From positions 9,816,727 to 9,880,726 of the forward strand of contig JARUPZ010000012.1 of NCBI GenBank assembly GCA_031213475.1: a stretch of DNA of 64,000 nt, given 5' to 3'. Made by a program: the position numbers and the translations under genes. Below, piece after piece: positions 1-64,000 of this stretch (positions within the stretch are counted from its first letter, which is position 1; each line of letters opens with the position of its first letter). The notes beneath the pieces are model-generated. The model was not told where the DNA came from. It did no database searches and saw nothing but the letters and a program-made list of their open reading frames with translations. The DNA comes from Nereocystis luetkeana (lineage: Eukaryota; Sar; Phaeophyceae; Laminariales; Laminariaceae).

Positions 1-1040
1 GCTACATCCCAAACATATAACAGGTTTGTTCCAGAAAAAAAAACACACACACACAAAAAGCTTCCTTGGTAATCGTCAAAAAAATGTATAGCCACCAAGA
101 GAGTATTGAATCCTGAGGCTAATCCCTCAACGTTGACCGCCTCACCCACTGGCGTAGATGGTCAAATCGAATTGAGGTATCTGCGGTAAATAATATTACC
201 ATACCGTACCGTAATTGGGAACATAAGTTTATTTGCGGGGTATTTGGTTGGGTGGTAACTAGAAACCACAGAAATGCGAATAATTGCACCGTATTTGTGT
301 GGATGGGAATGGAATAACATGATTTTCCCGGTAACGATATGGATGGGAAAGGGAGAACGTGATGTGCTTGGTAAGGGTTTGGATGGGAAAGGAATTGCAA
401 TTTAACACGAAAACGTTCCGTTTACCAATCACCGCGTTTTTACCGCGGTAAAATTACCGAAGTGATCCCTGAATATTACCAACACGCCATGAAACCTGAC
501 GTATGGACATGCCAAGTGCGTGCATCCACGTCTCCTCAGGCTGCTTGGAATGCAAGCCTGTGTATCAGCATTGCAAAAGCAGACATCTTATTCCAGACGG
601 TGAAGTGTGTACGATCCAACTTGGCTGTAAAGAATGCTATTAATAGCCTGCGTACCAGCAATACAAATACAACTATCTTAAACCGTAAAAGAGTTAAATC
701 TAACAATAAGGAATACCTGGTACTGTCTAACGGATCCTACAGCAGTTACGCGGTTGGTGTCTAAACTGTAAATCAGGGTACTCCATCACATTGGTCTACC
801 CTGAATAGCCGTAGATGAAGCTTACATGACGATTTAGGGATGGGTTCTATATACATCAGAACACCCAAAAGAGGGGGGTAGATTATACTGCTTTTCTAAA
901 CGAACGACAGCCCAATGAGACTATAGACCAACTCACACCTCGTCAATGAGGCTAAGACGCTCTTGGTAAGAGTTTAACCCTTGTACTTCCGGGCGTGGGG
1001 CTGTACCGATGATAGAAGAGTAAAACGCAAAGTGAACGAA
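1..1040. other. Intergenic, no supported gene
   Basis: I see no coding region here. Between about 300 and 395 the + strand repeats a loose GGATGGGAA word several times with intervening T-rich spacers. Around 435-455 there is a small self-complementary stretch (TTTTACCGCGGTAAAA). A 100-codon open frame at 462-764 has no recognisable domain and a composition typical of chance frames. Confidence 0.6.
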
Positions 1041-1133
1041 AGACGAGTTGGACAGCGCTGAGTACTTGTCAGATTTCCCTCACGCCGACCACGCAGTTCA
1101 TTGGTCCTCGTTAAGCCCTGATGAGCTTAAACC

Positions 1134-1760
1134 TTACCTGCAAATCGTACGTGCTGCGTCAAAGACAACCCCTAAACGCAGCACACCAGCCACTCGAGGT
1201 AGAAGGTGTTGGGGGGTGGACGGTTGTCGAGGATAAAGGTGGAGACTCCATCGGTGTGAGGGGTAAAGCTCGCCAAAGATCGGTTGGGAGGTAAAGCGGG
1301 GCAGGGTGGTGCACGTGCGTTGCTCGAAACGCATCCAGCTGTCGCGTCCCAGAAGAAGGGGGTTTCGCATAGTCCCATGTGGCACGATGCACGATTGTAC
1401 GGCAAGTTCGGCGGAGGGAGTATTGTCGTGCAAGAAATGGATACTGAGTCGTACGGAAGTCGAAGTGAGGAGCCGAGCGGATTTGCCGAAACCGCCCCAG
1501 GAACGAGATTAAGCGTGTCGCTCACAGATGTCCGACGCAACGTTGCTGTTCTTCATGCGGGCCTAAGCTTTAGCGGAGATGAAGGTCTGGGGGGGGGTGG
1601 TGCCCAGGAGGGCTACTAGACAGTAGAGGTTGGATGCGGAGGGTCCACTCGTTGTGTACTCGAATGCTGGTCGTGAAGGAGGCGTCGTCGACGGTCGCTG
1701 TACCGCTCGAGAGGCCCGGTCCATGTTCGGCAGTGAGGGGGGGGGGGGCTAGGATAAACA
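1134..1760 (-). pseudogene. Retroelement aspartic-protease region, decayed
   Basis: Read on the minus strand, this holds the protease segment of a Ty3/gypsy-like element. Two blocks match the better preserved element at 41.9-42.3 kb: a segment around 1,640-1,720 containing TATVDDASF (there TITLDDASF), and LLLGRDSWMRF near 1,326-1,362 (there ILLGRDSWMRLK). The G-R-D-S-W block corresponds to the 'LGRDW'-type motif near the C-terminus of retroviral-type proteases. The reading frame changes between the two blocks and no canonical D-T/S-G catalytic motif is visible, so it is broken. It lies directly downstream, in the minus sense, of the NADAR relic, the same order as in the 35.6-46.0 kb element. 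Nothing resembling reverse transcriptase follows toward position 1. Confidence 0.6.
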
Positions 1761-1947
1761 CCAGCTCCGGCCGAAATGCCAGATACGAAAGTGTGCGGAG
1801 GAGTTGCTTCGGGGAGCCAGACGATCAGTATTTGGTCCAGCGCAGAGGCCGCGGCAAGAGCTGGAACGGTTGCAATGATCTCGTGTATCTCAGTACTGGA
1901 GGGTGGGACGCGCAAGGCGCGGGGGCGACGGTGGAGGAAGAGGGTCA

Positions 1948-2381
1948 AGCTGGTACCGAATCTTCATGAGGAGTTCGTCTAAAAGATTTAGTCCTGGCCA
2001 ATGCTGAGGTCGTAACACTCGCACATCGTCGGACCTGAAGCCGATGCCTCAGACGAGATCATGAGGGTTGGGTTCGGCGAGGGGATTGTCGCCGGTGCCT
2101 ACGAGTTGTTGAACCGAGAAATTGACTAGGTTGCTCTTGAAAATGACGTCGTAACGGTGTTGCTCCCAAAGCTCACGGTTAGAATTGGAGACTGGGCGAC
2201 CGAGTTTTTTTCGTTGTGCGGGAATTGAAGAGAACATGATGTTCTGGCGAGCTACTGTGTCGCCGAAATGCTAGACCTTCTCCGACGACGTATACTGTTC
2301 CGCGCGGTTGTACTGCTCGCAGGTAACGGTGAACGTTAAAGGGCACCACTAGGAGAAGACCGAGGAATGACCAAAAACAAA
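1948..2381 (-). pseudogene. NADAR (YbiA-like) domain relic, retroelement-borne
   Basis: A single minus-strand frame of about 145 codons carries the whole NADAR fold pattern, broken by three in-frame stops (2349-2351, 2271-2273, 2049-2051). Visible motifs in order are EQYNRAEQYTSSEK (family: CAEQYMMAEK), FGDT, KKLGRPV, ELWEQHRYDVIFKSNLVNFS, GTGDNPLAEPNPHDLV followed by stop-GIG where the family has WGIG, then HWPGLNLLDELLMKIR (family: W-x-G-x-NLLG-x-ALM-x-VR). The last stop is TGA in the place of the conserved Trp TGG. NADAR proteins hydrolyse N-glycosidic bonds in riboflavin-pathway intermediates, and some remove ADP-ribose from guanine. The domain sits just upstream of a retroelement protease segment on the same strand. 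The family assignment is strong; a present function is excluded by the stops. Confidence 0.85.
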
Positions 2382-3200
2382 GCGGAAGGGGTTCAGCGTC
2401 GAGGGAAGTGGGGGGAAGCAGGTGGGGGGGGACGTTGTCGGGAAAGGCGTCGGTAAGACGGTTTTGTTCCCCGAGGGCGTGCGAGGGAACGTCGATCGTG
2501 CCGAGGCCCCGGGAGGATGCCCGTGGCGGCGTGACGCTCGGGATCGAGCACCCCGGGAGTCCCTGCTGACAGCATTTTACGTATGCGAAGGAAATAATAA
2601 CTCGGAAGAAGACGCGGTACCTGCAGTAGTCCGTGACCGGGGTGAGGGTGTCGGTACAGGTGGCTCCTGGCATAATCTTGGTGATGTGATCGAGTCTTCG
2701 GCGGAAGATTCCGGGGGGAAACCGTCCCGTGGGCCCAGAGAGAGTGGTGTACTCAGCACGGGGTGAGCAGCTACGAGCCCAGGAAAACCTGTGGAACAAC
2801 AGAAGGCCGGAGTGTGTGCTCTCCGTGGTCGGCGGACGCCGGTTGACGTGCGCCGATGACATCGTTGGTCAGAGGATGTAGACGAGTCAGGGGTCGATAG
2901 CCCTGGGATAGGGGCAACAGAGCCGGGGAGGGAGTGGATACCGCTGTTGGCCGTTGTTGTCGTATCGCCCACGAGATTGGCAAGATCCGCAGAGGCTTCG
3001 GCAATATCGGGCAAGGCGCGGCGTCACGCATCGACTGGGGATGCCGAGGAGAGCGGCGTGGAGGGGTTCAGCGAGTCCACCCTGTCCTGCCCACACCGCA
3101 CACCAATCGATTGAGGAGGGCAGCCAGCCATAGGTGGGCGATCCCTTTATGCTCAATCCCTCCCTCCTTGTTATTCCATCCCATTCGCCTCTTTTGATGT
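2382..3200 (-). pseudogene. Pro/Ser-rich upstream part of the NADAR-bearing relic
   Basis: The minus strand upstream of the NADAR domain has overlapping open frames (for example 2577-3014, rich in P, S, T and R). They run into the NADAR frame through a PTTSPPTCFPPLPSTLNPF stretch. By position this would be the linker between Gag and NADAR. I find no zinc knuckle here and no clear match to the Gag of the two other elements. The plus strand is also open at 2422-2766 (114 codons, acidic and glycine-rich), so the coding strand is not certain for this part. Confidence 0.3.
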
Positions 3201-3285
3201 CAGCTTCTGTCAACTGATACAATAGCAAACGGCAAGGATGAAAAGGACAGCGTGGATTTCGGCAACGCGCCCCTCGAGGAAGACG

Positions 3286-4450
3286 ACTTCCCTGTCCCAC
3301 GACCCGCGACACCTCCGACCTTCCAGACGCCACGTCCCACGTCACCGCCGATCTCCCTGACGAAACGACCCAAGGCTCCTTCGATCTCTCTGACACTGTG
3401 GGCCAAGACACAACGCCGGCCCCGGTTACTCCCGCTACTCCTCACAGACATGAGGACACCTGAGCCGCACCCGAACTCCATGCTTGGATCCAGGAGTTCG
3501 GACTAAAACGTTCTCGGGCGGCGAAAAGACTCTCGGGACTTCTTGACGAGCAGAACGCTCGGGAACAGAGGAATTCGCAGAAGCGAAACTTGTTGTGGGT
3601 TCCCTCAAGGCCCGCCAGGCGCTGTCCCTGGCTTCTCAAGGCCTCCCCTATATACCTACCCGTGCTGTTATGGCCGCTGTCCCCTCCACCCACACCCCCG
3701 GCCCGGCGGTGTCTTCTGCCACCCCAGTTCTCGCCCCCGCCACTAAGGCGACTCCCACCTCCCCGGCGCCTCTTCCGACCACTTCTGCCTCTCTGGACTT
3801 TGTGCTGGGCTTGGCGTCCTTCTTGTTCTTCAACGCTTCAGGACGCCATCTGGTGTCGTCGCGTAATGTTCCTGAAGACAACCGGGCCGCCATCTCGACG
3901 GCTGCCTCGCCCATAGTGTGATTTACCACACGAGCTTCACCACTGTTCGGGAAGCCTTCGAGGCCCTTCCCAACATCACCACCCCGGAAGTCAGGATTAA
4001 GCTACTCCGCCTGATAGCCATTCTGAGGAACTTCCACAACTCAACTCACTACACATGGCCCCCCGTGGCTGTGGACAATGCCTCCCGCGCCCAACGCCAA
4101 CAGAGGACGGCAGGATGTTCCGACGGTCATTTGCCGGTAAAGTACCGTCACCCTGGCGACGACGATGACCGCGACAACGACAACAACGATATTATCAAAA
4201 ACAGCAGCAACATCAACAACCAGGCCCGCCGTACGTCGTTTTCGAGCTCCATCACTCGCCCCCGGATCGGTAACAGCGGCGCCTCCCCCCGGCCCGCGAC
4301 AACGGCAGTACCGACACTTGACACCGCTATCGAGAGCGTAGAGTACAAAGGAGACTGCGAAGGATGTGGCACGGCCCTCAAATCGGTTTTGTATTCGAGA
4401 CGGGAACCCATGTTACAATTCACTGCTTTGAGTTCGATTATTTTCTCTTC
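3286..4450 (+). pseudogene. Unassigned broken coding-like region
   Basis: Three plus-strand frames look coding in succession, which suggests one reading frame damaged by frameshifts and stops. The first is an acidic/Thr-rich stretch (TSDLPDATSHVTADLPDE, about 3,300-3,470). It is followed after a stop by a basic helix (WIQEFGLKRSRAAKRLSGLL, about 3,480-3,590), then an Ala/Pro/Thr-rich segment (3595-3921), and finally a segment beginning with a helical stretch EAFEALPNITTPEVRIKLL (3918 onward), which runs into an Asp/Asn-rich low-complexity tract near 4,150-4,230. I do not recognise a family. It lies head-to-head with the NADAR-bearing relic and may be the start of a different element. Confidence 0.3.
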
Positions 4451-5400
4451 TATCTTCTTTCCTTCGTTTCACTTTGTTTCTCTTTTGTTCCGGTTCCCCC
4501 CCCCGCCGTCCTTCTGCCGGTATGTTCCTCTCCTTCGTGATGCTTCGTGCTAGCAGCAGTTATCTGTTCCTCTTGATGTTTTGTTTTGTTCTATGAATAG
4601 CAGCTTTTCGATCTCTTTCCATCATTTGTAATATGTTTCGTTTCACATTTGTTTCTTTCTTTTTTATGGTATGTTTGTTCATGTTTCTGGTCTGGCTTGT
4701 GTTGTTGTGTTCTCGTGCCCGGTACGTTGACATTTCATTTGATGTGCTTGCTCCCTCTCTGGAATCTCACACTGCCACTTTATTAGTGGTTGGTTGCAGC
4801 AGTACGATGCAATACAATCTGCGGGTAATACGATAAATGCATAGCAGAGGGACCACACTCGGAGTATCGATTGTTTCCGAATCGAGCAAATTTCGTGCTC
4901 TGAACGCTGAGACTATTAGGGTGCTTGCGGCCTCAACACTGCAAGTTACTGGGAGTGTGAGCAGGACTCAACTTCAAACCTCGAAATACTGCCTGAATGT
5001 TGCGAGTAAGTGCGAGTGTGAGTAGTACTAAATATCCAAAAGCCACGGGTGCAAGGAGTGCCCGCAGGATCGGACGCCGAAATATCCGAATGAACGGTCG
5101 TCAATATTATCACTTTAATCGAGAGGATGAGGTGTGTTAAATCGAGGGGTCAGAGCAGAGGTCAGACGACCGTGCTGGTAGAATATTGAAATGAAAACGA
5201 TGTCGAACTTACTTCATCACAAACACGAGGATGATGGAGACGGCAGCAGCAGTGGTAACGGAACTATAAATGCCGTACGAGACGTATCTGCACGAAGAAC
5301 GGCTGTAATTGGGGTGGTCATCGACAAGAGATTGTGCCGGATTGGGTCGTCCTGAGCAAAAAGGCCAGACGATGCTCGTAAAATATCAATATGGGAAGGT
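4451..5400. other. Intergenic, T-rich then unremarkable
   Basis: A strongly T-rich plus strand (4,430-4,690) is followed by unique-looking sequence. Short open frames at 4633-4836 and 4837-5025 show no domain and read as translated low-complexity DNA. No gene is supported. Confidence 0.5.
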
Positions 5401-5414
5401 GCAGATAGATGCTC

Positions 5415-6030
5415 CGAGTACCTTGGAGTAAAGAAACGAGTATCGGAGATAAATTACTTGAGGTACTTCGTGTACTCGGAGTATTTCAGGGCTCGATACT
5501 CCGGGATACTGCTCGTACTCGGAGTATTTTGGGGTTCGATACTCTGAAATACCGCTGTACTCCGAGTATTTTGGGGTTTATTACTCTGAATACTCGTTGT
5601 ACTCGAAGTATTTGGGGATCTTGTACTGCTCCTACTTTAAGTACTCGGAGTACTTGGGCATTTCGTACTGCGAAAGCTTCAATACTCGGAGTATTTCAGG
5701 GTTTCATATTCCGAGGTACGAGTATTACTCGGAGTATTTCAGGGTTTTATACTCCCAAGGTACTCCGGGTTAGAGTATTACTCGGAGTATTTAACTCGGA
5801 TGAAGTATTCCTGGGTTCAATACTCGCGATACTCGGAGCACTCCGAGTAATTTAGATGTTTGTACTCCGGGTACTGCTTGTACTCGACTTTAAGTACTGC
5901 TCATACTCCCAGTACGCGGAGTATTTGGGCCTTCAATACTGCTCATACTCCAAGTACTCCGAGTATTTAGGCCACCAGTACTCTAATACTCGGAGTACTC
6001 GGAGTACGAAAATTACTCGGAGTGGCTGTG
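5415..6030. repeat. ACTCGGAGTA palindromic minisatellite
   Basis: About 0.6 kb made of degenerate units of roughly 50-56 bp built around GTACTCGGAGTATTT, followed by a G-run and a variable ATACTC half. The core ACTCGGAGT / ACTCCGAGT is close to self-complementary, and the right end (5,985-6,020) collapses into ACTCGGAGTACTCGGAGTAC. Frames through it translate as repetitive peptides (YSEYLG-like) and are artefacts of the repeat. Confidence 0.85.
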
Positions 6031-7734
6031 AAAAAGAGATAAATGGGTACATAACTAACTGTGTGAAGAACACGGGTTAACTCGTCTCTCGCGGCCGGGT
6101 TGATAGTTGCGAGGCAGACAGACAGACGCGGCCAACCCATTGGCCGACTTCGCGCCCTGTTGGAGGTACAGTCAGGTGTCGTATGCCTTCGGTCAACTTT
6201 TTTTTTACCTGTAACGCATCCGGCCAGTTCGTTCGTGAGTCTCCGCGTTGGGGTGATAGGCGGTTTGTGTTGTCTCACCACAGGTGCTGCAGGCAGGCTT
6301 CTTCCTCCCGCAGCAGTATGCAGTTGAGTTGTCTTTGCTCGAGGCAAGGTCTTCGCGCCGAAACTCATCATCATCGCCTCGGGCACCCAACAAAGCGGTG
6401 TAGCGAGCGTCGCTCCTCGGTTGGTTCAATACTAAAAATTGCGGCGGGTTTTCGATATGTAACGGCAAAGTACGATCTCGACCAAAAACACTGCGGGACA
6501 AACACAAGCTTTGGCAGGGCACCTTCTCGTGTCAAGCGTGCATGATTGTGTGTGTGTACAGCAGTGTGCTGCGGCAGAAGGAGATAGGGAGGATCATTTG
6601 GAAATTGGGTGTTGTTGCAGAGCTATAGAGGAAGGTACTGCTTTGTTGTCTGCAATAGTCCACAGCGAGGCGTATGTAGTGCACAAAAGACGACAGAGAA
6701 GATTGCGGGAACCCCTCGGTAGCTCGAAATACTCTTATTTCGACGGACTTCGGGTGAAGCGGCCGTAGATGATGAGGACCGAACGTTCAAATCACAGGAG
6801 GGCAGGAACACATGCGTGTTTCGAAGATGACGTCGCAAAGGACAAGATCTTGGAACGTTGCACGAAGGCAGCTTGCAAAAGGTGATTTCGAAGTATGTGA
6901 GAAATACATTTTTTTTACGTCGTTGCACGAAGGGAGCTCACACAAGTTGATTTTGAAGTACGTGAGATATTCATTTTTTAAGCAAGTTGGTATTAGAGGC
7001 AATACTATGATGAAGTTATAAATTGGGCATCACGCTGTCTATACCTGGTATATGATTAATAGATATGTTTTCCTGGATTATCGCCGAAACACAACGAACG
7101 GTTACCCCCGGTTTTCGGCTCATTCCGGCTTGAAAAACTACAATCGACTAGAAAACCTTCCGACAGACACCAAAAATATTTTCCCTGGCTTTTGTGGCTC
7201 CGACAAAAACAGATTCTAGGCCTTTTCGGCTCGGACCCGTTCTACGATAGAGGTAGCACATTTTCGCTATTATGTTTCTGACAGACGGGGTTCCATGAGC
7301 CGAAAACGTCGGAATGCCAATCTTGTTTTCGAAGCATAGCGTTTTCTAAACTCGGGCCATGGGATTATTCACCGCGATGCAATTTGATTTTTGCTGAAGT
7401 CAGTTTTCGGGTGAGGTATCGAGCTCCTTAAGTGAGGAGCCTCAGAAAATTTAAGGCGAACACCTATTGTAGCACGCCTCCTCGGACATAGAAAATCAGC
7501 TCGAAACCTTGAAAACCGGCTTGTACGTGAGGAAATTTGCCTTTTTTGTTGTAGTCGGAGCAGGCTCGACCGGCTCGCAGAATAACGTTGCCCAAATCGG
7601 CCAGCAGGCGCCAGAAATCCGTAATGCAGCTGGTCTAATATTACCCCTTTTTTGGAATATTGCCCTTTCTTTAGAAATAGTTTTCCTTTGAATTTAAATA
7701 TCTACCAGTAGATAGAACTACTTACTTAGATATA
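6031..7734. other. Intergenic, no supported gene
   Basis: Unique-looking sequence. A short duplication is visible at about 6,850-6,960, where TTGCACGAAG-G-AGCT and the following AAGTTGATTTTGAAGTA-type phrase occur twice about 65 bp apart. Open frames here (for example 6100-6327 and 6511-6768) lack recognisable motifs. Confidence 0.5.
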
Positions 7735-8095
7735 AATCCCTGAGCGTGCTCGGTTGGTACAACCCTGGCCTCTCAGAGATCCCACTTGCAAACCGCCTCC
7801 TTTTATTACTTGCCGGACCTTTCAAGCGGTTCTTTGTTTTCTCCATTTCTCTTGGCACTCTCGGTCCTTTCTTTCTTTTTTATGCTTTCGTTTCATGTGC
7901 TTGCGTGTACTCCGAGCACGGCACAGCGGGAGCGCCCGGCGCCGTCGCGAGTGTCAGCGGGTACGGTTCTGACGGGTAGAGGGGGGGTTGCAAGGAGCGC
8001 TGTCGCCGTTTTCGTGCCTAGGCGTCGCGTGTACCTCGAAACACGAGAGATGCACGAAGGGGCTCTGCCTGGCCTCAATTTGTGATTTTGGATAG
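7735..8095 (+). repeat. Dispersed repeat A, copy 1 (about 0.35 kb)
   Basis: This copy and the one at 9,232-9,562 share the same succession: TGAGCGTGCTCGGTTGGT, CTGGCCTCTCAGAG, a T/C-rich middle, CCGAGCACGGCA, a G-run TAGAGGGGGGGTTGCAAGG, then GTGCCTAGGCGTCGCGTG and a closing TGATAGAGTAT-like end. The two are in the same orientation. The first 30 bases resemble a tRNA D-arm/A-box, so a SINE origin is possible, but I cannot find a convincing B box. Confidence 0.75.
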
Positions 8096-8169
8096 AGTAT
8101 CTACGATTTATTTGCCAAATAAATGTAAATTAAGTACACAGTAGTAGTGCTTATATCAATCACACCATC

Positions 8170-9215
8170 CACGTATAGAAGGGAAATCATAATTCAACGA
8201 CTTCAGAAATAACCAATCAGACCAGGGATATAATTAGCTGTTGCGCTGGCGCAACATTTTGGTCGAAATGGCCGTTTTCCTGTGAGCCCCTTCTTTGAAT
8301 TCGCCGCAGGCTATTTTTTGAAGCCCTTTTCCCATAGAACATAAGACGTTTAGATTATGATCCCGATACACGCCTTTTCGAGGTTCGGGAGGCGTTTAAA
8401 CACACTTGTTACTTGGCATTTAATTTTGGGCGTATATTCGCGCATACAATATTTTGCTGCGCGCAACATACACCGGACCACTACTGATACTCCTGAATCA
8501 CAGACCTGAATGCTTGACGAAACTATAGACCAAAATTAAGCGTGAACCCCTTCATGAAATTCTTTACGTGTTTACTGCAATCACTTGTACCCGCCCTTTC
8601 CTAATCCCCCTTTGATTTCCGCCACCCCCCTGCACCTACCACCCTGGTACCTGCTACCTGCTGTTGCAAGTGCTAAGTTATCTCCTCTCAAATTATTTTT
8701 TGAAAAAAGGTCGAATGACAGAGTTCGCTGTCCTAACAAATGGCCAGGCTTTTTCACTGCAACGCTCAGAAGGTTGTGTGGTGCAGCTGCCCAATACTGC
8801 TTAAAAGTGTCCCTATTATAGGAGGGTCTTCCCACACCGCCCTGCTTCCTCTGTATGTAGCCGTATTCCTTCTCCACCCCTCGCCGTGTAACTAGTCGCA
8901 CTTACATATAATATGATGACACCGCTACCCACCCACATCGCAATAATAATATTGTTATATTTCATTGGTATCCAAAGTACATTCAATAAGAAACAGGAAA
9001 GCTGGCTTAGGATTGACTTATTCAATGAGAATGTGTGCGTTATACTCATCTATCTGAGTATATAGTAACGAATCCCGAATTTCAGCGTTTCTTGTCAATC
9101 TCAGCCTGCAATTCTCGTTGCTCGTTTTCTTAATATAGGCATCCTGAACTGCTCTACTCCTACTACTATAAGTATGTGCATATTATTAGGTATAGCTCAG
9201 CTGTTTGTCGCAATA
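8170..9215 (+). repeat. Dispersed repeat B, copy 1, with internal insertion
   Basis: It matches 15,140-15,960 in order and orientation: ATAGAAGGGAA, GACCTGAATGCTTGACGAAAC, TTTACTGCAATCAC, a C-rich stretch with ATTTCCGCCAC, the phrase TTTCATTGGTATCCAAAGTA, and GGTATAGCTCAGCTGTTT at the end. This copy carries about 270 extra bases (about 8,225-8,500) that the other lacks. The frames inside are not conserved as protein between copies. Confidence 0.75.
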
Positions 9216-9231
9216 GAACTACATACTTAGA

Positions 9232-9562
9232 TCACAACCCCTGAGCGTGCTCGGTTGGTGCATCCCTGGCCTCTCAGAGCTCCCACTTCCAAACCGCCTC
9301 CTTTCAATACTTACTTGCCGGACCTTTCCAGCAGTTCTTTGTTTTCTCGGTCCTTTCTTCCTTTTTTCTTCTTTCGTTTCGTGTGCGTGCGTGTTCTCCG
9401 AGCACGGCATCGCGGGAAGACCCGGCACCGTCGCGGGTGCTGGTGGGTAGAGGGGGGGTTGCAAGGAGCGCGGTCGCCGCTTTCGTGCCTAGGCGTCGCG
9501 TGTGCCTCGAGACACGAGGGATGCATGGACAGGCTTTGTCTGGCTTCGATTGATGATTGTTG
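9232..9562 (+). repeat. Dispersed repeat A, copy 2
   Basis: Second copy of the repeat at 7,735-8,095, same orientation, about 1.5 kb downstream. It is slightly shorter because the pyrimidine-rich middle is contracted. Together with repeat B between them, it suggests that nested insertions or segmental duplication shaped this stretch. Confidence 0.75.
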
Positions 9563-10449
9563 ATAGAGTATGACGAGGTATGAAGGTCGTTCGGGAGGGC
9601 AAGAAAATGTTCAAGCGGGGCTTATTTTTGCGACCACGCTAAAGTTGAAAAAGGGAGGTGTGCAGTTTGAACACCAACGTTATCGAGCTGGCGAACGACG
9701 GCCACGGTGAGCACCGGGCTTCACGCGAGGTGGGCGACGAGGCTGATTGTGGCAGAGAGTGATAAAAGCTTTACCCGGACCTAATCGGTAGCGAGGTGGT
9801 CGCGAGAGGGGCGGGCGGCGTACGAGGCTGAGAGAGAAGCTCTTATGTGCGATTTTTCTCTTTTCTTCTTTTCGACCGGGTGTAAGGTGTTCCAACCAGG
9901 CAGAAAAATATTACACGAGAGGGGACGGGGAGTTTTTTTCCTTTCCAAGTTTTCGGTTTCATTTTCATTGTTTTTGCTGCTGCGCCGTGCTGTGCTTTCG
10001 CTTTCTTCGTACATACAGTAGTACAGACATAGAGCATATCGAAAGAAGAAAATAAGTACAGACAGTAGTACCCTACCTGAGGTATGTACGTACGTACGAC
10101 AACAGCGACGCGAAGCGTATATATGTGCCATCCAAGCTGACGTCGGAGCTGTTTTTTCCTGAAGCATGGCGGCGGGACTCTTGGCATTATCAAGTCGCCG
10201 GTTTGCAATTACGATCCTTGCAAAAACTAAACTCAATCGTGGACCTCTGTTCGCTTCGCATAATTTGATGTACTTTTTTCCTTCCTGAGCGAGCGTAGCG
10301 GGCGGCGTCGGCCGCCCGCGGAGCGAAGCGCCTCGTATACCGTATATATATCCAGCAAAAAATACATACATCATCAGCCTTTTCCTTTCTTAGGGCTCGG
10401 TTCCTTGTTGTTGTCGCGTACAAGGTACATACACACCTACCTGTGGTAC
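9563..10449. other. Intergenic; long minus frame not supported as a gene
   Basis: The minus strand is open for 197 codons at 9781-10374, but the translation is rich in R, S, K and aromatic runs, has no recognisable motif, and covers a GC-rich hairpin (about 10,285-10,335: GGGCGGCGTCGGCCGCCCGC). I read it as a chance frame. Short GTAC repeats lie at 10,085-10,100. Confidence 0.45.
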
Positions 10450-10740
10450 TGAATACTTCAACCAAGTAACTTGATGGTGTTATACCCATGGCCCATGGCC
10501 TGAAATTATACGTGTATTATACCAGGTTATAGTGCTGTTTGTTGCCGTGTTCCCTATCGCCCTGCGAGGCGTTCGGCCATTTATTTACCGTTTTATCGTA
10601 TCGTTATCGTTTATCGAAATATCGAAGCTATTATTGAAATACCGATGTTTTTTCGGTTCGACAATTTACTTATTTTTATCGAACGATATATCGAAAGTTT
10701 CGGTACGATATCCAGCACTAATAGATGCCTAGGCAGCAGG
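10450..10740 (-). repeat. TATCGAA-rich dispersed repeat C, inverted copy
   Basis: It shares with 16,255-16,545 the blocks TCAACCAAGTAA-TTGAT, AGTGCTG-TTGCCGTG, TTCGGCC, then an AT-rich tract dominated by TTATCG / TATCGAA, ending GGTACGATATCCAGCACTA. The reverse complement of that end (TAGTG-TGGATATCG) starts the copies at 12,250 and 13,143, so the family occurs in both orientations. No coding capacity is seen. Confidence 0.7.
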
Positions 10741-11955
10741 TAGATTCACATACGCAAGTAGAACTGAAACTACAGAGTAGTGCGTACATATATGTTATAT
10801 ATACATACCAGGTACGTATGTACATGTTACACACATACATCTTGGTGACGTAAGAAAAAAAGTTGTTTTCGTCATATTTTCGTATATATATATACCCCGC
10901 CAGGAGTAGACCCAGACCAGACCAGCCTGTGCACGACCCACGCTCAAAGTCACTCCATCTTTCGCTCTTATCGAACCTTCCCCTGACATGTCCTCGTGCA
11001 AACAGCTCTTACGCTTCGTGGTATCTGCCACGGTCTTGTTGTTGGACCCCAAGGCAAAGGTCTACGCTTGTTCCTGCGCTTATCCCCCGCCTACAATGTG
11101 CGAGATCTTCCAGTACGCAAACGTCATCGTGCATGGAACCGTGATGTCTACAACTGGGTGAGGAAAGTCGGCGCATTACATTGCTCTGTTCTTGCTGGTC
11201 ATTGATGTGGCATATGTATGCGGGACTCGCCCAAGAAAAATATTGGCGGATGGCGGAAGGCTGCGTTCCCCGATGATTACTGTGCCGACGCGCCGAGTAC
11301 TGTGCTGTACGTATACTATATAGCTGGGGAATATGAGTCATACGATACCCCTATACTTTTTTTGGAGCACAGCTGGCGCCCCCGGTGGTACAGTAGTTCG
11401 ACGTCGGGACTACTATCGTCAAGGTAATGATTTCGAGTCTAGCCAAGGTGGATTTGTTTCTTGTGGGAAAATAGATGACAGCCCCGGCGTAAGTTTTAAA
11501 AATTCGACGCGAATCGACGGGGGAAGAAATTGCTGAAGTATTTGCACAACAATGTAAATCAATGAACGTACCTATTTTTTTATTTTTTATTTGCCTTCTG
11601 ACAATGTGCAGGGCGTTATTAATTAAAAATGAAAAAGCGGAAATAATTAATCGAATACCACTAACTTCATCGAACCAATTATCCTTCCCTGCGTGTACTC
11701 ACTTGAATATGCACCCCCACCATTTTACCGAGATATTTTACCTACTATGTATCTATACGCTATGCTTCCTACTCCGCATCTACATTCCACCCCCCCGCCA
11801 TGGGAAGTAGTCCTCCCTCCTCCTCCCTTCTCCCCCTGGGCGGCCTGGCGGTCTCGCAGGGCGAGCTTATATCGGTGCACTCTGCGCGAGATCGCGACCT
11901 GGGTAGTCACCGATATGACCTGGAAAAGGTGCTCCTTACAGACCCCTTTCTTTTC
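10741..11955. other. Intergenic, no supported gene
   Basis: AT-rich microsatellite-like patches (TATATATA near 10,793 and 10,882) and unique sequence. Open frames at 10863-11144 and 11009-11341 overlap on opposite strands and have no recognisable domain. Confidence 0.45.
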
Positions 11956-11984
11956 TTGCTAAATATCCCCCGTCCGTTCCTCCA

Positions 11985-12125
11985 ACGATGCTCGCCTATG
12001 ATTTGTTTAATGCAAGAAAAAGGCCCTAAGAGCATGCACTCGGTGAGACTTGAAAACAGCAAATTGATCTTGATTATGCACGCGGACCACCTACCACGCC
12101 ACCGGGGACGCCGGCACCCTGGGCT
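11985..12125 (-). repeat. tRNA-derived SINE head, copy 1
   Basis: On the minus strand, positions about 12,112 down to 12,033 match the tRNA-like unit at 35,033-35,106: a D-arm/A-box-like GGTGGCGTGGTAGGTGG, the middle block GTCCGCGTGCATAA-CAAGATCAA, and a B-box-like TTCAAGTCTCACC-GAGTGCA. Similarity also continues on the other side (GCAAGAAAA-GGCCCT / GCTAGAAAACGTTCT). A-box and B-box order and spacing fit an RNA polymerase III internal promoter. The copy is too diverged to fold as a tRNA. Confidence 0.5.
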
Positions 12126-12167
12126 GGGCAATCGATCGATTTCTTACCTCTATTATAGTAGACCCTA

Positions 12168-12240
12168 GGCTGGTAGCTCAGAGGGTAACACCTTCACATT
12201 TAACGTCGTCGAGGAAACGCGATCGAACCTCACTTCGAAC
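12168..12240 (+). ncRNA. tRNA-like segment (degenerate, possibly SINE head)
   Basis: GGTAGCTCAGAGGG resembles a tRNA D-arm (A box), and GCGATCGAACCTC about 45 bases later resembles a T-arm (B box). The acceptor and anticodon stems do not pair convincingly, so this is more likely a tRNA-derived repeat head or pseudogene than a working tRNA. It directly abuts a copy of repeat C, as would be expected for a composite SINE. Confidence 0.35.
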
Positions 12241-12249
12241 GTTTTTTTT

Positions 12250-12650
12250 TGTGTTGAATATCGAAACCAGAAACGTTTCGATACGATAAGGCCGAACTCA
12301 CTTCGATTACTATCGTTACCGAACACAAAACCCGAAAAGTCGATGACGTTAACGACAACAATTTTGATCATGGAGGCGAAAACCGGCGCACAAAGCCCGC
12401 GAAACACTGGCACGCGCCCATTTATTTTATGTTTTCATTTTTTTCCGCATGATCTATACAAAAGACCTTGGGTGATTCGCGTCTCGAGCTTTACAAAGTC
12501 TCCCTCACGAGTTGCATACATAGGTCCTGCCGCTCTGCCGCGTACACGGCGATCGGTGCCATGTTATCATACCATTTACCAGGTTTCATGTGCGCGTGAT
12601 GAAATGTTGATTGATCTCTGAAGGTATAGACGCAGCTGGCACGGGAACGC
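12250..12650 (+). repeat. Dispersed repeat C, direct copy 1
   Basis: It shares with 13,143-13,540 the blocks TATCGAAACCAGAAACGTTTCG, an AACGACAACAA tract, ATCATGGAGGCGAAAACCG, GCACAAAG-CCGC, CGAGTTGCATA-GGTCCTGCCGCTCTG and GCGTACACGG. A related end block (GCTGCCAAA-C-GTAGATTGGCCACGCCCC) follows at about 12,937 and again at 13,530. Non-coding. Confidence 0.75.
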
Positions 12651-12919
12651 GTGGTTGCTCAAGACAATAACACGGAACTCATCTTATATATATCATATAA
12701 TATATCCGTGCTGTCGAGCTGACTCGCCTCATATGGAGCTCGTACATCTAACGAGTGGTATTGGTGGGGTACACGTTACCCCGACATCCCAATACCCTAC
12801 TACTACTACCAGAATCCCTGTTCAGCATGGAACTCCTCAATCTACGATGGATCTTACGGATCGTGTTCTTGAGCACAGTCAACATGAAATCATGTGTGCT
12901 CATGCCTACATTTCATACT

Positions 12920-13575
12920 AGCTGGGCCAGCCAAGGTGCTGCCAAAGCCGTAGATTGGCCACGCCCCGCTCAGTACTACCTGGTACCTGGTATATATTTA
13001 GTACGCGATTTATTCGCGATGTTTTTACACGATGGTGTTTGTACGACATATCAGTTAGTTGTTCATATAGTCGTGCAAATATCTGATGCGTTTTGGTTGG
13101 CTGACTGGTGTGATTCATGTAGCTGCAAACTGTCCTGCGTCTAGTGTTGGATATCGAAACCAGAAACGTTTCGGTACGACACACCCGAAATAACTTCGAA
13201 AACGATAACGACAAACGACAACGACAATAATTACCGTTACCGTACCGAAAACCCCAAAAATTCGATAACGATAGCTATAATCATAATGGAGGCGAAAACC
13301 GCTGCACAAAGTCCGCAAATGCACACCCGTCCATTTCACGTGTTTTAGTTGTCGCGTGATCCACACAAGACCCTGGATGATCCGCGTATCACGCCTCATA
13401 CCGTCTCTACCACGAGTTGCATAGGTCCTGCCGCTCTGCGGCGTACACGGTGACGGGTGACCTGTCTGTGTGCTTACTTTGCCTGATGTTTTCATCACGC
13501 ACACACTATTATACATACGGCCAGCCAAATTGCTGCCAAAACGGTAGATTGGCCACGCCCCGTTTAATGTTACCG
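12920..13575 (+). repeat. Dispersed repeat C, end block and direct copy 2
   Basis: The 12,920-12,970 block closes copy 1. Positions 13,143-13,575 form the second direct copy, ending in the same GTAGATTGGCCACGCCCC phrase. The two copies are about 0.9 kb apart. The AT-rich 5' half is the same sequence that appears inverted at 10.5 and 16.4 kb. Confidence 0.75.
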
Positions 13576-15139
13576 GATATTATGTAATACTTTTTGGATG
13601 CATTTTTTTTCCACGTAGTTGATCATGCACCAACCCACAAATGGAAAGCAAGCCCTTTTTTATTGTTCGAGCCATACGACCGATAGAAATATCCGGAACA
13701 CACACAACAGCGACCGTAACTTGTGTGAAAAAAAAAAAAGCTCGCTTTTCGTTTCTCTGCTTATTATGTGCAAATACGAGGTTAAACGTGCAGATCGAAA
13801 CTCGCAAAATTGAGGGGGGCATCGCGGAAAAAACAACATGTATGTATTGTATTTACTTCCGTGACGTACGCATGGAGGTTGAGTATAGGCAATATGTCTT
13901 GATGGGTGGCGAAGTGGGCAATGAAACTTATGTCGGTCTTCTTGTAGCGTCCTCAGCTAGTCTTGATCGATTTTCACGTGAATCGGGATCGACGATTTAA
14001 ATGCAAATTTCGTGTTGGAAAGTTGGTATTCTTGAATTTTCTGTTAAATTCAAGATCGGCACACTTTGTATCCCTAGACAGATTTGCCTATTATGCCGAT
14101 ACTCGTTGGTACTCACGTACGTGTGTGTTGTTTGCTTAGAACTTGAAGAAGATCACCTTTATTCCTTTCGTGCTCGCGGAGACTGAGAGCCAAGCTCGTG
14201 CCTCGCTGAGAAACCCCCTCGATTTCCATCTAAGATACGCCTTCCAAGTACTACTACTGCCAATACGATTCCAATTCCTGAACTCAGGTAATTACTGGGC
14301 TTTCAGCCTCATTCAAAGCAACACCATAACACTAGCCCACTCTGAAGAGCCGTATAATAAGCAGATTTGGGGGGAACTAATGGAAACCCCGCTCCACGAG
14401 CTAGAGCATGATGAGTCGAAGATGCGGTTCCTCAAAACCCACTCCCACACGTCTACGAGCTAGCTCGCAATGATATCTACCAATCGGTGCGCTGTTTCAT
14501 GTTCGGGTCTCACCTTGTTCGCCCCCCCCGTCTCTTCCAGGGATAGCCACCACCGTGATCGCGTCGTGTCCTGTGGTGGCGTCCAGTTTTTTTGTGTGTT
14601 TTCCGAAAAGGGTTGTTCCGGTGTCACCTGTCTGCTCGTTCTGTGCATGTATATAAATACACATCACTCTAGGTAAAAAGAAAAAAGGGATCGGGTAGAT
14701 CAACACTATGGCTGGCGTTATTCCTTGTGTTTCACCACAACAAACAGGACGGAGATGAGCATCCAAGGCAGCTCTTGTTTGTGCATTTATTTTTCGGGTG
14801 CCATTTGCTAGCAGTGACGAGAAGATCGTGAATACGTACAAGCAACTAGCCCTATCCAGCATCGACATTCGTGTGTCTCTTACCAGCTTATATCTCTGCA
14901 CTACTACCTTCACAGGACCTATCTATGGAGAGTAAGACACTACTACTAGTAGGAACATACCTGGTACAGTATAGTTACAAACACGCTCCTACCGCTCCAG
15001 CTGCGGTGGTACTGGTATGAAACGTCGGCACTGTCGTTTACCAGGTATACCGCCAATGTGACACCGAGTGCCTTGTTGCACAAATTTTGCCACCTGACAC
15101 TGTATAGGGCCTATTCCAACGACAACTTCCACATATATA
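13576..15139. other. Intergenic; one weak coding-like patch
   Basis: Mostly unique sequence. The plus-strand frame at about 14,165-14,463 is open for about 100 codons, and an adjacent frame at 14,420-14,515 reads VPQNPLPHVYELARNDIYQS. I could not assign either and do not call a gene. Small tandem AT and TACTAC patches occur near 14,935 and 15,135. Confidence 0.4.
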
Positions 15140-15960
15140 TATATATTATAGAAGGGAATCCATATAACCCAATGACGCCCGAAAAAAACAATCCGACCTG
15201 AATTCTTGACAAAACTAGAGCGAAAACAAACACCAACCCCGTTTTGAATATATATTTACTGCAATCACATCTACCCGCCCGTTCCCATTATGTTTCCCCT
15301 GAAATTTCCGCCACTCCCCTGCAGCTTCTATCCTGATACCTGACCTGCTGCTGCAAGATTCTTAGAGCCGAGTTCTTTGCCCTCCTATTCATATTAAAAA
15401 ATGTCGAGTGACAGCTCGCTGCTCTAATATATTCATGGCCGGGTTTTGGTCGCAGCGCACACAAGGTTGCGCGGTATAGCTGCCCAATACCAGGTACTCC
15501 TGAATAAAAGGTCGTACCTGAGAAGGTCTTCCCACTCCGTCCTGTTTCCTCTCTGTAGTTAGTTGTAGCCGAATTCCCTCTCCACCTCACACCGTGTACA
15601 TTGTTACACACCCATATGATGACACCGCTATCCACTCATCGTAATGTTGTTACCACGTATATTTTTCATTGGTATCCAAAGTACAAACTCTCGTTGAGAA
15701 GCAGGGAAGCTGGCTCAGGATGGATTGCTTCAAAAAGAACGGGCGCGTTGTACACTCATTTACTTAGTAACGAGTCCGGAATTTTATTTTTTCTCGATAA
15801 TCTCAGACTGCCATTCTTATTGCTCGGTTAATTAGCAGGCATCCTGTACTGTTGTACTCGTACTTCTACGTAATACGTATGCATATTATACTGCAGTAGG
15901 TATAGCTCAGCTGTTTATCGCATTATTACATATAATATGCTACACATACATCTATCCCGG
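15140..15960 (+). repeat. Dispersed repeat B, copy 2
   Basis: The uninterrupted copy of the repeat seen at 8,170-9,215, same orientation. It retains the phrase TTTCATTGGTATCCAAAGTA and the terminal GGTATAGCTCAGCTGTTT, and lacks the roughly 270-bp insert. The open frame 15288-15635 (minus) is shared only in part with copy 1 and is not a conserved protein. Confidence 0.75.
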
Positions 15961-16254
15961 TTATTAATACAACACCATAATAATCAGTAGCTTAGTAGGA
16001 TGAACGTCAAGTATAGGCAGGAGACATAAATAATAAGAATCAAGAAACCCAGCCTAGGCTGAATTTCTTACTTACTTGATGAGAAGGGGCGCGCGTTATC
16101 CACTAATAATAATGAATTCCAGTAACAAGACTACCGGATTTCTTACTTTCCTGTTAGTTGTATTATGTCAGCCTGCCCTTCTTGGTGCTCGTTTTGTTGT
16201 TAGGTTGTACACTGTACTACTTACTGCTGCAAGCATACCACGTACGTGCATACA

Positions 16255-16545
16255 GCTGGTACTGCATATATATCTCAACCAAGTAATTTGATAGTGCTAC
16301 ACGCATGATGACCTCATACTCTACTCATACACCAAACCAGGGTAAAGTGCTGTGGGTTGCCGTGTCGCCTATCCCTCTGGGAGATCTTCGGCCTTTTATC
16401 GTTTTATCGCATCGTCATCATTTATTTGGCGAATTATCGAAACCATTATCGAAATTTAAATACCGAACTTTTTCGGTTCGATAATATTTGTTTTTAATCG
16501 AACGATATATGGAAAGCTTCAGTACGATATCCAACACTACCTACC
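16255..16545 (-). repeat. Dispersed repeat C, inverted copy 2
   Basis: Same block order as 10,450-10,740: CTCAACCAAGTAATTTGAT, a GTTGCCGTGTCGCCTATC phrase, TTCGGCC, a TTATCG-rich tract, and AGTACGATATCCAACACTA at the end. With the copies at 12.25 and 13.14 kb it shows at least four copies of this family in 6 kb. Confidence 0.7.
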
Positions 16546-16729
16546 TGCGTCCTACGGGTATATGGCGGTGGGTGTTATGCTTCCCCGAATGGGTTGCGTA
16601 AAAAATCTTTTCGGATGATTTTCCAGGTCACATTGAAGTGGGTTGCGATAGACTGACCAACGAGGAAATGGCCGACGTCGGGTAAGGGTATTGGACTGCC
16701 GATGAATGGCAGAATCTCGAGGCTAAAGC

Positions 16730-17130
16730 GGAACGCAACAACCAGCAGCGGCAGCAGCAACATCATCAGCGTTATCACCAGTAGTACCAGCAGCAGCAAC
16801 GTTATCACCAGTAGTACCGGCAGGAACAACAGCAACAACAGCAGCAGCAGCAGGAACATCATCAACAGTACTAGCAGCGGCAGCAGCACTAGTAACTCTA
16901 ATTCCCAAGGACAACAACGACAGCAGCAATAATACTAGGATCTATACTAAGACCAGCAACCGCTACAGCAGTTCAGCGACCCCTACTACTCGCAAGCTCA
17001 CCAAAAAAAAGCAGCGACAGCAACACTACTATCGTGGACTCCAGCAGCAGTACAGCGACAAACAAATACTGACAGCAATCCCCCTATCTCCGGCAGCAAA
17101 CGCATCAGCAGCAACAACAACACTCTGCGA
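16730..17130 (+). repeat. CAG/CAA/CATCA trinucleotide-rich tract
   Basis: About 0.4 kb of imperfect CAGCAG, CAACAA and CATCATC runs, with a local tandem duplication of a block containing CGTTATCACCAGTAGTACC (about 16,770 and 16,801). Frames across it translate as poly-Ser/Asn or, on the other strand, poly-Leu/Val; these are products of the repeat. Confidence 0.8.
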
Positions 17131-17139
17131 GACACGGCC

Positions 17140-17478
17140 TACGTTAGTTACGCACAACAAGTACAAGTTACGAGAGCATATGGGACAATTGAACCAGCCC
17201 AAGGGAGCAACGCCCCACCATCAAGCGCGAGATCCTTGATTGCGATTTCGTCGAGCGACAAATCGGGCGCAGGGTGTGCCATAGATTTATCCGCGCTCTC
17301 GACGTTGTATGTGGAAGATCGACAAGCGATTGATGACCTCGTCACGAAGACCGTGCGTGCTGGAACGCGTAGAAAAAGAGCTCGCAAGCGACGATCACAG
17401 GGGTTCTGTCACTACTACTGTTACAGCAGACAAAGCAGGGGGGCAATGCTCACGATGGGAAACAGAAGGGGCAGGTAG
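17140..17478 (+). other. Coding-like frame, unassigned
   Basis: One plus frame reads through from about 17,140 (TYVSYAQQVQVTRAYGTIEP) to the stop at 17,476-17,478, ending in a basic cluster RAGTRRKRARKRRSQ. The composition (balanced acidic and basic, a single frame with no internal stops) is more protein-like than its neighbours. I recognise no family. The preceding CAG-rich tract could be part of the same former gene. Confidence 0.25.
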
Positions 17479-17524
17479 GTGGTGAACGTGGGAGAGGAGT
17501 GCGCGCAGGGAGGAATTTCACATT

Positions 17525-18010
17525 TTGAGCTGGCTGAGCAATACTAGGGGCCTGTTGGGGCGTGAACATGAGCTGGTTGGGGGTGAGGGGCAGGTGGGAG
17601 AGAATGCGAACCAGGAGGAGCATGGGCTAGAACCGATGGAGCTGCAGGACGAGCAACAAAGTCGGGAGGAACTACCAGCTATCTATTACTTCTCCTGCGC
17701 CATGGCCACCGCCATTGCCAGCTGAGCGCGAGGGCAAGCGAGGTTGGGAGGACGAGGGTTTGGGCCTTAGGGGCAGAATACCCAACATCTGACTGATGGA
17801 GGAGCATTCCCAGCCGCAGCAGCAACGTCAGGAGGACCCACCAGCTTCGACTTCTTCTCTCGCGCCATTGCCGCCCCCATGACCCGTTAAGCGCGAGGGC
17901 GACCAAGGTGTGAGCGGGTTTTGGTTGTTCAGCAGCTTCGTGGGCTGGAGGACGGAGTCAGGGCGTCGACATCTTACTCGGCCGAGGAGGACGCCGGCAC
18001 GCGAGAAGAA
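17525..18010 (+). repeat. Imperfect tandem duplication of about 0.2 kb
   Basis: The phrase TTCTC-CGCGCCAT-GCC-CC followed by GCTGAGCGCGAGGGC (17,690-17,735) recurs as TTCTCTCGCGCCATTGCCGCC and TTAAGCGCGAGGGCGACC (17,855-17,910), with GAGGAGCA and CAGCAGCAACG blocks around each. The plus frame 17525-17725 is acidic (REHELVGGEGQVGENANQEE) but is not preserved across both units. Confidence 0.55.
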
Positions 18011-18899
18011 CCAGGTCACCACCTAACCTGCACGTTAATAATGCAGGGCATGGATTCTTCATTTTTCTCTGATCTGATTTTTATGTTTTTTTTTATGAAA
18101 TACGTCAGCTGTCATGTTTGGAGTACTTCTGGTTGTGTTTGCTGAATGGTATACGAGCAACTCCAGTCATTTTTAGTCTCACTACTAGACTGCTGCATCG
18201 ATTGTCCCACGTACAAGCAGTCAGTTGTTGTGTCTGGTAGGCTGGATGCAGACATTTTATGTTGGTGATGGCGGATAGATGGGGAATTGTGAAATTTCAG
18301 CATCACGGTTTGCGTGAGGTTCATCCGATAAAATTTTGCCATCGTTTCACCATATAATAAGTAATTTTCCCGTACGGCACAATGACCCTTTCTTTAGTGC
18401 CATGGAAGATACCTTTTAAAAGCTATGTTGCAGGTGGATCGTTTGCAGCGGTTAGGTTTTTCTGTTGTTTTTTGTTACCGAGATATTCGACAATCATTGT
18501 TATCGAGATATTCGAAAATCAATGGATTTTTCCGGTGGCTTCGTTTGGGTTTTTATGAACGAACGCGCGGTCCTTTCGTTTTTTTTTAGGGCGGTTTTGA
18601 ACAGATCTCGTCAACCAGCTTCATGTCAAGTGATTTGTTTTTAGTTTACGCCGAGTTTTGGCAGAGAAAAAGAGGGAAAACCTTGTATGGGGGAGGGGGG
18701 AAATTCGTGTTATGTGCAACAACCGACGCGACAACCCCGAAAAACTCAATGGATTCGGACGTATTGGACGTTCATTCACCCCTGGGATTTTTTCGATTTT
18801 GAGGCATTTTTTGTTTTTTTGAGCGAGATGTGGTCGCTCTAAGTTTCAGAGCGACGCACACAGAGAGAGGGCCACACTACTGCTGTACACACATATTAT
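18011..18899. other. Intergenic, no supported gene
   Basis: T-rich sequence with two ACCGAGATATTCGA / ATCGAGATATTCGAAAATCAATGG phrases near 18,475-18,530, reminiscent of the TATCGAA repeat family. No protein-like frame. Confidence 0.45.
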
Positions 18900-19743
18900 G
18901 GGCCCATCTTGACGGGAAACGCTATATGGAAGTAAACTTTCAATTTCAATGAATTCTAATTTGATTTCGAAAAAAAAGGTGTTTGTGTCTTATCGGGGAA
19001 CAGCGTACTACTAGTTGTCAATCAAACAAGAAATCGGAGAAAACGCACCGCCTCCCACAACGCGCAGCCGACAAACAACGACGCCCGTAGACGAGAGCTA
19101 AGGTTTGCGCTGCCGCGTGCGCGCCGCCGCCAGCCTCTTTTTATTTTTTGTCGCGCAGGATAGGAAGCTCGTATCACTCTCAGGGTGTCTTGGGTGGGCG
19201 GAGGGAGCCCTCAAGCGCCACGTGCGGAACAGCCGCGGTGATGCAGCTATCGACGTCTCGAGCGTATCCTCCGTTTTTTTGCTCATTTGCTTGCTTTTCT
19301 TGATTGTTGGTCGATCGAGCAGGCCGAAAATTGAGATTGCGGTCGCCATGGTTACGTTCGAGGCACCACCGCCGGGGTACGATGTGCTATATGGTGTGTG
19401 GGCATGGGCGCGGCTATTGCTCCGGTCACCTCTCGTGGATATTCGCGTTTTATCGCCTCGATCGTGGTCGCCGAAGCGGCCTACAATCGCCCCAGACTCC
19501 ACCGAGGGTGTTGACCCATCATGAACATGCTACGTAAAAAAATCCGAGGAACTTCCAAATTCCAAATTGAAATAAAAAAAAATCACACGAAAAAAGTCCC
19601 GAAAGGCTTTTCACTCAAATTCAAATTTTCTCGTTTGCCTGCTTGGTGGTTCACTCTTCGGCCAATCAGATGCAAATTAAATTAGAAAAAGAACCAACAA
19701 AAAAAAACTTGAAAAAAATGAAAGTCCCCGTTAAGATGGACCC
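18900..19743. mobile_element. DNA-transposon-like element with terminal inverted repeats (844 bp)
   Basis: The left end GGGCCCATCTTGACGGG (18,900-18,916) and the reverse complement of the right end, GGGTCCATCTTAACGGG (19,727-19,743), match at 15 of 17 positions. Looser similarity continues inward (ACTTTCA, TTCTAATTTGATTT / TTCTAATTTAATTT). The outermost subterminal parts are A/T-rich. A clear target-site duplication is not visible; both flanks contain TTA or TA close to the ends. The interior has one 139-codon plus frame (19105-19524) that resembles no transposase, so if mobile it would be non-autonomous. Confidence 0.55.
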
Positions 19744-20741
19744 TTAGCACACAAAAACACACGACAACACACCCACGCACAAACACAAGCCAAAGAAGAG
19801 GGCTGATCCTCGGGGTGCTAAGGCTAAGCGGCAGAGTAGCTGGTGTTTTTTCCTCGAAACGTGTTCCACCTGCGGATAATAAATCGATTCGGAGCCACAA
19901 GAACCACCGGCTCCCCCTGGAGGCGCGCAGCAACCTGTTCATGCTGGAGAGGATGGCATCAATTGCGAGGGAGATGGAGAGTGCGACAGCAGCGATTGCG
20001 GCACATACGGTGGAGACAGCAACCGATCGGACAGACGGCGCAGAAAGGGTCGCGAAGGCGCAAAGCACAGGAGGGGGTGTCAAACTATGTCCACTTGCTG
20101 GAATCTCCCCAGCAGCAACACTCCAGCACCAGAAGCGGCAGCAGTACGAAGTGTGATCGATCAGCGGCCGCCTGAGAGAGTAGAGGGAGTAGACTCTGAC
20201 GGAGTTTCTGAATTTCAGAATTCTGTGGTGATAACATGGCCTTCGAGATCTCGGGAGGTATGGAAAGGGGCGTCCTCGACAGGCTAGATGCTCTCGCCGA
20301 TTGGCTGGGCCAGGACGAGAGGCCCCCGGAACTGAGGGGTGTTGAACTGAACAGCTGCTAGTAGTTCCGAATGGTAGGGCATGATCTTCGGGGGATACGC
20401 TGGCGACTCGGGGGACTGCACGTCTTCCGAAGGCTCGCAGATCGAGTGGAGAGACGAAGAAGATGAACAAACGATGCCGCTTAGCGGATCCTAGAGGAGA
20501 GGGCGCTGCTCGCAGCAGCGGTACCGGAGGAGAGCGTCGCAGCAGGAGGCCGCCGTCTGTAGGCAAGTGTACCCCGCCAGAAACCCCGCCGCGTTTCGGA
20601 TATGCGGCGGTGCATAGCAGAGGCCAAAGCAGTCAACGACAAGACAAAAATGTTGAACCAAGTCGGGGAGATCCGGGAGCTGGTGAGGATGACCCCGCCT
20701 AGAACGACGACAACGGCGGGAAAGTTGATCCGGATGCTTCA
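19744..20741 (+). other. Coding-like patches upstream of transposase relic
   Basis: Several plus frames have protein-like composition: 19,880-20,156 (LEARSNLFMLERMASIARE), a short patch beginning at ATG 20,236 (GGMERGVLDRLDALADWLGQ), and 20602-20790 (AEAKAVNDKTKMLNQVGEIR). They are in different frames separated by stops. They may be earlier exons or a decayed N-terminal part of the transposase that follows. The long minus frame over the same bases (19682-20566) is Arg/Ser/Pro-rich and I treat it as antisense noise. Confidence 0.3.
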
Positions 20742-21616
20742 AGCCAGCCGTCTCAACGATGCTGCTACCGCCGGGTCATCAGCGAAGTAACGACATTCAA
20801 GGAGCAACATAATGGAGTGGAAGAGCTCTTCGAGGCTGTTGGCCATCAACGCATCTTCTTCCCGATTTAAGTGATCAACGTTCATGGCGAAGTCTTCTGT
20901 GGCAACCTTTCGGCGTCGTAGTGTATACTATCTATAATATATATATATGAATGCATTCGTGGTGCTAGAAAAATATTATTGACACGTGTAATGTTTTATT
21001 GTACTTCACACACAACATACATAAAATTTCCCGACACACCTAGTTGAGCGCAAGGCTGCAGAGCGTTCAACCCTGTGTTGCGTTGTGTCTGTGTATATAA
21101 AAAATCTACACCACGTATGCCCGTCTACTCACAGCGCAAGCTTGCATGCGTGTGTTTGAAGTTTAAACATGACAATTCTGCTTTCAGGTATCGCCCCGAA
21201 TGCAACGCGATCGAGCGCTTCTAGGGCTGCACCAAGGCTATCGAGAGGCGCGTATTCGATTATAATTCCGTCATTAGTCTGCTGGCAAGACTCCCCGTCA
21301 CACTTTGCAAGGTCTCCCTCGATCTGTGCCGCATGTGGGCCCGGGTGTCATGGCGTCATGGTTTTACATCGGTGCCTACGACAGCGGACTCGAGGGCTAT
21401 CTCCAAGTTCGGAAAGTCAAGAAGTGGATGAACCACCGCTCGCCCGCTGATCTCGCAGACAGCGTGTTGCTGGCTCGGAGCCACGCCGCAACACCGGAGG
21501 AGCGCAAGGCCAAAGAGCGGATTGTCCTCGCCGCGGCGCGCGAAGCCCGGATTTCTTCCAATGCCGCCATCGATGTCATGTTGAAATCATTCAAGACCGA
21601 ACACTATATTATGTGA
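20742..21616 (+). pseudogene. DDE-type transposase C-terminal relic with intron
   Basis: Segment 1 (20,742-20,870) reads QRCCYRRVISEV ... VEELFEAVGHQRIFFP. Segment 2 (21,188-21,616) reads KYRPECNAIERF-stop-GCTKAIERR ... LPVTLCKVSLDLCRMWARVSW, then after a frameshift near 21,350 YIGAYDSGLEGYLQVRKVKKW. From memory this order (RR-L ... Q-x-x-LEE-x-x-E-x-x-GH-x-x-x-F-x-PK-Y-x-x-E-x-N-x-IE-x-x-WG ... W-R-Y-x-x-AY-x-x-GL) is that of large DDE transposases common in fungi and stramenopiles, where E-x-N-x-IE holds the last catalytic acid. The intervening 20,871-21,187 begins GT and ends CTTTCAG, and joining AA to G restores a Lys before Tyr, as expected of an intron. The conserved Trp codon is TAG, and there is a small insertion before the donor site. 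Clearly dead. Confidence 0.7.
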
Positions 21617-21880
21617 GGCGTTGATGGAGCTATCTAATAATGGTGATGTTGGTGCGGTGGTGGTGTTGGGAAGGGATGGAATGCAATTAATTGTGGTGTT
21701 GAAAATGCTGTTGGTGAGGCGTTGGTGGTCGCGGTATCTATGAATTTAGTACTATTTGTATATAAAGTACAGGTATACATATATGGCTGATCTACAGTAG
21801 TCATCAATATGACGCATGGACTGGGGGGGGGGGGGGGGGGGGGCGCAAACCAAAGTAATATATAATCTAGTTTAGATTAT
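21617..21880. repeat. GGTG-rich patch and long G homopolymer
   Basis: GTTGGTGG/GGTGGTGTTG repeats near 21,640-21,730 are followed by a run of about 20 G (about 21,822-21,843). No gene. The G run is a likely quadruplex-forming and assembly-sensitive site. Confidence 0.7.
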
Positions 21881-21884
21881 ATCC

Positions 21885-22880
21885 CGTTCGCTTTCTCTCG
21901 CGAAGGTAGCCGAACTGTCGTGGTATTGTATTTTCGGGTGAGTGGATCTGCTGTTTCCAATCTACTGCCGTCGTATCCGTCCGCCTTTTATAGCGACGGT
22001 AGCCGAACTGTGTTGTAGTGTACCCTCGATGTATGGGTTTCGGTTATATATCCACCACTGCCGGTTCCGCTTGTCTCCATAGCGAACGCCGCCGAAGTGT
22101 CGTGGTGTTGCACCTTTGGGATATAAGGGCGTGTGTTAACTCTCAGTAAATAGCACGGAAACGAGCGGAACGGAACGAGGCTGCTCGTGGTCATTCGTTC
22201 CGTTCCTACCTGAAAAAATGTGTTTGGGTCCATGCAGAATCCTGGGCCTCGCCAGCCGAATCAGCACGAACGGTATCTTTTGCACATGTCACGGCAAATT
22301 GGTGTCCACATTCATCTTCGGTGGTGACCATCTACATCCAATAATCTGCTATTTTTCTCGTTCGGTCGGGCCGCTCGGTCCTCCCAAACAACAAAAAAGG
22401 GGTGCAACACTTCTTCAAAGGGGTGCAACACTTTTTCCTCTTCCTAGATATACTGTTTGCTCGGGCTGCACTGAACCTGTTTGATTCCAACAACCAATAC
22501 ACACCAATTCATGCGGCAAATAACATTCCGTTCGGCTCGTTCCAATGCTGTCTGGGGAGGGTTAAGACACAGCCTGAGATTCGATGATTCACTCTACCAT
22601 TGCCGGCTCCGCATGCCTGTTCAATTGAAGGCCGCCGGATTGTCGTGGTGTTGCACCTCCGGGATTTTTTGCAATTATATCTTCAACTTGAATCTACCAC
22701 CGCAAAATTGTAGTAGCATTGATGACTGTTATTTTTACTTTTTGTTGCCACGAAATCGTGGTAGTGTACTTCCAGTAACATTTACGTTCTTCGTCAACTT
22801 TCCGCCACCCGTTTCCACCGGCCTCCTCTTCGTGAAGGCCGCCGAACGGTGGTACTACAGTATTTTCTACCATGACTTTT
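21885..22880 (+). repeat. Degenerate tandem repeat of about 90 bp, interrupted
   Basis: The unit is roughly ATCTACCACTGCCGG-TCCG ... CCGAACTGTCGTGGTGTTGC followed by ACCTTCGGG. Copies start near 21,890, 21,960, 22,045, 22,590, 22,690 and 22,800. About 0.43 kb of other sequence (22,145-22,580), including a duplicated AGGGGTGCAACACTT phrase, splits the array. Open frames here follow the repeat and have no recognisable domain. Confidence 0.6.
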
Positions 22881-23950
22881 GTCTACTTCTTTTTAGGCTT
22901 TTTTAGCTTTTTCGTATCCTGCATATATATCTGTTGGACGGATATATTCTACTTTCTACTCCGTTTTCAGCGTACGGACTCGCTATAGATTCCATGCTTA
23001 TGTTGCCATTTTCCAGGTGGTTCTTTGGGCTCCCTTTGACTGGCGTACGTGTCTTAGCCGCGACTAGCCTTGCTACGACGTACGTTTTTCTCCTCGCCTT
23101 ACGGTATCCGCGTCATTCCCTAATGCCCTCGCCCTTTTTTTCGTGTGTCTTTTCGGAAAAAAAAAACCGATCGCATAGCTTTCCTACTTGCGCTACAGTG
23201 TTTACCAGCTGACCGCCCCGGATTCCACGTCTTCGTCTGTTGGCTTCACGTTTTCGTCAGCCTCAAGGCCCCACGCCGTAGCCCCCGTTTCATTTCTCTT
23301 CGAGGCTTTGCGGCGTACTTGCCGCCAACGTATTGTCTTCGCCTTTGTTTGCTTTCGAGCCCTTCCTTGCGCCTTGTCCGGTTTCTTGCATTTTTTTTTT
23401 CTCCTTCCGGATAGTCGATTATTTCTTGAGTGGGGCGTCGAAGCCTCACTACGGGGTGTGGGGTAGATATATCACCTCGTTTGTTTGTTGAATAGCCGAA
23501 TATTCGACCCCTCATTCCGATTTTGGGATGATATGGTCATCATCCTCTATCATCGTGTGATCTGCATCTATCTACGACTATTTAGGGTGGGCTAATGTGA
23601 TGGAGTAGCACATCCATCGTATAGGGGCGTATATAGTCGAAAGCAAACCTATGTTGGATGCACATACAGTAGCGCTTGGGGAATACCCGTGGACGAATGT
23701 TGTATGGTTATACGTAGCTCTTTGGGAACATATCTGCAGGCGAATATTTTATGGCTATTCATAGAGCTCTTGGAAAATATTCCGTGGAGCAGTTCAGACA
23801 TCCCCTTTCTTTGCCCGCAGATCGTTGTCGGACCCACCCGTAAACAACCCGGATTCCGACCAACCGAATGACTTAAGACGTGGATTAATTGCTTTCATCT
23901 TACTCGTGGTGTGTACCTGCTATGGCCACGATTAGGAATGGGCAACGGCT
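22881..23950. other. Intergenic, no supported gene
   Basis: Several overlapping T/C-rich open frames (22934-23212, 23145-23414, 23188-23466) exist, but they lie in all three plus frames and have no motif. Around 23,690-23,790 a phrase ending TATGGTTAT / TATGGCTATTCATAGAGCTCTTGG repeats loosely twice. Confidence 0.45.
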
Positions 23951-23952
23951 AC

Positions 23953-24058
23953 TTACGGGGGACCACAGTAAATAAGACCAGGTATTGTTAGTAAAAAATA
24001 GAGAATTGTATAGGTTTTTGTGTGTAATGTAGGTCCTATTTACTATGGTTCCCCGCAA
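23953..24058. mobile_element. Hairpin MITE, copy 1 (106 bp)
   Basis: Near-perfect inverted ends: TTACGGGGGACCACAGTAAAT on the left, and on the right the reverse complement of TTGCGGGGAACCATAGTAAAT. The AT-rich centre has ATTGTTAGTAAAAA. A TA follows the right end. A second copy with the same ends and centre lies at 29,826-29,930, so this is a dispersed family. The size and full-length palindrome fit a non-autonomous TA-target element (Tc1/mariner-like); no transposase with these ends is in the window. Confidence 0.8.
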
Positions 24059-25216
24059 TACCTGGTAGCATTTTCGGAAAGCCGAAAACCGGATAATATG
24101 GTGCATTATTCTTGAAAATGAAAAAGCGGTTGAATCGTTTTTCGTCCAAATGTCGGAAAACATGGGGGATTTTTCGATGTTTCCTAGATAGATGTCCGCC
24201 TTGTTGTGTACTCCCATGGACTGGTGGTGCTACCGCATGGGGGTCGCGTTGAAGTTTTGTGTTTTCAGCCGCTCAGACCATATTTTTAGCAGTCTTCCCA
24301 ACATGCACCGTGATGGGAATACCACTTTTTTACTCTAACCATCGCAATATATATGTCTTACGTCTAATTTTGGAGAAGGTTCAGAGCCACTCCCTTCGTG
24401 GGGCATTAACTCGGTGATGACTTTGTGGTAGCGCCCCTGCCTTAGAACCAGTTCGTGTGCGTATCTGGTTATTCTCGGTACTTTGTTCGCCCAACGTTCA
24501 CGCTGTTGTTGCTCATGTTGCCCAGTGCTGCAAACCTGATCCCAGGTACGTACATAATACGAACTGAACTACAGTAGAATATGAATCGGATTTGTGTTTT
24601 GGAATCGACTAATAATAATGTGAATTTGAAAACGCCAGCCAGCCGGCGTTCCCAAAGGCCGCGGTTGATCTGCTCCTTCTTTATGCGGTGTACATCCCTA
24701 TCAAGTATTAAACTTGAACAAGAGAGGGAAGCCTTGCCGCAGTGCGTAGTTGAAGCTCTTGTCTTCTTGTGGTTCTGGTCCATGGTGTATTTTCCGAGAA
24801 CGGATGTGCTGTAGTCCCTCCGTGGCTTTACTCTTATTCGTTTTTTCTATAAGTAAGTGTACTATATAACAGTACAGGGCACCTACATACTTAAACAATG
24901 AGTGAGAAGAAAGTGAGGCTGAAATTGGCAGGATTAGATGAAATTCTGGATTCGTTGTACGGAATTTAGTGTTGAACGCGCCCATTCATTCTAAAAAAAA
25001 CACGAAATTTTAATGCAGCCTAGATCCGATTTCCTGTATTTTGTTAGGTGTCCTGTACTGTACGAGTATAATATTTTGGTTGCCTCAAACTCGACCATGT
25101 ATAGCAACTCGTTCATCACAATCATAAAATCAGCTGCCTACCATAAATAATCGTGTATTATCCCGGAGGTACATAGTGCGTCCTGACTTTAGACGTCGAC
25201 CGCACACCGTGAAATA
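24059..25216. other. Intergenic upstream of the TIMP-like gene
   Basis: Unique sequence, no supported exon. A missing first exon with a signal peptide for the gene at 25.2 kb would be expected here, but I found no convincing hydrophobic start with a donor site. Opposite-strand frames at 24469-24783 and 24701-24985 carry no motif. Confidence 0.45.
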
Positions 25217-26551
25217 ATGCAACTATTCGGCAGAATTGCGTACATGATGAGCAGAATACAGCGCTTGCCACGTGTAGAGCAGCCCTACCTAGCAGATAGC
25301 ATTCTGATCATACCATCGCCTAACCTACGCCAAATGGTGACCGAAATGTCGACTGCTTGTGTCGCAACGAACCCCAGGTCGGAGGAACCCTGGCTCGACC
25401 AGAGTGATATTCCGTTCACCTACAACATTGACGTCACCACCCTCTACAAGGGTGACCTGAACGTCGCACAGGAGCTAGAGGTCACCACTGCAGGCAACGA
25501 CGGCGCCTGCGCGGCCTACCTAGTAGTAGGCGAGGAGTATCTCCTCAGTATTGACCTCGTGGGAGGCGTGCCCTGGGTGTACTTGTGCGGTCTGCATAAA
25601 ATCTGGAGCTCCGTCTCCGATGAAGACAAAGCAGCACTGGAATCTGGGTGCAATGATGATCCTTGCAACTTCGCTTGCGACCAACATCAGGTGCTGGTAC
25701 TAATCAAAGGCCAGAAACTGTTCACAACTGTGATTATGCGGGTAAACGTTGGGATGCTGACTAGAGTACGCGTTGCCTTATGGCGTAGTTGACACACAGG
25801 CGGTGGCTAAGCCATTCGCTGTCACCCTCAATCATTTTTCTCTCGATACTAGGAAGTTGCTGTTCATACGATTGGCAACAACTATCGAAGTTTCCGTCTC
25901 CAAAGAGGCGACACACGAAACACGCGCGCTTCCGAGACGGTAGCGCGAGTCGGCCGCGATGGAGTGGAATGTTTTTGCGTGTTTTCGTGAAACGAGCGAA
26001 TTCGAAATACTCACTTTACTGGTGGGTTCTGCATCATCACGTCTGACGAGATCGCACTCTCATCAAGCGACGACACTTTTCTGTTTGAAGCAAGCAGGAG
26101 CCGCGTTTCCTGCGCTAGGTAAGTTTCCATAGGGCCCAGCATTGTGCACCTCACCCGATATGTTCGGGGGGCTGCAATGGTTGAGTATTTTACAGTAGAA
26201 ACTCACAACTCTTCTCGGTGTGCACCGCCTTGTCGATGCTCGTCCGTCTGCTTCGTATTGTATCTTCCGTGCAAGGAAACTGCTGCTTGCTGTGGGGAAT
26301 CACGCACAATCCACCCAGACGGTTACCAGAGCCGCAGGTACCGAGCGCTTGACCGACCTCCCATTGTTCGCGCCTCCGTTCCACCTTTCCGTCAGGAGTG
26401 CATCCAGTACGAGCGGAACGAGAAGTGGTACTGCTCGGACACATGCGACTACTACCCCTGTGGTGAAGACGAACGGTGCAAAACTCGCGGCAAGCGTTGG
26501 TGCCGCCGGAGAAGCTACGTGGGGTGTCCCCAGAAGCGCAGATGCCTCTAA
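25217..26551 (+). CDS. TIMP/netrin (NTR)-like secreted protein, two exons
   Basis: Exon 1 (25,217-25,741, 175 codons; true start uncertain) and exon 2 (26,396-26,551) are joined by a 654-bp intron with a GTAAACG donor and a pyrimidine-rich TTTCCGTCAG acceptor, phase 0. Residues about 75-150 follow the netrin fold of tissue inhibitors of metalloproteinases: YNIDVTTLYKG (TIMPs: YxIxVxxVYKG), ELEVTTAGNDGACAAYLVVG, EEYLLS, VYLCGLHKIWSSVS, then ALESGCNDDPC. Exon 2 adds a basic, cysteine-dense tail (eight Cys in about 50 residues, including YCSDTCDYYPC). TIMP-fold proteins are normally secreted and disulfide-bonded. No signal peptide is visible, and the usual N-terminal C-x-C of inhibitory TIMPs is absent from the annotated start, so an upstream exon is probably missing and protease inhibition cannot be claimed. 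It is the only intact-looking host-gene candidate in the window, with no stop or frameshift in the matched region. Confidence 0.6.
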
Positions 26552-27770
26552 TTGGTGGGATGGCTAGTCTTTCTTGTTGATGCACACCCGCCTACCGCAA
26601 CCGAAGTGTGAAAACCCCTAAAAAGTACTCTACATGAGCAGGCCGGTTGAAATCACAGAGGCAGTAGTAGCGATCACGGTGGCTGTCAGAATCTACACAT
26701 TCAAGATGTTCCTTACATACGAGCTGGAAAAAAGTGACGGCCTGGATAACGGCATGAGTGTATCCGCCGCAGTTATAGAGGATACGTGATGGAGGCTCGC
26801 AGAATGCTCGGGCGCGTTTGTCGCGTGGCATACACGCTTAGAAGCGGCGAAATGGCATCCGGGGTTAGGGAAGGACGTTCCGATTGCTGGATGGTCGTGT
26901 GAAGTGGCTTCGTAGCTAAGAACTCAAGACGGCAATCCAAGGCGCAGCGTATGAACCTAAATTTGTTTCTACATTCAGAAGGATGATTTCGAAGAAAACA
27001 GCAATACCATTCGATGATGAACACGAGGTGGTGCTTGCTAAACGTTCAGACGCGCCCTGCCTTATTGACAGTTGGGCACGTGTCTCAGCAGTATCTGAGT
27101 TACGATCGAAAGATTTTTCGCTGACGAAGAGTTTGTGGCTTGGAAAGTGAAATCTGTTTTATCTTGGTCAACAGCTGGGCGAGGGGTCGACCGAACTAAG
27201 ATTTATATATTATTACCGCATGGCTCTCGCGTTCCGGTTTGAATGGTGTGAATCACCGACAGCAGTACATCAATGCCCACCCCCCCCCCTCCTCCGCTGC
27301 CTGGAGGCGTTCTCTGCTGCCTTTGTGTGGCGCAGCCAGCTCTTCTCCGCCTCCTCCCAATGTCACCCCACATAGGACCGGTCACGCGACCCCCTTCTGC
27401 AATTAAATCCCCTTCTTAGCAGCAATGGGTTACAGCAAAGGTTTTTAAAGCAGGCAACAGCAGCTTATTTATGGTCGTGATGAAATGCCGGTTTTGACTG
27501 CAGTACAGTAGTGTGGAATACTACTGAAGAAATAGAAGCATGCTGCCGTCTCTAATGCATGGGGGTGGGTTCTGTTTTCAAAAATGAGCCCTTTTTACAA
27601 AAAAAGACAAACCAAAATAAAAACTTATTCAATCGGAAACATAGCAGTTTCATACCAGGGCAACAAACATATGTGAGCGCCCGTTTACCACGCCCCCCTC
27701 GTTATGAGCTGCAGTGTGATCAAGGCTAGAGGTTGTAAACTGAGCTTTGAATCTGAACCATTACGTTGGT
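26552..27770. other. Intergenic; faint EGF-like patch on minus strand
   Basis: No supported gene. The minus strand near 26,640-26,720 reads VCKEHLECVDSDSHRDRYYC followed by LC, the spacing of the middle cysteines of an EGF domain, within a frame (26592-26831) otherwise unremarkable. A C-run lies at 27,277-27,294. Confidence 0.4.
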
Positions 27771-27774
27771 TTAA

Positions 27775-27868
27775 CCCTTTTGGGACCCCAGTCCCGTTTT
27801 GGGGACAAACTACTTAAAATTAGAGTGTTTTGTCCCCACATACATATGGGAGGGCGGTTCTAAAAGGG
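27775..27868. mobile_element. piggyBac-like MITE with TTAA target duplication (94 bp)
   Basis: The element is bounded by TTAA on both sides (27,771-27,774 and 27,869-27,872) and starts CCCTTTTGGGACC and ends GGTTCTAAAAGGG, an inverted pair with two mismatches in 13. A second inverted block inside is TTGGGGACAAA / TTTTGTCCCCA. TTAA targets with CCC...GGG ends are the signature of piggyBac-superfamily elements. At 94 bp it is non-autonomous. Confidence 0.8.
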
Positions 27869-27872
27869 TTAA

Positions 27873-29412
27873 TAGCCACAAGATTCAAAATATAGCTCGC
27901 CCTCGTATCACACACACGAAAACCCCAACTCGTCTACGGTATACCAGTACAGCTGCGGTACAGAGACTTATTATGCGGTCACGGACAAGCCCACACTCGC
28001 CCGGATTTCAGCCGAGGACGCTCACCACGACATAGGGGAGGGACTACGCGGTGGATTTGAGTCATCGTCAGGAGTTGTGACGAACGAGCTCTGGCTGGCA
28101 GCTCGTAGATGCTCGTGCCGATGTTGCCGCCGGCCTGTTTCCCCCGTCCAATACCTACCGTGTCGGAACAGAAAAAGACATCGTTACTTTAACACGCTGC
28201 ATTTATTTAGAACTTCGGCTGTTTTGTTTCGTGCTTACCCGAGAGTGACGGCGACTTGAAACAAATTCACGGCAGGCCGTGTGTTCTCTCGAGATTGATC
28301 CCTCGCAGGTAGGTTCTGGACGGAGGCCTACACCTCGACTTGGAAAAAATGCAGTGGTGGTCGAAACGGTTCGAAATTTGGGGTGCATGAACGAGACTAC
28401 ACATATATATCCCCCAACTGGCCGTTTGCGCCTCACAACAACTCTTCTTGCGGACAGCTCCAGCTTTCCACAGACCGCTACATACATACAGCCAGAAAAT
28501 AATTAGAGATGCTCCTGATGGATGGAGTGTGTGAGGGCGCCGGGTGCGCCAGACGTTAGTTAGTCGTGGGTAGCGAGAAACGACTCACCACGAGACGAGG
28601 TGTTTCCGTGTACTCGGCGTTACGAGCGAGCGGCACGAAAAGCTCGCAAAGACGCTCAAATGTTTCACATTTCACTCCAAGGGAGCATAGTAGCACAATG
28701 AATGGCTACATCAACGACGAAGAAATAGGCTTCACTAAAATATTGTGGTTCTCCAGGCGGATGAGATGCCCGGTATCTCTCAAGGAGTCGTCGTCGAAGA
28801 TGCTCGGGGAGGAAATCCTTCGTTTCCATGATGGGCAGTAAATTGTTGGTCCCAAAAAAGGACCAAAAGGGGGTACAAAGCTCAGGATTCTAGTAAATTT
28901 GCATGAGCTATTTTACAACTCCGAAATACAGATCTTGGTTGCAACTCCTTTGCTCTGAATACAAGTCGTACGTAAAGGTTGTCAGACCGCCTAAGCGCGG
29001 ATACTTACGAAGCATTCCTGAGGTTGCTACATGTTGATAAGTCCCAGGCGAAGAAAGATGATGTTTCAGGTTTTAGTATTATTCTCCCGGCGGAGTAGAT
29101 GCAGATGGGAGTGGCCATGCAGGTATCACGTACACCCGCAGAAGCAACCACAAAGTGATTAATAATAAGGCAATATACCGAAGAGTCATGGAACCGTCAA
29201 AATACTCAACAATGACATTCGAACACTACAGTAGTAGTGCAGTAGTGCCCCCTTGTACTACAAACTCCTACAGAACTGACTGCACCTCACCAATTTATTT
29301 CGGTCATGTGCAGTGCCGCAAATATTGAAAGGGCTGGCATGCCGCCACTACGTACCATGAAATAGTCATTCGTGGAAACCGTTTGAAATAATCGAAGCCA
29401 AAATACGTTTAC
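27873..29412. other. Intergenic, no supported gene
   Basis: Unique sequence. Overlapping frames on both strands at 28,203-28,506 and a 91-codon plus frame at 28566-28841 have no recognisable motif. Confidence 0.45.
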
Positions 29413-29605
29413 ATGACATTCCAAACGCGTAAGAAGTGGTGTATACGGAGACGTTATATATACAGAGACGTTACCTAGTACAAAGTTTCTGAAACCGCCA
29501 AAACGCATTCCGAACGCGCAAGAGGTGGTGTACACGGAGACGTTATATACACAGAGACGTCACCCACTAGGAACTAGCACAAACTTCTGAAACCGCAAAA
29601 CGTCT
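29413..29605 (+). repeat. Two-copy tandem repeat of about 93 bp
   Basis: Unit 1 starts near 29,415 and unit 2 near 29,508. Each contains AACGCG-AAGA-GTGGTGTA, CGGAGACGTTATATA, CAGAGACGT and a closing TTTCTGAAACCGC. Within each unit GAGACGTTA also repeats. Non-coding. Confidence 0.8.
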
Positions 29606-29825
29606 GCGAATCGCACATTATTTTGAACATTGCCCTGAAACCCCGGCACATACTGGTGTTACACTTGCCTGCTTTGTTCTGGACACACTACTTGAAATCG
29701 ATGTGGGATAGGTGCTGCATAAAATACATTATTACTCTAACCGTCTTAGAGCGGTCCCAACGTTTCCAAATCAAACTACTTCGGACTAGCGTGTGTTCTC
29801 ATATAGTATTTCGCTATCAACACTA

Positions 29826-29930
29826 TTACGGTGGACCATAGTTAATAGGGCCAAATATTGTTAGTAAAAATGGTTAAATATATAGGGTTTTATGTATACC
29901 ATAGGTCCTATTAACTATGGTCCCCCGTAA
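29826..29930. mobile_element. Hairpin MITE, copy 2 (105 bp)
   Basis: Ends TTACGGTGGACCATAGTTAA and the reverse complement of TTACGGGGGACCATAGTTAA, flanked on both sides by TA (a target-site duplication). The centre ATTGTTAGTAAAAA matches the copy at 23,953. Both copies face the same way. Confidence 0.85.
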
Positions 29931-30835
29931 TAGAACTACACATACATGGATTTGGTGGTCGGGGGGATTTGGGTGTGGAACGGGACGAAGACAGGCCGTA
30001 ACATTCCGCGGATGTGTTCAACTGGGGGTTTCTCTGAATCGCGAACTCTTAACTTCAAGATTGATACTATGTATACAACCGTTAGGTTGAACATGGTGTG
30101 AGTGCACAGCACACCTGTACGAGTCCTTGCATTGCAGTTCGTAAACCAGTTTTATCATCCGCCAATCAAGCGTAGCAGCCAATAATGGCGCAAGCGCCAT
30201 ATTTCCCCCTTAAAAGTCCTAAAGACAAGGAAAAATAACAATGTTATCGAATACGCTGTTTTATCACTCTAGGCGGAAATATAAGACCGTTCCGTATTGA
30301 TAGAATTACACTATTAAATAATGATCGTTCGTTGCATTTTTTTCCTGTCAGAGGGGTACAAAAGGGATCGCGGTATGCCCTTGACTGACTGGTCATTACA
30401 CCCTGCTAGTATGTCAAGGCCTATACAGATATTGACGTTGCCCGAAATACCGGTGTCGACGCATGTTCGGCGGAGACAGGCAGGCTGATCGAGATATCTG
30501 CTTGTAGTTTCTAGTATTGAGCAATGAGTGTCGCCATGCTCTTGTTTACTTCTGCTCCTGCATTACGTACAATTTTCACTGCGTTTGCCGGTCGATATGC
30601 AGTGTCTAGGCTGACTATTTCAAGTAGTGTTCGGTCTTTGCTTCTGGTCAGCCCAACGTGACTCATGCGCTCCCGCCCCCCCCTTTGCGTGTCGAAAGGG
30701 ATTCGTGGTCATCGGCCATATTACAAAGGCAAGCAACACATGAGTATGCCCCCCCCCCTTCCCCCTACCCCCCCGCGTCAAACGGATCCTAAATATACGA
30801 TTTTTGGTTATCCTCCATATATATATATCGTGACG
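29931..30835. other. Intergenic, no supported gene
   Basis: Unique sequence with C-rich homopolymer patches at 30,674-30,683 and 30,749-30,773. No protein-like frame. Confidence 0.45.
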
Positions 30836-30837
30836 AA

Positions 30838-31192
30838 TGTCAATTGTGTGAAGGCCTTAGACCGTTGGGCTAAAGGTAAAAGGTTAACCAATCGCCTACC
30901 CAATCTAAGCATCATAACACTCTCCCTCCCTGGAACGGACCGGATTTTAACGGGTCGACGCGCCACCACACGCGGTTCCAATTTCTGGGGATCCAGAAGC
31001 ATTTTTCAGATTCTTGACATGAGGAAACTCACTTGATATTTGAAAAAACGATTTCATGATGGACGTGAGATTCGGACTCACGACCAACGACCCATGTTCT
31101 GCCGTCGTCGCCATTTGTGAAGGTCTTAGTCCGTTGGGTTAAAGGTAAAAGGTTAACCAATCGCCTACCCAATCCAAGCCTCATATTAATAG
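30838..31192 (-). repeat. Duplicated tRNA-like repeat (two copies)
   Basis: An 80-bp phrase (GTGAAGG-CTTAG-CCGTTGGG, AAAGGTAAAAGGTTAACC, AATCGCCTACCCAATC) occurs at 30,850-30,925 and 31,110-31,185. On the minus strand this reads as an A-box-like TAGGCGATTGGTTAACC. Copy 2 is followed by a T-arm-like GTGAGTCCGAATCTCAC (rc of 31,066-31,081). The distance between the two boxes (about 80 bases) is long for a tRNA without an intron, so a tRNA-derived SINE is the better reading. Confidence 0.45.
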
Positions 31193-33060
31193 CCACCACA
31201 CACCCCATCATCGACCGGCTCTAACTGTTATTACGTGGTACCTTTTATCGGGTGCCCCGGCGTTCTGTGCGTTCGAATCTCCTAATGAGCCCTTAAGAAT
31301 ATCAACGTCCCTTTTGTTGTGGGTCTCCTGATTTCATGCCGCCCCTACGACGTGGTAGTAGCCGCCCTTCCAGTAGCATCGCATGCGCACAGTTATAGCA
31401 CGTCCTGATGATACCCTTAACACCACACTGCAGAACATCCGTCATGACTTCCTCAACAATAACGGCTGCGCATGCGACCTCACAAATCAACCCGAAACAA
31501 ATGTCGATGACCGTCAGGTGACATTGTTGTATCTATATGCTCACAGCATTTCACCCTTTCAAGCGATGATGTCCTTGTGGGTGATGGACACTTGCCCCAC
31601 CCGGTCACGTGAGCAAGAGCGGCAGCAATCTAATAGCATAGTGCAAGCCGAACACACAGACAGAAAGGCCCAGTGCATTAAGCTTTACCCGTCGCCCTTA
31701 TCGTCACCAGAAACACCATTGCCCTCATCTTCACCATCTTCGTACTTCTGGTCTTTTGCGGCCGTCTTCATGTCGAATGATATCTAGTTTAAGAAATCTG
31801 GTACGTTGACTAAACGTGCCTCTAAAAATACCCAGAGAGCTAAGATAGCTGAGGGTGCGAACCTATTTGTATGTTGTGCTAGTATATAGCGACGACAGGC
31901 TGTATTAGGTTTCCCACCGTCGCAGCACAGTATGTATCGCAGACAACCGTCAAGTAAGACTGGTATCAAAATAACACGCTCGTCTTTACAGTAGGTGGTC
32001 CGTGGCTAATGTTGGCTGCTGTATACAGCGGCACACGTAAGTGTACTATTTTCCTTTTGCCTTGACCCCTGAGAGAAAATAACAATGCTACCAAGATGAT
32101 ACATTCGGTTTTTCGATCTCGATTTTCTGCTGCCTCTATACTCTACAGTGTATCCCCGCTTGACCACCAGTAGCACGTCAAAATTGAAACGATACAGAGC
32201 AACCAATGTTTTTCGCTATAAATACCGCTCCATGTCCTCCCGACCGAGTGCCCCATGTAACATTGGATATATTTCAGCAGTTACGACTACTATAGGCACG
32301 GGTCGTTGGAGGAGTCCGTCCATCTTCGGTTTCAATCGGCTGCGAAATAAAAAAAGGGAGATATCATGAAACCGAGGGAGGTGTATTGGATATACGTAGA
32401 TATTGATACAAGGGCCGCTACGCCGAGGCGAACACATTCCTGCCGCCGCTCCGCGTATCTCTGCCGAATGTGATGGGCATATGTACAGTAGAATGAGTAG
32501 AGGCCGCTGAAATGACAGCACTGCCAAGAATGGCACGGTGTTAAGTTGATGATGGGGATGTATTGACTACTACCTCGTACTGTACATAATCGAAAGTACG
32601 CAGTACTAAATAATCGGTAGGAGTCGAAGTCGATGATCGTGTATCCCCAACAAAAAATAATGGAACAACAATCAGGTAGCACAACCAAGGAAGAATAGTA
32701 TATTTCCAGTGGGCCACTGGCATCCTCTACACCACCGCCCCTGCCCCATTGACGTTCTCGGTAGGATCTGTATATTTGCGCACGAAGTTCATCCACAACG
32801 CAGCCCTGCCGCCATTCCTGCATAAACCTCAAAAAGCCATTGCCCCATGGCCAGGTAGACGCAGGTTGGCGTGGGCACAGTACATTAAAAACGTCTGCTG
32901 CACGTGCTGCGATTGGAATGACGTACGTAGCGGTGAACTCGATGTATTGAGTACAGTACCTTCGAACTAAACACGTGCTGTGCTAAACCGAAAGAATGAA
33001 TGTGAACTCACAACTTAGCAATGCAACCGTTTCTGCTGACTTATGGTTGAAAGGTGTATT
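31193..33060. other. Intergenic; unassigned frames
   Basis: A plus frame of 134 codons (31383-31787) and a minus frame of 166 codons (32332-32832) are open but match no family I know. The minus frame contains a patch HIRQRYAERRQECVRLGVAA that looks protein-like. I do not call genes. Confidence 0.4.
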
Positions 33061-34655
33061 TACAAGCCTATGTAAAATATCCTGATGAGTGTGGTCGCAG
33101 CACTGGATTTCCGAGTTCTCTCTGCGTTTCGAGGTCCTTTCTCAACGCGAAGTGGGCCCATCTGTTAGCTTCTTCAGCAATCGTGTCCGCCCTCCCCGAC
33201 CTCGCGCAGTGAGGGCCAGCCTGGTGGGCTGCTTGAGGGCTCGTGCGGCCGACCTGAGCGCAGACGTATGCCAAACCGTGAAGAGGTCGACATACATGCC
33301 CAATTTTTGCCGTCGTTTCAAAAAATAAAATGCCATCATCTGGCCAAGTGGCGAAACGGGTGCCGGCGGGCTCAATACATGCATATCCTTTAGCCGCGGA
33401 GCCGCTGGCGGGCATAAGACACTGCTACTTACGCCTGACACTAGCATCAGCGTGACAGATCATTCGCCCTGGTTGTATGTGGATATCATGTCGCACGTGG
33501 GCTCACCAGCCTCGTTGACGGTGGAAGCAAGGAAGCCTTAATTACTTGCGCTATTTTGTGTCGAACCATCGAGAGCGTTGAGGTCCCATCATGGTGCGCT
33601 CGATTGCTTTAGAACGGGAAGGTGGTCAATACCGAACACCAACAAGGTGTTTTCGGAAGGGTTTGGTCGAGACCCTCTGAAAAAAAATGTGTTCGACTTT
33701 AGCACCCTTGTCGATGTCGACAAAAAAACAAGCGCTGGGAAACGATCGCACCCTGCGCGAATTCAACGCTCTTTATTAGGTTATGTTCTTTGCAGAACGT
33801 CCCGAATAATAGCAGCCGGAAAAAGATACAGAGTATAAAACATATCTGGTTACTATCGTTTGTTCCCGCGGTAGATCCCCCCCCTTGTATGATATGTTAT
33901 GTTTTCTATACGCGTGCTGCAAATTATCAATGGCTATACACAGCGCGTATCATACCTGGTAGTACTGCACGTACATGCATGCGTTGTTAGATATCGGTTG
34001 TCGTTGGTGCAATTTAAAAAAATCATACTACCTCATCATGATGAGCATTGCATAGTAGTGTGGAACGGGCGTGAAGGTGCCGAGCTTTTGCGGGTCTAAT
34101 ACACTTCTCCCCTTACGCCGGCCCCGCGAGCCCTCAAACAAGCCACCCGGCAGGCCGTTTCCGCGTGAAATCGAGCCGAGTGGACGCTGTAGTGGGATAG
34201 CCAAACGAAAATGCCAAAACTCATACCCAGAGAAGGTTTCGAAGAACGAAGAGAACTCGGGCTTCCAGTCCTTCGACGGTACGGTTCTAGATATCCTACT
34301 CACAACGAGGTTTCAAAGAAGCCTCTTCTTAGTGGGTCGCACGTAAGCTCAGGAGTACAGACACGAATTCCACCACAAATGGTTTGTCACAGAGACCTAC
34401 GAGTCTGCTGATGGTCGAGTTATTTTAGTGTCTCCGTACGTATGTATGATGCAGCTTAGGATTTAAGAACAGAACGTAATGAGAAGGAAGGAGCAAACAC
34501 AGCAAATAGAGTAGACAAGCCGAAAGTTGGCACGGAAGGGAGGTAGCACTTGGTGCATGGGTTTCCTTTTGTTTCCGAGGTTTTCTTCTTTCGGGAAAGT
34601 TATGAGTGATCCATGTTGAAGATCATGCTGCATATTGTCGGATGGCAAAATAAAT
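33061..34655. other. Intergenic; GC-rich open patches
   Basis: At 33,068-33,447 two minus frames are open together in a GC-rich stretch, and at 34,030-34,350 both strands are open. Neither shows a domain. No gene is supported. Confidence 0.4.
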
Positions 34656-34659
34656 AATA

Positions 34660-34661
<2 letters not shown>

Positions 34662-34690
<29 letters not shown>

Positions 34691-34772
34691 TGTATGTATG
34701 TATGTATGTATGCATGTATGTATGTATGTATGTATGTATGTATGTATGTATGCATGTATGTATGTATGTATA
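34662..34772 (+). repeat. (ATGT)n microsatellite
   Basis: About 27 units of ATGT, interrupted at three or so positions by C (TGCATG). Translates as MYVC repeats, which explains the open frame 34635-34856. Confidence 0.95.
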
Positions 34773-35032
34773 TCTGTACGACAAATGTTATTTATTTATT
34801 TTTCGTCGTCACTTTTACTTTCCAGCTTAACTCGTAGAAGGTTTCACTCTCAGTGATCTTCTGGACAAGCTGTGGTCACAGGTGTCTTCCTTTCTCGTGC
34901 TTTCATTTCATCGCGCATAGGGTTCAGCGTTCCCCGTGCTCGTCGATTTTCATCGAATGTACGTTACGAACTCACGCTCTCGCGCTTTCCGCTATTATTC
35001 AACTTTTATGCTAGAAAACGTTCTTGCGAGTA

Positions 35033-35106
35033 TGCACCCGGTGAGACTCGAACCCCTGAAATTGATCTTAATAGGCACGCGGACCACCCACCAAGCCATC
35101 GGGAAC
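35033..35106 (-). ncRNA. tRNA-like SINE head or tRNA pseudogene, copy 2
   Basis: On the minus strand this 74-nt segment starts GTTCCCG, which pairs at six of seven positions with CGGGTGC before a terminal A. It has GGCTTGGTGGG as an A-box and GGGTTCGAGTCTC as a B-box. D, anticodon and T stems pair poorly, so it is tRNA-derived rather than a functional tRNA. The related unit at 12,033-12,112, same strand, supports a SINE family. Confidence 0.5.
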
Positions 35107-35576
35107 GCCGTGAAAGGATGAAATGCACACCCCATCGATTGCGATGCGCCTGGGGTCGGAAGAACCTGAAATATAGGGAGGACAAATATCTCGGTGATTT
35201 CGTCTTTTTTAGCGTTCAAGAGCTCGGGGAGGGCGCTCAGCTAGAGAGGCCTGTTTGGATCAGCCTCGGGCCTGGTGATACTCTTAAAACTAAAGTCCGG
35301 GGGAGATTCACCGCTTGATCCATTTTTGCCATTTTTTGAAGCACCCTCCAGCAACGACATACATTTATTTGCTCGCGACAGAGAGCATTTTAGCGAACGT
35401 ATTTTGTTTAAAGGCTACGGTGTTGGTTGTGACCGGCTAGGAACCGGTGGGTGGCTGCGCGGTCGCGTCGCGCGTTGGATGGTGAACAAGTCCGTCGACT
35501 GTCTTGTCATGTTGCTGCACGATGTTTCTCAAACATGAGGAATAAGGGGTTTCAACCAAAAAAAGGCCCATCCATG

Positions 35577-35855
35577 TGTTATGGTACTGCTTTGAATGAG
35601 GCTGAAACCCTGGTAATTACTTGGGTTCAGGTATTAGAATCGTGTCTGTAGTACTTGGGAGGCGTATTATAGATGGGAAAAAAGTTTTTTCCCAGCTAGG
35701 CACGCACTATGCTCTCAGTCTCCCCGTGCACGAAAGGAATACATATGTTCTTCTACATCTAAGGATACAACACGCGTGAGCACCAACGAGTACCGGTTTA
35801 ATAATTACATCTGTCAGGATGCAAAGTGTCACGACCTTGATCTTAAGAAGTGACG
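35577..35855 (+). repeat. 5' LTR
   Basis: Starts TGTTATGGTAC and ends TGACG; same length as the 3' LTR. Shared blocks in order: TTCAGGTATT-G-ATCGT, TGTAGTACTTGGGAGG, CTCAGTCTCCCCG, GCACGAAAGGAA, CACGTGAG/CGCGTGAG, TACCGG-TTAATA, CAAAGT-TC-CGACCTTG. No clear primer-binding site follows. Confidence 0.8.
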
Positions 35856-36715
35856 TATTCGGCTCAGGACGTTTTCGCCTTTCTGCTGGTACGCGTTGTT
35901 TCCAATCGTTCCTGGCCGTTTGGTTCCCTGGAGTAAGTTTGTTCCGCACACTGCACGATAGAGACTCAAGAGGTGAGAGGGTGTGCTTCGCCTCCAGGTG
36001 GCCGATCCACTGAGACCCAGGGCTCCTCGGTCACCCATCCGCCCGTCAATGTGGATCTAGCGCCTTGTACAGCAGACCAACAAGAGGAGCGAGAGTCTCG
36101 GCAGGAGCCCCGAGACGAAGCCCGGGTGCCCCCAAGAAAACAGACCTCCTTCTGTGGCTTCTCGCTCGGCTGAGTGGGTTCTGCCGCCCGAGATAACTGG
36201 ACGTCCCCGCTCCGTGGAGCGCGTCGTCAGCCAGCCCGTGGATTCAGCAGATTTTGCTCTGGACCCCAGCACGTCGGAAAAACCTGGAAGCAACGCTCGC
36301 CACGCCACCCCGCTGCCCTCTTCGCCATTGGGTCTACCTGGTTCTTGGCCAGCCGAGGTTCTGTTTGCGTTTGATTTCTGCCTCGTAGTCCACTGCTGTC
36401 CGACCTTGCTTTTACTCGTAGGATGGTCACAGACGAGCACGCCGCCCGAGTTTTTTTCCTCGCGCCTAGTTCATACGATGACCCACTGAATTTCAGTATT
36501 GAGCCTGCTTTCGTTGCAGTTGTAGACACCAACGAAGATTCTGCCTGGAATTTCAGTGCTGATGCGGAGTTTCAATACTGCTTTTGGAGGGAGCGATGCA
36601 TTCACTAGGCCTTTCAGTGCTGGGGACGTATACAAAAAATACACTTGCTGTTAGTACACGTACAGTGGAGACCAGTCAGACGACAGCCTTCGCATCGCGA
36701 CACTTTCTGTAGTCG

Positions 36716-38160
36716 ATGCTCGCTCTCCCAGCGCTCGCTTACCGCATGACACGCCACACCTTGACCACTGCTACGCAAGTTGCTGAAGTACACGTTGATG
36801 CTGTTACCACCGCTTCTCCTGCGTCCTGTCACCCTGAGGTCCACCCAATCCCGCCCCCCCTCACCCCGGTGCCCCCCCCAGCCCCGGTGTCCTCCGCTGC
36901 CCCGATCGTATTTGCTGGTCTCCGCCCCAGCATATCGCGCGAGGAAGCATCCAGCCCCGTCGGGTCTACGAGCGGGCAGAGGACATACGTCTTCTCATCC
37001 CAGAGCAGGACGCCACGTTCTGATGCACAACCTTGCTTCCCGTCGGGAGCGCGGACACTCCCCCTTCCAGCTCCTGGCGGACGCTACCCATTCCAGATCC
37101 CGCAACTTCTAAGGGTGCCGTGGACTTCGAATCCACCGACTCGGAGGGCGAAATGCTGGCGGCCGCGGAACCTGGCAGTGTGCAAGTTTCCCCCCCCCTG
37201 CTCCCTGGAGCATGGAGCTCCCTCCCCTCGCCGGCCAGGAAAGCTTTTTTCCTGCACAAGATCCCCATTTCGGGTCATGTCGAGGGGATCACGGCGGCAT
37301 GCTCGGTGCTCGACAAGGCCGACATCGTCGTGGTCAAGCGTGCCTTGACCGCCGCCGAAGCCTTCGGGGCCGCCTCAAAGAAGTCCGTGAGACACCGGTC
37401 GCTCGCGCTCACGGCTGCCAAGCAAGTAGCGAGAGCTGCCGCTCGCGCCTCGGCCGCCGCCGCCAGCGCCACCGCCAGCGCCTCGGACACTACCGCCAGC
37501 GCCTCGAAGGCTGCTACCAGTGCCTGCGAGGAAGCAGTGATTTCCACCTTCCACGCCCGGGAAGCCACCCCCGGCGCCAGGGAAGCTCTGCGGGCTGCCC
37601 AGGCGGAAAACAACGCCACGACCCGTCGGTTTGCGGAGGCTGGAGGGCCATCAAAGGGTTTACCCCTCGTTCCGATCGCGACCACTTCAGCCCCACTTCC
37701 AGCCCCCGGGAAGGGCGCTCCGCACCAGCACCTCACCAGCGAGGTCGTAGTCGACGCGTGGACCCGGAGGCCCGGGGACACGAACGTTTCGCAGGGGGGT
37801 ATCGCCTGCATGGTGGCCGAGCCAAACCCGTGCTCCCCTCCTGAGGCGGCGACAGTGGTGGCGTCCACCGCCCGCAGACTCTCATGAGAAATGCCCGACG
37901 AAGCCCTCTTAGCCAATGATGCCTGCAGCCAGATGGCTGACGGCTCCTGGGAAGCGCAGCAGCGCAGCACGTATACTAAGGCTTTAGTGGTCAGCCTTCG
38001 GAAGGCGCACGGCGTTTCCTCCACAACCGTCTCCTGGCCTGACCCTCAAGCCTACATCGCCCACCGCAAGTGTCTGATGCACTCCACCCACCAGAGGCAC
38101 CGGCTCCCAGACATAGGAAAGGGCTCTGGGCTGGACTACGCCACCTTAGATCGCCCCTAG
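36716..38160 (+). pseudogene. Gag-leader region: Pro-rich then Ala-rich open frames
   Basis: Two overlapping frames are open for 210 and 284 codons (36716-37348 and 37033-37887), followed after a TGA by a further open stretch to 38,160. The first is Pro/Ser/Thr-rich. The second contains an Ala-dominated, probably helical tract (about 37,330-37,620: repeated AAARASAAAASATASAS-like and KAATSACEEAV segments). By position these belong to the N-terminal part of the element's Gag or an upstream ORF. I find no match in the other Gag copy (51.4 kb), which starts further in. Confidence 0.5.
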
Positions 38161-38819
38161 GACCACCGGCTCCACCGGCATCCGAGAGTTAGCTATAGCT
38201 CTGCGGCCCGGGGCAGTTCCCACCGCTGCGCCGGCGACCGGGACCACTGGCGCCCGACAGTTGGAGGGGACTCGGCCGGCTATGACGGCAGGTCCCGTCG
38301 CGGCCCAGGTGCAGAGAAAGGCAGTGGTGAGTCTCGCCAAAACGGGGCTGGAAGCCGGGGAAGCCGAGGCAAGAGGAATGAGAGCTCGAGTGACGGCAAA
38401 ACAGGAGAAACCGCTCACGGGGAGACGCTTCAAGATCCAGCTCCTCCAGCTATTCCACGTGCAGCAGCAGAAGAGTCCCCGTCCCCGATATCACGCGCAT
38501 CACCAGCAAGAGGCAAGTGGTGTCCTCGCTAACTGATGTTGCTTCTTCCGCCGCGCTTCTTGACCGCCTGACCATGTTCGATGACCACGACTTGCTGGTG
38601 TCATCTAACCTTGCTCACGACCAAACATCGGCGACGAACATCGGCGACCGACTCTGCCGCCACAACCACCGTGAAAAGAAGATCGCCGACGTTAAACTTG
38701 CAAACAAACACCTGGGACTCAAATACATCTCCCGCATCTCTGTCCTCCTTTTCCCTCTCCGATTAACCCTGTCGATGCCGGGCAACAGCTCCCTTGTTTG
38801 GCCAAGGCCTCCCCTTCTG

Positions 38820-39745
38820 ATATTATCATGATATGCAACGATGACAGCCATGAAGGCTATATTCCTATCAATTGGACCCCGGAGTACCCTCTCCGGGAAT
38901 CCTTTTGCGCGTGCCATCACACGCGACAAGCCCACGACCACCCCCCTAACTACCTTGATCGATGATTATTTTGGGCAGGTGTCGCGCGCCCTCATAGGCG
39001 GACCCACGGGGCCAGAGGCGTTCACCCTCCTCCTGAGGTTGCTGAGCAGCCCCTTCAACCACACCGACACGGGGGCCAGCTACACCAGGTTGTATAATTC
39101 TGGCATGTCTAACGGGGGACTCCCTTTTGCGATTTTAGCCGGGCATTTCGAGGGGTGGTGTCGGCAGCGACGAGGACTGAGCATGTTTTGTTTTGGGGGC
39201 GGTTCGGATAGCAGTTAACGAGCAGTACCCCAGTTGGATGCCCAGTCGGGTTTGGCTTGGCTACGGTATGGAGGTCGTTCGGCATTCGGACGCCATGTGG
39301 TTGGCGTCTGAGACTCTCGCGAAAAATAAGACACCTGCCATCAACGTCGAAAAATATGTTTCTTTGTCTGCTGCTTCAAACGGTGCGCAGTCATCCGTCC
39401 CGTCGGGCCCCCGGCTCGCCAGGTATGGTTGCGGCCAGGGTCGGGTTGCCTTTCCAGTCGCCTTCATGGTGGATGGGATCGCGCAATACTCTGCTTGTGA
39501 TGAAAGTCAACAAACCCACCCTTGACTGCCTCGATCCGTGACTTGACACTTCGTCCGACTGATGGCTCCCAGACGTACACCACTACGCTGAAGTTCACGT
39601 TGTTTGCTTTTCCATCCAGACCGATGACCCTCCCCTTCCGAGCGGTCTACTTTCATCGTCCGCTCGTGCCGCCGTACTCAGCAAAGACGGATACCACTGC
39701 CTGAACCGCCACGAAGACACACACTCCTTCAGCCAGTGTAGACAT
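38820..39745 (+). pseudogene. Gag core and zinc knuckle
   Basis: The capsid-like part (FARAITRDKPTTTPLTTLID ... TGPEAFTLLLRLLSS, 38,900-39,060; then VEVVR-AVNEQY ... DAMWLASETLAKNKTPAIN, 39,195-39,350) aligns block by block with 51.7-52.18 kb. The nucleic-acid-binding knuckle at 39,698-39,739 reads CLNRHEDTHSFSQC, where the copy at 52.5 kb has the canonical C-x2-C-x4-H-x4-C; the second Cys is Arg here. Gag would package element RNA. At least three frame changes make it non-functional. Confidence 0.75.
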
Positions 39746-40389
39746 CCCTTTCAAAACCTTAGCGGCTTTCGGAACCCCGACCTCGGAACGCTCGGCGACG
39801 ACGACGAGGCGTTCCGCCGTTGGCAAGAACGCATGATCGGACACCGCCACGAGAACCAATCCTAACGACCGCAAGGACAGCGCAACCAGAATAATTAAAG
39901 CATCGTTTCGGCCACTCGCGATCGCAGCACCAGGGCCAGCAGAACCTACAAGGTGACGGCTGCAGCACACACACGCGGAACGAGGGCGCAAGCAGTCTAA
40001 CTCTGGCCATCACGGTGGTGATTCAGCCACCTCTGCCTCTTTCACCCCAGCTCCCGCCTCGAAGATTCGTTACGGTGCTTCGCATACCTCGGGCGGAAAC
40101 CCGAACGAACGTCAGCCAGGCATCGTCCGCGCCGATAACTGGCATGTCGACGGCGGCTCGCCCTCTCCTCCCCATCCACCGCCAGCAATGCAGGGGGAAA
40201 AAACATTGATTTCACAAGATGCTCGTGTCCCAGGTCCGCCCAGCGTTCAGCGCCGACCTGTCCCGATCTCGCACCGCGCTTTGCTCTGTACGTCGAACTG
40301 GCGCAGCGAGCCAGCCTGACTTGCTTCACCGGAGAACCCCCGGGCGTCTCCTCCGGCGTTGGGAGCCCGTGCCTCAAATGCCGCTCCCC

Positions 40390-41019
40390 TCAACCTGGAG
40401 ACGAGAAGAGGTACGCCAAACGCCGCTCTTCCGAACCACGTACCGCGCAGCACCACGAGTGTCGCCCGTCGCGTCGTTTGTTTCTGCGAAGGTGTCCCTC
40501 TCCTTCACCTACCGGCCATTCGGTGGCGGTCGGCTTGAGATGCGGTAAGGCCAACGCCAAAACCCCTAGATCTCGGTTGAAGCTCGACTCGTGCCCTCGC
40601 AATAACGGTGGCCGCTCTACCTTTTTCCCCATCTGGGAGGAGTCGACAAGAATAGGTACCGTGTGCCCCTTCCCCGCCAGGTCTACAGGACGGAAGCCCT
40701 CTCCGGTGGACACTTTGTTGCCCCTCACCCGAGCACCGTTCTTGAAGTCGTCTACAGGGTCTGCATACCCTCTTTCGTCTTCGCGCACGGCAATCCACAT
40801 GCGCAGCGCTCCTTCGGATCCAGTGGAACAGGAGAACCCTGACACTCCCCGTCGAGCCAGTGGTGACTCCACGTCCTCCGGTCGGATCAACTGGACATCA
40901 TACCCGTTAATAACAGGTGAATCACTGCTCGGATCAACCTGAACGGGCTCAGAGCCCCCTGCCCCCTTTGACCTAGGTCCGAGACCATCGGGCGCAGTAA
41001 GAGAGCGATTTGTTGTCAA
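40390..41019 (-). CDS. Antisense open frame inside the retroelement (209 codons)
   Basis: An uninterrupted minus-strand frame from ATG to stop lies between the Gag knuckle and the NADAR domain. Its translation is balanced in charged and hydrophobic residues (for example LRMWIAVREDERGYADPVDD and GFRPVDLAGKGHTVPILVDS), more protein-like than the Ser/Thr/Arg/Pro-rich plus frame over the same bases (154 codons). The second Gag copy loses similarity with this element just before this position. I recognise no family. In GC-rich DNA long chance frames occur on both strands, so this is a candidate only; the alternative is that the sense strand encodes a Gag-NADAR linker. Confidence 0.3.
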   Translation of the reverse strand: MTTNRSLTAPDGLGPRSKGAGGSEPVQVDPSSDSPVINGYDVQLIRPEDVESPLARRGVSGFSCSTGSEGALRMWIAVREDERGYADPVDDFKNGARVRGNKVSTGEGFRPVDLAGKGHTVPILVDSSQMGKKVERPPLLRGHESSFNRDLGVLALALPHLKPTATEWPVGEGEGHLRRNKRRDGRHSWCCAVRGSEERRLAYLFSSPG

Positions 41020-41200
41020 ACGGGAAATAGTGGTACAGAGCGAGTATACATGGAACCGGCCTCGCCTGGTGCATCAGGGGCTCAGTGTTCTCAGAGAAGC
41101 ACAGTCCCCCCACACACACCACACGTGTGGTCACCGTCGACTCGACACCGTCGGTCTTTGACCCTACCCTCGAGTATTCAACGGAGTGGATGGTACTGTT

Positions 41201-41690
41201 CTGGAAGCCCACCCCTATTTGTCGCAGTTGTCCCCCACGTCTTTAGTCGCTGACGATATGTCATATTCCTGCGGGGAACAGTATATGATGGCTGAAACGG
41301 CTTTCAGGACCACGGCGCAGCGGAGCGGATTATGGCCTCGCCAGACCCACGCGAGTACTAACGCCTTGGTCGAGGCGTGCATAACTTCGACTGCGGTAGC
41401 TAGGGTCGCGTTCGCGGGAAAATGTTGTCCTTGCTGGTACGTTAGCACAATGCACACATAACCCGCCCATGACGCAAAACCTATTGAGCACTGGTACCAA
41501 ACCATTTGTCTGAAGCCAACCCTTTTGACCCCGTGTGGGACGTCGGTCTTCGGGCAGACGACCCCGAGGCCCAAGACCCCTCCCGGTGGCGTGGGAAACA
41601 TTTGCTCGGGAAACCTCTGTCCGCTGTTCTCGATACCCTTCGCGCAATTGAGGACGGGTTGGCACACCCCGCCTCCTCTCATCGAATTTG
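41201..41690 (+). pseudogene. NADAR (YbiA-like) domain between Gag and protease
   Basis: Motifs in family order: SPTSLVADDMSYSCGEQYMM followed by AE (41,225-41,297); then a frameshift to DHGAAERIMASPDPREY, RLGRGVHNFD (41,305-41,395); MTQNLLSTGTKPF (41,470-41,509); SEANPFDPVWDVGLRADDPE (41,511-41,570), where the family has E-A-x-P-x-D-x-VWGIGL; then PSRWRGKHLLGKPLSAV. NADAR enzymes cleave N-glycosidic bonds, and some reverse guanine ADP-ribosylation. Several frameshifts and stops (for example at 41,360 and 41,400) show decay. The same NADAR-then-protease order occurs on the minus strand at 1.1-2.4 kb, so the domain belongs to this retroelement lineage and is not a chance insertion. Confidence 0.85.
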
Positions 41691-41879
41691 ACTCCCACCA
41701 AGCCCAACACAATTTATGATATTTCGCCAGTGCTGCCCTGCCCTTTTGTCGTGGCCCACGCATGCCCAGGTCCTCCCTTGGAGTTTCCGGCCTGCTATTC
41801 TGACGCGCCTTCCTGATCACAGTCTCGATGGTTTGGCTGTCGCATCTAGTATCGACCCCTCCCTCGCGCTGTCAGAACA

Positions 41880-42600
41880 CGGCCCTGCCTCGTCCGGGGC
41901 ACCATCACCCTCGATGACGCCTCCTTTTGCCATCAAAATCGCGATTCACGGCGGACCTGCCGTTGTCGCGCGTTTCGGTTGCGTGGCGCTCCTGGAAATT
42001 GGCTCCACACAGACTTGCATTCGACGAGATGTTTTGGATCGCATGTTGTCGGTCGGAGCGGCATCCATCGTGTGCGAGAAAGAAATGCACCCCTCGTTCT
42101 TGTGGAGGCTTTGGCGGATCGACCCCTCTGAAACCTTCGACGAGTGCACACCTGGGCGTCCACTGTTTTCGAGAGGATGAGCCTACGTGCTCCCTCGCGG
42201 TTCGGACCTGCGTTGTTCCCCCCCAGTGATGCAGCATGCAATACTACTGGGACGTGACAGCTGGATGCGTTTGAAGATTGATGACCTTTTTGCCCCTTTG
42301 GGGAGATTCGACGCTCGTCTTTCTGCTTCCGCCGCCACCGTCGATTGCCGTTATGGCTTGGGTTTTGTTTTACCCACCGCCAACCCCGCGTTCGCTTCGG
42401 TTTTGGTTGTACCCTCAAGGGGGGACGAAGGCTCTGCAGAAGCCCCCGCTGTAGAGACGAGTGTCGCCCAGTACGCTCCTCTCCCGACAAGCACTTTACA
42501 GGGAGACGATTCCGCCGTGATCACTGGCTCGGCCGCGTCTTTTCTTTCGACTCCTGACAACCCTGCACTTCGAAATATCTTGCCGCCTTCAGCCCGCATC
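41880..42600 (+). pseudogene. Aspartic protease region
   Basis: TITLDDASF, then after a frameshift FGCVALLEIGSTQTCIRRDV (active-site region; the family's D-T/S-G appears as E-I-G), and AILLGRDSWMRLK (42,240-42,275), followed by a Pro/Ala/Ser-rich linker to the stop at 42,619-42,621. A retroviral-type protease would process the polyprotein. The altered catalytic motif and shifts argue against activity. Confidence 0.6.
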
Positions 42601-43005
42601 TCCACTCAGACGCGGCGATGAACAGCCGCTGCCGCTAGCACCGCGCCGCCCGCTGTTGATTATGCGGGCACGACGGGGCCCTAAGACTATCCGTTCGGCG
42701 TGCTATCTCCCCACCGCGAGCCCCACGGCCACGACGGCCCGCAATCGTCGCCAATTCCTCTGTTTCCACTTCCGCCGCCAACTGACGCACCGGCCGTCAC
42801 CACGACCAACTTGGACGCCCTCGGCGCAGCTGCCGAACTTCAGTTTGGTGATTCCGCAGGGTGCTATTCCCATGCCGGCTGGGCTCGAGAACAATGGGCC
42901 GAGCCCGCGCGCAAACGCCGTAAAGCACTACATAGCCCTTAGCCGGCCGCAAGCTTTGCCCGCCAACTTCGGTCGTGTTTCCTTTCCCACCAGCGCTCTC
43001 TCTGT

Positions 43006-44170
43006 TTGGGGGTTCAAGTGCTGGCTAACAAAGGCCACTTGCACACCACCGACGCGGACATCATCTTATTCGTCCGACAGCCGTTCCCCCCCGTTGCGTC
43101 GGGTACGCAACGCTCAGTGGGCCCTACGGTCCCTACGGTCGTTTTAATGAACGACGCGCCTATTCGTATTTTAGCTCATCCGCCCCTGGGTCATGCAGGC
43201 TCTTCATTCGACAGCTTCCTACCACCTGGAAACCGCGCGCACCCTGCGTATGCTCGAACGATTATATTGGTGGATCGGTGTGAGCATGGTTACACAACTG
43301 CTTAAAGTGCTAAGCACTGAAAACGTCGCGGCAGACGGTCAGGTGGCCCACCATCCCGTTGCCCTTGCCGGAAAGGCCCGGCATCGCCGTCAGCGTCGAG
43401 CATTCCGACCCTCTCCCGGTGACGCCTCCAATTAGTACCTATGTCTTGCTTTTCTACGATCGTTCCAGCCGCCAAGGCGACATGTTCGCCTTCACAGCGG
43501 CTGAGTTCACCGGTGAGGGAACGTTTAACGCTCTCCTCAACCGGTATATTCCCCTCTGGGGATGCCCGCGCAGCGTCTGCTCTGACAACGGCCTCTGAAA
43601 TTCTTCTCCAAGCTTTCGCACGACGTTTATTAACTTCTCGGGGCTCGGAAATTGTCACCAGCTCCTTCCACCCGAACGACAACGGTGGGGTGGAAAGTGT
43701 AAACCACACGATTGCCCAGATGCCGGCAATGATCGTCAAAGAGCTCCGAAACAACTGGGGTTAACAGCTCCTTCATGTCGAATTCACGTACAACAACTCC
43801 GTCAGCGCCGCCAAGGATTTGGCTACCAACGAAATCCACATGGGTCGGCTGCCACGCCTGCCCCTCACGATTTTCCAGCGTGCTGGAGTTCGCCGACCAC
43901 CACAGTTTGGCCGGCGACCACCTAGCTTGCTGCGATTTGGCGATGGATCGCCAGAAGCGAGCGTACGGTAAATTTCGCCAATACCACACCCTCACTGATG
44001 CTCGCGTGAATCGCCGCCGCTCCGCCCTTTCCGGCGCACTGCGCCCAGTCCCCAAGTTCGTGGTTGACGGCTGGGCGTCGGTGTGCGGTACGGCGGACAC
44101 CATCCGCCAGGCTGCGAAGCCTGACACGGACGCTAAGGTCCTCAAGGTCAAGCTCTCACCCAACTGAACA
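43006..44170 (+). pseudogene. Integrase (zinc-binding and catalytic domains)
   Basis: Zinc-binding part: MQALHSTASYHLETARTLRM, LYWWIG, then NCLKC (43,289-43,303) followed by an in-frame TAA. Catalytic core: SVEHSDPLPVTPP, where the first catalytic Asp appears as Glu; VLLFYDRSSRQGDMFAFTA; RYIPLWGCPRSVCSDNGL (second Asp; then stop); HPNDNGGVESVNHTIAQM (third acid, Glu); VEFAYNNSVSAA-type region near 43,770; and a C-terminal ADTPDGSPFG / YKVLAAGP segment to 44,240. This is the Ty3/gypsy integrase layout. At least four frame changes and several stops are present. Confidence 0.9.
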
Positions 44171-44421
44171 TTCCCCTACAAAGTCCTCGCAGCTGGCCCC
44201 TGTTACTCGGCGGACACCCCGGACGGATCTCCTTTTGGGCAAAGCTCCTGTATTTGGATCTTCCTTCCAATATGCCAGGCGCTGATGCTCACCGACACGT
44301 ATCAGCTCAACGCTGCAAGCCATGTGCCAACTCCCACGACTATGGTGGCGTTTGCCCGCAGGGTTGACGCAATACGTGCTCACAATCTTCTCAAAGAAAT
44401 CCCCCCCGAACCACGTCTCCC

Positions 44422-45018
44422 ATGATAAGGTTTCGACCCCTCTTCAGCGACTTAGTGGAAAAGATTACCGGACACCAATCGGTTAGAAGTCGAGGTGGCA
44501 TCCTCGCGGAAATGTACGAGACGCACTGGGCAGGACTATCCCGACCATCATGGGAACGGGAAATGGACCTCCAGCTTTCTCTTCACGAAATGTTGCGCCA
44601 CTGGGCAGGCACCCAAAACCAGCACCGCCAAGCCAACCTCCTGTTACAGTACCGCTGGATGAGAATCGCGCGACACAAGGATAAGTTTCTCGCAGTAACA
44701 ATGAGCGGTTTCTGGCACCCGGGTATAGCTGCGTATCGCACGCCGATTGGCTTCGCCAACACTACAACACAGTGCTTCCCAACGGGGCCCACGTTTGGTA
44801 CAAGGGCGACAACGGTCTGGGGTGGCTCGGAGAAATCAGCGCGACTACGCCAACGAATGGGGAATATATGGCTCGATTCTTGGACGGCTCGGGACCGTTC
44901 AGGATTCCTCTTTCTCCGGCGGGCTACTCGCCTTCGACGAGAGCTGTACACGGTCCTTAGTCTCCAAATACAGTTGGCTAGCGCGTTGGCACGGGGGCTC
45001 CAGCGTTACGTATATTAA
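44422..45018 (+). pseudogene. Chromodomain-like C-terminal tail of integrase
   Basis: One long frame (198 codons) holds VEKITGHQSVRSRGGI ... MYETHWAGLSRPSWEREMDL, which has the features of a chromodomain (I-x-x-H, W-G/x-x-x-x-x-WE). An overlapping frame gives HVWYKGDNGLGWLGEI ... GEYMARFLDGSGPFRI (44,790-44,920), a Tudor/chromo-like beta segment. Such tails direct integration by binding histone marks. The switch of frame near 44,770 breaks it. Confidence 0.6.
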
Positions 45019-45719
45019 TCTCGAGATTCCACCGTGGAAAGCTGATTTTCGCATCTCGGCTGCACTCGATATTTTTTGTCGTCGTTTCGTTGGACTTAGG
45101 GGGATGGTCTCATCGTTTTGGATATTTCCCGAGTTTTCGGGTCGTGTTTTTTCGGCTCGGCATGTTTCTGATTTCTGTTTGGCTTGGGCCGGGTTGGGGA
45201 TGGTTGTTGCGTATTTTGTCCTGCCTACCCCCCTCTCTCAGTGTCGGGGCTGGTCTGGGTAATCGGGCCACTAATTGGTCGCTCAAAACTGGTTTCTGGG
45301 TGTGTGGGCTGTTTAAGTGTTTCTTGGCGTATTCAGTGTTGTTTTGATTCTCGAAACACTGTTCCCCCCCCGCTCGGGAACTGGGGGTGCTCTACACAAC
45401 ATTGACGACACCTGCTGGGGAACAGGACCGCCTCGTTTTTTGTGTCAACACTTCGCTTTTCTGTAGACACGTCCTCGCCCCACCCACGTTGCGGGTGGCA
45501 TGGCGATGGCATCCGTTGACGATTTATTTCTGGCCCTTTAGCCTAGGCCTTCCTTTCCTCATATTTGTTTGGCGTACCTCGGCGGCTTCGTTACCTTGTT
45601 CAGAGGCGTGGGAGTGGGTTTCGAGATGCAGCAACTTCGACTTGTGTTTTAGCTCGTGGAATCGGGGTTTTAACGAATTTCGCATAAATATTCGTTTACG
45701 GCTCATCAGAGTGAGCCGA
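45019..45719 (+). other. 3' untranslated part of the retroelement
   Basis: T-rich sequence with no domain separates the integrase tail from the 3' LTR. The bases just before the LTR (AGAGTGAGCCGA) are mostly purine, a weak candidate polypurine tract. Confidence 0.5.
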
Positions 45720-45998
45720 TGTTATGGTACGGTCTTGAATGGGGTTAAACGTGCGGAAATTACCTTGGATCAGGTATTGGGATCGTATTTGTAGTACTTG
45801 GGAGGAGTATCTTGATGGAAAAGCGGGGGTGGTTGTCCCTGCGGGGCACGAGCTTTGATCTCAGTCTCCCCGCGCACGAAAGGAAGAAAACTACTTTTTA
45901 CTATCTCTAAGCAAACAACACACGTGAGTACTAACAGGTACCGGCTTAATAGGCAGACCTGCCTAGGGATACAAAGTATCCCGACCTTGGTATTGACG
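45720..45998 (+). repeat. 3' LTR
   Basis: Starts TGTTATGGTACGG and ends TGACG, 279 bp like the 5' copy, followed by CATG, which also precedes the 5' LTR. The AATAA-like signals are not obvious. Confidence 0.8.
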
Positions 45999-46002
45999 CA
46001 TG

Positions 46003-46285
46003 TGTGAAACCATCGGTTTTATTTAGTGTATCTGTCGATAGCTCGTTCTGTGCAACAAACGCCATACAGCATGCATGATGATGCGTTGCTGGAGGTAGGT
46101 TTAAGACATCCCATTCGCTGCTTCTTATATCGTCCAGAATAGTAGGCATTGCACTGTTTTTGCTGTACTGCTGGTGCTGTCGAGATTTCTGGGTTGTCGC
46201 GTGCGATGTCAAGGGGGCCGGTTTGCCTAATAAAGCAGTTATGAGGAGAGCTTTTCACCGTGCGCACGGCGACATAATCCAAGGG
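46003..46285. other. Flank of the retroelement, no supported gene
   Basis: Two overlapping minus frames (45946-46212, 46019-46282) without motif. Unique sequence up to the minisatellite. Confidence 0.4.
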
Positions 46286-46289
46286 TATG

Positions 46290-46830
46290 TTATTGATAGG
46301 CGACTCGGTTAAGTCATACCTTTACCCGAGTATCGTTTTGAGGTCGTACCTAACGTACCTAAACGTTAAGCACGGTATTGACGGTCGTACCTAACGTAGC
46401 TAATACTTACCAGTACAGTAGGTAAGTTATCGGGATCCGTATATAACGTACCTATAACTTCAGTAAGGTATTAAGGTCGTCCCCAGGCTCGTACCTTAAC
46501 CCGTGTACTTCGTTAATGGGTATACCTGTACCGGAGTAGGTATTGCAAGGACATTGTTATGTACCTACAACTCAGGTAGGATGACATATGTCGAGGTGCG
46601 TACGTAACGTGACTAACGCGTGGGTAAGGTATCGGGCTCCGTACCCAGTGTAACTCAGTTTTAGGTAAGGTATTGAGGTCGTCCCCAGGCTCGTATATGA
46701 ACCCGGGAATTTTATAGGCAATTATACCGATACCCGGGTAAGCTTTAAATATGATTTGATGCCTCACTTACGTGCGAATACGTATATGGATCCGGGTAAG
46801 TACCCGAGTACACACCCGTACAAAACACGT
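46290..46830. repeat. CGTACCTAACGTACCTAA minisatellite, block 1
   Basis: Degenerate units of about 50-60 bp combining GTCGTACCTAACGTACCTAA, an A/C-rich link with ACTTAGGTAAGGTAT, and CGAGGTCCGTA. Some units include CCAGGCTCGTA and ACCCGGG. The block closes with GGGTAAGTACCCGAGTAC. The same unit recurs at 48,610-49,035. Confidence 0.8.
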
Positions 46831-46973
46831 CAAATTAATGAGGCTGGGCACCAGAACAATATGTACTGGCAGTAGTAATATATTGCCCAGCAGCTTTTTA
46901 CTGACTGAGCCTGCCAGTAGATAGATGCTGCTATGGGTGTCATCTACTGATGATATAACATATATATAATATA

Positions 46974-46979
46974 CCAGGG

Positions 46980-47024
<45 letters not shown>
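46974..47024. repeat. (TA)n microsatellite
   Basis: ATATATAATATACCAGGGTATATATATAATATA leads into about 18 TA units. Confidence 0.95.
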
Positions 47025-47026
<2 letters not shown>

Positions 47027-47140
47027 AATTGCTTGGTCCACCTAAAAATATATACTAAAAAAAAGGTTTCAGGGATCGTTCTAAAACGCCCGAAACTGTC
47101 GTAATACAAAGAGTTCAAACAAACAAACAAAAAACTGGGA

Positions 47141-47789
47141 TGGCTTTGAAAAACGAAATCGCCGCATTCCCGACCTTGGTCCGCATTGCACGTCTCGCCA
47201 ATCAACTCGGCTTGGCCGATTTAGTAGGGGTAGAACTCTAGAAAAAAACGATCAGAGCAAAACTAGGGTAGGCAGTGGCTCGACAATGAGTGATGCTCGG
47301 GCTGGCCTGGCGCTGGCAGGTAATCTGGCGCGGGCGCTGATCACGAAGCCCGGTAACTGCGAGCAAACTGAGCTTGTGAGGCCGCAAATGTTTGTCGGAA
47401 GGCACGAGTGGAGACCTGTCCGGCGAGGGTTCATGTTGACCACCACCCGCGTTGGTGGTGATGCGAATCCCAAAAGGAGAGTTGCGCAAGCGAAGACAGT
47501 CTTCGTCGACAACAACGAAGAAGCTTTGATATCGAAAAATGAAGAGATGTGAATGGATGTGCGTCCTATTATCGCTAATCTTTCAATGTATGTGCCGAAA
47601 TACGAGCAGTGCCACGCGCACCGACAGGATATAATATGCCTGGGTCTCGTACCAAAGATTGAAATGAGTAGGGTGCAGAAGAGGGTTGGAATGGACACTG
47701 GGGTTTGGGCCGAGGGCGCGAAACGTATCAAATTTCAACCCGGCGTTCAGAATGCGTCGTTTAGAGTTTTCGCGGGGCTCCGCAGGTGA
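47141..47789 (+). pseudogene. Unassigned coding-like region between minisatellite blocks
   Basis: Three plus-strand pieces read as protein: MALKNEIAAFPTLVRIARLA (47,140-47,246, ends TAG), an 88-codon frame from 47,286 (LALAGNLARALITKPGNCEQ) that ends TGA at 47,552, and a frame beginning with an ATG immediately after that stop (MDVRPIIANLSMYVPKYEQC, to 47,789). Balanced charge and stop-only interruptions suggest a former coding sequence. I recognise no family. It lies in the spacer between two blocks of one minisatellite, so it may belong to a mobile unit. Confidence 0.35.
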
Positions 47790-48605
47790 AAACCGAGCAG
47801 GCTGCGGGGTTGAAAAGTTGTGGAAATCGCTTTGAGGTCGACGTGTTGCACTTTTTTTTTTAGTTTTTGGTTAAAATTGCAAGCGGGTGTGTGTAGCTGG
47901 GTGAGGCCGTAGCACACCGACGCAATTGAGAAAAAATGCAAAGTCTGACCACAGATTTGTGATCCCCACCCTCAAGTTTTTCCCTATCCTGAAAAGTTTA
48001 GCTCGATGTAGGATATGTATTCATTTACCAGTGCTATTTTGGGGCCGTCCCCGTGTTAATGCGCTTTGGCTATTTTCCAACCAGAATCCTGTTAAAACCG
48101 TTGAAACCCGGGCATATACCCTATCGTATTTTACTTTTGTTTATTTCAACAACCTCGTTCACCAAGTAACGGGAGAAAAAAAAGCTTCTTATTAATAGTA
48201 CATGTAGAGGGTTTTAAATAACCATCCCCCCGTTCCAGCCACTTTTGAACATATAACCGCGGATGGCGCCTGTGATATATTTTCGCCGCAACAGTACCAC
48301 CACCCCGCACCCCAAGGGCTGGAGCAATGGAGTAACACAAAAAGCCAGAGTTGTTTGTGAAAACTGGCTCGGGAGTGTCGTGTGTGTTGGCTCCCTCCCT
48401 CGGTGAAGCTTGGCCCTCGTGTCGATCATTGTTCACGCCTCTATCCCCTGGGTTGGGTACGTCTGCGCGATAGGTATTCTGGGGGTGTATCCCAGGTGGC
48501 AAGTTCCCTGGGTGTGTGGCCGGGAGACTGCACGCCAAGTTCGAAAGTTTACTTGCCATTTATTTGTTTTCCCGTAGATAACGTCATAAGTCCTTCGTAT
48601 TGTAC
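47790..48605. other. Spacer between minisatellite blocks
   Basis: A plus frame 47926-48195 and a minus frame 48146-48559 are open without recognisable motifs. No gene is supported. Confidence 0.4.
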
Positions 48606-48609
48606 ACGT

Positions 48610-49035
48610 TTCGGTAAGGTATTTATTTGATAAAGTAACTATACCCAGGTATGTTTTCGACAGGTGTACCTATACCCGGATACATATTGGAGCGACGTAC
48701 ATATCGTACCTGAAACTTAAGAAAGGTATCGAGGTCCGTACCTAACGCACCTAACCCTTAGGTAAGGTATCGAGATCCGTACCTAAGGTACATAAAACTT
48801 GGGTAAGGTGTTGAAGTCGTATCCACGCTCGTCGTACCTAAGCCCGGGGATTTCGTTGACGAGTGTATATTCGATGTCCGGGTAAGTATTAGAGCACCGT
48901 ACCTGTCGTACCTAATACCTGGTAATACTTATTAATAGGTAAGGTATCGAGGCCCATACTTAACGTATATAATCGTCGGGTACGGGTAAATACCCGAGTA
49001 CTTTACCCGGGGATATCCAAGTCCGTACATTACCT
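48610..49035. repeat. CGTACCTAACGTACCTAA minisatellite, block 2
   Basis: Same unit as block 1: AGGTATCGAGGTCCGTACC, TAACGCACCTAA, ACTTGGGTAAGGT, and a terminal GGGTAAATACCCGAGTAC like block 1's end. The 1.8-kb spacer separates the blocks. Confidence 0.8.
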
Positions 49036-50650
49036 ACTACTGTAGCATGCCCTCCTCAATAAAAAATCCACGATTCTACTGCAGTAGTACCGATACTGTG
49101 AGGTACAGCCTACGGGATAATGATTGCTGCGCATTAATTGTGGTGTTCGGGAAGGAAAAAAATTGGATTAACTTCAATTGATCGCGTGGTGGCCGGAAAG
49201 ATTACAGTATGGGTGGTTCGTGAATTAGCAGCACGTAAGGATTCGCTCGCTTGCCTCTACACGGGCGCCACGCGGGGGGGGCTCTCGCTTATACGACGCT
49301 CTTTGGGTTCAATTTAGGTCGGTCTTTGATGCCCGCGTGCCGAACTGGCGAGTTGCAGGGAGGCATAGGCGAGAGAAAAACTTGGGATATTTGGGAGACC
49401 GAGTGATAGGAAATGACGGTAAGGGTGAGCAACTTGCACTACGGAGTTTATCGGGCGTGTGCGACCAGCCGGGTCATTGGCACTCTTGATCTGTGCATCA
49501 AGATACGAAAAGCCCCCAATCAAATTCAATCAATTCAATCAATCAAGCACAAATCACAATCCACAAGGCAACCATCTCCTCGCAAACTTTGTAATATCTC
49601 GAATCTCGGTGGCTGGATGCCTTGACTCGTACCACCATGTATGTGCTGGATTTTTTTTGCGTCACGTTCTGCAGGTTGGCCTACTCGAATATCGGCAGAT
49701 TCCTCAGGCGACCCGCGCAGCCAGTTTACACATATGCGTTAATCGCAGGGAGCATGGATTCGTACAAGAGATGGCGAATAATTAAAAAAACTAAAGTGAA
49801 AAGTTTGCGCTTGCTTGTTCAAGCTGAAGGCCCTGAATGCTGACCGCCATATGAACAGCGTAAGAGGGTGGCATTGCCCTTTTTTTTTTTGAGGTCATAG
49901 GGCTGGCGTTAGAGAAAAAAAGTCCCGATTAACCACGGGCCATGAAAAATTATTTCACAGCAAGACGTTCCCGTGGGAAGAAATGAATGGGTTTGTTTTC
50001 GTTTGCATTCTGAACGAGCCAAGTACTCCGGGACATTTTTGTAGACAAAATCGCGCAAATATGCGAAAATCTGACTGCGTCAGATCAGTTTCAACGCCCA
50101 AAGTTGACAACATACTAAAACGACTCGTACAGCAGTAATTGATCCCAAGGTAACGCACAAAAAAATATGCATGTTTTCCGCACAAAAGCCCTGACGTTTA
50201 CGCCGTTTTTTATTAGATGCTGATTTTTTAGACACGTGTTCTGTGAACCCCTGCCGACGCCTTGACTAACCCGTTTATTTTTATTCCTTTTTTCCTGTCG
50301 GAAATTTGGGGGTTCGTTAGGGCCCAAACACAATTTCCCAACAGAAAAACAAATTTCTGACGAAAGAAAAGAGTCCTACATAATGGGTTAAAGAGGGTCT
50401 CATAAAACGCGTGTACGATTTTTTTAGATGTATCCCCAAAAACGGCGCGAACTCCCGACTCTCATATTTTTATTGGATTTCAGCTTGAATCAGCATGTGA
50501 AAGACAGAAAAAAAGAGTAAACCAAAGGTACAGAAGTTTGATTATGCATACAAGATGCGTGGTTTCCACCGGAGAACTTTATTGGGATATATCACGCAGC
50601 ACTCGATCTAAGAAATCGTAACCGTTCATACTGGCAGTAACTCACTCAAG
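49036..50650. other. Intergenic, no supported gene
   Basis: Unique sequence with short AATCAATTCAATCAATCAA repeats at 49,520-49,545. Open frames 49459-49785 and 49955-50185 have no recognisable motif. Confidence 0.45.
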
Positions 50651-50654
50651 ACCA

Positions 50655-51388
50655 CTAGTTCCAACCCCCAATTGTGACGCAATAAAATACTTTCGGTCCT
50701 TTGAACAATCTCCACTTCGACCGTGACGACCTACGCGACACGCCATTTACCGGTGTAACATCTGTAGCCACGTTGGCGTTCGCAATATGGCTGCGGGGGG
50801 GCTGAAAAGCTTATCTGGGACGCACCATGAGGGATTTCTGCTGGGAAGAACAATAACTTAAGACACTTCGTACTTGACTATTAAATAGTTTCAACCCTCA
50901 ATTGTGGGGGTATGTACATCACTCCTGCCTTTTTTCGCGACATGCCGTGGCATGCCGGGGCACCACCTTCGGCAAAACCTTCCACGGCATCTTCCACGGC
51001 ATACCATGGGCCTACACAGCATACCATGGAACCCTAAACCTAAACCTAAACGTAGGCGCCAAACCCAAACCTAGGTGCCTCGGACATTGGGGTGTCGTGG
51101 GGGTTGGTATGACATGCCGGGGGGTCGCCATGGAGTGCCGTAGCGGTTGCCGAGGGGGTTGTCATGGTACCACTCCTTGCATGCCGGGCACCCCCACGGC
51201 GTGCCATGGAATCCTATGCCACGCCCGTGGGGATGCCATGGTATGTCATGGGTGGTATCATGGCAATGCCACGACTAAAGTTAAATAGTGTGGAACCCTG
51301 GATTTTAGGGATTATTAGCATAGAAGCGGCTGATATCTCCTCTCGTCGACAACGACGGGAGTGGAAGTGACTAATGATGCTACGAGAT
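50655..51388 (+). repeat. Duplicated Gag-leader segment with CCATGG/GGCATGCC insert
   Basis: The block TTTCAACC-TCAATTGTG, ACAATCTCCACTTCGACCGTGACGA, GCCACGT-G-CGTTCGCAATAT and GCTGCGGGGG begins at about 50,655, begins again but stops early at about 50,892, and runs fully at 51,389. A second phrase, GCGGCTGATATCTCCTC followed by GTCGACA-CGA-GGGAGT, occurs at 51,325 and 51,568. Between the first and last copies lies a 0.36-kb block (50,935-51,290) dense in CCATGG, GGCATGCC and GGCATACC words, with a short CCTAAACCTAAACCTAAAC array at 51,033-51,051. Confidence 0.7.
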
Positions 51389-53165
51389 TCGTTTCAACCT
51401 TCAACTCAGGCAATAGGACACTTCCGGCCCTTTAAACAATCTCCACTTCGACCGTGACGACCCACGTACTACCGCTGAAACATTTATAGCCACGTCGACG
51501 TTCGCAATATTGCTGCGGGGGTCGCAGAAACTCATCTGGGACACACCAGAGGGGATCGAGCGACTTAGCATGAGCGGCTGATATCTCCTCTTCTTGTCGA
51601 CAGCGATGGGAGTAGAGTACTTCTCATGATGTGCAACGTTGGCAGGCACGAAGCGCTTCGTTCTACCGATTGGATCCCCGGTTGGGAGTCCCACTCAAGA
51701 AGTCCTTTGCGCGCGCTATCGCACCTGACAAGCCCACGACCGCCCCCCTCACTACCTTGATGGATGATTCGTTTGGGCAGGTTTCGCACGCCCTCGCAGC
51801 AGGGTCGACGGGACCGGAAGCGTTCACGCTCCTCCTGGAGCTGCTGAGCAACCACTTCGACGCACCGACCGCACCGACACGGGGGCTAGCTACACCAAGT
51901 TGCATAATTATGGCGTACCTAGCGGGACCCCCTTTTGCGATTTTAGTCGTGCTTTTCGAGGGGTGGTGTCGGCAGCGACTGGGACTGAGCGTGTTTTGGC
52001 TCCGGGGGTAGAGGTTGTTTTGGAGGTTGTTCGGATGGCAGTGAACGAGCAGTTCCTCAGCTTGATGCCCACGCTGTACCCGGGAGTTTTGACTATGGTG
52101 TCGAGGCCGTTTGGTACTTTGGACGCCATGTGGCTGACGTTTGAGACACTGGCGAATAATAAGACACCTGCCATCAACGGCGAAAAAGAATTCCTTTGCC
52201 TGCTTCTTCGACGAGTGTGCGGTCATCCGCCCCATCGGGGCCCCAGGCCGCCAGTAATGGTCGCGGCCAGGGCCGGACGCTTCCCCAGTCACCTGTTTGG
52301 CAGACGGGGTCGCGCAAAACTCCGCTTGTGATGAAAGTCCATAAATCCATCCCGGACTGCCTCGACCCGTGGCTTGACACCGTCTCCAACCGCTGGCCCC
52401 TAGAAGAACACCACTATGCTGAAGTTCACGCTGTTTGCATGCCCATCCAGACTGAGGACCCTCCCGTCTGGAGCGGTCTACTTTCATCGTCCACCCGCGC
52501 GGCCACCCTCAGCGAAGACAGAGGCCGTTGTTTGAACTGCCACGAAGACTCACACGTATTCAGACAGTGTAGGCACCCCTTTCAAAACCTCAGCGGTATT
52601 CTATACCCCGGCCTCGGAACGCTCGGCGACGACGGAGTGGCGTTCCGTCGTTGGCAAGAACGCATGATCCGACACCACCATAACTCACGGCCAAACAAGA
52701 ACAACCACGAGACAAACAGGCGTCGTTCCGGCCATTTGCGTGGGCAGCATCACGGCCACGGCCACAGACTAGGTGACGGCTACAACACACACGCGAAACG
52801 AGGGCACCAACAGTCTAACTCCGGCCACCACGTTGGGGGTTCGACCACCCCTGCTTCTTCCACCCCGGCTCCCGCGTCGGGGGTTCACTACGGTGCCTCG
52901 CATATTTCGGACGGTAACCCCAACGGACGCCATCCAGGCACCTTCTCCGCCGGAAATTGACAGGTCGACGACGGTTCGGCTCCTCCCGCCCGCCCGCCCG
53001 CCGCCAGCATTGCCGGGAGAAGTTACATTGATTTCACAAGATTCACGCGTCCCAGGCTCGCTCAGCACTCAGCGTCGCCCTGCGCCGCTCCCCCCCCGCG
53101 CGTTGCTCCGTACTTCGAACCGACGCAGCGACTCAGCTCCACCGGTTCTAGCGCTAAACCAACTA
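51389..53165 (+). pseudogene. Second NADAR-lineage Gag copy, truncated after the knuckle
   Basis: It matches 38.85-40.3 kb throughout: RAIAPDKPTTAPLTTLMDDS, STGPEAFTLLLELLSNHF (51,700-51,860), AVNEQF ... DAMWLTFETLANNKTPAING (52,035-52,180), and a well-preserved 254-codon frame (52196-52960) with the zinc knuckle CLNCHEDSHVFRQC at 52,529-52,570 (C-x2-C-x4-H-x4-C intact) and a His/Asn/Gly-rich tail. Similarity to the full element ends near 53,160, just before where its antisense frame and NADAR would lie. Frameshifts near 51,900 and 52,190. No LTR, protease or integrase follows. Confidence 0.8.
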
Positions 53166-53275
53166 CACACAAAACACCGCTCTCCCTGCCTCTGCTCTGC
53201 TCTCCTCTCCTCTCCCAGACCAATTTTAACACGCAACCCTCTCTCTTCCCGTCACCCGAACCAAAAGCACTGAGT
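53160..53275 (+). repeat. Dispersed repeat D, direct copy (pyrimidine-rich)
   Basis: CACACAAAACACCGCTCTCC, a CTCTCCTCTCCTCTC run, CAGACCAATTTTAACAC, CAACCCTC and GTCACCCGAACCAAAAG match the reverse complement of 57,235-57,370. The copy begins exactly where the Gag element stops matching. Confidence 0.7.
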
Positions 53276-54200
53276 ACCTGAGGTACTTGAAGCTGAAAAC
53301 AACGGAATACCTGCGAGTATCCAGCTGAAAAGCACTGAGTACCTGGGGTACATCAAGTTGGAAACCATATTGAGTATCGGCCGATACCCCGAATATCGAG
53401 ACCCGAAATGACTGGCACAGGGAACTCACACGACCTTTGGAGTTGTGCGTATACATGCGAGCCGACTTCGTTTTCACCACAGCTCTGTTGGGAATATTTG
53501 ACGATACGCAACGAATAGTTCGTTCGTCATCGTCCAACATTTCAGTACCTTTGCCTTGCGGGAAATGTTCTTCGTATTGTTTTCCGAGGCGTCATCTCAC
53601 GATGACCGTATCGTGTCGCCACGATATGTTACTCGACCGCATGCGATACGAACACAACACAATTTACTCGTATACAAATGTTTTATCCTAGATACATATT
53701 CTGCCCAAAGCACCGAACGAAACTCGGATGCATGATGGCTACAACGCGAGTTTGGCTGCTGCTGAGAATTTCAGGCTCGAGAGCTGGACGAAAATATAAA
53801 TAAGAATGTTACATTTTTGGTACTGAAAATAACGTGAGACACGCCCTTTCTTTAAGAATTCCAGCGTGTGGTCAGAATAAAGAAGAGATGCTGCAAAGCA
53901 ATGCCCACTCTTCGTGTCTGGGTTACACCTTATTCGTCACGAAGTTGGTAGCGTCGCTCATGATCCGTCACTACAGTACGCGACAGCACTTAAGAATCTG
54001 GCAGTTAAGAATGTCAGGCTGCGATTTTCGAAACTTGAAGAATTTACAGCTAAGCATATGTGCTGGACTCGAGGAGGAAATAATAATAAGGATCTGGGAA
54101 GTGCAAGGGGGTCGGCAGGTAAGAATCTGGCTGAATGCACTGCACGCCTGAAAAATACGAATCTGCACAAACACCCCCCAAGGCCACATCAGCCCCCCCC
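53276..54200 (+). other. Intergenic; GAGTACCTG duplications
   Basis: GCACTGAGTACCTG-GGTAC occurs twice (53,267 and 53,333) with GAATACCTGCGAGTATCC between. From 53,970 to 54,130, AAGAATCTGGC and similar phrases recur. The plus frame 53914-54321 is open but is not transposase-like until 54.2 kb. Confidence 0.45.
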
Positions 54201-55820
54201 CCGCCACAGACAAAAAACGCGTGGGTGGGCAGCGACTACTGCATGGAGTGGGCTGAGAAGTGCTTTCGCAAGAGTCTTATGCAAGGCCGGGGTAGGGTGC
54301 CCGCGGAGCAATCGTTGCTGACCCTGGATAACTTGCACGAACAGACAACGGACACGTTTAAAAGGCATACGTCAAGAGGGAGTGCAACTCCCTGGTGTGG
54401 GTTTTAACCCGGAGGGTGCAAGGACGCACTGCAGCCCATCGATGCAGGCCTTGGGCATTCATCAAGGTCGAGGTTGGGAAGCAACTCGACTTATACCTTG
54501 AGAACGGGGACAATCTGGAACGGTGGAAGAGCAACGCGCTGACTGCATCTGATCGACGCGTCTTGGTCACCAGGTGGGTCGCAACAGCCGTGGATACCGT
54601 GGACAACCGCGCTGGCTACAGGTTTCGCCTGTTCGAGACGGCAGGGAGCCTGATGACGACGGACGGGGCAGGTGACGAGCGAATCAACCTGGAGGGGCTG
54701 AGGGAGCCTTTGGCGTTCATGGACGACGCATGCGACGACGAGGTGGTGGTAGGGGGCGGGGGTGTGGGGGGGGGGGGGATGGGAGCAGTGAGGAGGAAGC
54801 CCACAAGCAAGGAGTTGATGGAGAAAGTGACAGGGATGGCCGCGGGAGGGGGGGGGGGGGGTGGTGATGAGAGTGGAGAGGAAGCGGGTGGGTGAGGGGA
54901 CGAGGAGCAAAAGCAAGGAAAAGGGGAGCAGGACGAGGGCAGTGGGGACGGGGACGAGGACGAAGACAGCGATGAGGTGGGCAAGCACAGTGAGGACGAG
55001 GATGAGGACAGTTAGGAGGAAAACGAGGACAGCTTGGAAGAAGGGGATGGTATAAGGGTTTTATGTTTTTGTTTTGTTGCATCTAGTCTCGTTTGGTTCA
55101 CCTCTTCAAGGTGGTTTACTGTACAGATAACTAGATACGGTATTACCAGTGTTTAGTGGGTCTTTGACAAGACATTTCCTGACTTGTGACTTACAGTACG
55201 TGTTGTACTGTGTGGTTCTCTCCTCGGGAATAGTCCCAGAAATTGACCCTTGAACAACATGAAATACGACCCTCTTTTCATTAATTTTCGTTTGCTCCCA
55301 CATTCTCATCGTATGACATACAGATGTCTCTGACAACGGGAAAGAACCGCTGACTCTGCTGGACAACGAAGACGACATGTCACCGGAGGATGAGGCTATC
55401 GGGATGGTTATGCCGGATGGATTTCGTCTTCAAGAGCCGAGACCACCTGCTCTAAACAACTCTTTAGTCGAACGTGGTGTGTTAGTGAGACTAAGCATGG
55501 GGTGGTTTGGTAGCCGAGCTACTCGCAAGACTCAGGAGCGCACGAAATAAGTTTACGACTGCCGTGTGCATCTTGAAGAAGACCAACGCGTGCCGAGCAT
55601 GAAACTACCGTTATGTGCATACAGCTCGGAAGCAAGCGCAGCGGTGGGTGCCTGGGATTTACTAGAGCGTAACGACAAAGAGCAGACGGGGGGGACAGTC
55701 GGAGTGGGCGGGCAGAACAGTCAGCCGGGAGATTCACAAGCAGGCGGAGAAAAAACGGCAGTCAGTAGCAGGGGGAGAGCATTGACGCCCAACGTGCGTA
55801 ACGTAGACCAGATCGATTGA
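54201..55820 (+). pseudogene. pogo/DDE_1-like (DDD) transposase, intron-containing, decayed
   Basis: WVGSDYCMEWAEKCFRKSL, then LTLDNLHEQTTDTFKRH (second catalytic Asp in L-D-N), DALQPIDAGLG (third Asp, D rather than E) near 54,430, then after a frameshift FIKVEVGKQLDLYLENGDNL, ALTASDRRVLVTRWVATAVD and FRLFETAGSLMTTDG, all in family order. Gly-rich and acidic low-complexity tracts follow. An intron 55,050-55,323 (GTATAAGG ... GACATACAG) joins G to AT in frame, and exon 2 adds LVERGVLVRLSMGWFGSR ... VYDCRVHLEEDQ ... SMKLPL, a compact module resembling a Tudor/agenet-type domain. The N-terminal DNA-binding part and first Asp are missing. In-frame stops at 55,013 and about 55,548 and two frameshifts show it is dead. 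Confidence 0.8.
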
Positions 55821-56018
55821 GTGGCTATAACCCCTATGTACGAGTAGTGCTACAGTAGAGTCGTTGAAGGTGGGCAAGATGAACTTTGATGCCTGCAGTC
55901 CTGAAGAGCATCGTGTCTAACAAATATCCAGTGAATTATGCGTGATCGATGCCATGATGAAAAAAAAACACTCTTGATAACCGCTCAAGAAAAACAAAGG
56001 TCGCATTGGATGACCTTT
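55821..56018. other. Short intergenic gap
   Basis: No feature seen apart from an A-run (55,960-55,970). Confidence 0.4.
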
Positions 56019-56019
56019 A

Positions 56020-56340
56020 ACAATCTGGGAGAAGGGATCTTTAGGTTGGTAGGCTGTTCGGATGCTTTGGTTCCTGTTGGGATCAAGGTACGGGCGAAGA
56101 CCCAACCCAACCTCTGACTCTAACCCTAACCCTAACCCTAACTCTAACCCTAACCCTAACTCTAACCCTGACCCCAAACCGCAGCCGAAACGGGCCTAAA
56201 CTCGCCATAAACGCGGCTACGACGAGTTTGCATCGAACCAGGAAATTTCTCAGATGCGGACGACGATTCCGAAATGCAGACCACGCTACACATTTTTCAA
56301 GTAAAAAACATCCCTAAAGATCCCTTCTCCCAGACTGCTA
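56020..56340. repeat. Inverted repeat enclosing telomeric repeats
   Basis: CTGGGAGAAGGGATCTTTAG (56,028-56,047) is answered by its perfect reverse complement at about 56,313-56,334, and looser complementarity continues outward (GCATT, TAAA). The 0.27-kb interior contains the CCCTAA array. Confidence 0.75.
56117..56170 (-). repeat. Interstitial telomeric repeat (TTAGGG on minus strand)
   Basis: About eight units of CCCTAA, some as CTCTAA, with CCCTGA at the right edge. TTAGGG is the telomere unit reported for brown algae. Internal position and unit decay indicate an interstitial array, not a chromosome end. Confidence 0.9.
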
Positions 56341-56418
56341 AACCTACTCTCGCATTGAACGCCTTTGCAAAAAAAGAAATTGATATTTAAGAATTCGTTT
56401 GGCACCTCTTTGCCAATA

Positions 56419-57126
56419 AGGGTCGTTTCTAACGACAGAATGAAATAATAGCAAAAAACTTGCTATTTTGGCAAGTCATACTTTCCATAAAGTTGCCAAA
56501 ACCTTCTATCGGGAAACACTGCATAATATGTGGCAATATTTGGCAAGTATTCACAACATAACGCCCTCAGAGTTTTCGTCAAACTCCTTACAACAGCAGC
56601 AGGTAGCCGACGGCACGCCGACGCGGTCTATGGAGTAAATGCTGCCGCAGAAAGGACCCCAGGCGCAGCCAACGTACTTTAAAGGTCAGCAGTTCCTCCA
56701 ACCAGGCCAAAACCCCCTGGGAAAAACTGGGGCGGCTGTTGTTTGTGATCCTGTTTTAGTCCCCGCAGAAAACGGTACCCAGGTCCCAACCACCCACGGC
56801 TCACGGCCAGTGTCGCCAGCCCTATCATCGCTGTGATCAATGCCACCTGGTATCCTTCGTATCTCCTTCTATTTCACAAGTCAGAACGAGTCTAGCGTGG
56901 GGCGTCGTGGGGTGGTCTGGTTTGTACAACCTTGCGTAAGCGTTATTGGGCTAAAATAGCAAATATATAGCTCACTTTCCATCAACTTGCCAACGAAGCA
57001 GAACGGAAATATCCAAAACAAAGTTTGGCAAGTTTTTTGCTACTTTGGCAAGCCCATATTTCCATAAACTTGGTATTTTGGCAAATAATTTGCCAAGTAT
57101 GTTGTGTCGTTAGAAATTCCCCTAAA
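56419..57126. mobile_element. TIR element with TTGGCAAGT subterminal repeats (about 0.7 kb)
   Basis: Left end AAGGGTCGTTTCTAACGACA (56,418-56,437) against the reverse complement of the right end, AGGGGAATTTCTAACGACAC (57,105-57,124). Inside both ends lie copies of TTGGCAAGT / ACTTGCC and a TTTCCATAAA phrase, typical of transposase-binding subterminal repeats. The centre (56,590-56,850) is GC-richer and carries an open frame (56639-56836) unlike the AT-rich ends. No transposase is seen, so it is non-autonomous. Confidence 0.65.
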
Positions 57127-57234
57127 AAGAATTTGGATTTAAGCATTTCTGCTGAAATTGGAGGGGAAATAAGACGCGAGACTGAGTTAAAATGGAAAGT
57201 TCTTAAGTGCAGTCGCGTACTGTACTACTGCTTG

Positions 57235-57370
57235 CTGTGCTTAGACTGATTTTGGTTACTTTTGGTTCGGGTGAAGGGGGGGGGGAGGGCTGTGCTTAAT
57301 TTGGTCTGAGAGAGGAGAGGAGAGGGGAGGAGAGGGAGGGAGAGCGGTGGTCTGTGTGTGGTACATATAC
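57235..57370 (-). repeat. Dispersed repeat D, inverted copy (purine-rich)
   Basis: TTTTGGTTCGGGTGA, a G run, TTAATTTGGTCTGAGAG, the AGGAGAGGAGAGG run and GAGCGGTGGTCTGTGTGTG are the reverse complement of the unit at 53,160-53,275. The purine run is expanded here. Confidence 0.7.
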
Positions 57371-57675
57371 CTACAACACTGTCAGCGTGGGATTGAAACG
57401 AACAGCAGAGAGAAAGCGAACGAAGTAGTCTAGAATGGAACTAATCATGGTCATCACGCAGATGGTTCTTGCCCGTCTTCGCCGGGACAAGAGGCACGAA
57501 CCCCGACGTGGTGGTTGCTTGTTGTGGTCGAATAGTCTGGCCATTTTCGGGTAGGTGGGTACAATAATCGGGTACCTCTTGGGGGGTAAGTAGACAAAAT
57601 CGGGTCTTCCCGACGAAAAAGTGGCCGGCATCGGGTGGCGACCGCCGTTGATCAATGAGATGATGTCCTGGGGTC
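57371..57675. other. Spacer, no supported gene
   Basis: Two overlapping minus frames (57371-57655, 57441-57686) without a known motif. Confidence 0.4.
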
Positions 57676-58275
57676 TTCGCGGTCACTGAAACAAAAGGTA
57701 CCAGATTTTGGTCACAGCTCTAAAAAGAACGAGCTCGAAAAAAAAGGAAGAGAAGAAAAACACCACTGATTGTAAGCAGAGTAAGACCAAGGGAATATAA
57801 CAGGCAAACCAAAGCACAAAGCACCCTCCAGGTAGCGGCAGCAGTTTGTGGTACGAGTAGCATAGCCAGATTCTCCCTGCTAGTCCGCCTGGCATCTTGC
57901 TTCCCTGACTGCCGTCTCCGTCCTGCGTTCGTCAACAACTGTACGCCCAGCCCCTCGGCGTCAGACAATACGAAACGAGCGAACCAGGCTCGTCATACAC
58001 CCACGCCACCCGACTCCTTCAATAAGGCTTCAATCAATCGAAGAAAGGAAACGAAAGAAATAAAATGAAAATCACAAAGGATCAGCGCAGGAAAGGAAAA
58101 ACAAAAAAAGAAGACAAAGAAAGGAAGACCACGTTTGAGCCAGCTGCACCAGTTAGCGGCACGAGTAGTATAGCCATGTTCAACTTCCTAGTTGGCCTGG
58201 TGTATTGCTGCCCTGTCTGTCATATCCTTCCTACTTTTGTCCACCACAGTTTCCCTTCTACTCCCCCCCTTTGCC
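57676..58275 (-). repeat. Inverted copy of non-LTR 3' region
   Basis: It is the reverse complement of 59,455-60,010 in order: AGCTCGAAAA-AAAGG, the CACCACTG-TTGTAAGCAGAGTAA phrase, TTTGTGGTACGAGTAG, CTGACTGCCGTCTCCG, CAGACAATACGAAACGAGC, then GCAGCTGG / ACGAGTAGTATAG-CATG. With the direct copy it forms arms of about 0.55 kb separated by 1.2 kb. Confidence 0.8.
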
Positions 58276-58810
58276 CACCTATCCATATTGTGATCTTCTC
58301 ATTGAGTGTCCGCGCAGATTCTCCATCCTTGGGAGACACAAGCCATGCGACGTGTGTGTGAAGCTTTTCGCGTGGTCACCAACCATGCGACGTGTGTACA
58401 TTACAATGCTTCCGCTGTGTGTGGCATATAAATGTATCCGGAATCTGTTAACAGGCGACTTGATAAAGCAGTATTACCGCAGTAGAATAATAAGGGAATG
58501 AAACAGTCGTTACGTTCTCGATAGCCGAGAATGCGCTGCACAAACTACTGCATGCATCTGTTTAGGTTTTTTTGTTGTGGTTTCGGCTGCGTCCACCTTC
58601 CTTAACTCGTGGCCGTAGCCAACAGGGTGGTCAAAAAGGGGGCTACTACTACTTGTTTAGGTGTTTTGCTCATTATGCCGTTGTATTTGCGCATCGGCAC
58701 CCAGCACCCGCTCCTGTCTGTACTGATTATGCGTCCTACGGCTACGTAGAGAGATGCTAGCTACGCTGCTACAAACTTAGAGGGCCAGAGAGAACGTATA
58801 TACCAGGTAC
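58276..58810. other. Spacer between inverted arms
   Basis: Unique sequence with a duplicated CACCATGCGACGTGTGT phrase (58,340-58,395). No gene. Confidence 0.4.
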
Positions 58811-58939
58811 CTGGAAATGGGTGATATACGAAAGTCAGGACATGAACAAACCGGGTTATGTAGAGGGACACATATTAATAGTACACAAACCAGACTGTGC
58901 ACAAAAACGAACACAAGGACGAACACCATATATATATGC

Positions 58940-59455
58940 CACCCTTTCCTACGCGAAGGCCCTCAAGATGGCACGTTGCGAGAGCATCGAAACGACCATT
59001 CGTAAACATCGGCTCTTCTTTACTTGCGGGGGGCGTGGCACGGCAAAGCAAGGAGCGATTACCCAGTCGGGTAATGTTCGGGACGATAGCTGGTGGGGAA
59101 AACCCGAGACCAGGCGGACAGTGTAAGACTTGGCATAGATGCTTAGTCGAAGACCTTGGGGAGTGTTCCGAGCCACCGAAGGGTCAACGGAAGTTGCCCC
59201 TTGGTGTTTGGAGTTGAGACCGTGTTGTGGTCCACTGCAGCCAAAAAGGCGGGGAAGTGGTACCAGGGGATCCTTGAAGCAGGCGAACGGTTCATGGTGA
59301 GGTGGCACGATGCTGAAGCTGAGATGAGTAGGCAGCGCCGCGCATCCGCCGTGGATGGTGTCCAAGGGAATGGGGGGGGAGGGGGCGACAGGAGAAGTGG
59401 CAGAAAAGCCGACCAACGGAATGCGGAGAGGGGGGGAGAACAGGAGGAGTAGAAG
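58940..59455 (+). pseudogene. Non-LTR retrotransposon ORF2 C-terminal tail, copy 1
   Basis: SYAKALKMARCESIETTIRK, HRLFF, then after shifts RQSKERLPSRVMFGTIAGGE, RPGGQCKTWHRCLVEDL and VFGVETVLWSTAAKKAGKWY. The R-LP-R-V-x-FG ... W-x-x-C-x-x-x-DL pattern is the usual C-terminal region after the reverse transcriptase of LINE-type elements. Only this tail is present, as expected for a 5'-truncated insertion. Three frames are needed to read it. A G-run and Arg/Gly-rich end follow. Confidence 0.65.
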
Positions 59456-60400
59456 GGAAACTGCGGTACACGAAAGACTTAGGAAGGAGGTGGCAGACAG
59501 GGTAGCAAGGCACCAGGCCGACTAGGAAGTAGAACATGACCATACTACTAGTGCCACCAACTGGTGCAGCTGGTTCGAACGTGGTCTTCCCTTGTCTTCC
59601 CTTTTTGTTCTGTTTTTTTATTTCTCGCGCTGATTCCCCGAGATTCTCATTTTATTTCTCTTCCTTTTTTTACTGATAAGCCGTATTGAAGGAGTCGTGT
59701 GGCGTGGTTGGATGACGAACCTGCTCTGCTCGTTTCGTATTGTCTGACGCCAAGGGGCTGGGCATAGTTGACAAACGCAGGGCGGAGACGGCAGTCTGGG
59801 TAGCAAGGTACCAGGCGGATTAGTAGGGAGAACCTGGCTATACTACTCGTACCACAAACAGTAACTGCTGCCGCCACACTTGGAGGGTGCTTTGGGCTTT
59901 GGTCTGCCTGTTATTTTCCCTTTGTTATTTTTCCCTTGGTTCTTTGTCTTACTCTGTTTACAAGCAGTGGTGTTTCACTTATGTTTTCTTTTTTTTTCCA
60001 GCTCGTTCTTTTTCAAGTGTTGACCACCTCACTTGTCTGCAGGGGGGGGGGACGACAGATTGTTTCTTTTAGTTTTCTTTCATTCTTGTTTTTTTCTCTT
60101 TCGATTTGTCTTATTTCTTTTTGTTTTCTCTTTGATTGTTTCTTTTTGTTTCTCTATTTCATAGAATGTGTACGACTTGTCTGTCGTATCTAGTACCAGG
60201 TATGATGACATGGCATTTCATTGCCCATGAACGGTTTAATGCGAAGAACACACACTGGTACTACTGTGCTTACTGCATACATACGTGGCAACGCAGTATC
60301 TCTGTGGCGTAGCTATGTGACCACAGAACTTGTATACCTCGTATCTTCTAGGATTGAAGAATCGGCACGGGCACTGGTTGTGCTGGATGTCGACAGGGTT
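59456..60400 (+). repeat. 3' region of the non-LTR element, copy 1
   Basis: Shared with 62,215-63,125: CACTAGTGCCACC-AACTGGTGCAGC, GAACGTGGTCTTCC, CTGATAAGCCGTATT, GGAGTCGTGTGGCGTGG, CAAACGCAGGGCGGAGACGG, GGAGGGTGCTTTGGGC, T-rich runs, CATACATACGTGGCAACG, and CACTGGTTGTGCTGGATGTCG. Long T/C homopolymers and G runs (60,038-60,050) vary between copies. Confidence 0.8.
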
Positions 60401-60789
60401 TTTTTTTTTCTTTCTTTCATTCAATTCCCGTTTGTACCTCTTTGTGTCTTTGTTAGTATGGTCCGTTTTGCTTTTTTTGCGTTTTGCTATCTGCTTCTGT
60501 TTTTGTTTTGTTTTGTTTTTTTTTGCTTCGCTTCATTTCCTTTTTTAGGTTTTTGTCTGCTATTATTAATAGTCTCCTTTTTGCTTCCCTGGTGTTCGCA
60601 GTGGTGGAGTGCGTATGCTTGTTTTTTTGTTTTTGCCTCTGTTTTACTTGAGGTATTTCTTCCACTCCAGAGTTATTGGAGCCTGTCCTGCGACCACGGA
60701 CTGAATTGTATTGTGAGTTAATGTGAGAACAACAACAACAGGTAGAAAGAACGGTTTAATGTGAAGAACACACGCATGCAGAGAACAGA
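60401..60789. other. T-rich spacer
   Basis: Long T-rich plus strand (60,400-60,660); the open frame 60221-60721 is a translation of that (Phe/Leu/Val-rich) and I do not take it as a membrane protein. AACGGTTTAATGTGAAGAACACA at 60,751 matches 63,139 and 60,231. Confidence 0.5.
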
Positions 60790-61550
60790 CACACCTGTGT
60801 TGCACTGCCCACAAAAAAAACACAAAAAAAAATCCCGACAACAGAGCCAATGGAAGCACGTCTTCCGCCTTTTTTTGTTTCTCGAGGACTTTCGTTTTTT
60901 TAACTAGCTCCGAACGTTTCCATCGAGCCAAAATTTGGCAGATCGGATATATATGAGCTCCTTGGTGCACTCCCATGAGTTCTCCAAAGCGACGGCACTT
61001 TCCTGTCCTCCTTCGGCGGGGCGGACCTTGTCGCTGAATGTTGTAAATAAATGTGGTTCGAGGGGCTTGAATTTTCGGTTTATTGTACTAGTAACTGTAC
61101 TGTAGCAAAGTATTTTTTTTCTGCTGTAGAACGAGAAGGAGGAACGTACTCGACCTTCTGGGTTCCTCCAGCTCTTGTTCTACCACAGAAAAAATACCTG
61201 GCTACACTACAGTCAGAGTACGGTGACCGTCCTCGTTCTACAGCAAAAATACTTGGCTGCAGTACAAGAAACCGAAAATTCAAGCACCTGGAACCACATT
61301 TACAACCTTCAGCGACCAGGTCCGCCCCGAAGGAGGACACGAAAAGTGCTGGCACACTCACTCACGGGAGTGCACCAAGGAACTCATATCCGATCTGCCA
61401 AATTTTGGCTCGATGAAAACGTTCGGAGCTAGAGCTGAAAAACGAAAATTACTCAAGAAAAAAAAGGCGGCAGACGTACTTCCATTTATTGGCTTTGTTG
61501 TCGGGACTTTTGGCAATATCAGCTTTGTTTGTGGGCAGTGCAACACAGGT
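60790..61550. repeat. Large imperfect palindrome (about 0.76 kb)
   Basis: The left arm (60,790-61,145) is complementary to the right arm (61,162-61,550) along its length: ACACCTGTGTTGCACTGCCC / GGGCAGTGCAACACAGGTG; CATCGAGCCAAAATTTGGCA and TTGGCTCGATG; TTCGG-GGGGCGGACCT-GTCGCTGAA on both; and TTGAATTTTCGGTTT. The centre is GGAGGAAC-16 bases-GTTCCTCC. The right arm has about 60 extra bases from a local duplication (CTACAG-AAAAATAC-TGGCT twice). Confidence 0.85.
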
Positions 61551-61579
61551 GCAGAGGAGAAAAAATACCGAACTGATAC

Positions 61580-62214
61580 ACGTCCTACTGTGTACTGCTG
61601 CAGTATCAATAATAGTAGTGTACAACAGGCTCACCACCGAGTCCTGTTGCGAGTCATTGGTTTCCAGCGCCGACTTCGTACTGACCATGCCCTCCTCTCA
61701 TCATACGCGAAGGCCCCTCAGATGACACGTTGCGAGAGCATCGAAATGACCATTCGTAAACATCGGCTCTTCTTCGCGGGGGGCGTGGCACGGCAAAGCA
61801 AGGAGCGAATACCCAGTCGGGTAGTGTTCGGGACGATAGCTGGTGGGGAGAAAGAACCCGAGACCAGGCGGACAGTGTCAGACTTGGCATAGATGCATAG
61901 TCGAAGACCTTAGGGAGTTCCGAGCCACCGAAGGGTCAACGGAAGTTGCCCCCTTGGTGTTTGGAGTTGAGACCGCGTTGTGGTCCACTGCAGCCAAAAA
62001 GGCGGGGGAAGTGGTACCGGGGGATCCTTGAAGCAGGCGAACGGTTCATGGTGAGGTGGCACGATGCTGAAGCTGAGATGAGTAGGCAGCGCCGTGCATC
62101 CGCAGTGGATGGTGACCAAGAGAACGGGGGGGGGGGGGGGGCAACAGGAGAAGTGGCAGAAAACCCGACCAACGGAATGAGGAGAGGGGGGGGGACAGGA
62201 GGAGTAGAAGGGAA
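61580..62214 (+). pseudogene. Non-LTR retrotransposon ORF2 C-terminal tail, copy 2
   Basis: This copy starts further upstream than copy 1: VQQAHHRVLLRVIGFQRRLR, then SSYAKAPQMTRCESIEMTIR, LFFAGGVARQSKERIPSRVV, FGTIAGGE, and after a shift EDLREFRATEGSTEVAPLVF and RFMVRWHDAEAEMSRQRRAS. The reading frame is intact from about 61,413 to the stop at 61,890-61,892, longer than in copy 1. It directly follows the palindrome, whose right arm reads into the same frame. Confidence 0.7.
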
Positions 62215-63160
62215 ACTGCGGTAGACGAAAGCAGGAAGGAGATGGCAGACAGGGTAGCAAGGCACCAGGCCGACTAGGAAGTAGTATATGACCATACTAC
62301 TAGTGCCACCAACTGGTGCAGCTGGTTCGAACGTGGTCTTCCCTTGTCTTCCCTTTTGCTTTGTTTTTTTATTTCTCGCGCTGTTTCCCCGTGATTCTTA
62401 TTTTATTCATTTCCCTTCCTTTTTTTATTGATAAGCCGTATTATTGAAGGAGTCGTGTGGCGTGGTAGGATGACGAACCTGCTCTGCTCGTTTCGCCTTG
62501 TCTGACGCCAAGGGCTGGGCATAGTTGACAAACGCAGGGCGGAGACGGCAGTCTGGGTAGCAAGGTACCAGGCGGATTAGTAGGGAGAACCTGGCTATAC
62601 TACTCGTACCACAAACTGCTGCCGCCACACCTGGAGGGTGCTTTGGGCTTTGGCCTGCCTGTTATTTTTCCCTTTGTTATTTTTTCCTCGGTTCTTTGTC
62701 TTACTCTGTTTACAAGCAACGGTGTTTTTGTTATTTTTCAGTTTATTTTCTTTTCTTTCCGGCTCATTATTTTTCAACTGTTGCCCTCCTCGCCTGCGGG
62801 GGGGGGGCACGACAGATTGTTTATTCTATAAATAGTTTTGTCTTTCATGTTCTTCTTTTTTATTTCGATTCGTCTTCCTTATTTTTTGTTTTCTCTTTGA
62901 TTGTTTCCTTTTTTTGTTTCTCTATTTCATAGAATGGGTATGTCATGCCTGTTGTACCTACTATGATGGCATGGCATTGCATTGCCCACCACTGCACTGC
63001 TGTGTGCTAGCTGCATACATACGTGGCAACGTGGTATATCTGTGGCGTAGCTTTGTGACCACAGAACTTGTATATCTTCTAGGATTACAGAATCGGCACG
63101 GACACTGGTTGTGCTGGATGTCGACGGGTAGAAAGAACGGTTTAATGTGAAGAACACATG
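62215..63160 (+). repeat. 3' region of the non-LTR element, copy 2
   Basis: Direct copy of 59,456-60,400 plus the terminal GGTAGAAAGAACGGTTTAATG. Differences are mainly homopolymer lengths and small indels. Confidence 0.8.
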
Positions 63161-64000
63161 TCACACGCACAGGTACCTGGTGGTAGTATGATACGCGTTG
63201 TAATATCAACCGAAAAAAAAGAAGAAAAATAAAATAAAAACAATACCTGGTACGTAAGAAAAAGAAAAATTGATACCCTGGTACGTAAAAGGAGGAAATA
63301 AATGCCACCTCGCCATCTCGCTGCCTCGAACCTCTCGTGGCCTCTTTCCGTTGCCATTCTGGACTGCTTGCGCTGCAATCCGCGCTTTTGGGCTACCACA
63401 GCACATCCGTGGACCCCGCTTTGCTCCTCCTTGTGGAGCTCGCCAGGTGAGACGATTGACGGAGAGAGCAGCCCCACCCATACAAAACAATAAAAGCGTG
63501 GCGGGGAACGAAGACACGTTCTTCGACATACTGCTGTAGTACTCGTGGTTCATCCGTAGACTGTAGATAAATGCTCTGGGCCCTGGCGTTTCCCATTCGT
63601 ATCCTATAGGGTAGACGCCCCGCTGTGCTGGCGGTGGAATGAGCTATGAGCATCGTGATTTCAGCGTATGAACAAGAGATTTCCTAAAAGTTTACACCAC
63701 ACATCTGATTCACGAACCATGCAATCCACTCCGTTTTTCCGAATAATAAACATCGATTGCGCCGTACCGTGTGGGGAGACCACAGGCAGAGTAGATTGAC
63801 GTGACTCCATGTGCGTACGGCTTCGCGTTTGTCACACGCACGGGTGCGATAGGCAAACGGCGAGTGCACTACGTTGCTATTGGCCGCCAAGATGCCGCTC
63901 AATAAATATGCATACCCACTGCAGTATGACCCTCACAGACAGTCAGACTGCGTCCCGTCTAGAACAGTATATATCGCGCTTGGTTAAATAGCGCCTGTCT
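63161..64000. other. Intergenic to window end, no supported gene
   Basis: A/G-rich stretch with AATACCTGGTACGTAAG twice (63,243 and 63,271), then a GC-richer patch (63,300-63,500) open on both strands without motif. No gene is supported. Confidence 0.45.

Follow-up and report, generated by a model that had tools for sequence, protein, structure and literature searches.

A Ty3/gypsy-like LTR retroelement of approximately 10.4 kb, which is old and dead, carries a NADAR (YbiA-type) domain between a Gag zinc knuckle and a protease in the Nereocystis luetkeana DNA analyzed here (64,000 nucleotides in full, hereafter the window). From the domain itself, its placement between zinc knuckle and protease, the relatives that share it, the predicted YbiA-type fold and the ligand residues of those relatives, and its affinity to bacterial NADARs, we infer the activity, target and purpose of the element NADAR. 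On this basis we lean towards the reading that a domain of bacterial origin was carried in the pol region, would have been packaged, and would have cleaved guanine-ADP-ribose or other targets to the detriment of host defence or in answer to damage.

Structure of the Focal Element

The initial annotation had placed the NADAR domain within matched LTRs. A pair of LTRs was indeed found on the plus strand, but its members are only 72% identical and the 5′ member is truncated. Only the 3′ part of the 5′ LTR is left at 35574-35848, with approximate ends and a start that is no longer recognisable, while the 3′ LTR covers at least 45602-45998, its end being approximate. Alignment of 35574-35848 with 45717-45998 gave the 72% identity over 275 compared positions (K2P 0.363), and blastn joined 35577-35839 to 45720-45989 at 73% over 271 columns. 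The family is represented by a third LTR at 14044-14454 on the minus strand, which showed 74-75% identity to both others by blastn, the 3′ LTR matching 14051-14454 of it; the upstream parts common to the 3′ LTR and this third copy are missing from the 5′ LTR.

The Gag region of the element (38823-40315, plus strand) has a second partial copy in the window at 51621-53137, with 75.9% identity over 1541 columns in blastn. A zinc knuckle remnant, CLNRHEDTHSFSQC, was seen in the translation of 39698-39739 with one Cys changed to Arg, and the second gag copy holds a complete CX2CX4HX4C at 52529-52570, a pattern that we take to be the Gag zinc knuckle. The Pfam family zf-CCHC_5 scored only 12.7 bits on the second copy (cutoff 27), and no Gag family exceeded its Pfam cutoff, including in ten ORFs mostly from the Gag region. 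Downstream of the NADAR domain, a remnant of a retroviral-type aspartic protease with an LLGRDSWMR block occupies 41899-42276 on the plus strand (start approximate). It was recognized by tblastn, in which the alignment of the related protein P0002 extends to 42114 and the focal copy reads LLEIGSTQT where P0002 has LLDTGSPQT, and by a second element in the window that matches focal 42095-42276; Pfam gave no protease match in the focal pieces. The order zinc knuckle, NADAR (41210-41643) and protease, as claimed in the initial annotation, is supported for the focal copy, and its location within a Ty3/gypsy-like element is supported by the NADAR profile PF08719, the relatives, tblastn and the second window element.

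The remaining part of the element is heavily eroded. An integrase zinc-binding domain remnant (H2C2) is found on the plus strand at 43181-43279, where PF17921 scored 21.4 bits (E 2.7e-4), below the cutoff of 25.5. Further integrase remnants downstream of the protease were seen by eye in the translations, namely SDNG, presumably a motif of the integrase core, together with HPNDNGGVESVN and SSFHPNDNGGVESVN; these core-like motifs are spread over two frames at 43443-43720 (plus strand), a region with no Pfam match to them. After the integrase, a C-terminal block running from VWYKGDNGLGWLG to YMARFLDG was read by eye at 44787-44960 on the plus strand; no Pfam family exceeded its cutoff there, and we would guess that it is possibly a chromatin-reader-like domain. 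Reverse transcriptase and RNaseH seem to be gone from the focal copy, since none of the six plus-strand ORFs of at least 80 aa between 42181 and 43305 matched a Pfam family, and the gap of about 0.9 kb between the protease block and the H2C2 remnant is presumably too short for RT-RNaseH.

Elsewhere in the window, nine further ORFs gave nothing above Pfam cutoffs, the Rfam search returned no match and the tRNA search found none. A direct repeat of about 1.5 kb (58947-60397 and 61701-63128) is 87% identical between its copies, part of 61227-61892 appears by eye to be what we take as LINE-like, and a short interstitial run of telomere-like CCCTAA repeats lies at 56119-56170.

The Focal NADAR Domain and Its Decay

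The NADAR domain of the focal element (41210-41643, plus strand) is interrupted by frame changes and stops. A search of its translation, begun at 41101 with every stop written as X, against the NADAR family profile was nevertheless significant, as PF08719 matched residues 68-181 (41302-41643) at 46 bits (E 8.9e-12), above the gathering score of 35.1 that defines membership of the superfamily. The N-terminal part with GEQYMMAE lies in a separate frame (41162-41461) and scored 14 bits, below the cutoff. According to tblastn with the relatives, the copy runs through three frames, from 41216 to 41302, from 41302 onward and from 41409 onward, and by eye the reading then returns to the second of these. 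All five blocks by which the domain had been recognized (GEQYMMAE, DPREY-RLGRGV, LLSTGTKPF, SEANPFDPVW, and WRGKHLLG) are present in the order given. With 22 related proteins as tblastn queries, the best alignment inside 41101-41720 was that of P0008 at 116 bits, while 200 mononucleotide shuffles of the same stretch reached at most 24.6 bits with the same queries; together with the 46 bits of PF08719, this led us to reject a chance motif match. The alignment of P0002 scored 211 bits, being longer and including the protease.

The decay reaches the active site, which the initial annotation had overlooked. By eye, the Lys at position 50 is changed to Thr, and positions 75 and 89 are two stops; the main frame holds five stops between 41302 and 41643. 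Six of the nine contact positions are retained (43, 79, 93, 125, 130, and 133). The focal NADAR copy is thus dead and catalytically broken.

A Second NADAR Element and Relatives Among Predicted Proteins

Scanning the window with the relatives revealed a second, divergent NADAR at 1947-2363 on the minus strand (PF08719 and tblastn), also missed in the initial annotation. It lies in one frame with three in-frame stops (2351, 2273, and 2051), scores 86.6 bits with PF08719 (E 2.9e-24) and is about 37% identical to the relative P0001. Downstream of it, at 1320-1731 on the minus strand, a protease remnant with an LLLGRDSWMR block is recognisable from its match to 42095-42276 and from tblastn with P0002, which aligned at 1616-1431 with 56% identity over 62 aa. 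By eye, this element retains eight of the nine contact residues, position 133 being a stop. Since the second NADAR has diverged so far, two clearly different elements with a NADAR-protease arrangement are present within the 64 kb window.

Relatives were sought among 5.8 billion predicted proteins, and 22 matching proteins were obtained among 146 candidates, the best with 58% identity over 94% of the query part; their contigs measure 0.8 to 11.3 kb. In three of the 22 (P0002, P0013, and P0020) the reading frame of the NADAR runs on to a DTG protease motif, the protease of P0002 being scored weakly by Pfam (11.1 bits, cutoff 21.2). Of nine relatives scanned, eight exceeded the PF08719 gathering score, with up to 141.3 bits, and P0020, a C-terminal piece, remained below it (25.3 bits). 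All three relatives scanned with TIGR02464, the family of riboflavin-intermediate N-glycosidases, passed the NCBIfam cutoff. The presence of the domain in 22 relatives and in the second window element shows that the NADAR is shared by the related elements found, none of which was seen as an intact full-length copy, rather than confined to this locus, and we therefore reject a unique insertion into one copy. Some searches of other collections were negative: blastn of 41101-41720 found nothing in plasmids, scans of viral contigs with P0001 and A2 gave 10 and 60 pattern matches, none confirmed as a relative, and a first scan of genome contigs with A2 gave 103 matches, none confirmed.

Two side observations concern the relatives. 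All three scanned (P0004, P0016, and P0018) match the PADLOC candidate-defence model PDC-M42C with 97-105 bits. The N-terminal 32 residues of P0016 align with window positions 7384-7479 (72%), outside any NADAR, which suggests, as judged from this match, a shared repeat upstream of the P0016 copy.

Fold and ADP-Ribose-Contacting Residues

By sequence, the relatives match the solved NADAR 8bau and YbiA (2b3w). An AlphaFold model of P0016, built from a 15-row alignment (mean pLDDT 67.8, with blocks 41-130 above 80), matched only these two structures in the PDB at E < 0.001, 8bau with E 1.3e-5 and a modest TM of 0.55-0.59, and 2b3w with E 9e-4 and an equally modest TM of 0.55-0.56. A YbiA-like fold is accordingly predicted for the relatives.

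The residues that hold ADP-ribose in the Phytophthora nicotianae NADAR are named in the accessible part of PMC11543638, and our mapping of them is checked by the 8bau row, which bears the named letter at all 11 positions with a shift of 2. Counted over the 14 of 22 relatives that were aligned, with gaps set aside, the contact residues were kept as follows: E43 in 2/3, K50 in 8/11, K75 in 12/14, R79 in 13/14, W89 in 13/14, R93 in 10/14, E125 in 11/13, D130 in 12/14 and W133 in 10/14. The majority letter is the same as in the solved enzyme at nine of the 11 mapped positions, position 43 being represented by three rows only; the differing positions are 84, with Phe, and 86, with Cys, and Phe at 84 is shared by 78 of the 88 rows from bacteria and phages. 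Glu at the E125 position, the mark of the YbiA subfamily, thus occurs in 11 of the 13 relatives and was also read by eye in the focal and second elements. We therefore rejected a DarT-type antitoxin, which would have Asp at this position. Contact positions matched the consensus of the relatives hardly more often than other NADAR positions (91/111, 82%, against 1085/1352, 80%), and no extra constraint on them is thus visible; such figures might be expected if most relatives are decayed copies.

Origin of the Element NADAR

Our largest tree comprised 100 rows, namely 88 loci from bacteria, phages and plasmids, 11 relatives (P0019, P0005, and P0007 having been dropped beforehand) and one oomycete fragment. 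The bacterial rows were the best 80 of 505 stretches confirmed in a second scan of genome contigs, supplemented with 8 phage and plasmid loci, and since these 80 were taken by likeness to the query, the sample is skewed towards close kin. In this tree the eleven element NADARs formed one clade (100/100), sister to six bacterial loci of which five are labelled Myxococcota (99/87). Two smaller trees combined 33 hand-picked loci of the 88 with 9 relatives; the Myxococcota grouping was recovered with 92/88 in the version of 42 rows and was without resolution in the version of 44 rows, to which both window copies had been added. Here the second window copy, whose branch was very long, did not join the other element NADARs, and a single clade of element NADARs including it was not rejected (p-AU 0.337). 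Thus, the element NADARs appear to fall among bacterial ones, and two of the three trees place them close to those of Myxococcota. The comparison of retroelement and cellular NADARs proposed in the initial annotation accordingly speaks for a bacterial affinity, with the cellular eukaryotes represented in the trees by the P. nicotianae fragment only. An oomycete cellular NADAR as closest kin was rejected, as P0018 scored 46.8 bits against 8bau and P0004 127 bits in phages and 128 bits in plasmids, a rough comparison in view of the different queries. Four bacterial loci among these kin (L009, L011, L014, and L058) were inspected by eye in ORF lists covering their short flanks, and we noticed no darT-like gene. 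A single gain from a bacterium, followed by inheritance within the element lineage, is the probable history of the NADAR.

Possible Role of the NADAR Domain

Live elements presumably made a Gag-Pol polyprotein with the NADAR ahead of the protease, and since the domain is sited there, it would have been packed together with reverse transcriptase and integrase. It could then have cut the N-glycosidic bond that links ADP-ribose to guanine in the RNA or cDNA of the element, proteins or small ADP-ribose signals being alternative targets, and removal of the ADP-ribose would undo host ADP-ribosylation, whether imposed as defence or as damage. The initial annotation had proposed that such an enzyme cleans ADP-ribose from element nucleic acids or blunts a host defence. 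This role is plausible by analogy, considering the conservation of the contact residues and the activity of another NADAR, as the P. nicotianae enzyme hydrolyses guanine-ADPr according to the available part of PMC11543638.

A first alternative is that the enzyme was active on small molecules, such as ADP-ribose derivatives, cyclic ADP-ribose or NAD-derived RNA ends, thereby blunting host NAD signalling or repairing RNA intermediates. Small ADPr targets are proposed for phage NADARs, with RNA repair roles possible, in the part of PMC9503650 at hand, processing of RNA intermediates is suggested in the corresponding part of PMC12477816, and TIGR02464 itself describes an N-glycosidase of riboflavin intermediates. 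On the other hand, the same portion of PMC9503650 argues that NADARs in the polymerase polyproteins of RNA viruses act mainly on macromolecules, which, with the guanine-ADPr activity just cited (PMC11543638, as far as accessible), makes an exclusive action on small molecules rather improbable in our view. The changed residues in many copies, and contact residues hardly better kept than the rest, would suit a NADAR fold retained to bind RNA or the polyprotein without catalysis; yet the majority residue is that of the solved enzyme at nine of 11 positions (position 43 from three rows), and even the divergent second element keeps eight of nine contact residues by eye, so that we regard loss of catalysis throughout the lineage as very doubtful. 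That the domain is a host or bacterial gene inserted by chance into one copy, or an assembly join, and no cargo of a family at all, would agree with the decay of the focal copy but is hardly credible in the face of 22 relatives, three of them in frame with the protease, a second divergent element in the same order within the window, and a lineage described in the accessible text of PMC12477816.

We retain the reading of a packaged ADP-ribose-cleaving domain. Its more specific form, in which an ADP-ribose eraser resembling those of myxobacteria was taken from a bacterium once, stayed catalytically competent while at least two subfamilies diverged deeply and reversed host ADP-ribosylation of RNA, cDNA or the particle, is put forward tentatively, as a possibility that we would not yet call probable. 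To our knowledge, LTR elements seldom carry enzymes beyond their standard set. If true, the use of an eraser by this lineage would imply an ADP-ribose-based host defence against retroelements, and conservation of such a domain in front of the protease would suggest that ADP-ribosylation of nucleic acids or particles is a barrier to retrotransposition in the hosts concerned.

Comparison With Known Systems

A NADAR-carrying LTR element is of a kind already in print, and reports may exist from before Dinatale et al. (2025). The initial annotation was not aware of any wide description of such cargo; this was superseded in September 2025, when that study (PMC12477816), in the part available, reported that one Gypsy lineage of Ectocarpus (Gypsy-12_Ec32) has a NADAR domain at the Pol N-terminus. 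As far as that text goes, Gypsy-12_Ec32 resembles the window element in being a Ty3/gypsy LTR element with a YbiA-type NADAR near the Pol N-terminus and in having bacterial sequences as the nearest matches of its NADAR; the likeness is drawn on architecture alone, no RT having been found here. In contrast to that element, the focal copy is old and broken, no C-terminal chromodomain was recognised in it by Pfam, and a much diverged second NADAR element is present in the same window. The accessible part of the same paper also describes NADAR-like domains, called divergent, that are encoded by the Tx1 LINEs of the Pacific oyster; these likewise reside within a retrotransposon, but one that is a LINE and in its ORF1, and we compare them by description.

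The YbiA/TIGR02464 family shares with our element the fold, a profile match above the cutoff in the three relatives scanned and the Glu at position 125, whereas the domain is part of a retroelement polyprotein here and a stand-alone bacterial protein there. NADARs of positive-strand RNA viruses, as presented in the part of PMC9503650 at hand, are similar in that NADAR and polymerase are joined in one polyprotein, a likeness of arrangement to viruses rather than retroelements. The NADAR antitoxins associated with DarT1 (BC4488 type; PMC11543638, within its accessible text) belong to the same superfamily and by inference would share its chemistry, but they have Asp at the class-defining position and a toxin gene as partner, where the element NADARs have Glu. 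Compared with the published Gypsy lineage, the second diverged element together with the active-site and tree evidence is what the present analysis adds, and it strengthens that case.
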